DNA of 64,000 nucleotides. Origin: Pygmaiobacter massiliensis. Its GTDB lineage: Bacteria > Bacillota > Clostridia > Oscillospirales > Ruminococcaceae. Made by a program: the position numbers and the translations under genes. The stretch is taken from contig NZ_OAML01000002.1 in NCBI RefSeq assembly GCF_900199435.1, positions 372,001 to 436,000 of the forward strand, given 5' to 3'. The notes under the pieces are model-generated. The model was given only the letters and a program-made list of their open reading frames with translations, was not told the DNA's origin and searched no databases. Numbering within the stretch: the stretch's first letter is position 1; the number at the start of each line of letters is the position of its first letter. Of the stretch, positions 1-64,000 are shown piece after piece.

Positions 1-268
1 CGCTAAGGCCGCCTTGGGTACGCTCGGAGTAAGATTTCATCTTAAACCCTTCGCCGCCGGTTAAGCCGGAGGTGGAGCGCTGGTTGGGGTCCTGCCCTTG
101 CAGTACAGAGTCACACATCACGTCGAAGCTTTGTTCCATTTGGGCATAGACTTCTTGTTCCGTCTTTTCCATCTGCGCTGCCTGGTCTGCCAGGACAATT
201 TCGCTGATTTTTTTATTTTGTGCCGCCGCTGCGGCGAGCAATTCTTCTATGGTTTGATACAGCAACAT
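1..268 (-). CDS. sdaAA: L-serine dehydratase, iron-sulfur-dependent, alpha subunit (partial, N-terminus only)
   Basis: The gene runs off the left edge, so about 89 N-terminal residues are visible. It begins MLLYQTIEELLAAAA at an ATG preceded by AAGGAG 8 bases upstream. The stretch near residues 62-75 (NQRSTSGLTGGEG) is the conserved start of the catalytic alpha chain, which in this family carries the cysteines of a 4Fe-4S cluster; those lie outside the window. With SdaAB it forms the two-subunit enzyme that deaminates L-serine to pyruvate and ammonia in the cytoplasm. It lies 32 bases downstream of sdaAB on the same strand, so the two are surely cotranscribed, probably with the transporter gene before them. 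Confidence 0.93.
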   Translation of the reverse strand, partial: MLLYQTIEELLAAAAAQNKKISEIVLADQAAQMEKTEQEVYAQMEQSFDVMCDSVLQGQDPNQRSTSGLTGGEGFKMKSYSERTQGGLS

Positions 269-300
269 GAAAATTTCTCCTTAGCTCTGCCGCAAAGACG

Positions 301-969
301 TTACACAGCGCGAATCAACAGCACGTTCATCACGTTTTCGATGCCGCGCATGTCGTCGATCATACCTTGAGGTGGTAAGCCGTCGATTTCAATCGTCATC
401 ATTGCTTCGCCGCCTTTGACAGGACGTGACAATCTGAAATTGCCGATATTCACTTCTTTATACTTTTCTTTCATCAGATTGGTCACAGCGGCAATTAACC
501 CCGGTTTATCGCGGTGCAGCACCAAAATGGTGTTATGTTCGCCGGTAAAATCGACCCGCATGCCGTTGATGTAATCCACCCGAATATTGCCGCCGCCAAT
601 GCTGGCGCCCTCTACTGTGCACTCTTCGCCGTTTTCGCCTTTGATGTGGATGCGTGCCGTGTTAGGGTGCGCGCCGGGGATATCGGTAGGCACAAATTCA
701 TAGTTGATGCCGCGCTGTTTTGCAATTGTCAATGCATCACGAATCTCTTCTGAATAGCTTTTGTAACCCATAATGCCTGCCATCAGTGCGCGATCGGTGC
801 CATGGCCTTTGTAGGTGTGGGCAAACGAGCCCGAAAGCTCAATGCGCACCTGCACCGGTGCAACCTGGTTCATCACCTTGTTGGCCACCCTGCCCAGCGC
901 CACCGCACCTGCGGTGTGCGAGCTGGACGGGCCAATCATAATAGGGCCGATAATGTCAAATACATTCAT
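301..969 (-). CDS. sdaAB: L-serine dehydratase, iron-sulfur-dependent, beta subunit
   Basis: A 222-residue protein. Its N-terminus (MNVFDIIGPIMIGPSSSHT) is the hallmark SSSHT segment of the serine dehydratase beta chain. The C-terminal third, from about residue 145, reads as an ACT-type regulatory domain (NTILVLHRDKPGLIAAVTNL). It pairs with the alpha subunit encoded just downstream to convert serine to pyruvate plus ammonia, a common route of amino acid fermentation in Clostridia. The start ATG has a GGAGGTACC-type ribosome binding site. Length is normal for the split-subunit form. The order is transporter, beta, alpha on the minus strand. Confidence 0.95.
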   Translation of the reverse strand: MNVFDIIGPIMIGPSSSHTAGAVALGRVANKVMNQVAPVQVRIELSGSFAHTYKGHGTDRALMAGIMGYKSYSEEIRDALTIAKQRGINYEFVPTDIPGAHPNTARIHIKGENGEECTVEGASIGGGNIRVDYINGMRVDFTGEHNTILVLHRDKPGLIAAVTNLMKEKYKEVNIGNFRLSRPVKGGEAMMTIEIDGLPPQGMIDDMRGIENVMNVLLIRAV

Positions 970-1007
970 TTTGGTACCTCCAAAGCAGGTTTACGACAAA
1001 CGTCGTT

Positions 1008-2204
1008 TTATGCTTTGATCCATTTCTCGTAAATGCTGTTGACAATTACGCCGATTGCATTATCGCCCGAAACGTTGCAGGCGGTGCCAAAGGAATCCTG
1101 TGTGATATACAGTGCCACCATGATAGCGCAGATGGGGCCATTGGGGTCGCCAGCTTCTGCACCGAAAATCATATACAGGAACGGGAGTGCCGTCATGATA
1201 GAGCCGCCCGGTGCGCCCGGAGAAGCAACCATTGCAACACCCAAAGTCATGATAAACGGAATTACTGTGCCAAGGCTGATGGGCAGCTGGTTCATCAGGC
1301 AAACTGCGGTTGCGCAGGCAGTAATTGTAATCATCGAGCCGCACATGTGAATGTTTGCGCAAAGGGGCACTACAAAGTTACGAATCTGCTCGCAAACACC
1401 GTCTGCTTCTGCACACTGCAGGTTAACAGGAATGGTTGCCGCAGAGGACTGGGTGCCAAGTGCAGTGGTATAACCGGGAATCTGGTTTTTGATCAGCGTG
1501 ATAGGATTCTTTTTGCTGATGGTGCCTGCCAGCAGGAACTGCAGTGCAAGATAAATAAGGTGCATGCAGATAACCACCAGAAAGACTTTCCAAAGAACGC
1601 TGAGGATTGCAAACGTTTTGCCGGATTTGGTCATATCCACAAAGGTGCCGCAGATGTAAAGCGGCAGCAGCGGGATAATGGCAGTGTGCAGCACCTTGTC
1701 GATGATGCCGGAAAAGTCTTTCATGGTGTTATAAAGTGCATCGCCAATCTCTTTGCCGCGCATGTTGGAAAGGCAAAGGCCGATTACGAATGCCAGTACA
1801 ACTGCCGAAAGGGTGTCCAGCAGCGGCGGAATAGAAAGGCTGAAATAAGAAGACAATGAATTATCGGATGTAGCTGCAATCTGCTCCAATACGCCCTCAT
1901 TGATAAAGTGTGGGAAAAGGTTGCTGGAAACAATGTAAGATGCTGCGCCGCCGATCAGCGTAGATGCGTACGCAATAGCAACTGTGATGATAAGCAACTT
2001 ACCGGCGCCTTGGGACAAATCCGCAATGCCCATGGTGACGTAAGCAACAATCATCAGCGGAATGATAAATTTCAGGAATGTGCTGAATATCCCCGATGCC
2101 GTTACCACAACGCGGCAGATCGCTTCAGGCAAAAACTGCCCAATCAAGATACCCAGGATAATCGCAATGATTAATTTTGGTACTAAGCCTATTTTCTTTT
2201 TCAT
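1008..2204 (-). CDS. Dicarboxylate/amino acid:cation symporter (DAACS family), probable serine/threonine uptake
   Basis: A 398-residue integral membrane protein with about eight hydrophobic segments and family motifs: the serine-rich re-entrant loop region (GTQSSAATIPVNLQ, near residue 255), GAPGGSIMTALP near residue 335 and the C-terminal DSFGTACNVSGDNAIG. DAACS proteins import acidic or small neutral amino acids with Na+ or H+. The start was placed at the ATG with GGAGGG 7 bases upstream (MKKKIGLVPK); a longer in-frame start exists seven codons earlier without a good site. It lies 38 bases before sdaAB, so context points to serine (or serine/threonine) as substrate, which is inference. The divergent LysR gene is a likely regulator. 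Confidence 0.88.
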   Translation of the reverse strand: MKKKIGLVPKLIIAIILGILIGQFLPEAICRVVVTASGIFSTFLKFIIPLMIVAYVTMGIADLSQGAGKLLIITVAIAYASTLIGGAASYIVSSNLFPHFINEGVLEQIAATSDNSLSSYFSLSIPPLLDTLSAVVLAFVIGLCLSNMRGKEIGDALYNTMKDFSGIIDKVLHTAIIPLLPLYICGTFVDMTKSGKTFAILSVLWKVFLVVICMHLIYLALQFLLAGTISKKNPITLIKNQIPGYTTALGTQSSAATIPVNLQCAEADGVCEQIRNFVVPLCANIHMCGSMITITACATAVCLMNQLPISLGTVIPFIMTLGVAMVASPGAPGGSIMTALPFLYMIFGAEAGDPNGPICAIMVALYITQDSFGTACNVSGDNAIGVIVNSIYEKWIKA

Positions 2205-2295
2205 TATGTATCCCTCCGTTTTCAAAACTCACCTTGCCAACTGCAGAACCTTAATTTTTGAAAGTATTTCCCACAATTGACTTCTTCGAGTATAT

Positions 2296-2325
2296 AGTGT
2301 AACATGACTATACATATAAATCCAA
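2296..2325 (-). promoter_or_regulatory. Putative promoter for the symporter-sdaAB-sdaAA operon
   Basis: Read on the minus strand there is TTGGAT, an 18-base spacer and TACACT, placing transcription start about 85 bases before the symporter start codon. The stretch is very AT-rich and shared with the divergent LysR gene, so LysR-type binding sites are expected here. The call rests on pattern match only. Confidence 0.4.
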
Positions 2326-2383
2326 TTCATACTTTTTATAGATATATTAAATAAATTTCATAATAACTGAGGATGTTGCACAG

Positions 2384-3268
2384 ATGGAAATAAGACAGCT
2401 GAATACTTTTCTCAAAGTAGTGCAATTGCAAAGCTTCTCTAAAGCCGCATTAGAGCTTGGTTATTCTCAATCCGCCGTTACCATTCAGATTCAGCTTTTA
2501 GAACAAGAGCTCGAAACCCGTCTGTTTGACAGAATGGGAAAAAAAGTAACTCTTACACCGCCCGGCAAGCAATTTTTGGTTTATGCTACCAATATTTTAA
2601 AGCAAGTAAACGAAGCTCATGCAGCACTGGGTAAATCTGAAGCACTCGAACATACACTGCACATCGGCACCATTGAGTCGTTGTGCTTTTTTAAGTTTCC
2701 CACTATTTTACAATACTTTTATAAAAACCATCCGCACATTTCCATCAAAATCACCACCGCTTCTCCCACCGAACTGATCGAAATGATGGAGCACAATCTT
2801 GTGGATATCATCTATATTCTGGACAGGCCGCTTTACAATAATAACTGGATTAAAGTGCTGGAGCGGCAGGAATATATTGTTTTTGTGTCGTCCCCGAAGT
2901 CCCCTTTGGCAAAACAGCCCACATTAAAATTAGAGGACTTGCTTGCGGAACGCTTTTTTCTTACCGAAAAAGAAGACAATTATCGATACGGCTTAGAGCA
3001 GCACCTAGCCTCCCGCAATCTCTCGCTTACGCCTTTTTTAGAAGTTGGGCATACCGAATTTATTATGAATATGGTAAAGCACAACCTCGGTCTTTCGTTC
3101 TTGCCGCATTTTGCCGTAAGCGAAAGTGTGTTACGGCACGAGCTTTCTATCCTGAATGTTACAGATTTTCAAATGTCGATGTCGCGCCAGATTTTTTACC
3201 ACAAAGACAAATGGCTGACAGAAGAAATGAAAGAGTTTATCCGGCTTGCAAACCTAGGCATGGTGTAG
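2384..3268 (+). CDS. LysR-family transcriptional regulator, probable regulator of the serine locus
   Basis: A 294-residue protein. Residues 1-60 form the winged helix-turn-helix (MEIRQLNTFLKVVQLQSFSK, then AALELGYSQSAVTIQIQLLE), followed by the periplasmic-binding-like effector domain. The gene is divergent from the symporter/serine dehydratase operon across a 179-base AT-rich gap, the classic arrangement in which a LysR protein controls its neighbour. The effector cannot be read from the sequence; serine or a related amino acid is a guess. An intrinsic terminator follows the stop codon. Confidence 0.93.
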   Translation: MEIRQLNTFLKVVQLQSFSKAALELGYSQSAVTIQIQLLEQELETRLFDRMGKKVTLTPPGKQFLVYATNILKQVNEAHAALGKSEALEHTLHIGTIESLCFFKFPTILQYFYKNHPHISIKITTASPTELIEMMEHNLVDIIYILDRPLYNNNWIKVLERQEYIVFVSSPKSPLAKQPTLKLEDLLAERFFLTEKEDNYRYGLEQHLASRNLSLTPFLEVGHTEFIMNMVKHNLGLSFLPHFAVSESVLRHELSILNVTDFQMSMSRQIFYHKDKWLTEEMKEFIRLANLGMV

Positions 3269-3303
3269 TATTTGTTATTCTGCTTACATTTAAAAAGGAT
3301 TTT

Positions 3304-3336
3304 ATCCGCACGGCTTTTTGCGCTGTGCGGATTTTT
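3304..3336 (+). terminator. Intrinsic terminator after the LysR gene
   Basis: ATCCGCAC and GTGCGGAT form an 8-bp stem around a 12-base loop, followed by TTTTT. It lies 36 bases after the LysR stop codon. The rest of the 300-base gap up to 3568 is AT-rich and contains the promoter and direct repeat of the zinc regulator. Confidence 0.85.
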
Positions 3337-3498
3337 GTTTGTTTCACTGTTCTGGGCAATATTTTCCTTTGGGTTCGTCGTTTCTCTGTTTTCTCCGGCC
3401 CTTGGGCGGTACGCCTGTCCTTTTCAGGCTTCTTTGCGCTTTATTTCTCATCGCCGGAGATTTTGCCCTCACTATGCTGTAAACAGTTGCGGTTAGAT

Positions 3499-3527
3499 TT
3501 GACAAACCGTGTCTTTTGTGGTAAATT
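3499..3527 (+). promoter_or_regulatory. Putative sigma-A promoter of the zinc locus
   Basis: A perfect TTGACA, a 17-base spacer and TAAATT lie about 42 bases before the Fur-family regulator start. The -10 element overlaps the first copy of the AATTTGATAA direct repeat described separately. Confidence 0.7.
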
Positions 3528-3551
3528 TGATAACGGTTTTCAATTTGATAA
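3524..3551 (+). repeat. 10-bp direct repeat AATTTGATAA, candidate Zur/Fur operator
   Basis: AATTTGATAA occurs exactly at 3524-3533 and again at 3542-3551, a period of 18 bases, between the -10 element and the start codon of the Fur-family gene. The position fits repressor binding and autoregulation. It does not match the textbook inverted Zur box, so the operator role is inference. Confidence 0.45.
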
Positions 3552-3568
3552 AAATGAGGAGGTTCAAA

Positions 3569-3982
3569 ATGCGAAAAGGTAATTATATGACCAAACAGAA
3601 ATCTGCAATTTTGAATTATCTCATTTCCACACGCGGGCAGCACATCACTGTGCAACAAATCGCCGAGCACTTTGCGGCGCAAGGCACCCCCATCGGCGTG
3701 GCTACCATCTACCGCCATCTGGATGCCTTTGTGCAGGAAAGACGCGTAAAAAAATACGTGCTGGACGGTAACGCCAGTGCTTGTTTTCAGTACGACCCCA
3801 CCGATGCCCCGCCTGAGCGTTGCTTCCATTTCCGCTGCCAAGCCTGCGGAAAGCTGCTTCATTTTCAAAACCCGGTACTTACCCGCTTTAGCGAGGCGGT
3901 AAAGGCTACTGACGATTTAGAAATCGATTTGGAACAAACCGTGTTTTACGGCACCTGTAAAAATTGTTCTCATCAGGGCTAA
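3569..3982 (+). CDS. zur: Fur-family metal-responsive repressor, probable zinc uptake regulator
   Basis: A 137-residue protein. It has an N-terminal winged helix (TVQQIAEHFAAQ, then GVATIYRHLDAFVQE) and a C-terminal metal-binding domain with HFRCQACGKLLHF and the closing CKNC pair, the two CxxC motifs of the structural zinc site in Fur/Zur proteins. The start was set at the ATG with GAGGAGG 6 bases upstream; an upstream in-frame ATG lacks a site. It heads a run of genes with the complete zinc ABC transporter, so Zur is far more likely than Fur or PerR. Expected role: repress znuACB when zinc is plentiful. Confidence 0.9.
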   Translation: MRKGNYMTKQKSAILNYLISTRGQHITVQQIAEHFAAQGTPIGVATIYRHLDAFVQERRVKKYVLDGNASACFQYDPTDAPPERCFHFRCQACGKLLHFQNPVLTRFSEAVKATDDLEIDLEQTVFYGTCKNCSHQG

Positions 3983-4012
3983 CGCCCAATTATCGGCCAA
4001 GGAGATGCTTCT

Positions 4013-4324
4013 ATGCAAAATTTGCGACAAAACAAAAAAATAAAAATCGCAATTTTGCTGCTCTGCATCTGTGTGCTGGCTTTTTTTGCTTTTTCTTTTG
4101 CTTACGAACTGCGCGAGGCTGACCACATCTGCCTTGGCCCGGATTGCGCCATCTGTGTTCAGCTGCATCAGCTGGCCACTTTGCGCAGCCAGCTTTTAAG
4201 CGTTTTTTCGTTTGGCAGCGTTTTTGCGTGTGCACTATTGCTTTGTTGTGGGCTTGCTGCACTTTACGCTTTGTTTGTCCGCACTGCCACCCCCGTTGCG
4301 CTGAAAGTAAAGCTAAATAATTAA
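4013..4324 (+). CDS. Small two-helix membrane protein with a CxxxxCxxC motif, zinc-locus associated
   Basis: A 103-residue protein of no named family that I can assign. It has one hydrophobic segment at about residues 11-29 and another at about 62-87. Between them is an extracytoplasmic loop holding HICLGPDCAIC (Cys-x4-Cys-x2-Cys plus His), then QLHQLATLRSQL. Short proteins of this shape are often seen next to Fur-family genes and zinc transporters in Clostridia, so a role in metal handling or sensing at the membrane is plausible, but this is inference. It lies 30 bases after the regulator and 86 bases before znuA. Start ATG with AAGGAG 8 bases upstream. Confidence 0.75.
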   Translation: MQNLRQNKKIKIAILLLCICVLAFFAFSFAYELREADHICLGPDCAICVQLHQLATLRSQLLSVFSFGSVFACALLLCCGLAALYALFVRTATPVALKVKLNN

Positions 4325-4410
4325 AAACAAACCTTTGCAAGGGCCGCATTTGATTTTAAGTGCGTACCCTTGCCTTTTTGTGCCCAAAATTACAAAATGG
4401 AGGTTTCGAT

Positions 4411-5406
4411 ATGAAACGAATACTTGCTTTTTCTCTTGCAGCGCTGCTTGCTCTTTCTCTTTCTGCCTGCGGCAGCAATGCCCCTGTAGAAACAAAAAAA
4501 GAGAAACTCACGATTGTGACTACCAACTTTCCGCCCTATGACTTTGTCCGCCAAATCGGCGGCGAAGCTGTCGAGGTAACAATGCTACTAAAACCCGGCG
4601 CCGAAAGCCACTCCTATGAACCTACCCCAAAAGACATCAAGGCCGTGCAAAACGCGGATCTGTTTATTTACACGGGCAGCGAAAATGACGTTTGGGTAGA
4701 AGATATTCTCTCTTCTCTTGGTGGTGAAAAGCCGGACACGCTTAAACTGCTGGATTGCGTACCCACGGTGGAAGAAGAGCTGGTGGAGGGCATGGAAGCG
4801 GAGCACGACCACGATGAAGGCGAAAGCGACACCCACACTAAAAGTGATGCGCACGACGAAGAAGAACACAACGAACATGAAATTGATGAGCATGTTTGGA
4901 CTTCGCCCAAAAACGCAATACTCATCACAGAAAAAATTTCGCAGGAAATGCAGCAGCGTGACCCGAACCACGCCGAAACCTATGCCAAAAACGCCGCTGC
5001 CTATCTGGAAAAGCTAAACGCGCTGGATAGCGAGCTGACCGAAGTAACAACGCAGGCAAAGCGTAAAACCATATTGTTTGGCGATCGTTTCCCCTTCCGC
5101 TATCTTGCGGATGCCTATGGCCTGAACTATTTCGCAGCTTTTTCCGGCTGCTCGTCCGAAACAGAACCCGATGCTTCCACCGTTGCCTTTTTGGTGGATA
5201 AAGTAAAAACCGAACAGCTGCCGGTCGTCTTTACCATCGAGCTTTCTAACGGCAAAATTGCAGATTCTATCTGTGATGCTACCGGAGCACGCAAACTTAC
5301 ACTACACTCGTGCCACAACCTGACCAAAGATGAATGGGAACGTGGCGAAACCTATCTTTCCATTATGGAACAGAACGTCAAACAACTTAAGGAGGCCTTA
5401 AACTAA
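4411..5406 (+). CDS. znuA: Zinc ABC transporter substrate-binding lipoprotein
   Basis: A 331-residue lipoprotein with a signal peptide ending in a lipobox (LSLSACGS, Cys near residue 22). It belongs to the metal-binding cluster A-I family. The first ligand His is in ESHSYEPTP (near 65). The acidic, histidine-rich loop typical of zinc binders spans about residues 128-165 and ends at DEHVWTSP with another ligand His. The usual third His position is instead GDRFPFRYLADAYGL (near 222), a substitution that seems common in clostridial homologues. Start chosen at the ATG with TGGAGG 7 bases upstream. Its stop overlaps the znuC start by one base, so translation is coupled. Confidence 0.93.
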   Translation: MKRILAFSLAALLALSLSACGSNAPVETKKEKLTIVTTNFPPYDFVRQIGGEAVEVTMLLKPGAESHSYEPTPKDIKAVQNADLFIYTGSENDVWVEDILSSLGGEKPDTLKLLDCVPTVEEELVEGMEAEHDHDEGESDTHTKSDAHDEEEHNEHEIDEHVWTSPKNAILITEKISQEMQQRDPNHAETYAKNAAAYLEKLNALDSELTEVTTQAKRKTILFGDRFPFRYLADAYGLNYFAAFSGCSSETEPDASTVAFLVDKVKTEQLPVVFTIELSNGKIADSICDATGARKLTLHSCHNLTKDEWERGETYLSIMEQNVKQLKEALN

Positions 5407-6122
5407 TGGCATTGCTCACCTGTGAAAACGCGTCCTTTGCTTACGAAGGCAAAGCTGCCGCAAAAAACATCAATTTTTCCGTAGAAAGCGGCGACTATCT
5501 TTGCATTGTAGGCGAAAACGGCGCTGGCAAAAGCACGCTGATGAAAGGCCTGCTGCGGCTGAAATCCCCCACCAGCGGCAGCATTTATCTGGGTGAAGGC
5601 TTGCAGACAAATGAAATTGGCTATCTGCCTCAGCAAACTGAGGTGCAGAAAGACTTTCCCGCAAGTGTATACGAAGTCGTGCTTTCCGGCTGCCTTAACC
5701 GTTTGAAAGGGCGTCCTTTTTACGGGCGGGCAGAAAAAGAACTGGCTGCCGAAAAACTGGAGCAGCTTGGCATTACCGCATTAAAACATCGCGCTTATCG
5801 CGAGCTTTCCGGTGGCCAGCAGCAGCGTGTGCTTTTGGCTCGTGCACTCTGTGCCACTCAAAAGATTTTGTTGCTCGACGAGCCCGCCGCTGGCCTTGAC
5901 CCTTTGGTAACCAACGAGCTGTATGAGCTGATTGCAAAAGTAAACCGCGAGCTGGGGCTGACGATTATTATGGTTTCACACGATATTAACAGTGTGATGC
6001 AGTATGCCAGCAAAGTTCTGCATCTGGATACCGAGCAGCTATTTTTCGGCACGGTAGAAGAATACCGCACCAGCTCCATCGGGGCGCGTTTCTTGGGAGG
6101 GCCTTTCCATGGTGGTAATTGA
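5406..6122 (+). CDS. znuC: Zinc ABC transporter ATP-binding protein
   Basis: A 238-residue ABC ATPase with Walker A (GENGAGKST, near 36), signature LSGGQQQR, Walker B LLLDEPAAGLD and the H-loop in MVSHDINSV. It powers import of zinc through ZnuB from ZnuA at the cell surface. The start ATG overlaps the znuA stop and the gene end overlaps znuB by 14 bases, so the three form a tightly coupled operon. Length and motif order are normal for the family. Confidence 0.95.
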   Translation: MALLTCENASFAYEGKAAAKNINFSVESGDYLCIVGENGAGKSTLMKGLLRLKSPTSGSIYLGEGLQTNEIGYLPQQTEVQKDFPASVYEVVLSGCLNRLKGRPFYGRAEKELAAEKLEQLGITALKHRAYRELSGGQQQRVLLARALCATQKILLLDEPAAGLDPLVTNELYELIAKVNRELGLTIIMVSHDINSVMQYASKVLHLDTEQLFFGTVEEYRTSSIGARFLGGPFHGGN

Positions 6123-6945
6123 TTTATTTAACGAGATGATGACCTATCCCTTTATGGTGCGGGCATTTATTGCGGGCACACTGGTTGCCCTTTGCGCTTC
6201 TTTGCTGGGCGTCAGCATGGTGTTAAAACGCTATTCTATGATTGGCGACGGCTTATCCCACGTGGGGTTTGGCGCACTTGCAATTGCAACTTCGCTGCAC
6301 CTTGCACCGCTTGCGGTTTCTCTGCCGGTGGTGGTTGCCGCTGCATTTTTGCTGCTGCGCATCAAAGAAAGCAGCAAAATCAAAGGCGACGCAGCGATTG
6401 CAATTATCTCTACCGGCTCGCTTGCCGTCGGCGTTATGGTCATCTCAATGACCACCGGCATGAACACAGACACCTGCAATTACCTCTTTGGTTCCATTTT
6501 AGGTGTTAACCAAAGCGAAGTGGCTCTTACTGTTGGGCTTTCTATTGCTGTGCTTTTACTCTTTGTGCTTTTTTATAACCGTATTTTCTCGGTTACATTT
6601 GACGAAACCTTTGCAAAAGCAACCGGCACTAAAGCAGACCTTTATAATATGCTGATTGCGATACTCACCGCTTTTACCATCGTGCTGGGTATGCGCACCA
6701 TGGGTGCTTTGCTAATTTCAAGCCTTATCATCTTCCCTGCGCTGTCCTCTATGCGCATTTTCAAGCAGTTTAAGGCTGTAGTAATCAGCTCTGCTATCAT
6801 TTCTATCGTCTGCTTTGTCTCCGGGCTCACGATGTCTTATGTCTACGCCACCCCCACCGGTGCAAGCGTTGCTATTTTAAATATTGCTGTGTTTCTCATT
6901 TTCTCAGCCATTGGCTGGATAAGTGGAAAGGGGCTTGTAAAATAA
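6109..6945 (+). CDS. znuB: Zinc ABC transporter permease
   Basis: A 278-residue membrane protein of the metal ABC-3 permease family with about eight membrane segments. Conserved parts are GVSMVLKRYSMIGDGLSHVG near residue 36 and ALLISSLIIFPALSSMR near 200. It forms the zinc channel of the ZnuACB importer. The start overlaps znuC by 14 bases with GGGAGGG before the ATG. It is followed without a gap by a lipoprotein gene. Confidence 0.95.
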   Translation: MVVIDLFNEMMTYPFMVRAFIAGTLVALCASLLGVSMVLKRYSMIGDGLSHVGFGALAIATSLHLAPLAVSLPVVVAAAFLLLRIKESSKIKGDAAIAIISTGSLAVGVMVISMTTGMNTDTCNYLFGSILGVNQSEVALTVGLSIAVLLLFVLFYNRIFSVTFDETFAKATGTKADLYNMLIAILTAFTIVLGMRTMGALLISSLIIFPALSSMRIFKQFKAVVISSAIISIVCFVSGLTMSYVYATPTGASVAILNIAVFLIFSAIGWISGKGLVK

Positions 6946-7499
6946 TGAAACATCGTTTTGCCGGGGTCGTTTCCCTGGCTCTTTGCGGGGCGATTATGCT
7001 GACCGGTTGCACTGCCGAGGATTCCAGCTCTGCCCCGTCTTCGACTTCTGCGCCCGCCGCCAGTGCTACTCCTGGCCCGGCTTTCACTGTTCCCTCAGGT
7101 GGTACTTCGGCCTCTACGCAGGCTCCTGCCTCCGATGAAAATACGCTTGTAATTGGCGAAAAGCTTTTTATTACGCAGATTAATGAGATGTACTACAATA
7201 TCGAGAACTACGAAGACAAAACCATAGTGGTAGAGGGCATGTATGGCATTTTCAAGGACGAAGCAACTTATCCTTCCGGCGTGCCTATCGTTTTTCGGTA
7301 CGGACCGGGATGCTGTGCAAACGATGGCTGGGGCGGATTCTTCTTGCATTATGATGGCGAGCCGCCGAAAGAAAACGATTGGATTCGCGTAACCGGCAAA
7401 CCGGAAATCGTGATTAACGGTTACTATCATGACCTTTATCTCAACGTAACCAGTTTGGAAGTGCTGACAGAGCGCGGTGCAGAAACGGTTACACAATAA
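6945..7499 (+). CDS. Zinc-operon lipoprotein with a CC-motif domain (TIGR03943/YcgQ C-terminal-like)
   Basis: A 184-residue lipoprotein: signal peptide with lipobox IMLTGC (Cys near 22), a Ser/Ala/Thr-rich linker to about residue 65, then a globular domain. The domain has an OB-like feel, with VVEGMYGIF, a core FRYGPGCCANDGWGG and a closing VTGKPEI. The CC pair and surroundings resemble the C-terminal part of the YcgQ/TIGR03943 family, which is also tied to metal-linked genes; that assignment is from memory of the motif, not a search. The start codon overlaps the end of znuB, so it is produced with the zinc importer. Possible role: zinc delivery or scavenging outside the membrane (inference). 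Confidence 0.75.
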   Translation: MKHRFAGVVSLALCGAIMLTGCTAEDSSSAPSSTSAPAASATPGPAFTVPSGGTSASTQAPASDENTLVIGEKLFITQINEMYYNIENYEDKTIVVEGMYGIFKDEATYPSGVPIVFRYGPGCCANDGWGGFFLHYDGEPPKENDWIRVTGKPEIVINGYYHDLYLNVTSLEVLTERGAETVTQ

Positions 7500-7530
7500 A
7501 CCGGCGCACTTTCAGCACTATAAAACAAAA

Positions 7531-7563
7531 AGCAGCTATCAAAAAAGATAGCTGCTTTTTGTT
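7531..7563 (+). terminator. Bidirectional intrinsic terminator between convergent operons
   Basis: AGCAGCTATC and GATAGCTGCT form a 10-bp stem with a 6-A loop. It is flanked by an A-run on the left and a T-run on the right, so it can end both the zinc operon (plus) and the ABC exporter operon (minus). Confidence 0.9.
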
Positions 7564-8421
7564 TTATCCTCTCTTTTTGCGAGAGATATTTAAGATAGAA
7601 AGTCCATAAAAAGCAATTGCGGTAACCACCAAAATCGCGATGCTCATGGCAGGGGTCACTTCGGTATCTCCAAATTGGTACACAACTCCCATCAACTGCT
7701 TAAATTCGGCTACTACTTCCGGCGGCGCGCCCCGAAACGTAACCGCCAGCGGTTCTTCCATCATCACCTGGCGAAACATTGCCCCGGCATGAGAAACCGG
7801 GAAGCATTTGATGACCGTCTGCACCGAATTCGGCAACTGTCCAATCGGCAGATAGATGCCTGTAATAAAACCGATGAGCGTACCAATGATGGTGCTTGCC
7901 GTTGCAAAGGCGTTTGCACTTTGAAAAAACGAAACCACAAAAAATACGATAGAAACATTGGTAACCGTGCCGAGTACAATCAAGCCCAGCACTTGCAACA
8001 TTTTGAGCGGGCTAAGCAGCTCACCGCCCTTTGCCACCAGATAGATTTCAGAGAGAATCAAGGCAACGATGCTCATGATAACACCAATGATAACCGCCGC
8101 GAGCAGGTATCCGCCCATCAGGCTACTACTTTTAATGGGTGAGGAAATGAAATCTTTGTTGATTTTTTTCGTTCTATCCTCTACCATAATGCCGAACGCG
8201 CCCATAGCGGTTGTCACGGATGTCACCGTGAGCAGACCTGCAATAATCCACGAGTCCATTAAGTACCTTACGCCCTCAAGGCCATCAAACGAGCTAACCC
8301 AAACATCCCCTAAAAACAGCATATAAAGCCCAATGATAATAAAGACAGACAGCAGAGAGAAGAAAACCGAGGTTTTATCTTTAAAAAATACTTTTAAGTT
8401 CCGCTTTGTAAACCCAATCAT
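7564..8421 (-). CDS. ABC-2 type transporter permease (drug-exporter type)
   Basis: A 285-residue membrane protein with six hydrophobic segments and the ABC-2 permease core (AFGIMVEDRTKKINKDFISS near 76; GFITGIYLPIGQLP near 185). It overlaps the partner ATPase gene by 4 bases. With that ATPase it forms a DrrAB-like exporter, and the LytTR/DUF3021 pair upstream in the same operon is a frequent companion of such exporters. The substrate cannot be told. Confidence 0.9.
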   Translation of the reverse strand: MIGFTKRNLKVFFKDKTSVFFSLLSVFIIIGLYMLFLGDVWVSSFDGLEGVRYLMDSWIIAGLLTVTSVTTAMGAFGIMVEDRTKKINKDFISSPIKSSSLMGGYLLAAVIIGVIMSIVALILSEIYLVAKGGELLSPLKMLQVLGLIVLGTVTNVSIVFFVVSFFQSANAFATASTIIGTLIGFITGIYLPIGQLPNSVQTVIKCFPVSHAGAMFRQVMMEEPLAVTFRGAPPEVVAEFKQLMGVVYQFGDTEVTPAMSIAILVVTAIAFYGLSILNISRKKRG

Positions 8422-9332
8422 TCCCGTATCTCCTTTCCGGTAATTGCAATAAACGCATCGTCCATCGTGCCTTTTACCACCTCAAATCCGGTAAGGAAAG
8501 GCTTTGTTGCTTCAATAATCGGCAATGCCTCCATGGTAGATGCAAGCGAAATGCGCAGCATATCAACCTGCTCTTTCCACGCGAGCCCTTGTTGCTGCAA
8601 TATTTCTTTTACCGCCTGTTCCTCTTTACAAAAAAGGATAAGCCGATCACTGGAGTATTGGCTGCGCAGCTCAGAGGGGGTACCTTTTGCTGCAATCTCG
8701 CCATTGTCCAGCACAATTACATAATCAGAGGCCGCGGCTTCTTCCATGTAATGGGTGGTTAAAAAAATCGTCATATTGGTTTTTTTCTGAATGTTTCGAA
8801 TCGTTGCCCATACATGCTGGCGCGTTTGCGGGTCAAGGCCTGTGGTAGGCTCATCTAAAAACAAAATTTTAGGGGTATGAATCAACGCGCGGGCGATATC
8901 ACAGCGACGACGCTGCCCGCCGGAAAGTTTGCCGTAAGGGCGCTTGAGATAATCTGTCACACCCGTGATTTCAGCGGCTTGCTCTACCGCTTGTTTGAGT
9001 TGCTGGCCCTTTAGCCCGTAAAACCCGCCTCGCACTTTTAGGTTTTCTTCTACGGTCAGCAAGCTATCCAGCAATCCGTCTTGAAAAACCACACCAAGGT
9101 CTTGGCGAATCTTTTCGTCCTCTTTGCCAATTTCGTATCCATTAACCAAAATGCTGCCTGCATCCGGTTTTAAAAAAGTGCAGATCATATCTATTGTCGT
9201 CGACTTACCTGCACCATTAGGACCCAGAAAAGAAAACAGCTTTCCCTTTTCTACATAAAAGTTGACGCCTTTTACGGCTTCTACTTTTCCGTAAGATTTG
9301 CGCAGATTCTGAATTTCTATGATATGGCTCAC
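8418..9332 (-). CDS. ABC transporter ATP-binding protein (DrrA-like)
   Basis: A 304-residue ATPase with Walker A GPNGAGKST (near 38), signature LSGGQRRR, Walker B ILFLDEPTTGLD and the switch His in TTHYMEEA. A C-terminal extension from about 225 is typical of DrrA-type exporters. It overlaps both the permease gene downstream and the DUF3021 gene upstream by 4 bases, so the operon is translationally coupled. Probably exports a lipophilic compound or peptide; the substrate is unknown. Confidence 0.93.
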   Translation of the reverse strand: MSHIIEIQNLRKSYGKVEAVKGVNFYVEKGKLFSFLGPNGAGKSTTIDMICTFLKPDAGSILVNGYEIGKEDEKIRQDLGVVFQDGLLDSLLTVEENLKVRGGFYGLKGQQLKQAVEQAAEITGVTDYLKRPYGKLSGGQRRRCDIARALIHTPKILFLDEPTTGLDPQTRQHVWATIRNIQKKTNMTIFLTTHYMEEAAASDYVIVLDNGEIAAKGTPSELRSQYSSDRLILFCKEEQAVKEILQQQGLAWKEQVDMLRISLASTMEALPIIEATKPFLTGFEVVKGTMDDAFIAITGKEIRE

Positions 9333-9775
9333 TTCTGTTCCCTCCGTTTTTCCTGTAAAATGCGGTTAATCTGGTCGGATGCAATTTTGTTTTGCAGCAG
9401 AATAATGCCGTAAGTAATAAAATAAACGATTACAAATACGCCCGAAACCATCCAGATGTACTTTGCCTGCCACGGAAACCATCGGAAAATGCCCCCGCCT
9501 ACCCCCAGCACCACAACGCCTACATCTGCCAGTGAAACGAGCATTTCGGCCCAGGGCGACTCAATCGGCAAAAACGAAGTAAGATACATTAAAAAGCAAA
9601 TCAGTGTGGTAACCGCAAAAAGCTGAAACAACACCCGCGGGTTAAGCCCCATCACCAAATCAAAAAAAGAAAGAAACGCTAAAATTAAGCTGACAACGGT
9701 ATAAGAAACGCAATCTACAAGAATCAGCTCATCGAGTTTCTTACTGCTGCTGTTTTTTCTGCTGTTCTCACTCAT
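9329..9775 (-). CDS. DUF3021-type four-helix membrane protein, partner of LytTR regulator
   Basis: A 148-residue protein with four hydrophobic segments after a charged, Ser/Asn-rich start. The layout and its position directly after a LytTR DNA-binding protein match the DUF3021 family, which is thought to hold its LytTR partner in check at the membrane. The start was placed at the ATG with AGGAGGG 5 bases upstream (MSENSRKNSS); seven further codons upstream are open but lack a site. The gene starts 11 bases after the LytTR stop and overlaps the ATPase gene by 4 bases. Confidence 0.8.
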   Translation of the reverse strand: MSENSRKNSSSKKLDELILVDCVSYTVVSLILAFLSFFDLVMGLNPRVLFQLFAVTTLICFLMYLTSFLPIESPWAEMLVSLADVGVVVLGVGGGIFRWFPWQAKYIWMVSGVFVIVYFITYGIILLQNKIASDQINRILQEKRREQK

Positions 9776-9785
9776 TTTATCCCTC

Positions 9786-10226
9786 CTAAAGCTCAAATTT
9801 TTCTCGAAAAGCTTTTACATAGTGGCGGTTGACCACCAGCTTTTCGGTGTTTTGCATCTTTACCTCCAGCTTACCATTCAGCAACGGCCGCACCGATTCT
9901 ACCCAGCTGATATTAGCAATCACAGATTTACCAATTCGCACAAAGGGCATCCTTTGCAGCAGCTCTTCTATCTGGTACAGTTTAAGCGGACTTTCATAAA
10001 CCCGTTGTTCTAAGTAAAGAAAGGTGCGGTCATCCACACTTTCAATGTAGCAAACATCCGCAGGGCTTATTGGGTAAGTTGCCCCGGCTTTGCTGCCAAT
10101 AAGGTTTAAAGAATATTGCTCTAAATAAGCAATCAAGTTCTCTGTTTCTTTTTCCGGCGTTTCTTTGCAACGAACCAGCACCTCCACCTCTGGAAGGTTT
10201 TTTATCCGCTCGACAATCAGCTTCAA
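9786..10226 (-). CDS. LytTR-family DNA-binding transcriptional regulator
   Basis: A 146-residue protein. The C-terminal LytTR domain starts near residue 50: ISPADVCYIESVDDRTFLYL, then the signature FVRIGKSVIANI and VNRHYVKAFREKF at the end. It has no receiver domain, as in the stand-alone LytTR proteins paired with DUF3021. It is the first gene of the exporter operon and most likely controls that operon, possibly itself, from sites in the gap upstream. The inducing signal cannot be read. Confidence 0.92.
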   Translation of the reverse strand: MKLIVERIKNLPEVEVLVRCKETPEKETENLIAYLEQYSLNLIGSKAGATYPISPADVCYIESVDDRTFLYLEQRVYESPLKLYQIEELLQRMPFVRIGKSVIANISWVESVRPLLNGKLEVKMQNTEKLVVNRHYVKAFREKFEL

Positions 10227-10381
10227 CGTATCGGCTCCCTTCGTTTGCTTCTGCTTTTAGTTTATGGGCAATTGCGCTAAAACACAAGAATTTTCGCGTA
10301 AGCTGCATTTTTAGATAGGTATGTTGCAGATAGGTGCTCGGCCTCGTTGGCAAACCTTCTCTGCCACGGTGGCGCAAAATG

Positions 10382-10417
10382 AAAACAGCGGCCACAAAAT
10401 GTGGCCGCTGTTTTCTG
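10382..10417 (-). terminator. Intrinsic terminator of pfkA
   Basis: A strong 14-bp perfect stem (AAAACAGCGGCCAC and its complement) around a 5-base loop, 40 bases after the pfkA stop on the minus strand. A- and T-rich flanks would allow function in both directions. The remainder of the gap (10227-10381) upstream of the LytTR gene shows no further structure that I can name. Confidence 0.88.
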
Positions 10418-10453
10418 CTGGTTTATCTATTGAAGGAAAAATTGGAAGGAGCC

Positions 10454-11695
10454 TTATTCGTCGGCAAAGGAGATCTGGACGTTGCGTGCAAGCTGTACCA
10501 GTTCGCCTTCCGGGTCTACCCGGCGCTGGTTGCCAATCATTGTAGAGCTGGCGATGACTTCTTCGAGAGAAACCGAGGTGAGACGGTTTTCCTGAACTGA
10601 AACCATACGTCCAAAATTGCCTTTTTCATCGGGCACAAGGTTTTCAAGCAGCTCTTTTACTGCAAATGCGCCAAAGCGTGTGCTCAGCAAACGGTCGTTT
10701 GCGGTAGGCACGCCGCCACGCTGAGCGTAGCCAACGTTGGTGGCACGGCATTCTACGTCCATCAGCACTTCGGAGATGGCATAGCCGTTCTCGTCGCGGT
10801 CTGCGTTCAGCGCACGCTCAACATAGTCGGCGATAACGCCAGATACGCCGCCAAAGCGAACAGCATCGGGCGAGCCTTCGACGATTTTTGTCGAATAGGC
10901 GCCTTTTTCAGGCGGGGTGACACCCTCAGAAACGATGACAATGGCAGTACCATTGCGCTCCAAACGGCGGCGCAGCTCAGCAACCAGCTTGTCAAAGTGG
11001 TACGGGATTTCGGGAATCAGCACAACGTCAGCACCGCTGGAAATTGCGGTGTGCAGTGCAATATGGCCCGCATTGCGTCCCATAACCTCGATAAACATGA
11101 CGCGGCTGTGTGCTTCACCGGTGGTGCGCACCGATTCTACTGCCTGCACGCAGCGAGAAACTGCCGTGTCAAAGCCAAAAGTAATTTCAGTAGAACGCAG
11201 GTCGTTATCGATGGTTTTGGGAACACCGACCACCGGCACGCCCATACGGGAATAATCGCGCCCAGAGGTAAGGGTACCGTCGCCGCCAACGATAATCATT
11301 GCGTCAATGCCGGCATCGCGCAGGTTCTGCACGGCGGTTTCAGAAAAGTTATCGTAGATAAGTTTTCCGTTTTCGTCGTGCTCAAAGCCTTCTTTGTTAC
11401 GACGCGGGTATTTAAACAGGTTATCTTTGTTAGAGCTGTGCAGAATTGTGCCGCCTTTTTCGATAATGCCCTGCACGTCTTCACAGGTCAGCTTGTGGAA
11501 GTAGTCGCCGCCCAGCAGCATACCACGGTAGCCATAAGGGATACCGATGACCTCCACACCATATTTATCTGCCATCATAACAACAGCACGAATCACAGCA
11601 TTCAGGCCCGGGCAGTCGCCGCCACCTGTCATAATACCGATTCTCTTTACACCATTTTTCAAGGTATTTTCAATAATTCTATAGGAATCGCTCAT
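10454..11695 (-). CDS. pfkA: 6-phosphofructokinase (group III, predicted ATP-dependent)
   Basis: A 413-residue enzyme that phosphorylates fructose 6-phosphate to the 1,6-bisphosphate. It opens with GIMTGGGDCPGLNAVIR and has the donor site IIVGGDGTLTSG (near 138) and VPKTIDNDL (near 158). Gly in GGDGT predicts ATP as phosphate donor, since pyrophosphate enzymes have Asp there. The Lys in PKTIDND is however the pyrophosphate-type residue, a mix known from the actinobacterial-like group III enzymes. It is longer than the 320-residue E. coli form. Single gene with a candidate promoter about 100 bases upstream and its own terminator. Confidence 0.93.
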   Translation of the reverse strand: MSDSYRIIENTLKNGVKRIGIMTGGGDCPGLNAVIRAVVMMADKYGVEVIGIPYGYRGMLLGGDYFHKLTCEDVQGIIEKGGTILHSSNKDNLFKYPRRNKEGFEHDENGKLIYDNFSETAVQNLRDAGIDAMIIVGGDGTLTSGRDYSRMGVPVVGVPKTIDNDLRSTEITFGFDTAVSRCVQAVESVRTTGEAHSRVMFIEVMGRNAGHIALHTAISSGADVVLIPEIPYHFDKLVAELRRRLERNGTAIVIVSEGVTPPEKGAYSTKIVEGSPDAVRFGGVSGVIADYVERALNADRDENGYAISEVLMDVECRATNVGYAQRGGVPTANDRLLSTRFGAFAVKELLENLVPDEKGNFGRMVSVQENRLTSVSLEEVIASSTMIGNQRRVDPEGELVQLARNVQISFADE

Positions 11696-11802
11696 ATTGA
11701 TTATCCGCTCCCTTCTTATCTATTATATTTTTCTCTAAGACGTTTTACTAGGTAAAAACATTGACATATTATGAACAATTCAATCACAGATACAGCACAT
11801 TG

Positions 11803-11831
11803 ACCATAAACTTCCAGTTCAATGTGGTCAA
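11803..11831 (-). promoter_or_regulatory. Candidate pfkA promoter inside an inverted repeat
   Basis: Reading the minus strand: TTGACC, 17 bases, TATGGT. The TTGACC is one arm of the inverted repeat TTGACC-N20-GGTCAA (11800-11831), so a repressor could cover the promoter. The remaining gap (11696-11958) is AT-rich and shared with the divergent HAD gene. Confidence 0.4.
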
Positions 11832-11958
11832 CATGATAGAATGGTTGCTATTCGACCCTAATCGCGTTAGAATAAAAGAAAGCTTTTTTCGAAAAAAGTC
11901 TAAAAAGCACTCATCATTTATCCATTAGCTGACATTTATTTATCAAAGGAGAAATACT

Positions 11959-12618
11959 GTGAAGCCTGTTTCTTTAGTCGTCTGGGATTGGAACGGTACC
12001 CTTTTTGATGACGTGCCGGTTTCCATCGACACCATCAATGAGCTTTTGCTGCGCCATGCGTATCCGCCTTTGCAAGATACCGCGGATTACCACAGTAAAT
12101 TCTGCTTTCCCATCATCCAATATTATCGCAACCTGGGCATTGATTTTGACCGTACCCCATTTGATGCAATGGCCCATGAGTTTATGGATATCTACCATAA
12201 AAAAAACATTAGCTGCGGCCTGGTGAAAGGTGCGCATGAAACGCTGGCACAGCTGAAAAGCGACGGCATTTCCCAGGTGTTAATTTCTGCTTCAATGCAG
12301 CAGCACTTGGAAAACCAGGTGGACCGCTTTCCCATTCGGCCTTATTTTGAACATTTGCTCGGCATTAGCGACATTTATGCGCAAAGCAAAGCTCATATCG
12401 CATTGCGCTTTTTCGAGCGCACCGACATTGACCCGCAGACTGTAGTGTTCATTGGTGACAGTGTGCACGATTATGAAGTAGCTTCTGGCTGCGGCGCACA
12501 ATGTGTGCTTTATACCGGCGGTCATCAGCCAGCCGAAAAGCTCGCTGCCACCGGTGCCCCACTTATTGATAGTTTGCCCCGTTTGGCAGAGTATTGCCGC
12601 CAGCGCGGGGTACAATAG
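11959..12618 (+). CDS. HAD-superfamily phosphatase, phosphoglycolate phosphatase-like
   Basis: A 219-residue HAD subfamily IA protein. Motif I is VWDWNGTLFDDV (near 9), with Trp in place of the usual Leu; motif II is the Ser in VLISASMQQH; motif IV is FIGDSVHDYEVA. A helical cap lies between motifs I and II. It should hydrolyse a small phosphate ester in the cytoplasm; phosphoglycolate is only a class-level guess. It starts with GTG, with AAGGAG 8 bases upstream. It is divergent from pfkA and followed 27 bases later by an amidohydrolase gene. Confidence 0.85.
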   Translation: MKPVSLVVWDWNGTLFDDVPVSIDTINELLLRHAYPPLQDTADYHSKFCFPIIQYYRNLGIDFDRTPFDAMAHEFMDIYHKKNISCGLVKGAHETLAQLKSDGISQVLISASMQQHLENQVDRFPIRPYFEHLLGISDIYAQSKAHIALRFFERTDIDPQTVVFIGDSVHDYEVASGCGAQCVLYTGGHQPAEKLAATGAPLIDSLPRLAEYCRQRGVQ

Positions 12619-12645
12619 CCACATCTCTTTTAAGGAGGTTTTCCC

Positions 12646-14253
12646 ATGCAGAAAACGATTTATACAGGTGGGAACATTTTGACAATGGACCCGCGTGCCA
12701 AGGGCAGCAACTGCCCTGAGGCGGTTTTGGTGCAGGACGGCCGCATTGCAGGTCTTGGGCGTCTGTTTGACCTGCGCGAAGTCGCGCCCGACGCACGGGT
12801 GCGCGATCTCGGCGGACATACATTAATGCCGGGCTTTATTGACCCGCACAGCCACATCACCAGCTTTGCTTCTACTTTAGGGCTGGTGCAGTTAAGCGGC
12901 GCAAAAAGTTTTGATGATATTGCCGAGAAAATTACGGCTTTTATGAATGCCAATGCCCCGGCACCGGATGCTTTTTTAAGCGGCTTTGGCTACGATAATA
13001 ACTTTTTAGCAGAAAAAACTCACCCCACCAAAGAACTGCTTGACCGCGTTTGCCCCGACCGGCCTTTGCTGATTGCACATGCCAGCGGCCATATGGGTGT
13101 AGCAAATTCCAAAGCCCTCCAGATGCTGGGCATCTCGGCCGATACACCGGACCCGGAGGGCGGTCGCATTGGGCGCATGGCCGGTAGCCGTGAACCCAGT
13201 GGGTATCTTGAAGAAACCGCTTTCACCCAAAATAGCAGCAAAATTCCACTCCCCAGTGTTAACCAGCGTTTGGCAGAGCTGGACCGCGCACAGGATATTT
13301 ACCTTGCACATGGCATCACCACAGCACAGGATGGCCTGACCCGCACTGCAGAGTGGCAGCTGCTTAGCCAGGCCGCAGAGGCTGACCGCCTTAAAATTGA
13401 CGTGGTAAGCTACCTTGATCTAAACCTTAACCCGGAGTTACGTGAGAATTCGCGCTACTGGCAACGTTATTATAATCGGCTTAAACTGGGCGGATATAAG
13501 ATTTTTCTGGATGGCTCTCCGCAAGGGCGCACTGCATGGATGACCAAGCCCTATCTCGGAGAAGACCCGACCTACTGCGGGTACCCCATCTATTCGGATG
13601 AAAAAGTAAAATCCTTTATGATCCAGGCGTTAAACGACAATGCACAGATTCTTTGCCATTGTAACGGCGATGCCGCAGCACAGCAGATGATTGATGCTTA
13701 CGCCGCAGCAGTAAAAGAGACCGACAAATCCGGAATTCGACCTGTTATGATTCACGCGCAGATGCTGCGCAAAGACCAGCTGCCGATGCTGGCGAAGCTT
13801 GGCATCATCGCCTCTTTTTTTGTGGCGCACACTTACTACTGGGGCGATATTCATCTGCAAAACTTCGGCAAAGAGCGCGCCGATTACATCAGCCTGGCCC
13901 ACTCTGCCCTTGAAAAAGGCGTGCTTTATACGTTCCACCAGGATACCCCTGTGCTTTTGCCGGATATGCTGGACACAGTGCAGCGCGCGGTAGAGCGCCG
14001 TACCAAAAACGGCGTACAGTTGGCACAAAGCGAATGTGTCAGCGTATATGACGCGCTGAAAGCCGTTACTATAAATGCCGCTGAGCAGTATTTTGAAGAA
14101 AGCCAAAAAGGCAGTATTGCCGTGGGCAAGCTGGCGGACTTTGTGATTTTGGAAGAAGACCCGCTTACGGTGGAAAAAGACCATATTAAAGATATTAAAA
14201 TTCTCGAAACCATTAAGCAAGGCAAAACACTTTACACTCACAGTAAATCATAA
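12646..14253 (+). CDS. Amidohydrolase family protein (YtcJ-like)
   Basis: A 535-residue metal-dependent hydrolase. The metal ligands appear as GFIDPHSHITSF (near 66), with later His residues in QILCHCNGDAAAQ and VMIHAQMLRKDQ and the Asp in TFHQDTPVLLPD. The C-terminal beta-sandwich returns in SIAVGKLADFVILEEDPL. YtcJ-like enzymes hydrolyse C-N bonds of cyclic or aryl amides, with substrate mostly unknown. Start ATG follows AAGGAGG. It sits 8 bases ahead of mutY in the same run, which looks like simple clustering. Confidence 0.88.
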   Translation: MQKTIYTGGNILTMDPRAKGSNCPEAVLVQDGRIAGLGRLFDLREVAPDARVRDLGGHTLMPGFIDPHSHITSFASTLGLVQLSGAKSFDDIAEKITAFMNANAPAPDAFLSGFGYDNNFLAEKTHPTKELLDRVCPDRPLLIAHASGHMGVANSKALQMLGISADTPDPEGGRIGRMAGSREPSGYLEETAFTQNSSKIPLPSVNQRLAELDRAQDIYLAHGITTAQDGLTRTAEWQLLSQAAEADRLKIDVVSYLDLNLNPELRENSRYWQRYYNRLKLGGYKIFLDGSPQGRTAWMTKPYLGEDPTYCGYPIYSDEKVKSFMIQALNDNAQILCHCNGDAAAQQMIDAYAAAVKETDKSGIRPVMIHAQMLRKDQLPMLAKLGIIASFFVAHTYYWGDIHLQNFGKERADYISLAHSALEKGVLYTFHQDTPVLLPDMLDTVQRAVERRTKNGVQLAQSECVSVYDALKAVTINAAEQYFEESQKGSIAVGKLADFVILEEDPLTVEKDHIKDIKILETIKQGKTLYTHSKS

Positions 14254-14261
14254 GGAGCACC

Positions 14262-15335
14262 ATGGACGTTACTGATTTTTCTGAGCTGCCCCGCATTGTC
14301 ACCCCATTGTTGGCCTGGTACCGCGGCACGGCCCGCGTTTTGCCGTGGCGCAGCGACCCTAAACCCTATCATGTCTGGCTTTCGGAGATTATGCTGCAGC
14401 AAACACGTGTAGAAGCTGTAAAAGGCTATTATCACCGTTTTTTGCAAAAGCTGCCTACGATAGCTGCGCTTGCAGAAGCGGACGAAGAGGTACTTCTGAA
14501 GCTTTGGGAAGGGCTAGGTTATTATAACCGGGTACGCAACCTGCAAAAGGCGGCACAGGTAGTGGTAAAGGAGTACGGCGGAGAATTACCTGCTGACTAT
14601 GAGGCTTTGCTGAAACTGCCGGGCATAGGCCGCTATACGGCAGGGGCTATCAGCAGTATTGCCTTTGGCCTACCCTGCCCCGCGGTAGACGGCAATGTAC
14701 TGCGTGTTATTGCCCGGGTAACCGCAAGCGAAGAAAACACCAGCAAAGAGCCGGTGAAGCGCAATTTCGAATCTGCACTTGCAGCCTCGATGCCCCAAAA
14801 TGATGCCAGCGCCTTTAATCAGGCGTTGATGGAACTTGGCGCAACTGTCTGCTTGCCCAATGGAGCACCGCGCTGTGAAGCTTGCCCTCTTTCACACGTC
14901 TGTAAAGCGCATCAGCTTGGCAACGAGCTTGCCTTTCCGCTCAAAGATCAGAAACCTGCGCGCCGCATAGAACAGCGCACTGTATTCGTCGTGCTTTCTG
15001 AAAATCGGGTTGGCATACAAAAACGTCCACCCAAGGGCTTGCTGCGTGGCTTGTGGGAGTTCCCTTCTGCTGAGGGTACGCTTGACCGCGACGCAGCAAT
15101 ATGCTATCTTAAAACAATCGGCCTAACGGCACATAATCTGGTGCCCTTAGGCGATGCCAAACATATTTTCACGCATTTGGAATGGAAGATGACCGGATTT
15201 GCCGTAGAGTGTACCCCTTGCAGCGACTGTTCTTTAACCTGGGTTACCCTACAGCAACTGCGGGAAGAATATTCCCTGCCGGGCGCATTAAAGGCTTATA
15301 CCGCCACACTCGGCTCACTGCTTTCAGAAAAATGA
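14262..15335 (+). CDS. mutY: A/G-specific adenine glycosylase
   Basis: A 357-residue DNA repair enzyme that removes adenine paired with 8-oxoguanine. It has the EIMLQQTRVEAV segment (catalytic Glu, near 43), the helix-hairpin-helix KLPGIGRYTAGAI and the catalytic Asp in PAVDGNVLRV (near 143). The Fe-S cluster cysteines follow near 200. Their spacing is C-x7-C-x2-C-x5-C, one residue longer in the first gap than the textbook C-x6. The C-terminal NUDIX-like domain that reads 8-oxoG starts near 235 (RTVFVVLSENRVGIQKR). Start ATG has AAGGAG 5 bases upstream. Confidence 0.94.
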   Translation: MDVTDFSELPRIVTPLLAWYRGTARVLPWRSDPKPYHVWLSEIMLQQTRVEAVKGYYHRFLQKLPTIAALAEADEEVLLKLWEGLGYYNRVRNLQKAAQVVVKEYGGELPADYEALLKLPGIGRYTAGAISSIAFGLPCPAVDGNVLRVIARVTASEENTSKEPVKRNFESALAASMPQNDASAFNQALMELGATVCLPNGAPRCEACPLSHVCKAHQLGNELAFPLKDQKPARRIEQRTVFVVLSENRVGIQKRPPKGLLRGLWEFPSAEGTLDRDAAICYLKTIGLTAHNLVPLGDAKHIFTHLEWKMTGFAVECTPCSDCSLTWVTLQQLREEYSLPGALKAYTATLGSLLSEK

Positions 15336-15363
15336 CTTTCCCCTTTTGAAAGGACGATAACAT

Positions 15364-15798
15364 ATGGAACTGCGCAACTATGAGGCCTCTGACCTTGAAG
15401 TGGTAGGAGCTGTCTGGCTCACTTCTGTGATTGCCTCGCATCCGTTTATAGAAGAAGATTACTGGATTAACGAATATCGCACCATGTACCACGAATTCCT
15501 CCCCGCTGCTACCACTTTGGTAGCCACTGTGGACGGCGCAGTAGAAGGCTTTTTGAGCTTTGGCAAAGAGGGCGAGATTGCTGCTTTGTATGTCGCCGTC
15601 TGCTTTCAAAAAAAAGGGCATGGCACTGCACTCTTGAACCGAGCAAAAGAGCTTGCCCAGAGTGGCCTGCAGGTTTCGGTCTATCGCGAAAATGAGCGCG
15701 CAGTCGCTTTCTTTACTAAAAACGGCTTTGCCATCTCGCAAACCAGCACTGGCGCAGAAGGCCACGAAACTTTGCAGATGGAATGGAAACCCGTTTAA
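15364..15798 (+). CDS. GNAT-family N-acetyltransferase
   Basis: A 144-residue protein with the acetyl-CoA loop QKKGHGTALLNRAKE (Q-x-x-G-x-G, near residue 81) after a central beta strand AALYVAVCF. The C-terminal NERAVAFFTKNGF is the usual end of the fold. It transfers an acetyl group to an amine on a small molecule or protein; the target is unknown. It starts 28 bases after mutY and AAAGGACG precedes the ATG, so it is probably cotranscribed with it. Confidence 0.88.
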   Translation: MELRNYEASDLEVVGAVWLTSVIASHPFIEEDYWINEYRTMYHEFLPAATTLVATVDGAVEGFLSFGKEGEIAALYVAVCFQKKGHGTALLNRAKELAQSGLQVSVYRENERAVAFFTKNGFAISQTSTGAEGHETLQMEWKPV

Positions 15799-15822
15799 AG
15801 CTAATTATTTAGAACCTTAAAA

Positions 15823-15863
15823 AGTGATTTTCACTAAAATTGTGAAGGTCACTTTTTTTATTT
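15823..15863 (+). terminator. Intrinsic terminator after the GNAT gene
   Basis: AAGTGA and TCACTT form the outer stem and TCAC/GTGA the inner stem, followed by a run of seven T. It ends the HAD-amidohydrolase-mutY-GNAT run. Confidence 0.75.
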
Positions 15864-16165
15864 TTGGAAGCCTTTTCCCATAGCGAAAACCAGGCGAATT
15901 CTTTACATTCGGGGGTAATTGTGCTATTCTTTAACGGTATTATTATATAGGCAATACTGCGCGTTTCCAGACGTTGGACAGGGCCAGCCCATTTTGTTAC
16001 ATAAAACAACGACGGCCACCGACCCTTTGCGCATGGATAAATTTTTAGTTTCGTCGGCCATTTGCTGGCAGGCACCTTTTCAGAAATCCACCGTCAACTT
16101 TGCACTGTTGCCTATCTACTAAATTCGCCGCTGTGCGGCAAAATTTGAACGGAGCGATTTTTGTT
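15864..16165 (+). other. Gene-free leader region before the LtaS-like gene
   Basis: No open frame here has a credible start. A weak promoter (TTGTGC, 16 bases, TATTAT, ending about 15945) would give a leader of some 200 bases. The leader has several inverted segments, the last (GCCGC...GCGGC, about 16127-16140) directly before the GGAG ribosome binding site at 16151. No known riboswitch consensus was recognised. Confidence 0.4.
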
Positions 16166-18151
16166 TTGAAGTTTTCGAATACCACATCCAGGAAGGTGTC
16201 TGCACTGCTCACGGCAGTCGGCTCCTTTGTTTTTTTGTTTGCCATGTACGGCAGATTCAGCGCGGAAGATGGCTTTCGCACAGGGTTTTACCTGATGGCT
16301 TTTGCCTTTGCGGCTGTTGCTGCCGGGTTAAAACTGCTCAAGCTGCCCGCAGAAAACAAGTTTTCTCCACCCGTTAGCATCTTGCTTTTTCTTGGGTCTG
16401 CACCCGCCATCTTTTGGATGGTCGAGATTCTCAACGCACACGTGCTTGAAGGCATTGAATCCTGGGCCATAGTCTTTAACTGGCTGCTCATCTGGCTGTT
16501 TGCCTGGGTACTTACCGGCCTAACAGGCCGCATTTGTCTCTCATTGCGCATCACAACTGTAGTTGCCTATAGCATGGGCCTTGCCAATGCGGCAATCGTA
16601 GAGTTTCGCGGCCAGCCAATTTCTGCGCTGGATTTATATAGCCTACGCACCGCAGCCAGCGTTGCGGGCGGGTATCGTTATTCTTTCCGCGCGGAATTTT
16701 GGGTAGGCACCGCATTGCTTTTACTCATCTGGACGTTGGCAGGCTTTGCCCGCTGGAAACCGGTACATAAAAGCCTGCGCTGGGCGAGCCTCGGCTGCTC
16801 TGTGGCAGTTGCCTTTGCTTTTTTCTACGGCTTTTACAACACCGATATGCTCAAATCTTTTGGCATCAGCGACTATTTGTGGAACCAGAAAATCGCTTTT
16901 CGCGAAAACGGCACTCTGCTGAGCATGGTTTACAGTACACGTTACCTGATTGTTGAGGTTGCGGACGACTACAGCACCGACAAAGTGCAGCAAATCATTG
17001 ATGATGCTGACAGTTATGAGCCACAGGAAGAATCCGTAAAGCCGAATATCATCGGCATCATGAACGAAAGCTTTGCTGATTTTTCTCTTGTTAACACAAT
17101 TGAAACCAGCCAAGACCCGCTGCCCTTCTATCACAGCCTGATCGGTGCCCCCAATGCCATCACTGGCAACCTGGTCGTCAGCACCTACGGCGGCGGCACC
17201 TGCAATACAGAGTTTGAGTTCCTTTCGGGCTGCACGCTTGGCTTTTTCCCTGCCGGCAGTGTGGTATACCAGCAGTATCTGCGCCGCCCTACCCCGAACC
17301 TTGTTACTACACTGGAATCACAGGGATACAGCTCTTCCGCAATTCACCCGTTTTACGGCTATTGCTGGAACCGCAACAAAGTTTATCCGATGCTCGGCTT
17401 TGACGAGTTTTTAGATGTCACGGCTTTCCCCGATGCAAAGACCATTGGTGGCTATATGGGCACCAGCGTCAGCGATGAATCCGATTACGACAAGCTCATC
17501 GAAATGTTCGAGAAGAAAGCCGAGGATGAAAAGCTGTTCCTCTTTAACGTAACCATGCAAAACCATGGCGGTTACAGTAAGGTGGTTGGCGTAGAAGATA
17601 CCGTAGAGCTGACCAGCCTTGCCAAACCGAACGCCAGCGTCGACAACTATCTCTCGCTGGTGCGAGAAAGCGATAAGCAGCTCGAGCGACTGGTTTCTTA
17701 CTTCTCGAAAATCAAAGAACCCACCATCATCGTGTTTTTCGGTGACCATCAGCCAAGCCTACCCGACAGCTTCTACCGGGAACTGTACGGCAAGGACCTC
17801 GACACCTTGACCTTGACCGAGCTGCAGAAAAAATTTAAAACCCCGTTTGTTATTTGGGCAAACTACGATATTGAGGAAGCTGAGCTTGGCGATGTAAGCG
17901 CAAACTATCTCTCTACCCTGCTGCTGAAAGCAGCAAACTTGGAGATGCCTCCTTTCCAGCAGTATCTCTACCAGCTTTATCAGACTCTTCCCGTGATTAA
18001 TCTCAACGGCTATCAAGATAAAAACGGTAAGGACTACAGTTATACGGAAACCAGTGATTACCAGCAACAGTTGGAAGATTATCGCATTTTGCAATATAAT
18101 TTGATGTTTGACAAAAAGAACCGACAGGACGCGCTGTTTCGCGTGGACTGA
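16166..18151 (+). CDS. LtaS-like membrane sulfatase-fold phosphoglycerol transferase
   Basis: A 661-residue protein with five to six N-terminal membrane segments (to about residue 235) and an extracellular sulfatase-fold domain from about 290. Motifs: IIGIMNESFADFS (metal-binding Glu), GGGTCNTEFEFLSG with the nucleophile Thr near 342, TMQNHGGYS, and FFGDHQPSLPD near 525. Such enzymes transfer glycerol phosphate from phosphatidylglycerol to build lipoteichoic acid or to decorate surface glycans. I chose the TTG at 16166, with GGAG 11 bases upstream, because no ATG or GTG fits a ribosome binding site; an ATG at 16100 is possible but has none. The gene is followed 25 bases later by the ThrE pair. 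Confidence 0.85.
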   Translation: MKFSNTTSRKVSALLTAVGSFVFLFAMYGRFSAEDGFRTGFYLMAFAFAAVAAGLKLLKLPAENKFSPPVSILLFLGSAPAIFWMVEILNAHVLEGIESWAIVFNWLLIWLFAWVLTGLTGRICLSLRITTVVAYSMGLANAAIVEFRGQPISALDLYSLRTAASVAGGYRYSFRAEFWVGTALLLLIWTLAGFARWKPVHKSLRWASLGCSVAVAFAFFYGFYNTDMLKSFGISDYLWNQKIAFRENGTLLSMVYSTRYLIVEVADDYSTDKVQQIIDDADSYEPQEESVKPNIIGIMNESFADFSLVNTIETSQDPLPFYHSLIGAPNAITGNLVVSTYGGGTCNTEFEFLSGCTLGFFPAGSVVYQQYLRRPTPNLVTTLESQGYSSSAIHPFYGYCWNRNKVYPMLGFDEFLDVTAFPDAKTIGGYMGTSVSDESDYDKLIEMFEKKAEDEKLFLFNVTMQNHGGYSKVVGVEDTVELTSLAKPNASVDNYLSLVRESDKQLERLVSYFSKIKEPTIIVFFGDHQPSLPDSFYRELYGKDLDTLTLTELQKKFKTPFVIWANYDIEEAELGDVSANYLSTLLLKAANLEMPPFQQYLYQLYQTLPVINLNGYQDKNGKDYSYTETSDYQQQLEDYRILQYNLMFDKKNRQDALFRVD

Positions 18152-18176
18152 CGCTTGCTAAAAAGGTGTGATTTGC

Positions 18177-18941
18177 TTGGAACAAAGTGAGCTCCTTTGT
18201 ACGGCGACCGATGTTGCCTATGCTCTGCTGTGCAGCGGTGCCGAGATTTACCGCGTAGAAGAGGCCGTTTTGCGTATTTTTGATGCTTACGGCGTTTCGG
18301 GCGGGTCGGTGTTCGCGATTCCCTCTTTGCTCATCGTTTCGATTCGGCACGAAGATTCTTTGCCGCTGACCAATATTCGGCGCATCCGCGAAAATGGCAC
18401 CGATGTAGAAAAAATTCGCGCTTGCAACGACCTTTGTCGACGCATTTGCGCCCAGCGGCTTTCGGCGCAGCAGATACGGCAGGAGCTTGCTATCATCGCT
18501 AAAAAGCCGACCTACACCTTCGGCCAGATTCTTGTCGCTTATGCGGTGGTCGCCTTTGGATTTACTCTGGTATTCGGCGGAGGTTTATTGGATGCAGTTG
18601 CCGCACTGATTGCCGGCGCTGCCGTAAAGCTGACGCTCCACCAGCTTGAAAAGTACGATACCAACTTTTTCTTTACCACCATCTTGGCCAGCTTTGTCGC
18701 TGCGGCGGTCGCTTCGCTTTGCGTTGTTTTCGGGCTCGGCGCTATGCCGGATAAAATTATCATCGGCACTTTAATGCTGCTTGTGCCCGGCACCGCACTC
18801 ACCAGTTCGATGCGCGACATCATGGCAGGAGATCTCATTGCAGGGTTAACACGGCTTGCCACTGCACTGATTATTGCAACCGGCATTGCCTTGGGTGCCG
18901 GCTTTGCTTTAACGTTGCTGCGAACACTGGGGGTGGCCTGA
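18177..18941 (+). CDS. Threonine/serine exporter, ThrE N-terminal-type subunit (DUF1212)
   Basis: A 254-residue protein. It starts with a soluble hydrolase-like part (DVAYALLCSGAEIYRVEEAV is the family start) and has about five membrane segments from residue 120 on. In many Firmicutes ThrE is split in two genes; this is the larger half. It exports threonine or serine by proton antiport, as known from Corynebacterium ThrE. A TTG start at 18177 with AAAAGGTG 8 bases upstream fits best; a GTG three codons earlier overlaps that site. The stop overlaps the start of the second half. Confidence 0.85.
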   Translation: MEQSELLCTATDVAYALLCSGAEIYRVEEAVLRIFDAYGVSGGSVFAIPSLLIVSIRHEDSLPLTNIRRIRENGTDVEKIRACNDLCRRICAQRLSAQQIRQELAIIAKKPTYTFGQILVAYAVVAFGFTLVFGGGLLDAVAALIAGAAVKLTLHQLEKYDTNFFFTTILASFVAAAVASLCVVFGLGAMPDKIIIGTLMLLVPGTALTSSMRDIMAGDLIAGLTRLATALIIATGIALGAGFALTLLRTLGVA

Positions 18942-19408
18942 TGTTAGAAATGCTGTACGCTTTTGGCACCTCGTTCATTGCCTGCTTTGCTTTTTGCTTT
19001 ATTCTCAACGTGCGCGACCGCATTTTGTTTTTCGCCCCGCTGGGCGGTGCCCTTTGCTGGGTCGTTTACGAGTTTTTATTGCCCTTTGCCCCAATGATGG
19101 TCTGCTATTTTTCTGCGACAGTGGCACTTTCTATCTATGCCGAGCTTCTGGCACGGCTGCTTAAAACACCTGTTACTTCTTTTCTTCTCATTGGGCTTTT
19201 GCCGCTAGTGCCCGGCGGTGGTATTTATTATACTATGGAGTACGCCCTTGCGGGTGAATTCACTGCATTCCTTTCCAAACTGCTGGAAACCATCAGTATT
19301 GCCGGCTGCCTTGCGCTCGGCGTACTGGTTGTTTCTACTGTGGTGCGGTTTGGGCGCCTTGTAAAAAAACATGCAAAAAAAGACTGTTCCCATCTTCCCC
19401 CCGCTTGA
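18941..19408 (+). CDS. Threonine/serine exporter, ThrE C-terminal-type subunit (DUF3815)
   Basis: A 155-residue protein with five membrane segments and the family motif LIGLLPLVPGGGIYYTMEY near residue 86. It is the smaller half of a split ThrE exporter; the ATG overlaps the stop codon of the larger half, so both are made together. Length is standard for the split form. The serine dehydratase operon elsewhere in the window shows that serine is an active metabolite in this organism, but a direct link is inference. Confidence 0.87.
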   Translation: MLEMLYAFGTSFIACFAFCFILNVRDRILFFAPLGGALCWVVYEFLLPFAPMMVCYFSATVALSIYAELLARLLKTPVTSFLLIGLLPLVPGGGIYYTMEYALAGEFTAFLSKLLETISIAGCLALGVLVVSTVVRFGRLVKKHAKKDCSHLPPA

Positions 19409-19426
19409 GGCAATCCTTAAGCGACA

Positions 19427-19450
19427 AAGAGGCGGAACAGCTTCTTTTTT
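19427..19450 (+). terminator. Weak terminator-like hairpin after the ThrE pair
   Basis: AAGAGGC and GCTTCTT can pair around a 5-base loop, followed by a T-run; an alternative GGCGGA/TCCGCC stem also exists. The stem is imperfect, so confidence is low. Confidence 0.4.
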
Positions 19451-19522
19451 GTCCGCCCTACCAAAATTGACACCCTCGTGATGCCAATCTATTATTTCCG
19501 AAAGGGACTGGAGATTACTATT

Positions 19523-20932
19523 ATGTGGAGCCGTTTTTTAAATTGGTACATCAAGCCCCAGCGAATGTTAAAGCATGTTCCTGCAAGTGGAGAAATCCCC
19601 CCCACCAACGAGCTTTTGAACCGAACCATGCGCATTGTTTGGCCGGCAATTATGGAATCTGTGCTGATTGGCCTTGTCGGCATCGTCGACACCATGATGG
19701 TAAGCACGTTGGGCACTGTCGCCATCTCTGCGGTTGGGTTAACTACCCAGCCAAAATACATTGGTTTATGTGTCTTTTTCGGGCTTAACGTTGCCGTGTC
19801 CGCACTGGTTGCGCGGCGTAGAGGTGAGGATGACAGAGACAGCGCCAACCGCATATTAAAGCAGAGTCTGCTAATCACTATCGTTTGCACGGTGCTCATC
19901 AGCGTCGCTTTCGTGTTATTCGCCTCCCCTATCATTTCTATTTGCGGGTCCGCGGCCGACACACATGAATACGCCGTGGAATATCTGCAAATCATTATGG
20001 GCGGTCTGGTGTTCAACAGCCTTTCGATGGTAATCAACGCTGCACAGCGCGGCATTGGCAACACCAAAATTGCAATGCGCACCAACATGGTCAGCAACCT
20101 AATCAATATTGTGCTCAACTACCTGCTTATTGGCGGCAAATTTGGTTTCCCCGCTCTGGGTATTCGGGGCGCTGCAATTGCGACCGTTATTGGCAGCATC
20201 GCCGGCTGCGTTATGTCCTTTGCCAGTGTGCTGCATATGGAGGGCTACTTATACCTCGGTGGCCGCGAAGGCTACCATTTTGACCGCCGCACCTTGAGCT
20301 CGGTTGCCAAAATGAGCAGCGGCGCCCTTGCGGAACAGCTTTTTCTGCGATTCGGCTTTTTCGTTTTTTCGCTTATTGTCGCAAGGCTCGGCACTCGAGA
20401 TTTTGCCGTCCATCAAATCTGCATGAACGTACTTAACTTTACCTTCTTCTTCGGCGATGGCCTTTCCACGGCTGCCGTTACGCTGGTCGGGCAAAGCCTG
20501 GGGCAAAAACGTGCAGACCTCGCGCGCATTTTCGGCGGCATCTGCCAACGCCTTGGTTTTTTAATTTCGCTGGCACTCTTTACTATATTAATTGTGTTCG
20601 CGCCCCAAATTGTAGGCTGCTTTTCTTCGGACCCCGAAATCATCCGGGATGGCTCGCAGATTCTTTACCTTATCACCTATATCGTACTGCTGCAAATTGC
20701 TATGGTTGTGTATTGTGGCTGCTTGCGCGGCGCAGGCGATATTCGTTTTGTGGCGCTCATCGGCCTCATCAGTGTCTCAATTGTGCGCCCGGCGATTAGC
20801 TGGCTGCTTTGCTGGCCTTTGGGCGGCGGCCTTTTCGGCGCTTGGATTGGACTTTCTTGCGAACAAACGGTACGCTATCTGCTCTCTTTTCTGCGATTTC
20901 GCAGCGGCAAATGGACCCAAATCGATATTTGA
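19523..20932 (+). CDS. MATE-family efflux transporter
   Basis: A 469-residue membrane protein with twelve predicted segments in two repeated halves. Repeat signatures are VDTMMVSTLGTVAISAVGL near 52 and FFGDGLSTAAVTLVGQSLGQ near 310. MATE pumps expel cationic drugs or metabolites using Na+ or H+ gradients. I chose the ATG at 19523 with CTGGAG 9 bases upstream; an ATG at 19478 lacks a site. A terminator follows. Substrate unknown. Confidence 0.93.
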   Translation: MWSRFLNWYIKPQRMLKHVPASGEIPPTNELLNRTMRIVWPAIMESVLIGLVGIVDTMMVSTLGTVAISAVGLTTQPKYIGLCVFFGLNVAVSALVARRRGEDDRDSANRILKQSLLITIVCTVLISVAFVLFASPIISICGSAADTHEYAVEYLQIIMGGLVFNSLSMVINAAQRGIGNTKIAMRTNMVSNLINIVLNYLLIGGKFGFPALGIRGAAIATVIGSIAGCVMSFASVLHMEGYLYLGGREGYHFDRRTLSSVAKMSSGALAEQLFLRFGFFVFSLIVARLGTRDFAVHQICMNVLNFTFFFGDGLSTAAVTLVGQSLGQKRADLARIFGGICQRLGFLISLALFTILIVFAPQIVGCFSSDPEIIRDGSQILYLITYIVLLQIAMVVYCGCLRGAGDIRFVALIGLISVSIVRPAISWLLCWPLGGGLFGAWIGLSCEQTVRYLLSFLRFRSGKWTQIDI

Positions 20933-20950
20933 GTGCTACGGCTCTTTGAC

Positions 20951-20992
20951 AAAAGCGGCAAGCCCCCTCGTTGGGTGGCTCGCCGCTTTTTT
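20951..20992 (+). terminator. Intrinsic terminator after the MATE gene
   Basis: AAAAGCGGC and GCCGCTTTT pair with an inner AGCC/GGCT helix, followed by a T-run, 18 bases after the stop codon. Confidence 0.85.
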
Positions 20993-21114
20993 GTATAGAG
21001 TTTTGGGCTATTGTGGGCAAGAAACACAGTTTTAAATAGACTTAGCCCTTATCTGCCATAAATAATACCTCGCTTGCCGCCTGGGCTACACGTTGCAACC
21101 TCTAGCATCACAAA

Positions 21115-21155
21115 TAAAAACCGCAGGCTAAGCATAACGCTTGCCTGCGGTTTTG
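21115..21155 (-). terminator. Intrinsic terminator of the MacB-like operon
   Basis: CCGCAGGC and GCCTGCGG form an 8-bp stem; on the minus strand it is followed by TTTTTATTT. It lies about 30 bases after the permease stop codon. Confidence 0.85.
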
Positions 21156-21184
21156 CATTGTAAACTACTGTAATTTCAGCAATT

Positions 21185-22558
21185 TTATTCGTGACGAATT
21201 GCTTCCAGGGCCGAAATTTGCATGGCACGGTTTGCCGGAGCAATACCAGAAAGCACGCCGATAACGGTAGAAAATACGATGCCGAGCAATGCCAACCAAG
21301 GCGGAATTACCGATACACGGCTTCCGAACATCGGCAGCATACTGCCAAGCCCCATAGACATAAGGGCGGGGCCAAAATGGTTGAGCACAAAGGAAAGCGT
21401 ATAGCTTACCGCAATGCCGATGATGCCGCCTAAGAAGCCAATCATACCGGCTTCAATGAGAAACATGCTGCGAATTTTAGAAAGTCCGCAGCCAAGCACT
21501 TTCATAACACCGATTTCACGAGTACGCTCGTAAATCGCCATGGTCATCGTGTTGACGATGGAAAGTGCCGCGACAAATAGAGAAACTGCGCCAAGGCTGC
21601 CCAAAACCACCTGGATGGTCTGCGATTGCTTTTGCATGTTTTCACGCCAGGAGTTCATAGAGTCGGTAGAAAAACCAAGCTCCTGGATTTTCTTTTCTAC
21701 TTCGGTTACGTTGTCGATATTGTCGACCTTTACTGTGACGTTATCATATCCGGTTTTGCCATAGTTCGGGTCTTTGATTTTGTTGGCTTTCATGTATTCT
21801 GCTTCGAGCCGTTTGAGCAGGTTCAGATCCATGACGATGCCTGCGCTGGTAACATAACCTTTTTGGTAGTCCTCTACCATCACGCCTTTAACTTCGAGCT
21901 CATACTCCAGGCTTTTCAGCGAAGTATCGGTGGTGTCGTTGACGTTCGTTTTAAGAATCAGTTTATCTTTTGTAACGTCAACAAACGGAGGTAGCGGGTT
22001 TCCCTTTGCATCGGTCATACCGGGGTAACGGTAGTTGTCTCTCCGCTTCTTGGTATCCATAAAATTGTAGCCCGCATTTTGCCCTACCAGCACCGGTACC
22101 TTTTTAATTTCGCCAGAGCCGGGCGCATCTTTTAAATATTCACCCTGCTGCAGCTCATATTGCAAAGCCTGTATGGCCTCTGGATACATACCCACAATGT
22201 TGTAGGCATCCATTTGGTACCGGTTGTTTTTGCCGCTGAATATGCTGGCAGACAGATATCTGGCATTATAGATGGGGGTAGCGATGTTGACGTGGTCGAG
22301 CGCGGAGATTTCTGCAATGGCCTTATCGTCCAGCTTAACCTCTTTGCCCTGGTTGCCCCAATTGTAAACGTCTATCTTGGTCAAATCGCCCATTTCGGCA
22401 ATCATCTCGTCAAAACCAACGTTCATAGCAATACCAAGCGACACCATAACCACGATGGAACAAGTACCCACCACGACACCAATGACAGTAAGCGCTGTGC
22501 GGCCTTTACGGCGACGGAGGTTTTCGAAGCAGAGGCTGATTAAATCAGTTATCCTCAT
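21185..22558 (-). CDS. MacB-like ABC transporter permease (FtsX domain)
   Basis: A 457-residue protein with one N-terminal membrane segment (residues about 20-42), a large extracytoplasmic domain (45-310), and three C-terminal segments. The C-terminal FtsX-type part has NTMTMAIYERTREIGVMKVLG and ends RAMQISALEAIRHE. MacB-type systems act as mechanotransducers rather than classic transporters. It is the last gene of a three-gene run and overlaps the preceding gene by 14 bases. Confidence 0.92.
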   Translation of the reverse strand: MRITDLISLCFENLRRRKGRTALTVIGVVVGTCSIVVMVSLGIAMNVGFDEMIAEMGDLTKIDVYNWGNQGKEVKLDDKAIAEISALDHVNIATPIYNARYLSASIFSGKNNRYQMDAYNIVGMYPEAIQALQYELQQGEYLKDAPGSGEIKKVPVLVGQNAGYNFMDTKKRRDNYRYPGMTDAKGNPLPPFVDVTKDKLILKTNVNDTTDTSLKSLEYELEVKGVMVEDYQKGYVTSAGIVMDLNLLKRLEAEYMKANKIKDPNYGKTGYDNVTVKVDNIDNVTEVEKKIQELGFSTDSMNSWRENMQKQSQTIQVVLGSLGAVSLFVAALSIVNTMTMAIYERTREIGVMKVLGCGLSKIRSMFLIEAGMIGFLGGIIGIAVSYTLSFVLNHFGPALMSMGLGSMLPMFGSRVSVIPPWLALLGIVFSTVIGVLSGIAPANRAMQISALEAIRHE

Positions 22559-23987
22559 CTTCTTCCTCCAGTTCCCTCAGTTCTTTTTGTGCTTTACGTT
22601 TTTTTACGATTTTAATCGCAACAACAGCTCCCACTACCACAACTACAATGATGATAGCCCAGCCCCAAACCGGCATACCGGCAGGCTTCGGTTCGACAGG
22701 GTCTATGCCCGGCATCACTTCGCCGCCGGGGAAAGATTCATCCATACCGGTCATTTCGGTAACGGTAACAGAATATTCCTTAGTCTGAGTGGTCTGGTTG
22801 CCTGCAATGTCTTCGTAGGTCAGCGTAATGGTGCCCGAAACGGTGCCTGCGCTTTCGCCGGCAATCACGAAATCAACACTGCCTTCTGCGCCGGGCTGCA
22901 GGTTGCCAAGATACTGGGTCTGGCCCGGGTTTTTGAGGTTGCCGGAAATTTCTGCAGAAACGTTGTAAAGGATGCCCTTGCCTTTATTTACAAAACCAAG
23001 CGAAATGGTGTTCTCTTCACCGGTGAAAATTTCATCAGGTACTTCCATCGAAGAGAAGGAGAAGCGGTCCGGCTGCACAATCGAAACCGTAATCATCTGG
23101 CTTGCCGTAAGCTGCTCTTCACCGGTGGCAGAGTAGAAAGTATACTGTACGGTGATGTTGGCAATGCCGGTAGCTGCGCTGGGCTGTGCCATCAGCTGGA
23201 ATGCATTGGTGAAACTACCGCCCGCCGCAACGTTGGCAGTCATAACGCTGTTGCTGCCACCTGCAAGGGTAAGCGTTTCCGGCAGGGTCAGCGTTGTGGT
23301 GACATTGCTGATGCCGGTGGATTTGCTCGTATTATAAGAAGTCAGATTCAGCGTAAAGGTTTCGCCTGCTGCAATCTGCGGTTTGCCATAGTTAGAATCC
23401 TGCACCATAACACTGGGTTTGATGGAGGAATTGCCGGAGCTGCCACTGGCAGAGCACTGGCTGATTGCCTGCGAAAGATTGACCAGCGGTACACTCTGGT
23501 CCGCATAACTTAAATCGAACGAGAGTGTGTTGCTGCCGCCGAGATACGTAATGTCGTTAAAGATGATACCGTATTTCAGGCCATCGCTCATATCCTTGCC
23601 CGCAATTGTGGTAAGGCGGATATCTCCGAGGCTCGGCGGAGTAAACGAAGTCGTCGATGTAATCTTGACGTTTGCATAAGTACCAGTGTCCGTACCGGCC
23701 GGCATTCTTTTGCCGGTGCCGGTGCCATATCGCTCATCTAAAAGCGAAATGACAATTTGGCATTTCTGGCCGGGCTGCACCTTTTGAATTTCGTTGCCGG
23801 CTGCATCCAAAACGGTATAACCGGTTACTTTAACGTCGCCGCTTGTAACTGGCGCAAGTGTCGGGGTAGGGGTAGGCGTCGGGGTTGCAACGGTGGCCAT
23901 TGCCATAGGTGCAAAGAGGCTCAGCACCAGGGTTGCCACCAGCAAAGCCGCAAATAATTTACTGGTCTGTTTCTGTTTGGTCTTCAT
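22545..23987 (-). CDS. Secreted, membrane-anchored Ig/CARDB-like protein of a MacB-type ABC system
   Basis: A 480-residue protein with a signal peptide (to about residue 32), a TPTPTPT linker, several beta-rich Ig-like modules and a C-terminal membrane anchor near 440-460 followed by a Lys/Glu-rich tail. The modules resemble COG1361/CARDB-type domains: FTLNLTSYNTSKSTGISNV, NTISLGFVNKGKGILYNVS. It lies between the ATPase and the permease genes, where Gram-negative systems have a HlyD-type adaptor; it has no coiled-coil hairpin. Its start lies inside the ATPase gene (29-base overlap) with AAGGAG 10 bases before the ATG. Function is unknown. Confidence 0.8.
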   Translation of the reverse strand: MKTKQKQTSKLFAALLVATLVLSLFAPMAMATVATPTPTPTPTLAPVTSGDVKVTGYTVLDAAGNEIQKVQPGQKCQIVISLLDERYGTGTGKRMPAGTDTGTYANVKITSTTSFTPPSLGDIRLTTIAGKDMSDGLKYGIIFNDITYLGGSNTLSFDLSYADQSVPLVNLSQAISQCSASGSSGNSSIKPSVMVQDSNYGKPQIAAGETFTLNLTSYNTSKSTGISNVTTTLTLPETLTLAGGSNSVMTANVAAGGSFTNAFQLMAQPSAATGIANITVQYTFYSATGEEQLTASQMITVSIVQPDRFSFSSMEVPDEIFTGEENTISLGFVNKGKGILYNVSAEISGNLKNPGQTQYLGNLQPGAEGSVDFVIAGESAGTVSGTITLTYEDIAGNQTTQTKEYSVTVTEMTGMDESFPGGEVMPGIDPVEPKPAGMPVWGWAIIIVVVVVGAVVAIKIVKKRKAQKELRELEEEDEDN

Positions 23988-24729
23988 GAGTCATATTCTC
24001 CTTTTCTGGCTCAGATATTAATTCTTCCGCAACGACAGGATGCTCCTGCCTTTCATCACTAAGTACCACACCGTCTTTCAGCGTGATGATCCTATCCGCA
24101 TAGCCGGAAAGGTCTCGTTCGTGGGTGACCATAACAAAAGTGATATTATGTTCTCGCACAAGTTTGAGGATTGCGCTCATCACCTCAACCGTAGTTTTAG
24201 AATCCAGGTTGCCGGTAGGTTCGTCTGCAAAAATAACTTTTGGCTTGCTTACGAACGCGCGCGCAATGCCTACGCGCTGCTGCTGGCCGCCGGACATCTC
24301 GGTGGGCTTATGGTACATGCGCTTGCCCAGCCCCATCTGTTTGAGCTGCGTTTTCGCCATTTCTTCTCGCTTTACCTTGCCAATGCCTTTAAACATCAGC
24401 GGTAATGCCACATTCTCAACGGCCGTAAGCGTTGGCAGCAGATTATAGGACTGAAACACAAAACCCAGATGGTTTTGGCGAAACACAGCAAGCTGCTTTT
24501 CAGACATTGCCGAAATATTTTGGCCACCAATTACAACGCTGCCCTTGGTTGGCTTTTCCAGACCCGCAAGCTGGTTTAACAATGTAGATTTACCACTGCC
24601 TGAGGCACCAACAATACAGCAAAACTCCCCTTGCGGAATGTCGAGATCGATTCCGCCGAGAGCGGCAACTTTTTCTTTACCGATGCGATAGACTTTACGC
24701 AGCCCGCGCACCTCGATCATGGGGGTCAA
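23959..24729 (-). CDS. MacB/LolD-type ABC transporter ATP-binding protein
   Basis: A 256-residue ATPase with Walker A GASGSGKST (near 43), Q-loop, signature MSGGQQQR, Walker B VIFADEPTGNLD and switch THERDLSGYADR. The TGNLD form is typical of the MacB/LolD/FtsE group. A short acidic tail (about 225-256) follows the usual end. First gene of the operon, with a strong promoter upstream; its end overlaps the next gene by 29 bases. Confidence 0.94.
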   Translation of the reverse strand: MTPMIEVRGLRKVYRIGKEKVAALGGIDLDIPQGEFCCIVGASGSGKSTLLNQLAGLEKPTKGSVVIGGQNISAMSEKQLAVFRQNHLGFVFQSYNLLPTLTAVENVALPLMFKGIGKVKREEMAKTQLKQMGLGKRMYHKPTEMSGGQQQRVGIARAFVSKPKVIFADEPTGNLDSKTTVEVMSAILKLVREHNITFVMVTHERDLSGYADRIITLKDGVVLSDERQEHPVVAEELISEPEKENMTHEDQTETDQ

Positions 24730-24798
24730 TCAGTTCACCTGCCTCTTTTAAATTTATGGAAAAAATAGACGAATATTATTTTTCCGATATTTGGTTTT

Positions 24799-24827
24799 AG
24801 TATAACATTTTACAAGATAAGATGCAA
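24799..24827 (-). promoter_or_regulatory. Putative promoter of the MacB-like operon
   Basis: Minus strand: TTGCAT, 17 bases, TATACT, about 70 bases before the ATPase start. Good match to the sigma-A consensus. Confidence 0.65.
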
Positions 24828-24880
24828 ACCAACAAAAAACACCGAAAGTGGCTGCTTTGCTGCGCTTAAGGGCTATATTA

Positions 24881-24909
24881 TTGATAATATTTGCAAAAAA
24901 TGGTACACT
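24881..24909 (+). promoter_or_regulatory. Putative promoter for the YdcF-like gene, suggesting a leaderless mRNA
   Basis: TTGATA, 17 bases, TACACT. The expected start of transcription (about 24916) falls at the ATG at 24917, and no ribosome binding site is visible before the two candidate ATGs. Confidence 0.5.
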
Positions 24910-24916
24910 GAATTTT

Positions 24917-25672
24917 ATGACTATGAAAGATTTAATTTTATTGATTTTGGTGCTGTTTGCCGTAGCAGACAGCCTTGTGCTGACCTTTCGCTCCAACTTC
25001 ACGTTGGGGCTTATCCTAGTTTATGTTGGCACAGCTTTGCTTATTTGTTATCTTTTGTTTCACCGGCAAATCGACGCGTTTTGTGCTGTGGGCGTGGGAC
25101 GCGTATTCAAAATCATCTTTTTTATTGGCCTTGCCTTTTTTGTTTTTCTTTGCGCCGTTATGGCGTACAGCAGCCGAAACACCACTATCGGCAAGGAAAA
25201 AGTGGTTATCGTGCTGGGGGCAGGCCTGCATGGTGATGTGGTTTCGGATACGCTGCGCCGCCGACTGGATGCCGCTATTGAATACCATTTTGAGCAAAAC
25301 CCAAACGCGCTGATTGTTGTTTCTGGTGGTCAAGGGCCGCAAGAAACAACCACAGAAGCCAAGGCCATGGCTGCCTACCTGCAAGCGCACGGCGTGCCAA
25401 AAGCGCAAATTTTGCTAGAGGAAGCTTCGACCTCTACACAGGAAAACTTCCGCTTCTCTCTGCGTCTTTTACAACAGCTTGGCTTTACAGGGCAAGAGCC
25501 TATGGTGTTTATTACCAACGATTTTCACAGCTATCGCTCCGCTGCCTATGCAAAAAAGGTAGGTTTTTCTGCTGTTCATTGTAAAAGCACCGGCACCAGC
25601 CTTTGGGTTTTGCCCGGTGCCGCCATGCGCGAAGCACTGGCCATCTGTGCTCTTTGGGTGCGCGGCTGGTAG
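24917..25672 (+). CDS. YdcF/SanA-like DUF218 membrane protein
   Basis: A 251-residue protein with three N-terminal membrane segments (to about residue 95) and a DUF218 domain: VVIVLGAGLHGDVVSDTLRRR near 97, VVSGGQGPQETTTEAKAMA near 137 and FITNDFHSYRSA near 200. Related proteins (YdcF, SanA, ElyC) affect envelope integrity, with no agreed reaction. No Shine-Dalgarno is seen before either start (24917 or 24923). It is a single gene, divergent from the MacB-like operon. Confidence 0.85.
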   Translation: MTMKDLILLILVLFAVADSLVLTFRSNFTLGLILVYVGTALLICYLLFHRQIDAFCAVGVGRVFKIIFFIGLAFFVFLCAVMAYSSRNTTIGKEKVVIVLGAGLHGDVVSDTLRRRLDAAIEYHFEQNPNALIVVSGGQGPQETTTEAKAMAAYLQAHGVPKAQILLEEASTSTQENFRFSLRLLQQLGFTGQEPMVFITNDFHSYRSAAYAKKVGFSAVHCKSTGTSLWVLPGAAMREALAICALWVRGW

Positions 25673-25752
25673 GCTTCGCCTCGGGGTTTCGCTGGCAAGG
25701 TGCTCTGTGCTCATTTTAATAATAGAAAATCCACAAGCCAAAAGGAGATTTT

Positions 25753-27474
25753 GTGAAAACGTTAAAACGATTTGTTGCTTATTATAAGCCTCACAGGCTG
25801 CTTTTTTCGCTCGACCTTGCCGCTGCGTTTTTAATGGCTGGCTGCGACCTTTTTTATCCGATGATTACCCGCAGCATCATTAACGACCTTGTGCCCAACC
25901 ACAGCGTTGCGCTTTTTATCAAAGGCTGCGTTTTGCTGGGCGGCATTTACCTGTTCAAGGCGGTGCTTACCTGGTTCACCGCCTACTGGGGACATACCGT
26001 TGGTGTACGCATGCAGGCAGATATGCGACGGGATATTTTCCGACATATCCAAAAACTGCCGTTTTCGTTTTTCGACGAAAATAAAACAGGTGCACTGCTT
26101 AGCCGCGTGGTGAACGACCTGTTTGAAATCACCGAGCTTGCGCACCACGGGCCAGAGGACCTTTTTGTTTCTGCCGTCATGCTGATTGGCTCGTTTTGCC
26201 TTTTGGCAACCATTAATCTTCCGCTGACCCTCATTATCTTTGCGTTTGTGCCTTTTCTGGTTTGGTTCGTGATGCACATTCGCGCAGGCATGCTGTCCGC
26301 CTTTTCAAAAAGCCGTGAACAGACCGGCCGTATCAATGCCGAAACGGAAAGCAGCCTTTCGGGCATCCGGGTTGCCAAAGCATTTGCCAATGCAGATTAT
26401 GAATGCGAAAAGTTCGACCGTGCTACCGACGACTTTGTTGGAGCTCGCCAAGGGGTCTACCTTGTACTTGCAAAGTTTATGACAGGGATGCAGCTTTCTA
26501 TTGACCTGCTTACCCTGGTAGCCCTTGTGGCAGCTGGCTCTTTCGTCTTTTGGGGCAAAATCGGCATTGGCGACTTTGCGGCCTATCTACTCTATATCAG
26601 CATGTTCACCAACCCTATTCGCAAACTGAACCAGTTTGTTGAGATGTATCAGGACGGCATGTCCGGTTTCCGCCGGTTCTGCGAGGTTATGGACACTGAG
26701 CCAGAACAAGACCCCACGCAGCCTGTGCTGCCTGCCGATTTTGAGGGCACTATTGATTTTGAGGATGTCAGCTTCAGCTACGGTGAAGACGCGGCCGTGC
26801 TGAAAGACTTAAATATTCATCTGCCAGCCGGGCACACAGTAGCACTGGTCGGCCCGTCGGGCAGCGGCAAAACCACCTTCTGTCATCTCATTCCCCGTTT
26901 TTACAACGCCACAGAAGGCACCGTGCGGGTAGATGGCGTAGACGTACAGGATATTCCATATCAGTTGCTTCGCAAAAATATCGGCATTGTTCAGCAGGAT
27001 GTTTTCCTTTTTGCCGGCACCATTCGCGAAAACATCGCTTACGGCAACCTTTCTGCAACAGAGGAAGAAATTATCGAGGCTGCAAAGCAGGCCGAGCTGC
27101 ACGAAACCATTATGGCAATGCCGGATGGATATGACACCTATATCGGAGAGCGCGGCATCAAGCTTTCCGGCGGCCAAAAGCAGCGTCTCTCTATTGCGCG
27201 TGTCTTTTTGAAAAATCCGCCTATTCTGATTCTCGATGAGGCGACGAGCGCACTGGACACCGTAACCGAGCGTGCCATCCAAAAAGGCTTTGACAAACTT
27301 GCCCACGGACGCACGACACTAGTGGTAGCACACCGGCTTTCTACCGTAAAAAATGCGGATGAAATTTTAGTACTGACTCCAAACGGCATTGAAGAACGCG
27401 GTACCCATGAGACGCTGCTTGTCCAAAACGGGATTTATGCGAAACTCTACGTTACTCAATTTCAGCAACAATAA
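25753..27474 (+). CDS. ABC exporter, fused permease and ATPase (MsbA/YknU-like)
   Basis: A 573-residue half-transporter. The N-terminal membrane domain (six segments, to about 310) includes the coupling region FDENKTGALLSRVVNDLFEI. The ATPase domain has Walker A GPSGSGKTT (near 366), signature LSGGQKQR, Walker B ILILDEATSALD and the H-loop in AHRLSTV. It probably acts as a homodimer exporting a lipid or drug-like molecule. GTG start with AAAGGAG 5 bases upstream. A terminator follows at once. Confidence 0.93.
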   Translation: MKTLKRFVAYYKPHRLLFSLDLAAAFLMAGCDLFYPMITRSIINDLVPNHSVALFIKGCVLLGGIYLFKAVLTWFTAYWGHTVGVRMQADMRRDIFRHIQKLPFSFFDENKTGALLSRVVNDLFEITELAHHGPEDLFVSAVMLIGSFCLLATINLPLTLIIFAFVPFLVWFVMHIRAGMLSAFSKSREQTGRINAETESSLSGIRVAKAFANADYECEKFDRATDDFVGARQGVYLVLAKFMTGMQLSIDLLTLVALVAAGSFVFWGKIGIGDFAAYLLYISMFTNPIRKLNQFVEMYQDGMSGFRRFCEVMDTEPEQDPTQPVLPADFEGTIDFEDVSFSYGEDAAVLKDLNIHLPAGHTVALVGPSGSGKTTFCHLIPRFYNATEGTVRVDGVDVQDIPYQLLRKNIGIVQQDVFLFAGTIRENIAYGNLSATEEEIIEAAKQAELHETIMAMPDGYDTYIGERGIKLSGGQKQRLSIARVFLKNPPILILDEATSALDTVTERAIQKGFDKLAHGRTTLVVAHRLSTVKNADEILVLTPNGIEERGTHETLLVQNGIYAKLYVTQFQQQ

Positions 27475-27476
27475 AA

Positions 27477-27510
27477 AATCGGCCGGGAGCATTGCTCTCG
27501 GTCGATTTAA
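27477..27510 (+). terminator. Intrinsic terminator after the ABC exporter
   Basis: GCCGGGAGC and GCTCTCGGT pair with three-base loop ATT inside an ATCG/CGAT extension, then TTTAATTTT. Confidence 0.75.
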
Positions 27511-27601
27511 TTTTCGCCTTTTATTGAGCGCTGGGTTCGGGCTTTGCTATAATACTCTGTGCACCCGGTTAGCACTGCATAAAGGTGTACTGTTCTCCGT
27601 T

Positions 27602-27754
27602 TCAAACGTCCATCGCCCCTTGCCTTGCCCGGCGGCGTGTGCGACGCGGCTCTGCAGCATTCGCATCTGCCAGAAGTGAAACGCTGATGACCACGCAGAA
27701 TACTGCAAATACCGCCATCAAAAATGCGCCTGTCAAAAAATCAAAATTAGCCAT
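27602..27754 (-). CDS. Small single-helix membrane protein, 50 residues, behind the deoB terminator
   Basis: It starts MANFDFLTGAFLMAVFAVFC, has one membrane helix (about residues 7-29), then a basic tail with RRTRRRARQG. AAAGGAG lies 9-10 bases before the ATG, but that site is part of the 3' arm of the deoB terminator hairpin. No family was recognised. The frame is open 11 codons further upstream to 27787, but only the ATG at 27754 has a site. It could be a real small protein made from read-through, or a chance frame; both are open. Confidence 0.4.
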   Translation of the reverse strand: MANFDFLTGAFLMAVFAVFCVVISVSLLADANAAEPRRTRRRARQGAMDV

Positions 27755-27810
27755 AAAAAAACGCTCCTTTGTTTTGTTGTTCATCAACCAAAACGAAAGA
27801 GCGTTTTTCT
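27755..27810 (-). terminator. Long hairpin terminator of deoB
   Basis: On the minus strand AAAACGCTC...GAGCGTTTT with an inner TTTTG/CAAAA helix is followed by seven T. It lies about 20 bases after the deoB stop. Its 3' arm includes the ribosome binding site of the small 50-codon frame. Confidence 0.8.
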
Positions 27811-27832
27811 TTTCTTCAGTTTTTCAAAAAAA

Positions 27833-29005
27833 TTATTTGAGAACTTCTGGCAACAGGCTCTTACCTGCAATTTCAGCAGAAATACCAAACCAATCTGCCA
27901 GGGTGGCAGCGATGCTGGCATAAGACTGGCGTACACCAAGGTTAACGCCTGCACGAATCTTATCACCGTAAATCAGCAAAGGCACGCACTCACGGGAATG
28001 GTCAGTGGACGGCGTAGAGGGGTCGCAGCCGTGGTCAGCCGTAATCATCAGCAGGTCATCTTCGCGCATCAGCGGCAACAGCTCTGCAAGCTGACCGTCA
28101 AACTCGGTTGCAGCCGCAGCATAGCCATCTACATCGTTGCGGTGGCCATAAACCATATCAAAGTCTACCAGGTTTACGAAGCACAGGCCTTCAAAATCAC
28201 GTTTTGCAATGTCCAGCGTAACCTCCATGCCATTGTGGTTCGAGGTCGTACGAGTAGTTTTGGCAACGCCCTGTCCAGCAAAAATATCGTAGATTTTGCC
28301 CACGCCGATGGTGGCAAGGCCTGCATCCTGCAAAAAGTCCAGCACAGTCTTTTTCGGGGGCACAAGGCTGTAATCGTGGCGCCGCGAGGTGCGTTTGAAA
28401 TCTGCCGCGCCGGTGCCTACAAAAGGCCGGGCGATAATGCGACCAACACCATGTTCGCCTTGCAGCATCTCACGTGCAATCTCGCAGTATTCATAAAGCT
28501 TTTCCACCGGCACAATTTCTTCGTGCGCAGCAATCTGGAAGACACTGTCCGCAGAAGTGTAGACAATAAGGTCGCCGGTTTTCATGTGCTGCTCGCCGTA
28601 GTCGCGCAGTACATCGGTGCCGGAGTAAGGTTTGTTGCACAGTACTCCGCGTCCGGTGCGGCGAGAGAATTCGGCAATCACCTCTTCGGGGAAGCCGTTG
28701 GGGTATGTGGGCAGTGCACGCGGGCTTTCGACACCCGCAATCTCCCAATGGCCGATGGTAGTATCTTTGCCGGCGCTCTGCTCAACCAAACGGGCAAAGC
28801 TACCGGTCGGAGCCCCAGCCGGGGTACCGCAGGTCACCCCTTCAATATTAAACATGCCAAGCTTTGCAAGCTCTGGTGTAGAAAATTTTTCACTTTTTGC
28901 AATTGCGGCTAGCGTATCGCTGCCTTCATCGCCAAATGCAGCAGCATCTGGTGCCCCACCAATGCCAAAACTATCCAGTACAATCAAAAATGCACGTTTT
29001 GCCAT
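27833..29005 (-). CDS. deoB: Phosphopentomutase
   Basis: A 390-residue alkaline-phosphatase-superfamily enzyme that interconverts (deoxy)ribose 1- and 5-phosphate. It starts AFLIVLDSFGIGGAPDAAAF with the metal-binding Asp; further marks are GKDTTIGHWEIAG with the phosphorylated Thr (near 85), VNLVDFDMVYGHRND and ITADHGCDPSTPSTDHSRE. It completes nucleoside breakdown for the phosphorylases encoded some 15-20 kb away. Start ATG with AAAGGGG about 8 bases upstream. Single gene with its own promoter and terminator. Confidence 0.96.
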   Translation of the reverse strand: MAKRAFLIVLDSFGIGGAPDAAAFGDEGSDTLAAIAKSEKFSTPELAKLGMFNIEGVTCGTPAGAPTGSFARLVEQSAGKDTTIGHWEIAGVESPRALPTYPNGFPEEVIAEFSRRTGRGVLCNKPYSGTDVLRDYGEQHMKTGDLIVYTSADSVFQIAAHEEIVPVEKLYEYCEIAREMLQGEHGVGRIIARPFVGTGAADFKRTSRRHDYSLVPPKKTVLDFLQDAGLATIGVGKIYDIFAGQGVAKTTRTTSNHNGMEVTLDIAKRDFEGLCFVNLVDFDMVYGHRNDVDGYAAAATEFDGQLAELLPLMREDDLLMITADHGCDPSTPSTDHSRECVPLLIYGDKIRAGVNLGVRQSYASIAATLADWFGISAEIAGKSLLPEVLK

Positions 29006-29128
29006 AAATAAAACCCCTTTACTATTTTCTTTTTGTATTGCAATATCATTTGTTTGAGAAATTGTATTATTTACGCATTTCTACTCTGATTTGCTTTTAT
29101 TTCTAAAAGCTTGGTCAGCTTTTGCATT

Positions 29129-29157
29129 AGTATAACATATTTTTTTAATTTCGTTAA
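29129..29157 (-). promoter_or_regulatory. Putative deoB promoter
   Basis: Minus strand: TTAACG, 17 bases, TATACT, about 115 bases before the deoB start codon. The long leader has no recognised structure. Confidence 0.5.
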
Positions 29158-29371
29158 GTGATTGGGATACACTTTTCCAAGATATGGAGTATAATAAAAA
29201 CAGCTTAGGCTACAAATACATCACACATATATCCATACCATTTTTTCTGCTTTTCGTGGTAAACTAAAGGCAGAGGTTCAAAATAACCTTTTGAGCCAAA
29301 AAGCCTTTTACCCGCGCTTTGCGTGGATGGGCTTACTTTAAAATGGATACCAAAAAGAAAGAGGGATCGCT
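29158..29371 (+). promoter_or_regulatory. Upstream region of pyk, extended -10 and leader hairpins
   Basis: An extended -10 (TGGTAAACT, ending about 29268) lies roughly 100 bases before the pyk start. The leader can fold GGTTCAAAA with TTTTGAGCC, and AGCC with GGCT around a GC-rich loop (about 29313-29333). No known riboswitch or catabolite site was identified. The whole gap between deoB and pyk (29006-29371) holds no gene. Confidence 0.35.
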
Positions 29372-31117
29372 TTGCGCAAAACAAAAATTATCTGCACGCT
29401 CGGACCGGCCACAGACCATGGGGACACCCTGCGCGAAATGGCACTTGCCGGCATGAACGTTGCCCGGTTTAACTTTTCTCATGGCACGCATGAAGATCAT
29501 GCGCGCCGCCTTGCTGCGCTGCGTACAGTGCGGGACGAGCTGAAGCGGCCCATCGCTGCACTGCTGGACACCAAAGGTCCCGAGATTCGTTTAAAGGATT
29601 TTGTCGGCGGTCGCGTATTGCTGCGTGACGGCGAGAACTTTGTACTCACCACCCGCGAGGTGGAGGGCACCGATAAATCTGCCACCATTACCTACACCAA
29701 CCTTGCAGCAGATGTGCGCGTAGGCACACGCCTGATGCTGGACGACGGCCTGATTGAGATGAAGGTCACTGCCATTAAAGGCACTGATATCGTCTGCCAC
29801 ATTGTGCACGGTGGTTATATCTCCAACCACAAAAGCGTCAACGTGCCCGGGGTGCATTTGTCTATGCCCTACCTCAGCAAACAGGACGAAGAGGACATTG
29901 TGTTTGGCATTGAGAACGGATTTGATTTTATCGCTGCTTCTTTTGTGCGCTGTGCCCGCGATATTCTGGATATCCGCGAAGTGCTGGATGCACATAAATG
30001 CGACCATATCAAAATCATTGCCAAAATCGAAAATGCCGAGGGTGTTGCAAACATTGAAGAAATTCTCTCGGTTTCGGACGGTATTATGATTGCCCGCGGT
30101 GACATGGGCGTCGAAATTGATTTTGCCGAAATTCCCATCATCCAGAAAGACCTCATCTGGCATTGCTTTAATTCCGGCAAGCCGGTCATCACTGCTACCC
30201 AGATGCTCGAATCGATGATTGAGCATCCGCGCCCGACCCGTGCTGAAATTACCGACGTTGCCAACGCTATTTATGACGGCACCTCGGTTGTTATGCTCTC
30301 CGGCGAAACCGCTGCGGGCAAATTCCCGGTAGAAGCTGTGCGTACCATGGCAACGATTGCCGAGCGCACCGAACGTGACATCAACTATGACAAGCGCCTG
30401 CGCGCACGTGGGCTGGAAGGCCACATGGGCGTAGCGGATGCTGTTGCTCATGCTGCCTGCACCACCGCTATGGATGTTCAGGCACAAGCGATTATCACGA
30501 TGACCCACAGCGGCGAGACTGCTCGGCTGGTGAGTAAATATCGCCCCGGCTCCCCGATTATCGCCTGCGTCATCAGCGAGCAGGTCTATCGTCACCTGTC
30601 CCTTTCTTGGGGCATTTCGCCGATTGTCATGCCGCTGGCAGCTACCACTGACGACGCTATCGAAAATGCCTGTGCCCTTGCCAAAGAGAACGGTTATGTG
30701 CAGGACGGTGAGCTGGTTGTACTGACCGCCGGTGTTCCCATCGGCCTTTCCGGCACTACAAATATGATTAAAGTTCACCTGATTGGATCTTCGCTGCAAA
30801 GCGGTGTTGGCGTTGGCAAACTGGTGGGCATTGGTAAACTGTGCATCTGCAAAAGCGAGGCTGAGGTTGCTTCTAAGTATACGCCGGGCGACGTATTGGT
30901 ACTGCCCTCCACAAGCAACGCCATCTTAAGCACGATGAAAACCGCAACCGCTATTATCACAGAAGAGCCGGGCCTTAACAGCCATGCTGCTATTGTAGGC
31001 TTAACGCTGGAAAAACCGGTCATTGTCGGCGCGGTTGGCGCTACCCATAATTTGACAGATGGGGCCAAGGTAGCGGTGGATGCCGAGCGTGGCATTGTGC
31101 GTGCTATCCCCGACTAA
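29372..31117 (+). CDS. pyk: Pyruvate kinase with C-terminal PEP-utilising domain
   Basis: A 581-residue enzyme making ATP and pyruvate from phosphoenolpyruvate. It starts KTKIICTLGPATDHG, with the substrate Arg in MNVARFNFSHGTHEDH, the catalytic Lys in KIIAKIENAEG (near 216) and FARGDMGVE-like IARGDMGVEIDF. Residues from about 480 form an extra mobile domain, ending with GLNSHAAIVGLTLEKPVIVG, as in Bacillus-type pyruvate kinases. It starts with TTG, with GAGGG 6 bases upstream. luxS follows after 27 bases. Confidence 0.95.
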   Translation: MRKTKIICTLGPATDHGDTLREMALAGMNVARFNFSHGTHEDHARRLAALRTVRDELKRPIAALLDTKGPEIRLKDFVGGRVLLRDGENFVLTTREVEGTDKSATITYTNLAADVRVGTRLMLDDGLIEMKVTAIKGTDIVCHIVHGGYISNHKSVNVPGVHLSMPYLSKQDEEDIVFGIENGFDFIAASFVRCARDILDIREVLDAHKCDHIKIIAKIENAEGVANIEEILSVSDGIMIARGDMGVEIDFAEIPIIQKDLIWHCFNSGKPVITATQMLESMIEHPRPTRAEITDVANAIYDGTSVVMLSGETAAGKFPVEAVRTMATIAERTERDINYDKRLRARGLEGHMGVADAVAHAACTTAMDVQAQAIITMTHSGETARLVSKYRPGSPIIACVISEQVYRHLSLSWGISPIVMPLAATTDDAIENACALAKENGYVQDGELVVLTAGVPIGLSGTTNMIKVHLIGSSLQSGVGVGKLVGIGKLCICKSEAEVASKYTPGDVLVLPSTSNAILSTMKTATAIITEEPGLNSHAAIVGLTLEKPVIVGAVGATHNLTDGAKVAVDAERGIVRAIPD

Positions 31118-31144
31118 CCACCAAGAAAGGACCCTTTATAGATT

Positions 31145-31618
31145 ATGGAATTGCAACGTATCGCAAGTTTTTCAGTAGACCATACCAAGCTTGACCGAGG
31201 CATGTACACCTCTCGTGTAGATGGAGATGTGGTAACCTATGACATCCGCATGAAGCGCCCCAACGCAGGCAAGTATCTCGAAAATGCTGCTATGCATACT
31301 TTCGAACATTTGTTTGCTACCTACGCGCGCAGCTCTGCTCTTTCGGATAAAGTTGTCTACGTCGGCCCAATGGGGTGCCGTACCGGCTTTTACCTGTTGG
31401 TGCGCGGCATGAGCGAGCAGGAGGCAATTTTACTGGTACAGCAGAGCATGGCATTCATCGCGGCATACGAGGGAGAAATCCCGGGCGCAACAGAGCCGGA
31501 ATGCGGCAATTACCGTGAACAGGATTTGCTTGGTGCAAAGCGCGAAGCTGCTGCCATGGTCCAAGTTCTGCAAAACTGGACGGCTGAAAAGCTTGCCTAT
31601 CCCGCTTATCTTGCCTAA
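31145..31618 (+). CDS. luxS: S-ribosylhomocysteine lyase (autoinducer-2 synthesis)
   Basis: A 157-residue enzyme that cleaves S-ribosylhomocysteine to homocysteine and the AI-2 precursor. The metal site is MHTFEHLFATYAR (H-x-x-E-H, near residue 55), the third ligand is the Cys in EPECGNYREQDL (near 120), and the active-site Cys is in GPMGCRTGFYL (near 80). Length is typical. Start ATG lies 27 bases after pyk with AAAGGACC some 16 bases upstream, so a nearer site may be weak. Probably cotranscribed with pyk. Confidence 0.95.
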   Translation: MELQRIASFSVDHTKLDRGMYTSRVDGDVVTYDIRMKRPNAGKYLENAAMHTFEHLFATYARSSALSDKVVYVGPMGCRTGFYLLVRGMSEQEAILLVQQSMAFIAAYEGEIPGATEPECGNYREQDLLGAKREAAAMVQVLQNWTAEKLAYPAYLA

Positions 31619-31649
31619 CCGTAGCGATAGGCTAAAATTACAACCAATA

Positions 31650-31687
31650 AAAGCCGGAACCACTCCAAAAGTGATTCCGGCTTTTTG
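31650..31687 (+). terminator. Intrinsic terminator after luxS
   Basis: AAGCCGGAA...TTCCGGCTT with inner CCAC/GTGA pairing, then TTTTTG. It could also serve the convergent LysR gene, with an A-run on the left. Confidence 0.88.
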
Positions 31688-31721
31688 TTGGTAAAACTCA
31701 AAGCAATTTTGCCAGGGGCGT

Positions 31722-32663
31722 TCAACGCGGCCAGAATTTATCCAGCCGTACATCACGCATCTGGTCTTCTAAAAGCTGCAAAAAGTCCTGCATATAGGCA
31801 GGCACTACTGCATTTTTACGCCACACGGCATTCCAGCCCGTGCGCAGAGCCGGGTCCCCTATCGCAAAGCATTTGGTAGGCCTTAAGTAATTGAAATACC
31901 GGTGGTAGCTTTCCATCGTAAACGCGATGCCGAGTTCCTCCGCCGCCATCTGACAGCCCAGGTCAATATTGGTGATTTGCTGAATGTGGCGGGGCTCCAC
32001 ATTAGAATACCGAAACGCTGCCTCTGCAAGAATGCGGATAGAGCGCGGGCGGGGCAGCAAATAAAACACTTCGTTGGCAACGCTTTTCAAGTCTAAGTAA
32101 GGCAGTCCGTCTTTCCACTGCCAGTTATGGTTAAGCTGTGCCGCAGTTGCCGCACCCATAACGGCGAGCAGGCGATCTTGGTAAATCGGTTGCACCGTAA
32201 GTGCCGGATTTTCTAACGGCTGGTTGGTCACCAGCAAATCCAGCTCTCCTCCATAAAGCATTTTTTCCAAAATTACAGTCGAGTCTTCATGCAAAATGAC
32301 CTCTACCCCGGGATGCAAATCTTGAAACTGCCGAATTAAACGGGGCATTAAATAAAGGCTGCGGTGGCGCAGGCTGCCCACGTGCAGTACACCTTTTGTG
32401 CCGCGCACATATTCTGCCAGCTCGGTTTCAAAATCGATTTTCAGCAGTTCCATACGCTGCGCACAGGACAAATATGCTCTGCCCGCCGCTGTGGGAACCA
32501 ATTTTTTACCAGCGCGCACAAAAAGCTGGGTGCCCAGGCGCTCTTCTAGATTATTTAAAAAAACGCTAAGGGTAGGCTGTGTAATGCATAATTGCTGTGC
32601 CGCGCCGGTCAAACTTCCGGTACGTCCCAACGCCAACATATATTCCTGCTCCTTCAAATTCAT
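31722..32663 (-). CDS. LysR-family transcriptional regulator of the YfcC-M20 locus
   Basis: A 313-residue protein with the N-terminal helix-turn-helix (NLKEQEYMLALGRTGSLTGA, AAQQLCITQPTLSVFLNNLE) and a substrate-binding-like effector domain (HVGSLRHRSLYLMPRLIRQF). It is divergent from a carrier/amidohydrolase pair across a 134-base AT-rich gap and probably controls it. The effector is not evident. Confidence 0.93.
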   Translation of the reverse strand: MNLKEQEYMLALGRTGSLTGAAQQLCITQPTLSVFLNNLEERLGTQLFVRAGKKLVPTAAGRAYLSCAQRMELLKIDFETELAEYVRGTKGVLHVGSLRHRSLYLMPRLIRQFQDLHPGVEVILHEDSTVILEKMLYGGELDLLVTNQPLENPALTVQPIYQDRLLAVMGAATAAQLNHNWQWKDGLPYLDLKSVANEVFYLLPRPRSIRILAEAAFRYSNVEPRHIQQITNIDLGCQMAAEELGIAFTMESYHRYFNYLRPTKCFAIGDPALRTGWNAVWRKNAVVPAYMQDFLQLLEDQMRDVRLDKFWPR

Positions 32664-32718
32664 CTGTCATTCCTCAAAATCATAGTTTTTATCAATGATA
32701 TTTATAAAAATAATTGTT

Positions 32719-32747
32719 TTGTTTTTTTATTTTTTCTTCATTATAAT
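32719..32747 (+). promoter_or_regulatory. Putative promoter of the YfcC-M20 operon
   Basis: TTGTTT, 17 bases, perfect TATAAT, about 50 bases before the carrier start codon, inside the AT-rich gap shared with the LysR gene. Confidence 0.65.
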
Positions 32748-32797
32748 CGAAGCAATGGGTCTGTGCAAGGCCTAACTATGTGAAGGAGAGAATCATT

Positions 32798-34213
32798 ATG
32801 CTGAAAAAAGCGGAGAATGCAAAATCCAAAAAAGCATTCAAAATGCCTCACACCTTTGTCATCCTACTTATCATTATTTTGGTGGCGGTCGCGCTTACCT
32901 GGGTAATCCCCAGCGGTGAATATGCCCGTTACGAAAACGCAAGCGGCACAAAGGTAGTGGATGCCAGCCAGTTCACTTATGTGGATGACGTTTCCGTCAG
33001 TCTCCCATCGGTACCGTTGATGATTGTCAATGCATTTATCAAAAATGCGGATTTGATTATGCTTGTACTTTTTAGCGGCGGTGCAATTTACATGCTTACC
33101 AGTGCAGGTGCCCTGCAGGCGTTGGTCGCCAAGGTGGCGCGGCGGTACAGCCACCGGGTAGAAATTTTCATTCCGATGCTGATGCTTGTTTTCGCCCTGA
33201 TTTGCACAACCCAGGGTGTTAACACCTTTATCGGCTTTGCGCCTATTATGGTTATGCTATCTCTCAGCCTTGGGCTGGATAGTATCATCGGTGTAGGTAT
33301 CATCTTGCTGGGCGGCGCAGTGGGCTTTTCCACCGGCACGCTGAATATCAGCACCACCCTGGTGGCACAGAAAATAGCAGAGCTGCCGCCTTACAGCGGT
33401 ATTGCTTATCGCTGGGTTTGCTTTGCTGTATTTTATGTAATTACCTGCGCATGGCTGGTGCGTTATGCAAAGAAGATTCAGAAAGACCCTACCCTTAGCC
33501 CAATGTATGACCTTGACCAGCAGAGCGAGTTCAAAAAAGCTGAGCTGGACGATTTTGGCGAGATGGACACGCGCAAAGTGCTTTCTATCCTTTCGCTTGT
33601 CGTTGCGCTGGTTGTTATTGTTTACGGCTGCATCGAGCTTGATTGGGATTTTCCCGAGCAAACGGCGGTGTTCCTGGTACTGGCTGTGGTCATTGGTCTG
33701 TTTGCTGGTTTCGACGCAAACAAAATCTGCACCGAGTTCTTGTCAGGCTGCAAAAAAATGCTGGGCGCTGCTTTTATCATCGGTTTTGCCCGCGCCATTG
33801 GCAGCGTGCTGAGCGCCGGCGTTATCACCGATACCATCGTTCATGGCCTTTCCACAATGCTCAACGGCCTGCCCGCCGCACTTTTGGGCGTAGGCATGCT
33901 GTTTGCAAACACCATTATTAACGTATTCCTTACCAGCGGCAGCGGCCAGGCAGCAGCTGTAATGCCCATTATGGTTCCGCTAGCAGACCTTCTGCATGTC
34001 ACGCGCCAGACCTGCATCCTGTCTTTCAACTTTGGCGATGGCTTTTGCAACTACGTACTCCCCACTTCCACCGCGTTGATGGGCATTTTAAGCGCAGGCA
34101 ATGTGCCCTATGACCGCTGGATGAAATTCATGTGGAAATTGTTCCTGGTGTGGTTTGCAGCCGGCAGCATTATGGTAGTAATCGCACAGATTATGCAGTA
34201 CGGCCCCATGTAA
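32798..34213 (+). CDS. YfcC-family carrier (anaerobic C4-dicarboxylate carrier superfamily)
   Basis: A 471-residue membrane protein with about twelve segments. The family start is PHTFVILLIIILVAVALTWV, then IPSGEYAR; later marks are QGVNTFIGFAPIMVMLSLSL and TSGSGQAAAVMPIMVPLADL. YfcC proteins are linked to uptake of peptides or amino acid-like acids; with the M20 hydrolase following after 34 bases, an N-acyl or peptide-like substrate is likely (inference). Start set at the ATG with AAGGAGAG 7 bases upstream. Confidence 0.88.
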   Translation: MLKKAENAKSKKAFKMPHTFVILLIIILVAVALTWVIPSGEYARYENASGTKVVDASQFTYVDDVSVSLPSVPLMIVNAFIKNADLIMLVLFSGGAIYMLTSAGALQALVAKVARRYSHRVEIFIPMLMLVFALICTTQGVNTFIGFAPIMVMLSLSLGLDSIIGVGIILLGGAVGFSTGTLNISTTLVAQKIAELPPYSGIAYRWVCFAVFYVITCAWLVRYAKKIQKDPTLSPMYDLDQQSEFKKAELDDFGEMDTRKVLSILSLVVALVVIVYGCIELDWDFPEQTAVFLVLAVVIGLFAGFDANKICTEFLSGCKKMLGAAFIIGFARAIGSVLSAGVITDTIVHGLSTMLNGLPAALLGVGMLFANTIINVFLTSGSGQAAAVMPIMVPLADLLHVTRQTCILSFNFGDGFCNYVLPTSTALMGILSAGNVPYDRWMKFMWKLFLVWFAAGSIMVVIAQIMQYGPM

Positions 34214-34247
34214 CCCGCAAACACTTTTACGAAGGAAAGAGAACAAA

Positions 34248-35414
34248 ATGAAAGAAAATATTTACCATCTGATAGACGAGCAGCGTGATACCTTGCTAGA
34301 AATGGCAGACTTCATTCACGATAACCCCGAATATGACGGAGAAGAAGTACAGGCCAGTGCTTTGCTGACCGATTACCTGAAAAAAAACGGTTTCGAAGTG
34401 CAGCTTGGGCTGGGCAGTTGGCCCACCGCCTTCCGTGCTGTTTGGCATCATGGGCAAGGTGGTCCTAGCATTGGGTTATTGTGTGAGTATGATGCACTGC
34501 CCGGCATGGGGCATGCCTGTGCACATCATTTGCAGGGCCCGTCTATCTGTGGTGCCGCTGTTGCGCTAAAAAATGCAGGCATCGGCGAAAACTTTTCTAT
34601 TGTAGTCTATGGCACCCCGGCAGAAGAAACCCGCAGCGCAAAAGTCAGCCTGCAAAGCGAAGGGTTCTTTTCCGACATCGATGTGGCACTGATGATGCAT
34701 GGCGGGCCTGACACCTGCGTAGATATCAAGAGCATGGCTCTGACCAACTACACCGTCGTTTTCAAAGGCATCAGCGCTCATGCAGCCCTTGCTCCTGAAA
34801 AAGGCCGCAGTGCATTAGATGCCCTGCTGCTTAGCTTCCAGGGGGTAGAGTTCATGCGTGAGCATGTGCGTGACGACGTGCGGATGCACTATACCGTAAG
34901 CCAGCTCCCCGGCCCTGTCAACGTGGTCCCGGACCATGCCGTAGGCAGCTTTAGTCTGCGTAGCTACAGCACCGAGGTTCTGGCAGAGGTATGCAAACGC
35001 TTTGAGCAACTGATTCACGGTGCCGCCATGATGGCTGATGTAACCTGCGAAATCACTCAAACCAAAGCTTTAATGGGCAAAATTCCCGCTTTGCGCCTTA
35101 ACGAGTTGGTGATGGAAAATGCCAAAGCCTGCAATGCTCCGGGCCTTGCCCCTGCGCGTGAAAAAACCGGCAGCACCGATTTTGGCAACATTATGCATCA
35201 GTTGCCCGGTTGCTGCATTCGGGTAAAGTTCGTCCCCGCTGGGACCAGCAGCCACTCGCAAGCCTTCGTAGAGTGCGGCAAAAACGAAGACGCACATCTG
35301 GCGATTCTCGCCGGTGCAAAAACACTCGCTGGCACTGCAATGGATATTATTACTGTCCCTGACCTGTTGCAGGAAATTCGAGCAGATTTCAAAGCAGGTC
35401 GCGCCCGCGTCTAG
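34248..35414 (+). CDS. M20-family amidohydrolase/peptidase (AbgB-like)
   Basis: A 388-residue metal hydrolase. Metal-binding parts are LLCEYDALPGMGHACAHH (near 80-97), GTPAEETRSAK (near 123) and a dimerisation domain of about 180-300 starting GISAHAALAPEKGRSALDA. The C-terminal ligand His is in GTSSHSQAF. It resembles p-aminobenzoyl-glutamate hydrolase subunits and related aminoacylases; the exact amide cannot be read. Start ATG has AAGGAAAG 7-8 bases upstream, directly after the YfcC-type carrier. Confidence 0.9.
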   Translation: MKENIYHLIDEQRDTLLEMADFIHDNPEYDGEEVQASALLTDYLKKNGFEVQLGLGSWPTAFRAVWHHGQGGPSIGLLCEYDALPGMGHACAHHLQGPSICGAAVALKNAGIGENFSIVVYGTPAEETRSAKVSLQSEGFFSDIDVALMMHGGPDTCVDIKSMALTNYTVVFKGISAHAALAPEKGRSALDALLLSFQGVEFMREHVRDDVRMHYTVSQLPGPVNVVPDHAVGSFSLRSYSTEVLAEVCKRFEQLIHGAAMMADVTCEITQTKALMGKIPALRLNELVMENAKACNAPGLAPAREKTGSTDFGNIMHQLPGCCIRVKFVPAGTSSHSQAFVECGKNEDAHLAILAGAKTLAGTAMDIITVPDLLQEIRADFKAGRARV

Positions 35415-35460
35415 TTTTATTTCTAAACCCTCCCGACCATTTCGGTCAAACAAAAACAGC

Positions 35461-35499
35461 AAAAAAGGAAACGGCCCTGTGTGGGTTGTTTCCTTTTTT
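35461..35499 (+). terminator. Intrinsic terminator after the M20 gene
   Basis: AAAAAAGGAAAC and GTTTCCTTTTTT form a 12-bp stem with a 15-base loop; it can work in both directions, but the next minus-strand gene ends 83 bases further on. Confidence 0.8.
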
Positions 35500-35582
35500 G
35501 CTGTTCTGTTTTTATTAAGACTTTTGTTTACGGTAACGTAGATACAGTCAGCCTTTGGGATTTTAAGCCTTATTTTAAAGAG

Positions 35583-37469
35583 CTAGCCCAGCCAATCGCC
35601 GTGTTCTTCCAGCAGTTTTTCCCATTCATCATATCGTTCTTGCTGCGCAAAACGTGCATCTTCCAGTGCGTCACAAAGTTCGCCCAGTTTTACATGGTCG
35701 GTTGTGTACTCGGGCAGTGAAAGATTGTTTTCCATCTCAGTGATGTCTGCCGCCAGCTTTTCGATTTCGGTTTCCAGTGTTTTTGCACGGGCACGCACCT
35801 CTGCTTTGAGGCGGCGCTCTTCTTTTGCGTTGACAGAAGGCTTATCCTGCGATTTTTCGTTTTCTGCCTTTTTTGTTGGCATTGCACTGGCGCTATGCGC
35901 AGCCAGCGCAGCAAAATTCTCGTAAAAATCTGCTTTGCCGTCTTCTAAATATAAAATAGGACAGCCGAGGCTTTTCATCAGGTAACGGTCGTGCGTAATC
36001 ATCAGCAAGGTTCCTGTGTAAGCCATAAGGGCCTTGCCTAAACTCTCGCGGGTGTAAATGTCCAGATGGTTGGTCGGCTCGTCGAGAAGCAGCATATTGG
36101 GGCGCTCCAGCAACAGCTCTGCAAAACGCAGGCGCGAAAGCTCTCCGCCGGAAAGGCTAGATACTTCCTTAAAAACCTCTTCGCCTTTAAAGTTAAACCG
36201 TGCCAGTAGGCTGCGAATCTCCAGCTCGCTCATTTTGGGCCATTTATCCCAAATGGCATCCATCACCCTGCCGCCGCGGCGGCGCTGCTGCTGTTCAAAA
36301 TAACCCATCTGCACACCGCTGCCCAGTTTGATACTACCGCTTTTCGCGCGCAGCTGCCCAGACAGCACCTTCAACAGCGTGGATTTGCCCGTGCCGTTAG
36401 GTCCTGCGATAATCAGCTTATCGCCACGCAGCACAGCAAGGTCTAGACTGTTGACGAGCGGCTTTGTGCCTGCAACCACTTCCAGTTTTTTTGTGGTAAG
36501 CACGTCCTCATAGGGCTCTAAGTCATACTCAAACTGAAACTTCAGCTCGTACCCCTGCTGATGCGGACGATCGGTAATCTCTAATTTTTCAAGCTGTTTT
36601 CTGCGGCTCTGCGCCATTTTTGTTGTAGACGCACGCACCAGATTACGGGCAACGTAGTCCTCTAACTTTTTCGCTTTAGCTACGTCTGCATCGTGCTGTT
36701 TTTGTTGCAACGCACGCTCCGCCTCTTTTTGGGGCAGATAGGCAGAATAATTGCCTTTATAAATATGAAGTTCGTTTTCTTCCATTTCCCAAATGCGATT
36801 GGTGACTGCATCCAGAAAATAACGGTCATGCGAAACCGTAAGAATTGCACCTGCATAGGTGTTCAGATAAGCCTCGAGCCACTCCAGAGTGGCAAAGTCC
36901 AAATGGTTGGTCGGCTCATCCAAAATCAGCACATCGGGGTTTTGCAGCAAAAGCTTGGCCAACTGCAACCGCGTGCACTCGCCGCCAGACAGTACCGGTA
37001 TCGGCTTGTCATAGGTTTCTGGGCCAAATTCAAGTCCCGAAAGCACCTTTTTAATCTGCACATCCATATTGTAGGCGTCCTGCGCATCAATGACGGCCGT
37101 TGCTTCGGCATGAGCATTTAAAAGTGATTCATCGTGCGGGGACTGTTCGAGTGCAGCCTCCAGCTCGCGTAGCTTTGCCATGGCAGCAAGTGCAGGTGCA
37201 TAGGCGGTGCGCATTTCTTCATAAATACAAAGTTCTGTGTCCAGGGCTGCATTCTGCGCAAGGTAGCCAACTGTTACGCCTCGCCCCAGCGTTACCTCGC
37301 CAGAATCCACATAAAGCTCACCCAGAATTACCCGAATCAGCGTTGTTTTGCCTGCACCGTTTTCGCCAATGATGCCAATGCGGTCCTGTCGGTCAAGCGT
37401 TGCATTGACATCGCACAGCACAGGCTCTGCGCCAAAGCTTTTATTCACTTTTTGTAGTGTAATATACAT
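35583..37469 (-). CDS. ABC-F family ATP-binding protein (YdiF-like)
   Basis: A 628-residue protein with two ABC ATPase domains and no membrane segment. Walker A sites are GENGAGKTT and GPNGTGKST; signatures LSGGECTR and LSGGELSR; both Walker B sites read LILDEPTNHLD or LLLDEPTNHLD. A charged inter-domain linker (about 240-300) and a C-terminal coiled coil (about 535-620) are visible. ABC-F proteins bind ribosomes; some give antibiotic resistance, others are housekeeping. The start is either the ATG at 37469 (MYITLQKVNKSFG) or one four codons earlier; the shorter matches the family. Confidence 0.92.
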   Translation of the reverse strand: MYITLQKVNKSFGAEPVLCDVNATLDRQDRIGIIGENGAGKTTLIRVILGELYVDSGEVTLGRGVTVGYLAQNAALDTELCIYEEMRTAYAPALAAMAKLRELEAALEQSPHDESLLNAHAEATAVIDAQDAYNMDVQIKKVLSGLEFGPETYDKPIPVLSGGECTRLQLAKLLLQNPDVLILDEPTNHLDFATLEWLEAYLNTYAGAILTVSHDRYFLDAVTNRIWEMEENELHIYKGNYSAYLPQKEAERALQQKQHDADVAKAKKLEDYVARNLVRASTTKMAQSRRKQLEKLEITDRPHQQGYELKFQFEYDLEPYEDVLTTKKLEVVAGTKPLVNSLDLAVLRGDKLIIAGPNGTGKSTLLKVLSGQLRAKSGSIKLGSGVQMGYFEQQQRRRGGRVMDAIWDKWPKMSELEIRSLLARFNFKGEEVFKEVSSLSGGELSRLRFAELLLERPNMLLLDEPTNHLDIYTRESLGKALMAYTGTLLMITHDRYLMKSLGCPILYLEDGKADFYENFAALAAHSASAMPTKKAENEKSQDKPSVNAKEERRLKAEVRARAKTLETEIEKLAADITEMENNLSLPEYTTDHVKLGELCDALEDARFAQQERYDEWEKLLEEHGDWLG

Positions 37470-37628
37470 ACTGAAAACCATTCCTTATTCTTCGCGGCCA
37501 TCCGTAGCGGCCCTAAAAGCTTAAATTAAATTATATTATCGCCGATAAAAGCCTGTTTAAAATTTCTATTGCTTGACCCTCATGTGGTATTGCAACAACA
37601 GACCATCGGTTCTACCCTGATTTGCAGC

Positions 37629-37662
37629 AAAAAAAGATACCGCTGCAATGCACAACGGTATC
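37629..37662 (-). terminator. Intrinsic terminator after the alpha/beta hydrolase gene
   Basis: GATACCG and CGGTATC form the stem; on the minus strand a run of seven T follows. It closes the operon that starts further right. Confidence 0.8.
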
Positions 37663-37705
37663 AGTATATCATAATTTAGATGTTTTTTGAATAGGCAAGG
37701 GGCAA

Positions 37706-38659
37706 TCAAACCTTGCTGCACCAGTGTTTTTCCAACCACGCCAGCACATCGGCATAAACTTCTGCGCGGTTGGTTTCATTCAAAACTTCGTGGCGTGCAC
37801 CGGGGTAAAGGTGCAGCGTCAAATCCTGAATACCAGCCTGCTGCAGCCAGCCATGTACTTTTTTGACACCGTCGCCATAGTCGCCCACAGGGTCCATATC
37901 GCCCGAAATCATTAATACGGGTGTCTTTTTATCGAGCTTTTCTGCCCATTGCGGACTGCTGACTTTCTTAAGAATCGTCATCAGCTCGTGGAAGCCACCT
38001 ACCGTAAAGACAAAGGTGCATTTGGGGTCTGCCGCATAAGCGGACACAATGTCTTTGTCACGGGTAATCCAGTCATAACCGGTAGCTGGGACTTCGATTT
38101 TTTTGAGATAAGTGCCAAAAGCCATTTTGTTTACAAAGGCAGAGCGATATTGCTTACCTTTAATGGCGCCAATGATATTGGTGAGCAGCAAGCCTACACC
38201 GCCAAGAGGATTAGGACCGCCAGTACCACTGATAATCAGACCGTCAATGGTGCCCGGCCAGCGTGCCGCATAAGCGCGAGCGTAAAAGCTGCCCATGCTA
38301 TGCCCCAGCAAAATAACCGGCAGATGCGGGAAGCGTTTGTGTGCCTTTTCATTCATGGTGCGCAGGTCACGCAAAATATGCTCATGCCCATCTTTTTCAC
38401 CAAAGTAACCATCTACCCCGGACGAGCCATCGCTGGTTGCACCGTGGCCAAGGTGGTCATTGCCGCACACGGCGTAGCCATTGTGACAAAGGTATTCTGC
38501 AAAGTCATCGTAACGGCCAATATACTCGCACATGCCATGTGAAAGCTGGATAACAGCTTTCGGTTCTACCGTGGTGTCTTCGTAAAAATACCCAATTACA
38601 GTATCTTTACCATTCGCTGATGCGAAATCACACTGCTGCTTCGTGATCTTTTCCGGCAT
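37706..38659 (-). CDS. Alpha/beta hydrolase, lysophospholipase/monoacylglycerol lipase type
   Basis: A 317-residue cytoplasmic serine hydrolase. The oxyanion part is IQLSHGMCEYIGRYDDFAEY, the nucleophile elbow LLGHSMGSFYARAY (Ser near 123), the acid in SGDMDPVGDYG and the His in YPGARHEVLNE. It likely cleaves a lipid ester such as monoacylglycerol. Start set at the ATG with GGAGGAG 7 bases upstream, which lies inside the end of the HAD gene (32-base overlap), so the two are coupled. Confidence 0.88.
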   Translation of the reverse strand: MPEKITKQQCDFASANGKDTVIGYFYEDTTVEPKAVIQLSHGMCEYIGRYDDFAEYLCHNGYAVCGNDHLGHGATSDGSSGVDGYFGEKDGHEHILRDLRTMNEKAHKRFPHLPVILLGHSMGSFYARAYAARWPGTIDGLIISGTGGPNPLGGVGLLLTNIIGAIKGKQYRSAFVNKMAFGTYLKKIEVPATGYDWITRDKDIVSAYAADPKCTFVFTVGGFHELMTILKKVSSPQWAEKLDKKTPVLMISGDMDPVGDYGDGVKKVHGWLQQAGIQDLTLHLYPGARHEVLNETNRAEVYADVLAWLEKHWCSKV

Positions 38660-39362
38660 TCTCAATCTCCTCCTCAGTTAGGATGATACGCTTGAGTTCT
38701 TCAAATCCACGTGCTACATAAGTAGGTTGCAAACCGGTGTTGTTTTCCCGGTCATTAAAATTGCACCAGCAGGTATCAAGACCCGCATCAATGCCACATT
38801 TAATGTCGGCCGAAAGGCTATCGCCGATGACAAGCACCTTTTTGCGGTTAGAAACACCGAGCCGCTCCAGTGCAATGTTAACAAAACGTTTATCGGGCTT
38901 GGTAATGCCCATTTTTTCCGAGATGAAAATCCCGTCTGCATAGTCCATAACATGAGAATTGACGAGCCGGCTTTTCTGCGCTTTTTCCACGCCGTTCGTA
39001 ATAATGGCAATGGTCGCAAAGTCTTCGACATCTGCCAAAAACTCAAGTGCGCCCGGCAGTGGAAAAGCCCCCTGCCCCAGCATGTTCAAATAAAAATCGC
39101 TGATTTTATTTGCATTGCCAAGGCGCCCAAGATGGGCGAGGAATTTCTTCCATCGTCCCACGAGCACGGCATCTTTTTTCAGTTTACCCTGCTCCATCGC
39201 CATCCAAAGCTCATTGTTAATTTCTTTATATGCTGCGAGATTTTCTTCCGTATAAGGAAATTCAAATTCTGCAAATGTTTTTTCCAGCGCCTGTGCCTCT
39301 GTTGCCCCAAAATCCAGCAATGTGTCGTCGAGGTCAATCATCAAGCAATTATAATTTGCCAT
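38628..39362 (-). CDS. HAD hydrolase, YjjG-type noncanonical nucleotidase
   Basis: A 244-residue HAD subfamily IA protein. Motif I is LMIDLDDTLLDFGATEAQAL, motif II ITNGVEKAQKSRL, motif III near KMGITKPDKRF, and motif IV VLVIGDSLSADIKCGIDAG. The DLDDTLLDF opening and cap match YjjG, a 5'-nucleotidase that clears odd pyrimidine nucleotides. That fits the nucleoside genes nearby, but the substrate is inferred. It follows gpsA after 33 bases. Confidence 0.87.
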   Translation of the reverse strand: MANYNCLMIDLDDTLLDFGATEAQALEKTFAEFEFPYTEENLAAYKEINNELWMAMEQGKLKKDAVLVGRWKKFLAHLGRLGNANKISDFYLNMLGQGAFPLPGALEFLADVEDFATIAIITNGVEKAQKSRLVNSHVMDYADGIFISEKMGITKPDKRFVNIALERLGVSNRKKVLVIGDSLSADIKCGIDAGLDTCWCNFNDRENNTGLQPTYVARGFEELKRIILTEEEIENAGKDHEAAV

Positions 39363-39395
39363 AAAACCCTTCTTCCTTTTCCGGTAAATTGATGT

Positions 39396-40358
39396 TTACA
39401 GATAAAATTCTTCTTTGGTACTGCGCGAAAATAATTTGCCGAAAGCTTCGTCAGCCGAAGCATTTTCGTAAAGAATGCTGTTAACAGTTTCGCAGATTGG
39501 CAGCTCTACCCCATGCTCGTGGCCAAGCCGCAACAGTGCTTTTACCGTCGGGGCACCTTCTGCGAGCTTGGTATACGGCTCACCTTTTACCACTGCTTCG
39601 CCGAATTTACGGTTGTGGCTGTGGGGAGAAAACAAGGTTGCCTCATAGTCACCCAAGTGGCAAAGCCCATAAGCAGAAAGCTCGTTGCCGCCCATTGCTG
39701 CAATCAGCCGCGCAATCTCGCGTGCCCCACGCGCCATCAGCGCGCCTTTCATGCTCGAAAGCCCTTTGCCATCCAGCATGCCAGCGGCAATTCCCATTAC
39801 GTTTTTTGCGGCAGCTCCAATCTCGGTACCAATCAGGTCAGTACCAATATAAAGACGCAGCAGCTCGTTTTGGAAACCGCTTACAATCTCTTCTGTCAGC
39901 CCGCGCTCCTCAGAGTCCACTACCATGCAGTTCGGAATACCGGCAAGAAAATCCTGCACGTGGCCCGGGCCAACCCAAACTGCAACTTTAATAGCCTGTG
40001 TAATGCTTTCTTTCATCACACAGGAAAGGCGTTGGCCGGTTGCTTCTTCAAGGCCTTTCATGCAAAGAATAAAGGTCTTGCCCGCAACCGGGTAGCCATT
40101 GATTCGCTCAGCAAATTCCCGCAGGTGCTGTGCAGAGATAGAAATAATAATCGTATCGCTTGCAGCGAGTGCCTTGCCCAAATCGTCACACAGGGTCACG
40201 GTGTCGGGCAGAGTCAAATAGTCGTTTTTGCGGGTGTTGCGCAAAGTTTCAAAACTTTCTGAGCCTTTGCGGCCCCAAAGCGTAACATGATTTTTGCGGC
40301 TGTGAAAGCTTGCCAGAAACGAGCCCCAGCGGCCGCAGCCAAGTACGGTACAATTCAT
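39396..40358 (-). CDS. gpsA: NAD(P)H-dependent glycerol-3-phosphate dehydrogenase, divergent form
   Basis: A 320-residue protein. The Rossmann start is VLGCGRWGSFLASFHSRKN, where most GpsA proteins have GxGSWGTA. The catalytic Lys lies in GAAAKNVMGIAAGMLDG (near 190), and the substrate loop is GDYEATLFSPHSHNRKFGEA where the usual form is GDLxxTCxSxxSRNRxxG. It makes sn-glycerol 3-phosphate from dihydroxyacetone phosphate for lipid synthesis. The altered motifs suggest a second GpsA type, or a related dehydrogenase. It lies 34 bases after the SGNH gene, in one minus-strand run. Confidence 0.8.
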   Translation of the reverse strand: MNCTVLGCGRWGSFLASFHSRKNHVTLWGRKGSESFETLRNTRKNDYLTLPDTVTLCDDLGKALAASDTIIISISAQHLREFAERINGYPVAGKTFILCMKGLEEATGQRLSCVMKESITQAIKVAVWVGPGHVQDFLAGIPNCMVVDSEERGLTEEIVSGFQNELLRLYIGTDLIGTEIGAAAKNVMGIAAGMLDGKGLSSMKGALMARGAREIARLIAAMGGNELSAYGLCHLGDYEATLFSPHSHNRKFGEAVVKGEPYTKLAEGAPTVKALLRLGHEHGVELPICETVNSILYENASADEAFGKLFSRSTKEEFYL

Positions 40359-40392
40359 CGGGTCTACTCCTTCAATTCATCAGTGCAAACAC

Positions 40393-41589
40393 TCAACCGG
40401 CCGGCTGTGTTACAGGGCCATCAACCGGGGCCGTGGGTGGTGGAGTTGTAGGCTCTACCGGGGGGACCGGGGTTGGGACAACGGTTGGGTGTGGCGTAGG
40501 CACCGGGGTAGGTGCTACTGTGGGCACCGGGGTAGGGCTGGGGGTCGGCGAAACGGTCGGTGTCGCCGTGGGCACAGGAGGCGCCGTGGGCACAGGGGTT
40601 GCAACCGTTTCAGAATCCGATGAGGACTCCGGCGTGCTCGAGACCACTTCAGAACCGGGCTCTACAAGGTCCGCCACTTCCGATTCACTCGGCATATAGG
40701 GCGCCTTCATGCGGGTGGGAACATTCTTCACTGCCGGGCGATCGTCTTTGGTATCCCAGCTGTGCGTTCTAAAATAATAGATAAATGCCGAGGCACCCCG
40801 TGCAGAGAGATGAATTCCATCACTCTCGGCGTACTCGGATTTCAAGAACCCATCTGAACCAGCCAAAATTTCAGCCGTATTCAAAAATGCTGTTCCCTTT
40901 TTACGCGCCAACTCTACAAGGCCTTTGTTAAAGCTGTCTATTTTTTTCTGTACTGCTGCGGCATTGCTTTTGTTCTTGCTCACCGGGGGCATTGCCGCAA
41001 TGATGATATCCGTATACGGATAAGCACTTTGCACCGCAGTATAAGCCGCGTCATACTCTTCGAGGAATGCTTTGGTATCCATAGAAGTATTGTTAGTACC
41101 AAGCATCATCACAACGCGGCGAGGCTGCATCAGAGAAACTGCTTTTACCATTGTTACAGGGTCTTTAAATTCTTCAAACCAGATACATTCGGTATCAGTC
41201 ACACCCTGAATGCCAAGGCCCACATAGCCTAGCATCTGGTCCAGCGTAATTTCGCCGAAATTAGCCAGACGAACCGTATTGGAATCTCCTAAAAACACGG
41301 TTTCTTCCAAATAGTTTTCGCCTGCATCCTCTGTTTTTGGCAGCACAACATCGTTATATCCCTCAATGGGCTTTTCAGTGTAAGACTCACTTTCGGGAGT
41401 TTTTGGCTGCTGCTTTTGTACGGCACAGCTAACCAGCACCGCAACCAGTGCAATCACAACTGCAGCCGGTGCAACAATGCCAAAAATCAGCTTTCGCCGC
41501 TGACGCGAGCTCAGTCTGTCATAATTTTTCACCCTGACGACAAGGCTTTGCCACCAGCGGGAAATCGGATTTTGCTTTTTTTGTTTCAA
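40393..41589 (-). CDS. Membrane-anchored SGNH/GDSL hydrolase with Pro/Thr-rich tail
   Basis: A 398-residue protein with a basic N-terminus, one membrane anchor (about 34-53), and an extracellular SGNH domain. Block I is VFLGDSNTVRLANFG (Ser near 98), block III GTNNTSMDTKAF, block V DGIHLSARG. From about 335 to the end it is a low-complexity Pro/Thr/Val tail (PTPVPTPHPTVVPT), suggesting passage through the cell wall. Likely an O-acetyl esterase acting on a surface glycan; substrate unknown. Downstream of a HAD gene and ahead of gpsA. Confidence 0.85.
   Translation of the reverse strand: MKQKKQNPISRWWQSLVVRVKNYDRLSSRQRRKLIFGIVAPAAVVIALVAVLVSCAVQKQQPKTPESESYTEKPIEGYNDVVLPKTEDAGENYLEETVFLGDSNTVRLANFGEITLDQMLGYVGLGIQGVTDTECIWFEEFKDPVTMVKAVSLMQPRRVVMMLGTNNTSMDTKAFLEEYDAAYTAVQSAYPYTDIIIAAMPPVSKNKSNAAAVQKKIDSFNKGLVELARKKGTAFLNTAEILAGSDGFLKSEYAESDGIHLSARGASAFIYYFRTHSWDTKDDRPAVKNVPTRMKAPYMPSESEVADLVEPGSEVVSSTPESSSDSETVATPVPTAPPVPTATPTVSPTPSPTPVPTVAPTPVPTPHPTVVPTPVPPVEPTTPPPTAPVDGPVTQPAG
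40430..40600 (-). repeat. Low-complexity Pro-Thr repeat coding region
   Basis: The 3' part of the SGNH gene consists of irregular repeats encoding TPxPTxxPTPVP. On the plus strand it reads as GT-rich GGGGTAGGTG-like units. It is a candidate for slippage and length change between strains. Confidence 0.7.
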
Positions 41590-41613
41590 TCAAAACACCT
41601 TATATCTCTTAAA

Positions 41614-42249
41614 TTACCGCAAAAAAGATAGCAACTCACCGGCATCTTTTGCAAGAAGCACAGGCGAAAACGCTTCCAATTCGCCCGGCTTTGCATACCC
41701 GTAAGCCACACCAATGGCATCAATACCGCAGTTTGCTGCACCGCGCATATCGTCTTGCCGGTCACCGACCAAAACCACTTGTTCCGGCGCCGCGCCGGTG
41801 CAGTGCAAAAGGTCTCGCAGCACATCTGTTTTGTTAAAGATGCCCCGTTCTTCCTGTGCACCGCCCATCACATCAAAATAGCGTGCAATGTTAAAGTGGC
41901 CCAGCACCAGCACCGCCGCCTCTTTCGGCTTTGCAGTGGCAAGGCAAATGGTAGCCCCTGCTTCTTTCAAGCCTTTCAGCAGCTCCGGAATACCCGGGTA
42001 CAGCGCAGCATTAAAGATGCCATCTTCATGATAAAACTTCCGGTACAGTGCGACGGCTTCCTCCACTTGCTCTGCCGGCAGATAATCGCCGAACATCTCT
42101 CGCAGCGGAGGTCCAAGGTAACGACGAAGCGCCGTTTGATTTTCTTCAATGCCAAACTGACGCAGCGTCTTCTGCATCGTCCCGGTAATGCCGGGCGCGG
42201 AATCTGCGAGGGTCCCATCTAAATCAAACAGCACGGTATCGTATCGCAT
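41614..42249 (-). CDS. HAD phosphatase, phosphoglycolate phosphatase-like
   Basis: A 211-residue HAD subfamily IA protein with motif I VLFDLDGTLADSAPGI (near 6), motif II LATAKPKEAAVLVL, and motif IV VVLVGDRQDDMRGAANCGI. It should dephosphorylate a small metabolite; phosphoglycolate or a pyrophosphate cannot be told apart from sequence. The start was placed at the ATG with GGAAGG 6 bases upstream; seven more codons are open. It lies 54 bases after the pyrimidine phosphorylase gene and 24 before the SGNH gene. Confidence 0.85.
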   Translation of the reverse strand: MRYDTVLFDLDGTLADSAPGITGTMQKTLRQFGIEENQTALRRYLGPPLREMFGDYLPAEQVEEAVALYRKFYHEDGIFNAALYPGIPELLKGLKEAGATICLATAKPKEAAVLVLGHFNIARYFDVMGGAQEERGIFNKTDVLRDLLHCTGAAPEQVVLVGDRQDDMRGAANCGIDAIGVAYGYAKPGELEAFSPVLLAKDAGELLSFLR

Positions 42250-42303
42250 AGTACACCTTCCAAAACGCATTTCGGTTTAGTATACCACTTTATCGCTCAT
42301 TCG

Positions 42304-43626
42304 TCAAAAACGCACCACACCGTCGCGAGTAACCTTTGCCATAATAAGAGGGATAGGGTCGGGCTTGGTTTCGCTGAAGGTCATAGCAGAAAGATAAAGC
42401 TCTTCTGCACGTTTTGCCTTCTCTTCATCAGAAGTATAGAACACTGCAAGGGTCTCCCCTTTTTCTACCGCATCGCCTGCTTTTTTGCAAAGTGTAATAC
42501 CGGCAGAAAAATCAATGCTGTCCTCTTTCTTTTCGCGGCCAGCGCCTAGCAGCACGGCCGAAATGCCGACCTGCTCGGTGTTCATACGGGCAAGGTAACC
42601 ACTCTTTGGCGATTTTACCTCATACCGCAGCGCAGCCTGCTCAAACAAAGCAGGGTCATCAATCACAGCCGGGTCACCGCCCTGTGCCACGACCATTTCA
42701 CGCAGCTTTGCAAGACCTTTGCCGTTTTTCATCATTTCTTCTGCAAGTGCACGGCAGGCATCAAAACCACCGAGGCCAGCAAGCTCCAGCAATCCGCCCG
42801 CAAGGTCAAGGCAAACGGTGGTGAAATCTTCGGGCCCGTGGCCGCGCAGGGTTTCCACTGCCTCGGTCACTTCCATACTGTTGCCGACTGCATAGCCAAG
42901 CGGTGTATCCATGTCTGTTACCAGTGCTGCCGTGCGGCGGCCATTGTGCTCGCCAATGGCGACCATTGCCTCTGCAAGGGCGATGGATTCATCGAGAGTT
43001 TTCATAAAAGCGCCGTTACCGGTTTTCACGTCCAGCAATATTGCATCAGAACCCGCAGCGAGCTTTTTGCTCATGATGCTGCTGGCAATCAAGGGAATGC
43101 AGCCGATGGTTGCAGTTACATCACGCAGTGCATACATTTTTTTATCTGCCGGTGCGAGGTTACCGCTTTGCCCAATCACCGCGAGGCCAATTTTGTTGAC
43201 CTGCGCAAAAAACTCTTTCTGGTCCAATACGGTTTTCATGCCGGGGATGGCTTCCATCTTATCGACAGTGCCGCCGGTATGGCCCAGACCACGACCGCTC
43301 ATTTTTGCCATTTTAACGCCGCAGGCCGCCACAATAGGTGCCACTACCAAGGTGGTTTTATCACCCACGCCACCGGTAGAGTGCTTATCCACCTTGACGC
43401 CCTTGATACCCGAAAGGTCGACCATATCGCCAGAGCGAGCCATGCAATCAGTCAACACCGCCGTTTCTTCGCTGGTCATGCCTTTGAGGTAAATTGCCAT
43501 CAGCAGCGCAGACATCTGATAATCCGGGATGCTGCCGTCAGTATAGCCCTGCACAGCAAAAGCTAGCTCTTCGCGGCTGAGCACCTCGCCGTCACGTTTT
43601 CTTGCAATAATGTCATACATTCTCAT
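42304..43626 (-). CDS. pdp: Pyrimidine-nucleoside phosphorylase
   Basis: A 440-residue enzyme that splits thymidine, uridine and deoxyuridine to base and (deoxy)ribose 1-phosphate. Family marks are the start MYDIIARKRDGEVLSREEL, VDKHSTGGVGDKTTLVVAPI (phosphate site, near 83) and KMSGRGLGHTGGTVDKMEAI, and the C-terminal domain from about 345. It supplies sugar phosphate to DeoB. Start ATG with AAAGGAG 8 bases upstream. It follows the nucleoside ABC importer, whose products it degrades. The name deoA is also used for such enzymes. Confidence 0.94.
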   Translation of the reverse strand: MRMYDIIARKRDGEVLSREELAFAVQGYTDGSIPDYQMSALLMAIYLKGMTSEETAVLTDCMARSGDMVDLSGIKGVKVDKHSTGGVGDKTTLVVAPIVAACGVKMAKMSGRGLGHTGGTVDKMEAIPGMKTVLDQKEFFAQVNKIGLAVIGQSGNLAPADKKMYALRDVTATIGCIPLIASSIMSKKLAAGSDAILLDVKTGNGAFMKTLDESIALAEAMVAIGEHNGRRTAALVTDMDTPLGYAVGNSMEVTEAVETLRGHGPEDFTTVCLDLAGGLLELAGLGGFDACRALAEEMMKNGKGLAKLREMVVAQGGDPAVIDDPALFEQAALRYEVKSPKSGYLARMNTEQVGISAVLLGAGREKKEDSIDFSAGITLCKKAGDAVEKGETLAVFYTSDEEKAKRAEELYLSAMTFSETKPDPIPLIMAKVTRDGVVRF

Positions 43627-43710
43627 AATGTTTCTCCTTTAACGCAAAACATTCACAAAAGCCAGTGTTTTTGTTTATTTTACAAACGCACCGCTTCGCA
43701 AAGTAAAGGG

Positions 43711-43750
43711 CAGAATATCCCCCGCCTTTGCCGAGACGAGGGATATTGAT
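43711..43750 (-). repeat. Inverted repeat between the nucleoside permease and pdp genes
   Basis: AATATCCC and GGGATATT pair around an 18-base loop; no clear T-run follows on the minus strand. It may be a processing or partial termination site. Confidence 0.35.
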
Positions 43751-43778
43751 AGGACTTTTCAATTGTAAAGGGCTTTTA

Positions 43779-44732
43779 TTAACGCGAGCCCTTATCGTAG
43801 GGAATACCCTCTGCCTTCGGGGCGCAGCTCGTTTTGCCGGTAAAGGCCAGCAGAATCAGCGTTGCCACATAAGGAATCATTTTATAGATGTTGCTCGGGA
43901 TACCCAAGCCCACGAGGAACGGAATGCCGGAGTAAACTGCCGAAAGCGTTTTCATGAATCCGAAGAAAAGCGCTGCACCGGCAATGCGCCAAGGTTTCCA
44001 CTGGCCAAAGATAAGCACCGCCAGCGCGAGGAAGCCGTAGCCCGAAACAGTGGCATTAAAGTTGGTGGAGGTCGGGATAACGAACACCAAGCCGCCGATG
44101 CCTGCAAGTGCGCCGGAAATCAGCACGCCTGCATAACGCATTTTGTATACGTTAATACCGACGGAATCAGCCGCCTGCGGATGTTCGCCGCAAGCGCGCA
44201 GGCGCAGGCCAAAACGGGTTTTGTACAGCACCAGCCAGCTGATGACCAGAATGCCAACGCCGATATAGGTGGTGATATAAGTGTTCTGGAACAGCAGCGG
44301 CCCGATGACCGGAATGTCGCCCAGCACCGGCACCGAGTTAATGCGGAACTGATTGACAAAAGGAATCTGCTGCACGCCCTGAAGCATACGCGCCACAAAG
44401 ATGACGAAAGCCGGGGCAAAAATGTTGATTGCCGTGCCGCTGATAACCTGATCTGCCTTCATGTTGATGGCAGCGTAGGCATGCAGCAGGCTAATGAGCA
44501 TGCCGGCAGCAGCTGCCACCAAAATGGCAAGTAGAAGAACCGGCTGGCCGGGCAGCGCGCCCTGCGTTTGATTGATGAAGTAGATGCCGGAGAATGCGCC
44601 GATAACCATGATGCCCTCAAGCGCGATGTTAACAACACCGGAACGCTCGCTGAAAAGGCCACCCAATGCAACAATCAAAAGCGGAATTGAGAAGTACATC
44701 ATCTGCTGGATGATGAAATAGAGCATATGCAT
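43779..44732 (-). CDS. Nucleoside ABC transporter permease 2 (YufQ/NupQ-like)
   Basis: A 317-residue membrane protein of the branched-chain/sugar permease family with about eight segments. Marks are SIPLLIVALGGLFSERSGVVN and IALEGIMVIGAF near 20-45 and the coupling part RFGLRLRACGEHPQAADSVG near 187. With the preceding permease, the double ATPase and BmpA it imports nucleosides, as known for the B. subtilis NupNOPQ system. It shares one base with the end of the first permease gene. Confidence 0.93.
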   Translation of the reverse strand: MHMLYFIIQQMMYFSIPLLIVALGGLFSERSGVVNIALEGIMVIGAFSGIYFINQTQGALPGQPVLLLAILVAAAAGMLISLLHAYAAINMKADQVISGTAINIFAPAFVIFVARMLQGVQQIPFVNQFRINSVPVLGDIPVIGPLLFQNTYITTYIGVGILVISWLVLYKTRFGLRLRACGEHPQAADSVGINVYKMRYAGVLISGALAGIGGLVFVIPTSTNFNATVSGYGFLALAVLIFGQWKPWRIAGAALFFGFMKTLSAVYSGIPFLVGLGIPSNIYKMIPYVATLILLAFTGKTSCAPKAEGIPYDKGSR

Positions 44733-45844
44733 TACTCCTCACCACCTTTCGCTTTGATGACACCGTTCTCTTCTTTTCTGCGGCGCATACGGCCGATGAC
44801 AAGTTTAAAGAACAGCGCAAATGCCGCAAAGTAGATGATAACCGAGGTGATGATATCAATGATTTGCGGGGCAAAGCCGAAGGCCTGCATGCTCTGGCCG
44901 CCAACTTTGAGGTACGAAATGAAAATACCGGAGAACACGATACCGATGGGATGAGACATACCCAGCAGCGCGACAGGGATGCCGTTGAAGCCCTCTGCCG
45001 CGAGTTCATCAGTGAGAGGAATACCGGTACCCGCGCCGGAAAGGTAATACAGTGCGCCGCCAATGCCGGCAAGTGCACCCGCGATAACCATTGAAAGCAC
45101 GATACTGCGTTTTTCGTCGACGCCTGCATATTTTGCTGCGTCGCGGTTGTAACCGCAGGCCTTTAATTCATAGCCAAATTTGGTTTTATTGACAACGATA
45201 TACATCACGACGCCCATTAGCATCGCAAGTAGAATGCCAATATTGACACTGGAAGGGGTTGCACCTGCCACAAAGAACTTATCAAAGCCCATTTTAGGAA
45301 GCACCGCAGTTGCTGCTGGCTGGCGGCTCTGATTTCTTGCCTGGTCAAACAACAGCTGGCGCACCAACAGGTTGACCATGTTAAGGCCGATATAGTTCAT
45401 CATAATACAGGTGATAACTTCGTTGACATTGCTGTACGCCTTCATTAGGCCGGGTACAAGGCCCCACAGCGCGCCCGCAAGCGCTGCTGCAAGCAGCGCA
45501 ACAATCCAGTGCAGGCCGGCCGGTAAAAAGGTCCATTTTACACCGACGTAAACGGCGGCAAATGCACCGGCGAGGTACTGGCCCGGGCCGCCGATATTGA
45601 ACAGCCCTGTTTTATTGGCAAAGCCGACCGAAAGGCCGGTCATGATAATCGGAGTAGCATAGTACAGCACCTGTCCGAAATTCTTTCGGTTGACGATACC
45701 GCCGGTTACAATTGCACCAAAGCCTTGCATGGCTTTGCCTGAATCTGCAATAAACAAAACGATAAGACCAACCAAAAGGCCGCAAACGATAGCTGCAAGC
45801 GAGGAGGCAAGCGCCGAGAAATCTCTGTTTTTCTGTTTTTTCAC
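44732..45844 (-). CDS. Nucleoside ABC transporter permease 1 (YufP/NupP-like)
   Basis: A 370-residue membrane protein with about nine segments. Marks are PIIMTGLSVGFANKTGLFNI, GGPGQYLAGAFAAVY and the coupling part KFGYELKACGYNRDAAKYAG near 225. It forms the channel together with permease 2. It lies three bases after the ATPase gene and its stop codon shares one base with the permease 2 start, so all are coupled. Confidence 0.93.
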   Translation of the reverse strand: MKKQKNRDFSALASSLAAIVCGLLVGLIVLFIADSGKAMQGFGAIVTGGIVNRKNFGQVLYYATPIIMTGLSVGFANKTGLFNIGGPGQYLAGAFAAVYVGVKWTFLPAGLHWIVALLAAALAGALWGLVPGLMKAYSNVNEVITCIMMNYIGLNMVNLLVRQLLFDQARNQSRQPAATAVLPKMGFDKFFVAGATPSSVNIGILLAMLMGVVMYIVVNKTKFGYELKACGYNRDAAKYAGVDEKRSIVLSMVIAGALAGIGGALYYLSGAGTGIPLTDELAAEGFNGIPVALLGMSHPIGIVFSGIFISYLKVGGQSMQAFGFAPQIIDIITSVIIYFAAFALFFKLVIGRMRRRKEENGVIKAKGGEE

Positions 45845-45847
45845 GAC

Positions 45848-47374
45848 TTAGGCCTCCTTTTTGCCAGAGCCAGCCATATAAAGGCCCAGCTCTTGTACCG
45901 TAACAGTTTTGGGGTCCAGCTCGGCGACAATCTCGCCCTCATACATCACAAGAATACGGTCCGAAAGATTCATGACTTCGTCAAGCTCAAGGCTAACCAG
46001 CAAAATGCCACGGCCTTCGTCACGTTCTTTGACCAGTTGTTTGTGGATATATTCGATTGCGCCTACGTCCAAACCACGGGTCGGCTGCACCGCAATGAGC
46101 AAATCCGGATTTCGATCGATTTCACGCGCGACGATTGCTTTCTGCTGGTTGCCGCCGGACATGCTGCGCACAATGGTGTCGCTGCCCTGTCCGCTGCGCA
46201 CGTCGAACTTCTCAATCAGCGCATCGGAATAGCGATAAATCTCGTCAAATTTCAAAAAGCCATGGTTGCAGAACTGCGGCTCAAAATAGCGCTGCAGCAC
46301 CATGTTATAAGCAAGTGGGTAATCCAGAACAAGACCATGCTTGTGCCGGTCCTCGGGGATATGCCCAAGGCCGCTGGTGTTGCGCTTACGAATGTGTGCA
46401 TTGGTAATGTCCTCGCCTTTTAATACGACCTTGCCGGCGTCAATTTTCATCAAACCGGTAATCGCCTGCACCAGCTCGGTCTGGCCGTTGCCATCGATGC
46501 CAGCAACGCAAACAATCTCGCCGCGGCGCACGTTAAAGGTAACGTCTTTGACAAGGTGCTTTCCGCCCACTTTGCTGTGTACCGAAAGGCCTTCTACTTC
46601 GAGCACTTTTTCGCCGCAGGCAGCGTCGGATTTTTCTACCTGCAAGCTAACTTTGCGGCCTACCATCATTTCGCTCATCTCTTCTTTCGAAGCCGGAGCT
46701 ACATCGATAGTACCGATGTATTTGCCTTTGCGCAGCACAGTGCAGCGGTCTGCTGCCGCTTTAATCTCGTTAAGTTTATGAGTAATGAAAAGGATGCTCT
46801 TGCCCTCTTTGGCAAGGTTTTTCATAATTTTCATCAGCTCTTCAATTTCCTGCGGGGTAAGCACTGCCGTCGGCTCGTCAAAAATCAAGATTTCGTTTTC
46901 GCGGTAAAGCATTTTCAAAATCTCAACGCGCTGCTGCATACCAACTGTGATATCTTCGATGATAGCATCAGGGTCAACCGAAAGGCCATACTGTTCTGAC
47001 AGCTCAACCACGCGTTTGCGTGCGTCGTCCATTTTCAGCAGGCCACCTTTGACAGTTTCTACACCAAGGATGATATTTTCAAGCACAGTGAAGTTGTGCA
47101 CCAACTTAAAATGCTGATGCACCATACCGATGCCTAACCGGTTTGCGTCGTTCGGGTCTTTGATTTTGACCTCTTGGCCATCTTTTTTAATAACGCCGTG
47201 CTCCGGCTGATACATGCCGAACAGAACGCTCATAAGGGTGGATTTGCCTGCACCGTTTTCGCCGAGCAAGGCATGAATCTCACCTTTTTTGAGTTGCAGG
47301 GTGATATGGTCATTTGCGATAATGCCGGGGAATTCCTTGACAATATCGCACATTTCAATGACATACTCGCTCAC
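45848..47374 (-). CDS. Nucleoside ABC transporter ATP-binding protein with two ATPase domains (YufO/NupO-like)
   Basis: A 508-residue protein with tandem ABC domains, as in sugar-type importers. First domain: Walker A GENGAGKST (near 39) and Walker B ILIFDEPTAVLTPQE. Second domain from about 255: a Walker A variant GIDGNGQTE, signature MSGGNQQK and LLIAVQPTRGLDVGA. The second site has lost the Walker A Lys, as is usual in this subfamily, so only one site should hydrolyse ATP well. It energises nucleoside import. The gap of 271 bases to bmpA holds a terminator. Confidence 0.94.
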   Translation of the reverse strand: MSEYVIEMCDIVKEFPGIIANDHITLQLKKGEIHALLGENGAGKSTLMSVLFGMYQPEHGVIKKDGQEVKIKDPNDANRLGIGMVHQHFKLVHNFTVLENIILGVETVKGGLLKMDDARKRVVELSEQYGLSVDPDAIIEDITVGMQQRVEILKMLYRENEILIFDEPTAVLTPQEIEELMKIMKNLAKEGKSILFITHKLNEIKAAADRCTVLRKGKYIGTIDVAPASKEEMSEMMVGRKVSLQVEKSDAACGEKVLEVEGLSVHSKVGGKHLVKDVTFNVRRGEIVCVAGIDGNGQTELVQAITGLMKIDAGKVVLKGEDITNAHIRKRNTSGLGHIPEDRHKHGLVLDYPLAYNMVLQRYFEPQFCNHGFLKFDEIYRYSDALIEKFDVRSGQGSDTIVRSMSGGNQQKAIVAREIDRNPDLLIAVQPTRGLDVGAIEYIHKQLVKERDEGRGILLVSLELDEVMNLSDRILVMYEGEIVAELDPKTVTVQELGLYMAGSGKKEA

Positions 47375-47567
47375 TCTGTACCCACTTCCTTCCTTTTTGA
47401 TTTGGACTTAATACGAGTCGCAAGATAGATTAATTATACTATCTTTTCTAGTAAGTGACAAGAAAATTCCTCCGAAAATGAGTGTCTGAAAATCGTCAGT
47501 ATGCCTAGAAAATTTTGTAAACTGTTTTTGGCAGAATATTGGCGAGGTTTTGGCTTTAATGCTAAAC

Positions 47568-47603
47568 ATAAAAAACGGCGAGAGCTTTCTGCTCTCGCCG
47601 TTT
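47568..47603 (-). terminator. Terminator between bmpA and the nucleoside ATPase gene
   Basis: A perfect 13-bp stem (AAACGGCGAGAGC and its complement) with a 5-base loop, then TTTTTTATG on the minus strand. It lies 40 bases after the bmpA stop and may reduce expression of the ATPase and permeases relative to the binding protein. Confidence 0.85.
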
Positions 47604-47645
47604 ATCCTTCACTTTATGGCAAAAGATATTCTGAACGCGGTAGAA

Positions 47646-48773
47646 TTACAGAGCTACAACGGTAACTTTGCATTTCTCGGTCTTCAGTTTATCAGCAGAC
47701 TCTGCATCGGTGTCCTTCTGCAGGGTTACTTTGCCGGAAGCCAGGCTCTCGAACAGAGCTTTGTAGTCTTCCTCGGTGAATTTCTCAAACTTAGAGGTCT
47801 CCATGGGCAGGCCCAGTGCATTCTCAGCAGCGCCGAGGTTCAGGTTCTGGCCGCCGGGGAACTCGTTTGCATAGTATTTCTCGAGCATCTGCTGTACAGC
47901 CTCTGCCAGGCCTTTCATAGCGCTGGAAATAACGGTTGCGGACTCAGAGCTCTGGTCAACGTCAACGCCGATGACTTTGCCGCCCTCAGCCTCTGCTGCT
48001 GCCATAACGCTGTTGCCAACGCTGCCGCCGCAAGCAAAGATAACGGTGGTGCCGTTCTTGTACCAAGAAGCAGCCATAGCCTGGGCTTCCGGAGTAGCTG
48101 CGAAGCCGTCGGTGTTGGTGTACATCATTTCGATGTCAACGCCCATCTCTTTAGCTGCTGCGTCAGCGCCCTGTACGAAGCCGTAGCCGTAGCGTACAAC
48201 TGCCGGTACCGGCTGGCCGCCGAGGAAGCCGAGTTTGGTGTTGCCGTCTTTTACTGCTGCATAGCCAGCGAGGTAGCCAACCTGCTCCTCAGAGAAGGTG
48301 ATACCAACGGTGTTGTCAGCAGTTTTAAAATCAGAGTAATCATCGTTGTGGGGATTGCCGTCGATCAGGATGAAAGAAACATCGGGATATTTCTCCTGAA
48401 CGGTGTAGATAGGTACCTCAAACAGGAAGCCCGGGGTAACAACTACTTTTGCACCATTCTGGATGGCCTGCTCGATCGAGTTGACATACTCGTCGTTGGT
48501 TGCATCAGCGGGTTTGTAGTACTGGCAGGTTTTGCCGTTTGCATCTGCATAGGCTTTTACGCCCTCCCAGGTGCCCTGGTTGAAGGACTTGTCGTTGATG
48601 TCGCCTTTATCGGTGATCATCGCGATCTCAGCGCCTTCGGTAGCGGTGCTGCCAGCTTCGCTGGAAGCCGGTTTGCTGGAAGCAGCCGGTGCGCTGGAGG
48701 CACTGCCGCCGCAAGCGACGAAGGTCAGGGTCATAGCAAGTGCCAGAACGAGGCACAGCATCTTTTTCGCCAT
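47646..48773 (-). CDS. bmpA: BMP-family nucleoside-binding lipoprotein
   Basis: A 375-residue lipoprotein. The signal peptide ends in a lipobox LTFVACGG (Cys near 20) and is followed by a Ser/Ala-rich linker to about 45. The BMP domain starts IAMITDKGDINDKSFNQGTW, a family hallmark with the ligand-contacting residues, followed by NPHNDDYSDFK and VGITFSEEQVGYLAGY. It captures nucleosides at the surface for the importer encoded downstream. Start placed at the ATG with TGGAGAG 9 bases upstream. It has its own strong promoter and terminator. Confidence 0.94.
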   Translation of the reverse strand: MAKKMLCLVLALAMTLTFVACGGSASSAPAASSKPASSEAGSTATEGAEIAMITDKGDINDKSFNQGTWEGVKAYADANGKTCQYYKPADATNDEYVNSIEQAIQNGAKVVVTPGFLFEVPIYTVQEKYPDVSFILIDGNPHNDDYSDFKTADNTVGITFSEEQVGYLAGYAAVKDGNTKLGFLGGQPVPAVVRYGYGFVQGADAAAKEMGVDIEMMYTNTDGFAATPEAQAMAASWYKNGTTVIFACGGSVGNSVMAAAEAEGGKVIGVDVDQSSESATVISSAMKGLAEAVQQMLEKYYANEFPGGQNLNLGAAENALGLPMETSKFEKFTEEDYKALFESLASGKVTLQKDTDAESADKLKTEKCKVTVVAL

Positions 48774-48847
48774 AACTTTACACTCTCCATTCAATTTTCT
48801 TGTTGCCCAATGGGCAAGTTTCAGACAGGCTTTACAGCCCGTACTAA

Positions 48848-48876
48848 AGTATATCGCATTTCCAACACAATTTCAA
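48848..48876 (-). promoter_or_regulatory. Putative bmpA promoter
   Basis: Minus strand: TTGAAA, 17 bases, TATACT, about 75 bases before the bmpA start. One of the best sigma-A matches in the window. Confidence 0.75.
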
Positions 48877-48980
48877 CGACAAACACGCAAAAAGACAATG
48901 ACAAATTGATAACATCCACAAAATCCATGCCCCGACGAGTGACTTTTTTGCCCAAGTTTTTGGTAAATTGCGGAAATTCG

Positions 48981-49391
48981 CTAAGCCAGGTTTGCCGGGC
49001 CAAATCCGTAAGGCAAAAGCGCCCCCAATGTAGTTTCCTCATAATCCTCTTCAGATTTTGCCATAATCACAGCCAAGTCTGGCCCGCCAAACTCGTAAAG
49101 GGCTTGACGGCAGACACCGCAAGGTGCCGTAATCAAGCTATTAACTTCGCCTTCTTTGCTGCCTACAATGGCAATTGCCGCAAACTCACGCTCTCCTTCA
49201 CTGACAGCCTTAAACAATGCAGTGCGCTCGGCGCAATTCGTCGGGGTATAGCTTGCGCTTTCGATGTTGCAGCCGGTATAGACTTTCCCGCTTTTGGCCA
49301 GCAGGGCTGCACCTACCTGAAAATGAGAATAGGGTGTATAGGCATATTTGCGCGCCTCGAATGCGCGACGGATTAATTCTTTGGTATCCAT
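48981..49391 (-). CDS. cdd: Cytidine deaminase
   Basis: A 136-residue homotetramer-type enzyme that converts cytidine and deoxycytidine to the uracil forms. The zinc ligands are the Cys in TPTNCAERTALFKAV, which also has the catalytic Glu, and the pair in APCGVCRQALYEF (near 89-92). The substrate part YSHFQVGAALLAKSGKVYTG is normal. It sits between the purine phosphorylase and bmpA genes, feeding uridine to the pyrimidine phosphorylase. Confidence 0.96.
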   Translation of the reverse strand: MDTKELIRRAFEARKYAYTPYSHFQVGAALLAKSGKVYTGCNIESASYTPTNCAERTALFKAVSEGEREFAAIAIVGSKEGEVNSLITAPCGVCRQALYEFGGPDLAVIMAKSEEDYEETTLGALLPYGFGPANLA

Positions 49392-49429
49392 AAAAAGACC
49401 TTCTTTCCTTCAGCATTTCAAAAGGGGAC

Positions 49430-49470
49430 AAAACAGCCCTGACTTTTCAAAGGATAAAAGGTCAGGGCCG
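49430..49470 (-). terminator. Intrinsic terminator after deoD
   Basis: GCCCTGAC and GTCAGGGC form an 8-bp stem with a 17-base loop, followed on the minus strand by TGTTTTG. Confidence 0.7.
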
Positions 49471-49541
49471 CTGAGCTCTACTATTTTATTGTAGCCCGGC
49501 TGAAAAAATCCATCAAGCCGTACTTTGGTGCAGTTTTGAGT

Positions 49542-50258
49542 TTACAGCGCCGCCACTGCCCCGAGGGCGATTTTCATCATATTGGTGAAGCTGGTCTGGC
49601 GCTCTTCTGCCGTGGTAATCTCGGGCGAAACAAAGCTGTCAGAGATGGTCAGCAGGCAGGCTGCATTTTTGCCGAGTACTCGTGCATTGTTGAATAGCGC
49701 AAAGCTTTCCATTTCTACAGCCAGGCAGCCGCGCTCATCGCGCAGTTTCTGCCAGTACGGCTCTTTATTTTCGCGGTAGAACACGTCGCTGGAGTGAATT
49801 GTGCCTTCGATAACCGGGATAGACAGTTTCTCGGCAGCGTCGCGCAATGCACCGTTGAGCTTCTCGCTCGGGTAGGTAACATCTTCATCCCAACCGCTTT
49901 GGGTTTTGGCATAGCTGCTCTCAGAGTAAGCGCCGGTTGCCAGCACTACATCAAACACTTTTGCTTTTTCGGTGTAAGAACCAGCCGAGCCAATGCGGAT
50001 GATGTTTTCTACGCCATACTGGCTATAAAGCTCGTAAGAATAGATGCCGATGCTGGGCATGCCCATGCCAGACCCCATAACCGAGACAGGGTGTCCCTCA
50101 TAGGTGCCGGTGTAGCCCAGCATGCCGCGTACATCGTTGAAAAGCACAGGATCTTTCAAAAAAGTTTCTGCGATGAATTTTGCGCGCAGCGGGTCACCCG
50201 GCATCAGCACGGTTTTTGCGATTGCGCCTTTTTCTGCTTTATTATGCGGTGTTGCCAT
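49542..50258 (-). CDS. deoD: Purine nucleoside phosphorylase, DeoD type
   Basis: A 238-residue enzyme that cleaves purine (deoxy)nucleosides to base and sugar 1-phosphate. Marks are TVLMPGDPLRAKFIAETFL (phosphate site), GSGMGMPSIGIYSYELY near 64, the base-binding AVEMESFALFNNARVLG near 178 and the catalytic Asp in LTISDSFVSPE (near 205). Start ATG with AGGAGG 7 bases upstream. It feeds deoB as the other phosphorylase does. First gene of the nucleoside region on the minus strand. Confidence 0.96.
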   Translation of the reverse strand: MATPHNKAEKGAIAKTVLMPGDPLRAKFIAETFLKDPVLFNDVRGMLGYTGTYEGHPVSVMGSGMGMPSIGIYSYELYSQYGVENIIRIGSAGSYTEKAKVFDVVLATGAYSESSYAKTQSGWDEDVTYPSEKLNGALRDAAEKLSIPVIEGTIHSSDVFYRENKEPYWQKLRDERGCLAVEMESFALFNNARVLGKNAACLLTISDSFVSPEITTAEERQTSFTNMMKIALGAVAAL

Positions 50259-50293
50259 AGTTATTGCCTCCTGATGATACTTTGTAATATTGT

Positions 50294-50322
50294 ATTATAA
50301 TATAAAAAACGGTTTTGAGTAA
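50294..50322 (-). promoter_or_regulatory. Putative deoD promoter
   Basis: Minus strand: TTACTC, 17 bases, perfect TATAAT, about 36 bases before the start codon. Confidence 0.6.
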
Positions 50323-50340
50323 GCACCAGCTTTCTCAGCT

Positions 50341-51609
50341 TTAGTGTTCCCCTTTTATTCTGTCCCAATAAGCTTTGGCAGCCTGTTCGGTTTTATTGGG
50401 ACCATAGTGATAATAGGTTGTGCCCGCCAGCTTGTCCGGCAAATACTGTTGCTTCACCCAATGGTTTTCATAATCGTGCGGGTAAAGGTAGTTCTGCCCT
50501 TTCACTTTTGCATCCTCGCCGTCGAAATGCTTGTTTTGCAGGTTGCGGGGTGCTGGGCCGGTACGGCCTTTTTGAATATCGGCCATTGCCGCATTAATTG
50601 CATCATGACCGGAATTACTCTTTGGTGCCGTGGCTAGCAGTATTGCAGCATCCGCAAGCGGCAGGCGTGCTTCCGGCAGGCCCAGCTGCAACGCACTGTC
50701 CACGCAGGCTTTTACAATAGGAATCGCCTGCGGGTACGCAAGCCCTACATCTTCGGCTGCAATTACCAGCAGCCGGCGGCAGGCCGAAATCAAATCGCCT
50801 GCTACCATCAGCTTTGCCAGATAATGCACCGCAGCATCCGGGTCTGAACCGCGAATGCTTTTCTGCAAGCCCGAAAGGGTGTCGTAGTGCTGGTCGGCAT
50901 CGCGGTCGTAGCTCATGCTGCTGCGCTGGGCTACCTGCTGCACCATCTCTTCGCTGATGATTTTGGTGCCATCTTCACAGCGAGCTGCGCCGACCACCAG
51001 CTCCAGGCTGTTAAGACCTTTGCGCATATCTCCGCCACAAGCCCCGGCAAGCAGCCGCAAAGCATCGTTTTCAAACACGATTTTGCAGTCTTCCTGCGTT
51101 TCCATCAGTCTGAGCGCTCGTGCAAAACCTTCTGCTACATCTTCGGTAGAGAGCGGCTTAAACTCAAACACTGTGCAGCGGGAAAGCAGCGCACTGTAAA
51201 CATAAAAATAGGGGTTTTCGGTAGTCGAAGCAATCAGCGTAATGCTGCCATCTTCAATACACTCCAGCAAGCTTTGCTGCTGTTTTTTGTTTAGGTACTG
51301 AATCTCGTCAAGGTAGAGCAGAATGCCCTGCTGGCTCATCAACGTACCAATTTCTGCAATGACCGATTTGATGTCAGCTGTCGAAGCAGACGTGCCATTT
51401 AGCTTGTGCAGCCGCATGCCGCTGTTTTCTGCGATAATGCGGGCTACCGTAGTTTTACCTACGCCGGACGGGCCGTAAAATATCATATTGGGGATACGAC
51501 CGGCATCCATATTCTTGCGAAACACTGTCCCCGGCGCCAAAATTTGTTTTTGTCCTGCTACATCGTCCAGCGTTTTGGGGCGCAGACGATCTGCAAGCGG
51601 GCTGTTCAT
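50341..51609 (-). CDS. rarA: Replication-associated recombination ATPase RarA (MgsA)
   Basis: A 422-residue AAA+ ATPase related to clamp-loader subunits. It opens PLADRLRPKTLDDVAGQKQI, with Walker A GPSGVGKTT (near 49), Walker B LLYLDEIQYLN, sensor 1 ASTTENPYF and a C-terminal tetramerisation region with PKSNSGHDAINAAMADIQ. It acts at stalled replication forks. It follows the esterase gene by 28 bases, with AGGAGGG before the ATG. Confidence 0.95.
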   Translation of the reverse strand: MNSPLADRLRPKTLDDVAGQKQILAPGTVFRKNMDAGRIPNMIFYGPSGVGKTTVARIIAENSGMRLHKLNGTSASTADIKSVIAEIGTLMSQQGILLYLDEIQYLNKKQQQSLLECIEDGSITLIASTTENPYFYVYSALLSRCTVFEFKPLSTEDVAEGFARALRLMETQEDCKIVFENDALRLLAGACGGDMRKGLNSLELVVGAARCEDGTKIISEEMVQQVAQRSSMSYDRDADQHYDTLSGLQKSIRGSDPDAAVHYLAKLMVAGDLISACRRLLVIAAEDVGLAYPQAIPIVKACVDSALQLGLPEARLPLADAAILLATAPKSNSGHDAINAAMADIQKGRTGPAPRNLQNKHFDGEDAKVKGQNYLYPHDYENHWVKQQYLPDKLAGTTYYHYGPNKTEQAAKAYWDRIKGEH

Positions 51610-51637
51610 CTGCCGTCCCTCCTGTTGTGAATCATGT

Positions 51638-52471
51638 TTATTTTACCTCGGGTGTGCATTGCCAGTCGCCGTGCTTCGCCTGTGCATACTGGTTGCCCAG
51701 GAACATATCCAGCGCGTAAACCAGACTGCGGTCCCAGAATTTCCACTCATGGTTGCCGTCCCATTCCATATGGCGATACTGTGCCAGCGGCAGTTTTTCC
51801 AGCGCAGCGCGCAGTGCGTCGTTTTGCGGGTGGATGCCATAGACATCGTAATCCTGCTTGCCGACGGTAACCAAAATCTTGGGCTGCTGCTCTGGGGGCA
51901 ATGCGGCCGTTTTGGCTGCAAGTTTGTAGAGGTTACGATTTTCAGGAATTTGGAGCGAATCTCCAAATACCGGCACAAATGCGTGTGCCAGTGTCGGCTC
52001 TTTTTTGCCATATTCAATCATCATGCCCGGGTCAACGGCGCCGGAAAAGCAGCCGATGCCAGCGTAGCGCTCTGGGTGGTTCATACCTACCATCATCGCG
52101 CCGTAGCCGCCCATCGAAAGCCCTGCGATGAAATTCTTTTCCCGCTCTGTCGGCAGCTGGAACATTTTGCCCAGCAGCTGCGGCAGCTCTTCGGTGAGAT
52201 AGGTGTAAAACGCCCCGCCATAGGCCATATCCTGATAAAAACTATTGTCACAGTTGGGTGCAACCAAAATCAGACCATTGTCCGCTGCATAGCGACAGGC
52301 GGAGGAAAAATGGAACCAGTCTGCACTGCATCCGTTATAGCCGTGCAGCAGCGTAACAACGCCCCGAATTTCCGGCACTATTTCGGTCGGCAGGTCGTTG
52401 GGGAAATATAAATCGACGTCTACGGTGCGCTGCAGCAGAATGCTGCGAATGCGCGCATTGATGTATGCCAT
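51638..52471 (-). CDS. Esterase of the esterase D / XynC-like family
   Basis: A 277-residue alpha/beta hydrolase. The oxyanion part is VVTLLHGYNGCSADWF, the nucleophile elbow FIAGLSMGGYGAMMVG (Ser near 116), and the His in EWDGNHEWKFWDRSL (near 250). There is no signal peptide. Such proteins hydrolyse small esters, including acetylated sugars. It is divergent from nth and upstream of rarA; the link to rarA is probably only shared transcription. Confidence 0.87.
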   Translation of the reverse strand: MAYINARIRSILLQRTVDVDLYFPNDLPTEIVPEIRGVVTLLHGYNGCSADWFHFSSACRYAADNGLILVAPNCDNSFYQDMAYGGAFYTYLTEELPQLLGKMFQLPTEREKNFIAGLSMGGYGAMMVGMNHPERYAGIGCFSGAVDPGMMIEYGKKEPTLAHAFVPVFGDSLQIPENRNLYKLAAKTAALPPEQQPKILVTVGKQDYDVYGIHPQNDALRAALEKLPLAQYRHMEWDGNHEWKFWDRSLVYALDMFLGNQYAQAKHGDWQCTPEVK

Positions 52472-52559
52472 CGGTCGTTCAGCTCCTTTACGCGGGCAGA
52501 TATTTGCCCTGTTTATTTTCTCTCATCTAAGGAGAATTATAGCACGGCTGCCAAGAAAT

Positions 52560-52583
52560 GTACAAGACAAAGTACAAGACAAA
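52560..52583 (+). repeat. Perfect tandem 12-bp repeat upstream of nth
   Basis: GTACAAGACAAA occurs twice in direct tandem. The second copy holds the putative -35 (AAGACA, 52576-52581) of a promoter whose -10 TATACT lies 17 bases on at 52599-52604. It lies between the divergent esterase and nth genes and may bind a regulator. Confidence 0.6.
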
Positions 52584-52631
52584 CTGTGCAGATTGTGATA
52601 TACTTTTCAAAAACTGAACCGGGAGGTTTAT

Positions 52632-53270
52632 ATGCGTAAAAAAGAACGCGCCCTGGGCGTGATTGAAGGTTTGAAAAAAGAATATCCACTTGCAGAATGC
52701 ACGCTGGATTATGCAAACGCATGGCAGCTTCTGGTGGGGGTACGGCTTGCCGCACAGTGCACCGATGCCCGCGTAAATATCGTCACCTCAGAACTGTTTG
52801 AAAAATATCCGTCCCCTGCTGCCCTTGCCGCCGCAACGCCGGAAGAAATCGAAGCAATTGTTAAGCCGTGCGGCCTTGGTCGCACCAAAGCACGAGATAT
52901 TCACCTTTGCATGAACGAGCTGATAGAAAAATACGACGGTAATGTGCCCGACGACTTCGATAAGGTGCTTGCCCTGCCTGGTGTTGGCAGAAAAAGCGCT
53001 AACCTGATTATGGGCGATGTGTTTGGCAAACCTGCCATTGTCACCGACACGCACTGCATCCGCCTGTGCGGGCGCATGGGGCTGACCAAAAACAAAGAAC
53101 CAAAAAAAGTAGAGATGGACTTGTGGAAGATTATCCCCCCGGAAGAGAGCAACGACTTTTGCCACCGGCTTGTATTACACGGGCGTGCTGTTTGCGATGC
53201 CCGTAAGCCGCAATGTGACCGCTGCGCCGTAAAAGAATATTGCGAAACCTTTGCAAAGCAGCAAAAATAA
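52632..53270 (+). CDS. nth: Endonuclease III
   Basis: A 212-residue DNA glycosylase/AP lyase for oxidised pyrimidines. The helix-hairpin-helix is ALPGVGRKSANLIMG with the catalytic Lys (near 120), the catalytic Asp follows in VTDTHCIRL (near 138), and the Fe-S cluster cysteines are C-x6-C-x2-C-x5-C in the last 25 residues. Start ATG with GGGAGG 6 bases upstream. Length is standard. Together with MutY elsewhere in the window it covers base excision of oxidative damage. Confidence 0.95.
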   Translation: MRKKERALGVIEGLKKEYPLAECTLDYANAWQLLVGVRLAAQCTDARVNIVTSELFEKYPSPAALAAATPEEIEAIVKPCGLGRTKARDIHLCMNELIEKYDGNVPDDFDKVLALPGVGRKSANLIMGDVFGKPAIVTDTHCIRLCGRMGLTKNKEPKKVEMDLWKIIPPEESNDFCHRLVLHGRAVCDARKPQCDRCAVKEYCETFAKQQK

Positions 53271-53339
53271 GTAGTTTCGGCTACATAAATTGCAGTGTCA
53301 CCTTATATACAATAAGCAAACGGAAAGGACAGAGGAAGC

Positions 53340-53738
53340 ATGATGAAAAGAATTTTGACCATATGCCTTGCGCTGACGATGGCAGCAGGGCTGCTGACCG
53401 GCTGCGGAGCAAAACCGCTGCCCGACGGCTTTGATAAAGAAACCGTACTTAGCGCAGCACGCGAAATTGTTACGGAACTGGAAAACGAAAAGTACGATGA
53501 AATTGCCGCCAAAATGGACGCTACTCTTACCCAGGCAGGCGGTGCCGAAAAAATTGAAGAGGTGTGGGAAAGCTATTCTGAGCAGCTTGGTGATTTTAAA
53601 GAGTACACAGAGGAATCCACCTTTGGGCAGGATGGCTACGGCGTTGCAGTTCTCGTTGCAAAGTACGAAGACGGCACTGCGCAGTTTACCATTTCTTTTG
53701 ATTCTGAAATGAAACTGGCCGGCTTTTACGTAAAATAA
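53340..53738 (+). CDS. DUF3887-type lipoprotein
   Basis: A 132-residue lipoprotein: signal peptide with lipobox GLLTGC (Cys about 22), then a small alpha/beta domain of the DUF3887 kind, opening around TELENEKYDEIAAKMDATL and closing FTISFDSEMKLAGFYVK. The fold resembles SnoaL/NTF2-like domains and the function is unknown. Two adjacent ATGs (53340, 53343) are possible starts; AGAGGA precedes both. Confidence 0.8.
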   Translation: MMKRILTICLALTMAAGLLTGCGAKPLPDGFDKETVLSAAREIVTELENEKYDEIAAKMDATLTQAGGAEKIEEVWESYSEQLGDFKEYTEESTFGQDGYGVAVLVAKYEDGTAQFTISFDSEMKLAGFYVK

Positions 53739-53747
53739 GCATATAGC

Positions 53748-53780
53748 TAAAATAAATGCGGCAGAGAGCATTGTGCTTTC
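53748..53780 (+). terminator. Intrinsic terminator after the DUF3887 gene
   Basis: CGGCAGA and TCTGCCG stem with an inner GC pairing, then CGTTTATTT. A second perfect hairpin, CACGCGG/CCGCGTG near 53798-53817, lies between it and the stop codon of the convergent zinc-ribbon gene. Confidence 0.6.
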
Positions 53781-53816
53781 TGCCGCCGTTTATTTCACGC
53801 GGTTTCTGCCGCGTGG

Positions 53817-54041
53817 TTATCTTTCCTCGCCGTATTTGCGCTCAAGGCGCTCCAAATCAGCCTTGTCAATCCATTCTTCACAAAAGCCGCAGTCACAACA
53901 AACATAGCGACCTACCTTTACCGCGCCTAAATTAGTAAGGCCGCAAGAAATGTGATTGCCTGCACCATAGGGACCGACGGTACCTGGTGCACATATAATA
54001 TTATTGCCGCCACATTTCGGGCAGTGCTTGCTGTTTTTCAT
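53817..54041 (-). CDS. Small double zinc-ribbon protein
   Basis: A 74-residue protein with CPKCGGNNI at the start and CCDCGFCEEW near residue 48, together a four-cysteine zinc ribbon, and a charged helix at the end. No named family can be given. It might bind nucleic acid or protein. The start was chosen at the ATG with GAGGTG 4-5 bases upstream; the ATG six codons before lacks a site. It stands alone. Confidence 0.75.
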   Translation of the reverse strand: MKNSKHCPKCGGNNIICAPGTVGPYGAGNHISCGLTNLGAVKVGRYVCCDCGFCEEWIDKADLERLERKYGEER

Positions 54042-54209
54042 TTTGCACCTCTTTTTCATCTTATTTGGTTCAGCACATCATATCAACCAGTCACTGTCGA
54101 GATACAATACCTCGTTTTTTGACAGGTGCTGTATACAGGCCGCGATTTGCTTTTATCAGCCTCCCTATGATGTTTTTTGAGCCCACACTTGAAAAATCGC
54201 AAAAAGGTA

Positions 54210-54237
54210 TTGACATTCCGGCACGCTGCGATAGAAT
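54210..54237 (+). promoter_or_regulatory. Putative promoter of the TPP riboswitch-thiT unit
   Basis: Perfect TTGACA, 16 bases, TAGAAT; transcription would start around 54244, just ahead of the aptamer. Confidence 0.7.
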
Positions 54238-54250
54238 AAACAAGGACATA

Positions 54251-54332
54251 AAAACAGGGGTGCCGAAAGGCTGAGAGCTGTTATTGCAGTAACCCTTTAA
54301 CCTGATCCGGATAATGCCGGCGTAGGAAGTTT
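54251..54332 (+). ncRNA. TPP riboswitch (THI element) aptamer
   Basis: The conserved parts are in order: GGGGTGC, GGCTGAGAG, ACCCTTTAACCTGATCCGG, ATAATGCCGGCGTAGGAAG. The outer helix can close as AAAC/GTTT. Thiamine pyrophosphate binding should promote the terminator that follows, lowering thiT expression. Confidence 0.95.
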
Positions 54333-54380
54333 AATATAGCAGAGGCGTGTTTCTCACCTCTGTCCCCTAAACTTTTGGGT

Positions 54381-54425
54381 AACACCTGTTTTGCATCACT
54401 GCAAGGCGGGTGTTATTTGTTTTTA
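54381..54425 (+). terminator. Terminator of the TPP riboswitch expression platform
   Basis: AACACC/GGTGTT outer stem with TTGCA/TGCAA inner stem, then TATTTGTTTTT, between aptamer and thiT. Confidence 0.8.
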
Positions 54426-54456
54426 TGTACTTTTATTTTACGGAGGTACTCAAACT

Positions 54457-55029
54457 ATGACCCAAACTTTTTCTAAAACTCGCACGCTGGTAGAATGTGC
54501 ACTGATGATTGCCATTGGCACGATTCTTTCCATGATTAAGCTCATCGAGCTGCCCAACGGCGGCAGTGTTACACTGCTTTCGATGCTGCCTTTTATTCTG
54601 GTATCTTTTCGGCACGGCGTTAAATGGGGCCTTTTGACCGGCCTTGCCAACAGCCTTTTGCAGATGCTGCTTGGGTTTTACGCACCGCCCGCCGGCACTG
54701 CACTTGCCTTTTTTGGCATGATTATGCTGGATTACGTGCTTGCATTCTCTCTGCTTGGCACTGCGGCCGCTTTCGCAAAGCCCTTTAAAAACAAACTTAC
54801 CGGTGTTGCAGTAGGTACTGCTGCGGTTTGTGTCATCCGTTTTCTGTGCAGCTTTTTCTCCGGTATTTTAATTTGGGCAGCCTATGCGCCCTCTGATATG
54901 CCACTGTGGCTTTACAGCCTTACTTACAACGGCAGCTACATGGGTGTTGAGCTGATTTTGACCACAATTGGCGCCGCTGTGCTCTATCAGGCAAAACCGA
55001 CTATTTTTAGCGCTGTACAGGACAACTAA
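54457..55029 (+). CDS. thiT: Thiamine ECF-transporter substrate-binding membrane subunit
   Basis: A 190-residue S-component with six membrane segments. The thiamine site includes IELPNGGSVTLLSMLPF near 27 (with the Gly-rich loop) and PAGTALAFFGMIMLDYVLAF near 83; a later part, SLTYNGSYMGVELILTTIG, matches ThiT. It imports thiamine using a shared ECF energising module encoded elsewhere. Start set at the ATG with CGGAGG 9 bases upstream. Controlled by the TPP riboswitch before it. Confidence 0.95.
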   Translation: MTQTFSKTRTLVECALMIAIGTILSMIKLIELPNGGSVTLLSMLPFILVSFRHGVKWGLLTGLANSLLQMLLGFYAPPAGTALAFFGMIMLDYVLAFSLLGTAAAFAKPFKNKLTGVAVGTAAVCVIRFLCSFFSGILIWAAYAPSDMPLWLYSLTYNGSYMGVELILTTIGAAVLYQAKPTIFSAVQDN

Positions 55030-55043
55030 TTAAAATTGTCTGC

Positions 55044-55072
55044 TTGACATTGCCCCTTTTTTGCCGTATATT
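55044..55072 (+). promoter_or_regulatory. Promoter of the yybP-ykoY riboswitch and P-type ATPase
   Basis: Perfect TTGACA, 17 bases, TATATT, with transcription start near 55079, right at the beginning of the aptamer. It follows the thiT stop codon by 15 bases. Confidence 0.8.
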
Positions 55073-55078
55073 GGAAAA

Positions 55079-55150
55079 AGCAAAAGGGAGTAGTTGTATT
55101 CTTCGTATCAACAGCCGTCGAGCTTGCTCGGCTGGTACGAGGACCTTTTT
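55079..55150 (+). ncRNA. yybP-ykoY (manganese) riboswitch aptamer
   Basis: The 5' conserved element AAAGGGAGTAG and the 3' element ACGAGGACCTTT match the yybP-ykoY motif. The closing helix pairs AAAAGG with CCTTTTT, and between them stand two helices (TTGTAT...GTATCAA and AGCCGTCGAGC...GCTCGGCT). This class senses Mn2+ and turns on Mn2+ efflux genes. An intrinsic terminator follows, fitting an ON switch. Confidence 0.85.
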
Positions 55151-55159
55151 AGGAAACGA

Positions 55160-55198
55160 GACTTTTGATGCAGAGATCTGTATCAAAAGTCTTTTTTT
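55160..55198 (+). terminator. Terminator of the manganese riboswitch expression platform
   Basis: GACTTTTGAT and ATCAAAAGTC form a 10-bp perfect stem, 12-base loop, then TTTTTTT. It lies between aptamer and the P-type ATPase gene. GCAAAAG at the aptamer's 5' edge could pair with CTTTTG of the stem as a switching strand (inference). Confidence 0.85.
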
Positions 55199-55238
55199 AT
55201 ACCATAATTGTAAAATAAACCGTTGGAGGTAATCGCAC

Positions 55239-57896
55239 ATGTTCGAACAAAAGCACAGCGAGGACGTCTTTCTCGAGCTGGGAAGCAACCCTTCTGGTCT
55301 TTCCGCCGCAGAAGCCGCCGACCGACTCGCCAGAGATGGTGAAAACGCCCTCAAAGAAAAGGATCCCCCTACCCGTTTGCAGACATTCCTAGCACAGCTC
55401 AAAGATCCCATGATTTACATTTTGCTAGGCGCTGCCGCCATCTCTGTTTTTCTAAAAGAGTATTCTGACGCCGTTATCATCCTTTGCGTAGTGCTGCTAA
55501 ATGCTGTTGTTGGCATGGTGCAAGAAGGCAAGGCGCAGCGCGCACTGGAAGCGCTGAAACAAATGAGCAGCCCGACCGCTACCGTGCGGCGTAACGGCAT
55601 TGTATCCGAAATCCCGGCCGCTCAGCTGGTAAAAGGCGATGTTGTATTGCTGGATGCCGGGCGCGTAGTGCCCGCCGACCTGCGTTTGACAACAACCGCC
55701 AGCCTGAAAGTGGACGAAAGCGCCCTCACCGGCGAAAGTGTTCCTGTAGAAAAGGATGCAAAATTCCTGGCAGAAGGCGAAATTCCGCTGGGCGATCGCA
55801 TCAACATGGCTTACAGCAGCACCAGTGTTACCTATGGCCGTGGCGAAGGCGTTGTTATCGCAACCGCTGCCGATACTGAAATCGGTCGTATTGCTGCCAT
55901 GCTGGAATCCAGCACGGATGAGCTGACTCCGCTGCAAAAGAGCCTGGCTGTTCTTGGCAAAATGCTCGGCATCATCGCTATTGTGCTCTGCGTTGCACTG
56001 TTTGGCATCGCAATTCTGCAAAAGCGTGACATTATTGAAATGCTGCTTACTGCTATCAGCCTTGCTGTTGCTGCCGTGCCGGAAGGCTTGCCCGCAGTTG
56101 TCACTATCGTGCTGGCCATTGGTGTGCAGCGCATGGTTAAAGTCAACAGCATCGTGCGCCGTCTGCCCGCCGTAGAAACGCTTGGCGCAGTCAGCGTGGT
56201 TTGCAGCGACAAAACCGGTACCCTCACCCAGAACAAGATGACCGTTATCCAGGTAATGTCCAATGGTAACGTTAAGCCGGTTGCCGAGCTGAATGCAGAA
56301 TCGGATCGACTTTTCTTGGACGGCTTTGTGCTTTGCAACGATGCTTCTACCGCAAATGGCAGCCGCATTGGCGACCCCACCGAGCTCGCCTTGCTGGATA
56401 TGGGCGCACCGCTCTCTCTTACCCGCGAAGGCATCGAAGAAACCGCTCCCCGCATCAACGAGCAGGCGTTCGATTCTGACCGCAAACTGATGACCACCGT
56501 GCACCGCCGCGGCGAGGAAATTGCCGCTTATACCAAAGGCGCCGTTGATCAGCTGCTGCCCCACTGTGTTTCTATCTGCGAAAACGGCGTTACCCGTGCT
56601 ATTACCGCAGAAGACAAAAAACGTATTCTCGGTGCCGCAAGCGATATGTCCAAACAGGCACTGCGCGTGCTTGCCCTCGCTGTTAAATATGGCGACAGCA
56701 CCGCTACCGAAGAAGAGCTCACTTTTGTCGGCCTTGTCGGTATGATTGACCCGGCTCGCCCCGAAGCCAAAGCCTCGGTTGCAAACTTCCGCAAAGCCGG
56801 CATTACCACTATCATGATTACTGGCGACCACCGCGACACCGCTTTTGCCATTGCAAAAGAGCTCGGCATCGCTGAGCAGGAAAGCCAGTGCATCACCGGT
56901 GAAGAGCTGGATTCTATGACACAAGAGCAACTGAATGCTCGTGTACTCGACCTGCGTGTGTTCGCCCGTGTTTCCCCCACTCACAAAGTGCGCATCGTTC
57001 AGGCATTCAAGTCTCATAACAAAGTAGTTTCGATGACCGGCGACGGCGTAAACGACGCCCCCAGCCTGAAAGCTGCTGATATCGGCGTTGCAATGGGCAT
57101 CACCGGCACCGACGTTGCAAAAGGTGCTGCCGACATGGTGCTTACCGATGACAACTTCTCTACGATCGAAAAAGCCATCGAAGAGGGCCGCGGCATCTAT
57201 GCCAACATCAAAAAGACGGTCATCTTCCTGCTCGGTTCTAACCTGGGCGAAGTTACCGCTATGTTCGGTGCTATCGTCGTCGGCCTCGCCAGCCCGCTCA
57301 AAGCGGTTCATATCCTGTGGGTTAACCTTATCACCGACAGCTTGCCCGCACTTGCACTGGGCGCCGATGAAAAACCCCGTGGCATTATGGAGCGCCAGCC
57401 GCGTTCTGAAAAAGACGGCCTTTTCTCCGGCGGCGGTCTTTTCCTTACCATCTTCTACGGCATCCTCATCGCACTGATGACAGTCAGCGCTTTCCTTTAT
57501 ATCCCCGTCTCTCAACTGCTTGCTTCCGGCACGCCAATCAACGTCGCATCTCTGGACGCGCTGCTCGTAGGCGATTTGCTGACCAAAGCTCAGACGTTCG
57601 CATTTACTACCCTCGCTGTCAGCCAGCTGTGGCACAGCCTTGGCATGCGCGACGTTGACACCAGCATCTTCATCACCCTTCGCCACCAGAACAAGCTGAT
57701 GTTCCTCTCGTTCGGCGTAGGGTTGCTGCTTCAGGTTTGCGCTACCGAGATTCCGCTGTTTGCAGGCGTTTTCGGCACCGCTACCCTTGCTTTCAGTGAG
57801 TGGCTGAGCCTTATTGTATTCGCGATGCTGCCTTTGCTCTTCCACGAAATCTTCGTGCCTATCCGCAAAGCACTCGGCGTAAGCCACCACGCTTAA
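55239..57896 (+). CDS. P-type cation ATPase (annotated-as-calcium type), probable Mn2+ exporter
   Basis: An 885-residue type II P-type ATPase. The actuator motif LTGESVPVEKD is near 163, the phosphorylated Asp in CSDKTGTLTQNKM near 323, and the hinge TGDGVNDAPSLKAADIGVAMG near 600. Transport-site motifs are VPEGLPAVVTI in M4 (near 281) and WVNLITDSLPALALG in M6 (near 690). By family it would be named a Ca2+ pump. The Mn2+-type riboswitch before it, known for the lactococcal YoaB pump, argues that it exports Mn2+, perhaps with Ca2+. Start ATG has GGAGG 9 bases upstream. Confidence 0.93.
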   Translation: MFEQKHSEDVFLELGSNPSGLSAAEAADRLARDGENALKEKDPPTRLQTFLAQLKDPMIYILLGAAAISVFLKEYSDAVIILCVVLLNAVVGMVQEGKAQRALEALKQMSSPTATVRRNGIVSEIPAAQLVKGDVVLLDAGRVVPADLRLTTTASLKVDESALTGESVPVEKDAKFLAEGEIPLGDRINMAYSSTSVTYGRGEGVVIATAADTEIGRIAAMLESSTDELTPLQKSLAVLGKMLGIIAIVLCVALFGIAILQKRDIIEMLLTAISLAVAAVPEGLPAVVTIVLAIGVQRMVKVNSIVRRLPAVETLGAVSVVCSDKTGTLTQNKMTVIQVMSNGNVKPVAELNAESDRLFLDGFVLCNDASTANGSRIGDPTELALLDMGAPLSLTREGIEETAPRINEQAFDSDRKLMTTVHRRGEEIAAYTKGAVDQLLPHCVSICENGVTRAITAEDKKRILGAASDMSKQALRVLALAVKYGDSTATEEELTFVGLVGMIDPARPEAKASVANFRKAGITTIMITGDHRDTAFAIAKELGIAEQESQCITGEELDSMTQEQLNARVLDLRVFARVSPTHKVRIVQAFKSHNKVVSMTGDGVNDAPSLKAADIGVAMGITGTDVAKGAADMVLTDDNFSTIEKAIEEGRGIYANIKKTVIFLLGSNLGEVTAMFGAIVVGLASPLKAVHILWVNLITDSLPALALGADEKPRGIMERQPRSEKDGLFSGGGLFLTIFYGILIALMTVSAFLYIPVSQLLASGTPINVASLDALLVGDLLTKAQTFAFTTLAVSQLWHSLGMRDVDTSIFITLRHQNKLMFLSFGVGLLLQVCATEIPLFAGVFGTATLAFSEWLSLIVFAMLPLLFHEIFVPIRKALGVSHHA

Positions 57897-57916
57897 ACTT
57901 TTCTTATCAGCATAAT

Positions 57917-57953
57917 AAAAGCACCGATGCCTTTTATGGCACCGGTGCTTTTT
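57917..57953 (+). terminator. Bidirectional terminator between the P-type ATPase and CHR genes
   Basis: AAAAGCACCG and CGGTGCTTTTT outer stem with TGCC/GGCA inner pairing; T-run on the plus strand, A-run on the left giving some T on the minus strand. Confidence 0.8.
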
Positions 57954-57965
57954 CTTTATCAATAT

Positions 57966-58538
57966 TTAAGCGGCAGGCAGCTTCATAACAAGGCCAACAG
58001 CTAACCGTGCTGCTCCGCAAAGGCTCATCACTAAAATCGGGTTCCATTTTTTAATGCGTAGAATAACAAAAGCAGCGAGGAATAGCACTGCGCCGATCCA
58101 ATCCACAGCCGAAAGCTGAATGGCGCTGCCGGCAAAAATCACTGTTTGCAGGATGGAAAGCCCTGCCGCAGCAATGAGGGACACAACCGCAGGCCGCAGG
58201 CAACCCAATACGCTTTGCAGTGCCGGTAGTTTTTGATAGCGGCGGTAGACATACGCCAGCAGCGAAACGATGATACAGGCCGGGAAAATGCTGCCGAAAG
58301 TGGCAACTACCGCCCCCAGCGGGCCCGCAACGCGTGTCCCCACAAAGGTTGCCGCATTGATAGCGATAGGGCCGGGGGTCATCTCCGCAATCGTGACAAG
58401 ATCGGTAAATTCCGCCATTGTAAGCCAGCTATGCAGCTCTACTACCTGGTTTTGTATCAGTGGCATTGCGGCATAGCCGCCGCCGATGCTGAACATGCCT
58501 ACCTGCAAAAAGCTAAGAAACAATTGCAACAAAATCAT
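57966..58538 (-). CDS. Chromate transporter (CHR) half protein, subunit 2
   Basis: A 190-residue membrane protein. Its family start FLQVGMFSIGGGYAAMPLIQ is followed by VELHSWLTMAEFTDLVTIAE and MTPGPIAINAATFVGTRVAG, the CHR-domain signature. Short CHR proteins occur as pairs that form a heterodimer. Classic members export chromate, but in anaerobes the true substrate is uncertain. It overlaps the partner gene by 4 bases. Confidence 0.9.
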   Translation of the reverse strand: MILLQLFLSFLQVGMFSIGGGYAAMPLIQNQVVELHSWLTMAEFTDLVTIAEMTPGPIAINAATFVGTRVAGPLGAVVATFGSIFPACIIVSLLAYVYRRYQKLPALQSVLGCLRPAVVSLIAAAGLSILQTVIFAGSAIQLSAVDWIGAVLFLAAFVILRIKKWNPILVMSLCGAARLAVGLVMKLPAA

Positions 58539-59110
58539 TTTTTGCGTCCTCCCTTCAGCGGAAGATAAACGCGCAAAAGGCCAATCAGCCCTGCTGCCAG
58601 GATAATGTAAACGACATTGACGTCAAACACAAAGGTAGCAATAAATGCTGCTGCCATAATGCAAAGCGAAAGCAGTTTTTTTTCTTTTACTACGTTTTGC
58701 CCCAGCCCGCATACCACGTCCAGAATTACCGCCGCAACACCCGCCTGCATGCCCTTTAGCACCAGCGCGACATAAGGGTTCGACGCAAAAGCGGCATAAA
58801 AAAGTGAAATCACAGACAAAATCAGCATCGGCGGCAAAATAGTGCCCAGCACAGCCACCGCCGCACCAAGTGCACCTGCCATATGCCAGCCAACCAGTAT
58901 CGAAGCGTTTACGGCAATCGCGCCCGGTGAAGACTGAGCCAGCGCTGTCATGTCCAGCATCTCCTGCTCGGTTAGCCAGTGCAATTCATCTACGAATTTA
59001 CGTTTCATGAAGGTGACAATCACAAAGCCGCCGCCAAAGGTAAAGCTACTGATGTACAGTGTTGAAAAAAACAGCTTTCGCAATAGAAATTTATGATTAT
59101 TTTGTTCCAT
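58535..59110 (-). CDS. Chromate transporter (CHR) half protein, subunit 1
   Basis: A 191-residue membrane protein paralogous to its neighbour. Marks: LYISSFTFGGGFVIVTFMKR, DELHWLTEQEMLDMTALAQ and SSPGAIAVNASILVGWHMAG. As with the partner, it has half the length of the long ChrA type, so both likely assemble in antiparallel form. Start ATG with AGGAGGAA about 6 bases upstream. No regulator adjoins. Confidence 0.9.
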   Translation of the reverse strand: MEQNNHKFLLRKLFFSTLYISSFTFGGGFVIVTFMKRKFVDELHWLTEQEMLDMTALAQSSPGAIAVNASILVGWHMAGALGAAVAVLGTILPPMLILSVISLFYAAFASNPYVALVLKGMQAGVAAVILDVVCGLGQNVVKEKKLLSLCIMAAAFIATFVFDVNVVYIILAAGLIGLLRVYLPLKGGRKK

Positions 59111-59214
59111 ATTCTTCCTCCTAATCGTTATTATACGGCGCCTGCCTTAAGAAGTAAAATATCAGTTTCTAATCAAAACCATCGGTGTTTTCCGTTAGTG
59201 TGACCGGCTGCAAA

Positions 59215-59254
59215 TAAAAAACTCCCCTGCTGAGTTAAAGCACAGCAAGGGAGC
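59215..59254 (-). terminator. Intrinsic terminator after purC
   Basis: CTCCC/GGGAG and TGCTG/CAGCA stems with a short mismatch, then TTTTTTATTT on the minus strand, just after the purC stop. Confidence 0.85.
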
Positions 59255-59270
59255 AACTATTTATATTAAA

Positions 59271-59948
59271 TTAGGCGAGGAACATTGCAGACAGCACCAT
59301 CGGATCCATAACTTCGCCATCTTTGTAAACGCGCATATTGCCCGAAGCAATCTCATCAATCAGCAGCACTTCATCTTGGTTAAAGCCAAACTCAAATTTA
59401 ATATCGTAAAGCTCTACGCCTTTTTCTGCTAAAGCTTCTGCAACAATGCGGGTGATTTTCTGCGTCAGCACTTTAGTGGCTTCATACTGCTCGTCGGTCA
59501 TTACGCCAAGCATTACAAGTCCGTCTTTGGTTACCAGCGGGTCGCCTTTTGCGTCGTTCTTAAAAGTCATCTCTACATAGGTATCCAGCGGAGTGCCCTC
59601 TTCCACATAATCGCTGTAACGTTTGTAGAAGCTGCCCACTGCGCGCAGGCGGCAGATGACTTCAAGCCCTTTGCCAAAGGTTTTTGCGGGCAGAACTTCC
59701 ATGGTGCCGTTTTCCAAATCGGCCGAAACGAAATGAGTTTTGACGCCTTTTTCGTTCAAAATTTTAAAGAAAATTTCAGACATCGCAAGGTTCTGCTTAC
59801 CAATGCCTTCAATCGAGAGCCCTACGGTGTTTGCCCCGGGGTCGAACACGCCGTTTTCGCCGGTTACGTCATCTTTGAACTGCAGCAAATAATTGCCGTT
59901 TTCGAGAGCATAGACATCTTTGGTTTTGCCGGTGTAGACCTTTTTCAT
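59271..59948 (-). CDS. purC: Phosphoribosylaminoimidazole-succinocarboxamide synthase
   Basis: A 225-residue purine synthesis enzyme that joins aspartate to CAIR using ATP. It has [20 protein letters not shown] at the start, the nucleotide-binding [28 protein letters not shown] (near 95) and [19 protein letters not shown] (near 180). It is slightly shorter than the E. coli form (237), as in other Clostridia. TGGAGG lies 6 bases before the ATG. It stands alone behind a guanine riboswitch. Confidence 0.94.
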
Positions 59949-60017
59949 AAGTAGCCTCCATTAAATAGTGGTTTTTTTACAAAACAGACATTTAACCCGA
60001 GCGCCATTACAAAATGA

Positions 60018-60084
60018 CCCCCATAGTACAGAGGTTACGGCCTCTGCGTAGATACACCTTCACCAATTTGAAGGTTTATATGGG
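60018..60084 (-). ncRNA. Guanine-class purine riboswitch upstream of purC
   Basis: On the minus strand the closing helix pairs CCCATA with TATGGG. The second helix is CCTTC/GAAGG; the junction reads GTATCTAC; the third hairpin is GCAGAG-GCCGTAAC-CTCTGT with the conserved CCGTAA loop; then ACTATGG. The C in ACTATG (position 74 of the xpt numbering) predicts guanine or hypoxanthine rather than adenine, and the U in TCTAC argues against the 2'-deoxyguanosine class. About 70 bases separate it from purC, with no clear terminator, so translational control is possible. Confidence 0.88.
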
Positions 60085-60107
60085 CAAACAATCTTCTTTG
60101 CAATAAC

Positions 60108-60136
60108 ATGATAACATGTCCGCGGTGCGCTGTCAC
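60108..60136 (-). promoter_or_regulatory. Putative promoter of the guanine riboswitch-purC unit
   Basis: Minus strand: GTGACA, 17 bases, TATCAT; transcription would start near 60101, about 17 bases ahead of the aptamer. Confidence 0.6.
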
Positions 60137-60197
60137 CACATAATATTAGCAGAAAATCGTTTTGGCTTTATTTTGATTCTTGTGTATTTTGTTGCAG

Positions 60198-60226
60198 TTG
60201 CTTTTTTGCGGCTCTTCCGGTATAAT
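60198..60226 (+). promoter_or_regulatory. Putative promoter of the cobalamin riboswitch unit
   Basis: TTGCTT, 17 bases, perfect TATAAT, with transcription start near 60233, just ahead of the aptamer. It lies 62 bases from the divergent purC promoter. Confidence 0.7.
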
Positions 60227-60232
60227 TTGGCT

Positions 60233-60366
60233 ATAAACAGGGAATGCGGTGAAAATCCGCAACAGCTCACACTACTGTGAGGAAGAACTTGCAGCGCAAT
60301 GCCACTGTCTTTCGGCGGGAAGGGCGCTTGCCGGGCTATTACTTCCAAGTCAGGATACCTTATAGT
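60233..60366 (+). ncRNA. Cobalamin riboswitch
   Basis: Conserved parts in order: GGGAATGCGGTGAAAATCCGC, CACTACTGTGAGG, GCCACTGTC, GGGAAGGGCG and the B12 box AAGTCAGGATACC. The class binds adenosylcobalamin or related corrinoids and normally switches downstream genes off when the vitamin is plentiful. A perfect terminator hairpin follows before the next gene. Confidence 0.93.
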
Positions 60367-60457
60367 TACATGACTCTTTCGGTGAAGGAAAGTGGAGTGC
60401 AGAGCGCAAAAGGCTCGGCTGCCGGTATGGTGGGCGTGGCTTTGTTTTTTGTTTTCC

Positions 60458-60482
60458 GCAGGCCTCAGGGCCTGCTTTTTTG
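60458..60482 (+). terminator. Terminator of the cobalamin riboswitch expression platform
   Basis: GCAGGCC and GGCCTGC form a 7-bp GC-rich stem with a 4-base loop, then TTTTTTGTT, about 50 bases before the start codon of the surface protein gene. This fits a transcriptional OFF switch. Confidence 0.85.
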
Positions 60483-60530
60483 TTGCCCTGTTTTGCATTT
60501 TCTTCGCGAAAGGGCGGAAAAGAGGAAAAT

Positions 60531-63500
60531 GTGAAACGTATACTTTCTTTACTGCTGGCAGTCTGCCTGTTGTTTGGCACACTGCCGGCAACTGCTCTCG
60601 CCAGTAGCACAGCCGGGCTGGCGGCAAATTCGTCAGTCACCTCTGGCGCGCTGCCAGGCGAACCGGATGCAGAAGCTGCTGCGCCGCCTGAGGCTACAGC
60701 TTCGCCCGAAAAGTCTTCTGCTGACCCAACAACACCGCCAGCAGCAGAAACCCCTGTGGCACCGGCCTTACTGGAAGGCTCTGATTCTTCTGCCGCAGAG
60801 CCTTCACCGATGCCAACAACCTCAGCTGCGCCTGCGCCCGAAGCCCCGGCATCTTTTGCAGCAGCTGGTCCCATCACTGCCACACTGCGCATCGAGCTGT
60901 ACGACTCTACACTCCAGGCTCCCACGAAAATTACGATGCCTGAGGTGTATAAGCCGCTGGCCGATTACGGGCTAACCGTAAAGCAGGATCCCGGTTATTT
61001 CACCCCGCTGCACCTGCTTGCAGAATACTGCATCAACGTGTACGGAATGGAACCTAAAGATGTAATCGAAGTAACCAGTACCGGGTTTGTTACCAATTTC
61101 ATGGGGCTGAAAGGCTCCAACAACATCCCCGAAAGCGGCGGAAACCTTTTGACCGACACTTCTTTCATGTTCGCCATTAATGACCGTTACCCGGTACGTG
61201 ACAACGGGATTGGATATACCCTTGCGGATTATCCGCTCACTTCCGGCGATACCTTTGTGCTCTACGATATGTGGTTCTCGGGCAGCACACTTAGCGGAAA
61301 TTATGCTTACTTTACACAAAAATCAATAAGCGGCTATACCGGCGACCCCATTGCCCTGCAGCTTCTCGGTTTTTCCGGCATGACGGGAAATCCTGCTTCT
61401 ATAGAAGGTGCAGAGCTTCTGTTCTATGATACCAGCATGACGGTGCCCAACACGACCGACGCCGTAGGTGAAGCGGTGAAAGCAGACGGCACCACGCAAG
61501 CTGTTTTTAGCAAGCCTGGCACCTATGTGGTTTCCGCAAAGCGGCTGAGCGGTTATTATCACAACACACCTTTTGTGTGCGCACAGGATATCAGTCGCCC
61601 TTACGCGCTGGTTACCATTACCGATCCGCCCCCGATGACCGATGCGCAGGCGGTTGCCTACGACAAGAGTATTTTGGACATTGGTGACCTCAGCGCTGTC
61701 ACTGCAAACCTCTCGCTGCCCACCGCAGGGCGACGCGGCACTACCATCACCTGGCAAAGTGATAATGCGGCCATCAATGCGGACGGGCTTGTCGTGCGCC
61801 CTGCTTATCCACAGGCAGATCAGACGGTCCATCTTACCGCAACCATTCGCTGCGGCGCAGAAGCTGCGATAAAAGAGTTTACCGCCACCGTTAAAGCTAT
61901 GACAAAAGCAGAAGTAGAACAGCAAATAAAAGATGCTGTTTCCTCTGTTTATGTTTCTTCGTCGCTCTCCGCTTCCGGCCCCAGTAATTTGATTATGGTA
62001 TGGGAAGACAAGCTGGCTACGGCGGGCCATTCTGAAATTAAAGTTTCCATCGTGGCTTCTGAAAACACCAACATCGCGCCGGATGGCACCATCACGTTTA
62101 ACCAGTATTATTGCAAGGCACCGGTCACACTACGCTTTGCACGTTTGGGTGTCTTTTACGAGCAGACCATCACTTACACAGTCAACACTAAAACACTTAC
62201 CGCGCAAGAGCGGGTAGATACCGTTGCTGAGGTTCTGTCCTTTCATGATATCAAAAGCACCAATGAAGATGCCTCTTTTGTTACCAAAAGCCTGACAAAC
62301 GTCAAAAGCATGACCGGGTACAGCGGAGTGAAAATCACTTGGAAAAGCTCGTCTTCTGCTGTTTCGATTGGCTCTTACTCTACACACAGTGTCAAGCGGC
62401 CCGCTGCTGGGCAACCGGATGCGCCGGTAGTGCTTACCGCGACCATCACCGCAACCGGTGCTACCACAAAAACCAAAGACATTACACTAACGGTTGGTGC
62501 TTACACGACCGCGCTGGAAGCACTCGGTCTTTCCGCCGGCACCCTCGATTTTTCGCCTGCTGTGCAACGCTACACCGTTCACCTGCCGCAGAATGCCGAA
62601 ACCCTGGTCGTAACTGCAAAGCCGAAAGACCCTTCGGCTACCAATTTTGTGATTGGCAGCTCCTCTTTTTCGTCTAACGGTAATAAAGAAAGATCAGTTA
62701 CTGTTACGCTGACCGGGCTCGTAACGGAGTTGCCCATCAGCGTTACCTGCTCCGGCCAAACCGAAACCACCCTATTGACTTTGGTACGCGACCTGCCGGA
62801 AAACGCTGCGCTCTCTGCTTTTTGGGGCAGTTTTCGCAAAAACAGCACCGCCAACGCGGTGGTGCAAAATGCAAAACTTTCTTTTGCAGAGGAATCTGCC
62901 ACGCTGCGCTGGGAAAGCAGTAACTCCGCGAGCGGTGGATTGACCAGCTACCCTGGCAGCCCTATCTGCGTAGATAGCAAGCTATACCTTGCACGGGATA
63001 ATAAATTGCTCAGACTGAACCTGGAAACCGGCGAGGTGGAAAAAGAAACTGCACTTGCCGGCGAAACCGGATATGCTGCGATGCTGGCCTATGCAGAAGG
63101 CCAGATTTTCGTGCCATTGAACGGTGGTGTAGTGGAATGCCTAGATGCCACCACGATGCGCTCTTTATGGCGCACTTCAGCGCTCGGCGGCAGCTCTTTG
63201 CAGGCGCTCGCCCCGGTGTCTTACATCTATGGCAAAGTGTTCTGCGGCTTTTATGACTACACCAGTCAATCCGGCACGATTGCCATGCTAGACCCCGCCG
63301 CCGCTCCGGATGCAAGCGGACAGAAGGTGTGGACGAACACCTATGGTGCAGCCAGTTGCTATGGCAGCGGTGCTACCATGGCTGGCGAAAACATTGTTTT
63401 GGCAGACGAAAGCGGAATGCTGACACTGTTAAGTAAGGATGGCAGCCAGCTTGACACCGCCCCCGTTGAGGGTGCTGTACGCAGCCTCCCGGTCTACGAG

Positions 63501-64000
63501 CAAAATGCCGTTTATGTAACCAGCGCAAAAGGCCTGCTGTACCGTTTCGAAATTGTGTCAAATAAGCTGCAACAAACGGCAAAAGCAGAGCTCCCCGCAT
63601 CCAGCGTCTGTTCACCTGTCATCGCAAATGGCCTCGTTTTTGCTGTCGGCGGCGCTTTTGGCGGCAACGGCTTTTGTGCCGTATACGATGCAGCCACGCT
63701 TAATTTGCAGGCACAACTGCAAACCGCAGGGCCGATACAGTCTTCCCCGCTTGCCATTGCTAACAGCGAGGGGGTTGCGCTTTATGCCGTACAAAACACA
63801 GCAGATGCACCGCTGCTTCGCTTTACCTACCATACCCAGCAAAAAGCGCTAACGCAGCAAACGCTTTACACGCCTACGGTGCAAAACTATGCTACTTTCA
63901 GCCCCGTGCTGACCGAAAGCGGCTTACTGCTTTATGGCAACGACAGCGGCACCCTGCAAGCATTGGCGCTGCAGCCTGTGCCTGTGCGTCCAGACCCCAC
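60531..64000 (+). CDS. Very large secreted DUF4430 / Ig-like / PQQ beta-propeller protein under B12 control (partial, 3' end outside window)
   Basis: An open frame of 1156 codons without a stop, from GTG at 60531 with GAGG 4-5 bases upstream. Residues 1-24 are a signal peptide (MKRILSLLLAVCLLFGTLPA then TALA). A Pro/Ala/Glu/Thr-rich linker runs to about 112. A DUF4430-type domain, akin to the transcobalamin C-terminal domain, spans about 115-262 (FMFAINDRYPV, then LADYPLTSGDTFVLYDMWF). Ig-like domains follow at about 268-365, 375-456 and 560-655, with a less clear module at about 473-552, and a cadherin-like domain at 657-750. From about 753 on a PQQ-like beta-propeller is seen (KLYLARDNKLLRLNLETGEV; GQIFVPLNGGVVECLDATT; NAVYVTSAKGLLYRFE). 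Any wall anchor lies outside the window. Function is not established; corrinoid capture is inferred. Confidence 0.85.
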   Translation, partial: MKRILSLLLAVCLLFGTLPATALASSTAGLAANSSVTSGALPGEPDAEAAAPPEATASPEKSSADPTTPPAAETPVAPALLEGSDSSAAEPSPMPTTSAAPAPEAPASFAAAGPITATLRIELYDSTLQAPTKITMPEVYKPLADYGLTVKQDPGYFTPLHLLAEYCINVYGMEPKDVIEVTSTGFVTNFMGLKGSNNIPESGGNLLTDTSFMFAINDRYPVRDNGIGYTLADYPLTSGDTFVLYDMWFSGSTLSGNYAYFTQKSISGYTGDPIALQLLGFSGMTGNPASIEGAELLFYDTSMTVPNTTDAVGEAVKADGTTQAVFSKPGTYVVSAKRLSGYYHNTPFVCAQDISRPYALVTITDPPPMTDAQAVAYDKSILDIGDLSAVTANLSLPTAGRRGTTITWQSDNAAINADGLVVRPAYPQADQTVHLTATIRCGAEAAIKEFTATVKAMTKAEVEQQIKDAVSSVYVSSSLSASGPSNLIMVWEDKLATAGHSEIKVSIVASENTNIAPDGTITFNQYYCKAPVTLRFARLGVFYEQTITYTVNTKTLTAQERVDTVAEVLSFHDIKSTNEDASFVTKSLTNVKSMTGYSGVKITWKSSSSAVSIGSYSTHSVKRPAAGQPDAPVVLTATITATGATTKTKDITLTVGAYTTALEALGLSAGTLDFSPAVQRYTVHLPQNAETLVVTAKPKDPSATNFVIGSSSFSSNGNKERSVTVTLTGLVTELPISVTCSGQTETTLLTLVRDLPENAALSAFWGSFRKNSTANAVVQNAKLSFAEESATLRWESSNSASGGLTSYPGSPICVDSKLYLARDNKLLRLNLETGEVEKETALAGETGYAAMLAYAEGQIFVPLNGGVVECLDATTMRSLWRTSALGGSSLQALAPVSYIYGKVFCGFYDYTSQSGTIAMLDPAAAPDASGQKVWTNTYGAASCYGSGATMAGENIVLADESGMLTLLSKDGSQLDTAPVEGAVRSLPVYEQNAVYVTSAKGLLYRFEIVSNKLQQTAKAELPASSVCSPVIANGLVFAVGGAFGGNGFCAVYDAATLNLQAQLQTAGPIQSSPLAIANSEGVALYAVQNTADAPLLRFTYHTQQKALTQQTLYTPTVQNYATFSPVLTESGLLLYGNDSGTLQALALQPVPVRPDP

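Follow-up and report, generated by a model that had tools for sequence, protein, structure and literature searches.

What does a giant surface protein do for a bacterium whose genome places its gene behind a cobalamin riboswitch? Such a gene begins near the right end of a 64,000-nucleotide stretch of Pygmaiobacter massiliensis DNA (the window), and the original prediction offered two answers: corrinoid capture at the cell surface, or service as a B12-independent stand-in in times of B12 scarcity. Our analysis indicates that the gene probably belongs to a Gram-positive corrinoid-scavenging system that is repressed by B12, in which binding is putative and a beta-propeller fills the slot that an alpha-toroid usually occupies. 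No description of such DUF4430-toroid/propeller vitamin-catching systems was found in the literature searched. The locus contains the following features.

60198..60378, + strand: cobalamin riboswitch aptamer, RF00174 (cmscan 72.8 bits, E 1.9e-16, gathering threshold 31.5)
60458-60485, + strand: intrinsic-terminator-like hairpin GCAGGCC-TCAG-GGCCTGC with T run, TTTTTTGTTG (pattern scan, consensus match)
60531..64000, continuing to window-equivalent position 64745, + strand: giant surface protein gene, GTG start (ORF and whole-genome sequence)
60531..60605, + strand: signal peptide, residues 1-25, MKRILSLLLAVCLLFGTLPATALAS (read by eye)
60816..61355, + strand: putative divergent DUF4430 / transcobalamin beta-domain-like domain, residues 96-275 (phmmer, hhalign, and VIA on a low-confidence model)
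61653..61898, + strand: first Ig-like aBig_2 domain (PF20578, 88.6 bits)
62256..62495, + strand: second Ig-like aBig_2 domain (PF20578, 51.6 bits)
62520..62768, + strand: Cadherin-like beta-sandwich, below cut-off (PF12733, E 0.02, 16 bits against a cut-off of 24.2)
62820..63977, + strand: PQQ/BamB-type beta-propeller, residues 764-1149 (PQQ_2 E 8e-14, alignments A2 and A7, family HMM)

The aptamer exceeds the gathering threshold of RF00174 and retains an intact, conserved core, with several P1 and P2 pairs non-standard in the alignment to the Rfam model. The hairpin and its T run sit between the aptamer and the GTG start and are presumed to form the expression platform; the riboswitch that had been predicted is present, with a terminator-like site. 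In the cobalamin riboswitch class, low intracellular cobalamin lets transcription pass the terminator.

In the whole genome the giant is 1404 amino acids long, 1156 of them within the window, as expected for the exported protein of more than 1156 residues described originally. The search for a wall anchor beyond position 64000 revealed a C terminus consisting of LPSTAY, a hydrophobic helix and KKKSR; reading this helix by eye as a membrane anchor, we regard the giant as apparently exported and membrane-anchored. Sortase anchoring does not emerge as a general rule, since xPxT[GA] occurs within the last 60 residues of just 9 of 83 toroid or propeller ORFs (from the 80 loci described below), some of the nine lacking a hydrophobic tail. 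The predicted PQQ-like propeller is clear, and of the "several" predicted Ig-like domains two are clear (aBig_2 twice, Pfam E 1e-35 for the whole protein) and the third is weak. Full-length relatives of the giant were found neither in six other genomes of the genus nor in a 148-genome sample of the same family.

The DUF4430-type domain that had been proposed near the N terminus is more elusive. The Pfam model (PF14478) reports no match in the giant at a limit of E 10, although HMMER filters discard most matches above about 0.1. However, phmmer, searching a DUF4430-rich set of 5866 frames, aligns the domain with residues 1585-1726 of a relative, L146 (E 4.6e-4, domain i-E 0.0014), a segment overlapping that protein's own DUF4430 match, and hhalign also links the domain to DUF4430 (P 0.0011, 0/60 shuffles). 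Against eight domains of other giants, hhalign detected nothing (probability 0.4). For a low-confidence model of the domain (pLDDT 52.8), built from an alignment that included DUF4430 rows picked for resemblance, VIA returns cobalamin binders at Z 8.6-9.7, with ranks 1-15 made up of 14 cobalamin-binder rows and 3u7z, whereas Foldseek finds nothing at E<=0.001 (best 0.017). We take residues 96-275 to be a divergent DUF4430 domain, homologous to recognized DUF4430 domains and, according to the low-confidence model, sharing their fold. The domain also appears to be folded like the transcobalamin beta domain, those beta domains being the best matches of the same model.

If the giant captures corrinoids, where are its partners? 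The gene that follows it, just past the window edge, encodes a DUF4430 lipoprotein (PF14478 52.3 bits, gathering threshold 23.8) and is presumably co-transcribed with it. The 15 kb beyond the window contain neither ECF genes after the lipoprotein nor the BtuFCD genes that had been imagined past the right edge; unrelated genes on the opposite strand come next, which we take to be acylphosphatase-like and then diaminopimelate-epimerase-like. Two FecCD permeases, either of which may be BtuC, are encoded elsewhere, at distances of over 140 kb from both cobalamin riboswitches. RF00174 matches the genome twice at E<=0.001; the second match falls just short of the RF00174 cut-off and clears that of RF01482. 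PF14478 likewise matches twice, once in the gene group behind each riboswitch match. Behind the second riboswitch lie genes for a DUF4430 protein and an S-component homologous to CbrT: its profile finds a sole PDB sequence at E<=10, 6fnp_A (E 7.7e-23), from the structure of ECF-CbrT, whose CbrT is a proven B12 transport subunit. CbrT-type S-components are also carried by 12 of the 13 short riboswitch-DUF4430 loci examined.

Loci from other bacteria place the same parts together. At 80 such loci, the DUF4430 lipoprotein is adjoined by an alpha-toroid protein in 59, carries a fused toroid in 1 and is adjoined by a propeller protein in 5; EcfT and a double ATPase (an ECF transporter) are present in 60. 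In [Clostridium] methylpentosum (L106) the order is riboswitch, propeller, DUF4430 and ECF genes, and a Paenibacillus locus (L108) has a toroid/lipoprotein pair. A riboswitch lies upstream in 40 of the 80 by covariance model, which superseded a regular-expression finder (19/80 loci; 28 of 30 known riboswitches recovered). Where more than 4 kb of upstream sequence was available, one was found at 37 of 56 loci and none detected at 19. Since vitamin-type transporter genes adjoin such parts in related bacteria, these are probably vitamin-catching systems. Linkage is also evident in the 148 same-family genomes, in which at least 38 of 91 DUF4430 matches have a listed cobalamin riboswitch less than 10 kb upstream on the same strand, against a rough chance expectation of 0.2; the other 53 have none within 10 kb on either side among the matches listed. 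For aBig_2, used as a control, 2 of 50 matches lie behind a listed riboswitch, both within the giant itself. RF00174 matches in 47 of 49 whole genomes were excluded from these counts because loci could not be identified from their contig numbers.

The toroid-bearing relatives resemble the animal B12 carriers. For L173, a fused toroid-DUF4430 protein (model pLDDT 84.6), Foldseek places transcobalamin, intrinsic factor or haptocorrin at each of ranks 1-15 (E 6e-10 to 4e-8), with alignments spanning 495-525 columns at an rmsd of 8-13, the packing of the domains being different or not predicted; the model has the carriers' architecture, toroid then beta domain. VIA does not repeat this ranking: no cobalamin binder is among the 50 matches listed for the fused model, and the structures nearest its toroid are squalene cyclases (Z 24). 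This excludes nothing, because VIA orders its matches by how well a single large domain superposes as a rigid body. In PDB sequences, neither the DUF4430 nor the toroid-DUF4430 profiles find a cobalamin binder, the toroid profile matching squalene cyclases and their relatives (best E 3e-12), so the proposed link between bacterial DUF4430/toroid proteins and transcobalamin is made by structure comparison. The window giant (L003) has no toroid HMM match; its likeness to the carriers lies in the beta-domain fold of the low-confidence model. The bacterial system further differs in being anchored to surface or membrane, linked to riboswitches and tied to ECF transporters.

Could the giant instead be an adhesin or glycan-binding protein, its propeller and Ig-like domains doing the work, its N-terminal domain a spacer and B12 a mere signal? 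Both kinds of module are common. The solved sequence relatives of the propeller are of the PQQ/BamB type and are not known corrinoid binders; by sequence comparison alone, BtuG (3DSM) is not among the 45 PDB sequences that match it at E<=0.01. The genus lacks full-length relatives of the giant, and in one genome, G069, a riboswitch-linked propeller gene stands without an adjoining DUF4430 gene. However, using the giant as query (it is also among the seeds of the propeller family HMM), we found four propeller relatives in the 148 genomes (G115, G131, G091, G069), and each of the four is preceded on its own strand, at a distance of no more than about 2 kb, by a listed cobalamin riboswitch. The pairing of propeller with DUF4430 lipoprotein also recurs at the five loci noted above; among 10 loci with a propeller match, a riboswitch precedes the lipoprotein in 6 and also the propeller gene in 5. 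Giants in relatives likewise join DUF4430 to a propeller or toroid. We consider an adhesin unlikely.

It is also conceivable that the DUF4430 system binds something else that is worth collecting at a given B12 status, for example cobalt ions or a precursor of the lower ligand. The T-component in relatives matches CbiQ, weakly, and 3u7z, the solved bacterial fold neighbor, bears the title "putative metal binding protein." Cobalt ECF transporters are also under cobalamin riboswitches, according to PMC11477304. Against this, the short DUF4430 protein has as its neighbor an S-component homologous to an importer of cobalamin and cobinamide, and cobalamin binders are the first matches of the two-domain architecture, making a ligand other than whole corrinoids quite improbable. 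Nor is it likely that the giant and lipoprotein are a relic that no longer serves uptake, the ECF genes having been lost: no ECF genes follow the pair, few B12 users were found (in this genome, one PF02310 protein and no NrdJ) and the aptamer stem is atypical, but both frames are open and intact, and the genome encodes a CbrT-type S-component and EcfT at other sites. We give this reading very little weight. Some cobalamin riboswitches control B12-independent isozymes, which would favor the stand-in of the original prediction. It found no support, since neither the giant nor the lipoprotein has an above-cut-off match to any enzyme family, and the gene neighbors in relatives are transporter genes, with cobalamin-biosynthesis genes in one locus; we judge it highly improbable.

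Context and fold together give good support to corrinoid capture at the surface, through the riboswitch linkage, the CbrT homologue, the beta-domain-like fold and the transcobalamin-like relatives; binding itself is predicted. Such a system might work as follows. At low intracellular cobalamin, transcription would be allowed through the terminator by the riboswitch, and the giant would be exported and kept on the cell surface by means of its C-terminal helix, presenting an N-terminal DUF4430 domain, Ig-like spacers and the propeller, while the lipoprotein from the next gene would sit on the membrane. In relatives, toroid plus DUF4430 has the same two-domain build as intrinsic factor and as transcobalamin, whose two halves bind B12 together; here a propeller, in a putative role, takes the toroid's place. 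The captured corrinoid could then be passed to the CbrT-type S-component encoded behind the second riboswitch and imported via a shared ECF module.

Parts of this scheme have precedents. BtuG of Bacteroides is likewise a riboswitch-controlled surface capture protein, and BtuG2 is a seven-bladed propeller with femtomolar B12 affinity, as described in PMC6143338; unlike BtuG, the system proposed here would have Gram-positive anchoring and an ECF transporter in place of BtuB, and a sequence search with its propeller did not return BtuG among solved structures. ECF-CbrT of Lactobacillus delbrueckii (6FNP) corresponds to the S-component homologue behind the second riboswitch, but no extracellular capture protein is reported in the available text of PMC5997447, from which the words "solute-binding," "lipoprotein" and "riboswitch" are absent. 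In L. delbrueckii the gene cbrS lies beside cbrT, and that study used an E. coli strain lacking btuF, btuC and metE. RUMGNA_00854 of Ruminococcus gnavus (3u7z) is a small bacterial domain near both models in fold, although titled as metal binding; no paper naming it was found in the literature searched.

Pfam still lists DUF4430 among its domains of unknown function, and the riboswitch, the CbrT-type S-component and the transcobalamin-like architecture give the family a directly testable one. We see about even chances that a class of B12-capture systems, widespread and so far undescribed, exists in Bacillota, built on a toroid-DUF4430 clamp that feeds dedicated or shared ECF transporters, that the animal carriers are of shared descent, and that a propeller replaced the toroid in some lineages, including the one studied here, within giant surface proteins. 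If so, animal B12 carriers would gain a bacterial counterpart, one with which intrinsic factor may have to compete in the gut. A scan of the genome collection yielded at least 586 confirmed DUF4430 relatives, with named loci that include those of Blautia wexlerae and Flavonifractor plautii.

In the whole genome of the host (G000), where the window corresponds to C2:372001-436000, the giant gene can be completed and encodes 1404 residues. From the N terminus, a signal peptide and a linker rich in Pro, Ala and Ser lead to a domain at ~112-262, followed by two aBig_2 Ig-like domains and a weak cadherin-like one. A PQQ/BamB-type propeller (~764-1149), whose solved sequence relatives are of this type as well, and a C-terminal region complete the protein. 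The leader and gene start are arranged as follows (window coordinates):

60198-60378, cobalamin riboswitch
60458-60485, terminator-like hairpin
60531, GTG start of the giant gene, which runs past the window end

At its C terminus, LPSTAY is followed by a hydrophobic helix and then KKKSR; this tail resembles a sortase signal but lacks the canonical LPXTG motif. Sortase-type ends also occur in some riboswitch-linked propeller proteins of relatives (LPVTGE in L106, LPKTGS in L150), and just 9 of 83 toroid and propeller ORFs from 80 loci carry a sortase-like motif. The next gene, which starts 47 bases after the giant gene and outside the window, encodes a lipoprotein of 207 residues in which DUF4430 is clear (52.3 bits against a cut-off of 23.8). 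The original prediction that BtuFCD genes could lie just past the right edge was not borne out: neither these nor ECF genes follow the giant and lipoprotein genes, and the next genes are on the opposite strand. No full-length relative of the giant was found in six other genomes of its genus.

The N-terminal domain, proposed to resemble part of transcobalamin, has no Pfam match. In a phmmer search of 5866 translated frames enriched in DUF4430 loci, residues 96-275 matched residues 1585-1726 of the product of L146:14736-20384 (E 4.6e-4, domain i-E 0.0014), in a region overlapping that protein's own DUF4430 match; the L146 gene begins ~200 bases after a riboswitch. Alignment of the domain to a DUF4430 profile with hhalign gave P 0.0011 at a probability of just 20%; this P value was matched by 0 of 60 shuffles and by no giant segment outside the domain. 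An AlphaFold model from 14 rows had a pLDDT of 52.8 and, since most rows were DUF4430 domains that we had picked, is not independent of the idea. For this model, Foldseek placed rat transcobalamin at ranks 1 and 2, 3u7z at rank 3 and the isolated human transcobalamin beta domain at rank 5, with no match reaching E 0.001. With VIA, ranks 1-15 were 14 cobalamin-binder rows and 3u7z (Z 8.6-9.7 across 91-105 residues), followed by Urm1 (8.0), and the carriers aligned through their C-terminal domain.

In relatives, the architecture was modeled on the protein of L173, in which an alpha-toroid and DUF4430 are fused and for which a good model was obtained (pLDDT 84.6, pTM 0.71). Of 350,542 chains, those at Foldseek ranks 1-15 all belong to transcobalamin, intrinsic factor or haptocorrin, with E between 6e-10 and 4e-8 over 495-525 columns; a terpene cyclase comes next (6e-5). 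As the TM-score by query length is only 0.33-0.42 and the rmsd 8-13, the likeness holds for each of the two domains, and the way they pack either differs or is not predicted. With VIA, the toroid is nearest squalene cyclases (Z 24); it is the modeled combination of toroid and DUF4430, rather than the toroid alone, that points to animal B12 carriers. By eye, the fused proteins L105:9472-11094, L036, L044 and others (alignment A1) have two hydrophobic stretches between toroid and DUF4430, such that both domains could face outward. The 3u7z structure, a fold neighbor of both models and a candidate small corrinoid binder, is that of RUMGNA_00854 from Ruminococcus gnavus and bears the title putative metal binding.

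A wider survey covered twenty loci and, among the matches listed in a genome-wide scan, 80 named loci, beyond which more exist. The recurrent operon encodes a surface protein, a DUF4430 lipoprotein, an EcfT-like protein, a double ECF ATPase and an S-component. In the one example tested, the ATPase and S-component exceed their cut-offs, whereas the T-component, at 24.4 bits, is just under the CbiQ cut-off of 25. A toroid protein is adjacent in 59 of the 80 named loci (58 upstream, 1 downstream), fused in one and elsewhere in the locus in two, and a propeller protein is adjacent in five (4 upstream, 1 downstream). Neither was found in 11 loci, 10 of them with <3 kb of upstream sequence, and the main ORF was missing from recovery in two. 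L106 and L086 are one locus, which seeded the search alignment, the propeller HMM and (as L059) the riboswitch model, so L106 is not independent. EcfT and the double ATPase occur within 7 kb in 60/80 loci, with the S-component too in 56; where 4 kb or more is available downstream, the count is 50 of 57. A purpose-built covariance model placed a riboswitch upstream in 40/80 loci (37/56 where >4 kb was available), and 51 of its 52 matches were on the DUF4430 strand. At L091:9764-17485, a riboswitch-propeller-DUF4430-ECF operon extends into a cobalamin biosynthesis cluster with cbiD and cobN, both products exceeding NCBIfam cut-offs. DUF4430 shares a chain with a toroid or propeller in 22 ORFs (80 loci plus family loci), including L164:10462-14697 (1412 residues; DUF4430 90-149, propeller 574-982), with a layout nearly that of the giant. 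Two giants, L177:2087-8020 and L133:3-7997, contain propeller, toroid and DUF4430 in a single chain.

Across 148 same-family genomes, there are at least 151 riboswitches (150 among the matches listed and the second one of the host) and, among those listed, 91 DUF4430 matches. For at least 38 of these 91, a same-strand riboswitch is listed no more than 10 kb upstream (285-707 bases away in 16 cases, 1.9-8.7 kb in 22), where random placement would give 0.2, assuming 2.3 Mb per genome; the remaining 53 have none among the matches listed within 10 kb on either side. For the control family aBig_2, 2/50 were linked, both within the giant itself. A search with the giant as query, which is independent of DUF4430, gave only partial matches, in 11/147 other genomes and mostly to Ig-like or low-complexity sequence. 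The propeller was matched in four (G115, G131, G091 and G069), and each of these four relatives follows a listed same-strand riboswitch within ~2 kb. In G069 (C9), the 1459-residue propeller protein L090:2950-7329 follows a cobalamin riboswitch with no adjoining DUF4430 gene; the DUF4430 match of that genome is on a different contig, likewise behind a riboswitch.

At E≤0.001, RF00174 matches the host genome twice; DUF4430 likewise has two matches there, each of the latter in a gene group behind one of the two cobalamin riboswitches. The second riboswitch scores 31.2 bits for RF00174, just below the cut-off of 31.5, and 57.2 bits for RF01482, above the cut-off of 50. Behind it are genes for a ~130-residue DUF4430 protein and a 174-residue membrane protein with no Pfam family. 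A profile of the latter and nine homologues had a sole PDB-sequence match at E≤10, 6fnp_A (E 7.7e-23), which is ECF-CbrT, shown to transport cobalamin and cobinamide (PMC5997447). Among 13 further short-type riboswitch-DUF4430 loci (from 16), DUF4430 is present in 13/13 and a CbrT homologue in 12/13. In the L. delbrueckii cluster nrdJ-cbrS-cbrT-pduO, cbrS adjoins cbrT (PMC5997447); by analogy with the DUF4430-CbrT pairs observed here, cbrS may encode a DUF4430 protein.

Cobalamin riboswitches are described as switching off B12 transport or synthesis (PMC11477304), from which we infer that B12 scarcity turns the system on. Scarcity would then induce both the giant, as a surface trap, and the membrane-bound DUF4430 lipoprotein, which together would deliver corrinoid to CbrT and an ECF module; one EcfT gene of the host lies elsewhere in the genome. 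The partner of the lipoprotein is usually a toroid, and in the host and a few relatives a propeller; the propeller may either bind corrinoid or merely present the N-terminal domain. Two other readings, a different ligand such as cobalt and a relic in this genome, overlap each other and B12-repressed corrinoid capture, so the odds of the rivals are not exclusive. Judged by two kinds of B12 user, demand in the host looks modest: the genome yielded one protein with a B12-binding domain (PF02310), 606 residues long and with radical-SAM-like matches, and no NrdJ. Two cobalamin riboswitches stand against this one PF02310 protein (entry G000 C1:1335087-1335440). DUF4430 has been placed at the C terminus of transcobalamins in a paper whose text lacks the words bacteria and prokaryot (PMC4350170). 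No description of the system was found in the literature searched on transcobalamin-like proteins, riboswitches, ECF and Firmicutes, and it may be in print elsewhere, such as in preprints or subscription journals.

Several features of the host riboswitch regions deserve mention. The aptamer (window 60220-60367) seemingly lacks the usual P1/P2, and GGCUAUAA (60229-60236) could pair with UUAUAGUU (60360-60367); the fold of the aptamer region is no better than shuffles (z -0.42). Positions 60221-60226, inside the Rfam match, form a perfect TATAAT. Back to back with this riboswitch, in the same intergenic region, is a purine riboswitch (60004-60103, -), upstream of a gene we take to be purC-like. 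A TPP riboswitch (54246-54345, +) precedes a membrane protein gene (54391-55029), presumably ThiT-like. Paired genes that we assume to be chromate-transporter-like (window 57966-59110, -, and L005:10272-11359) lie near both cobalamin riboswitch regions of the host, which is probably a coincidence.
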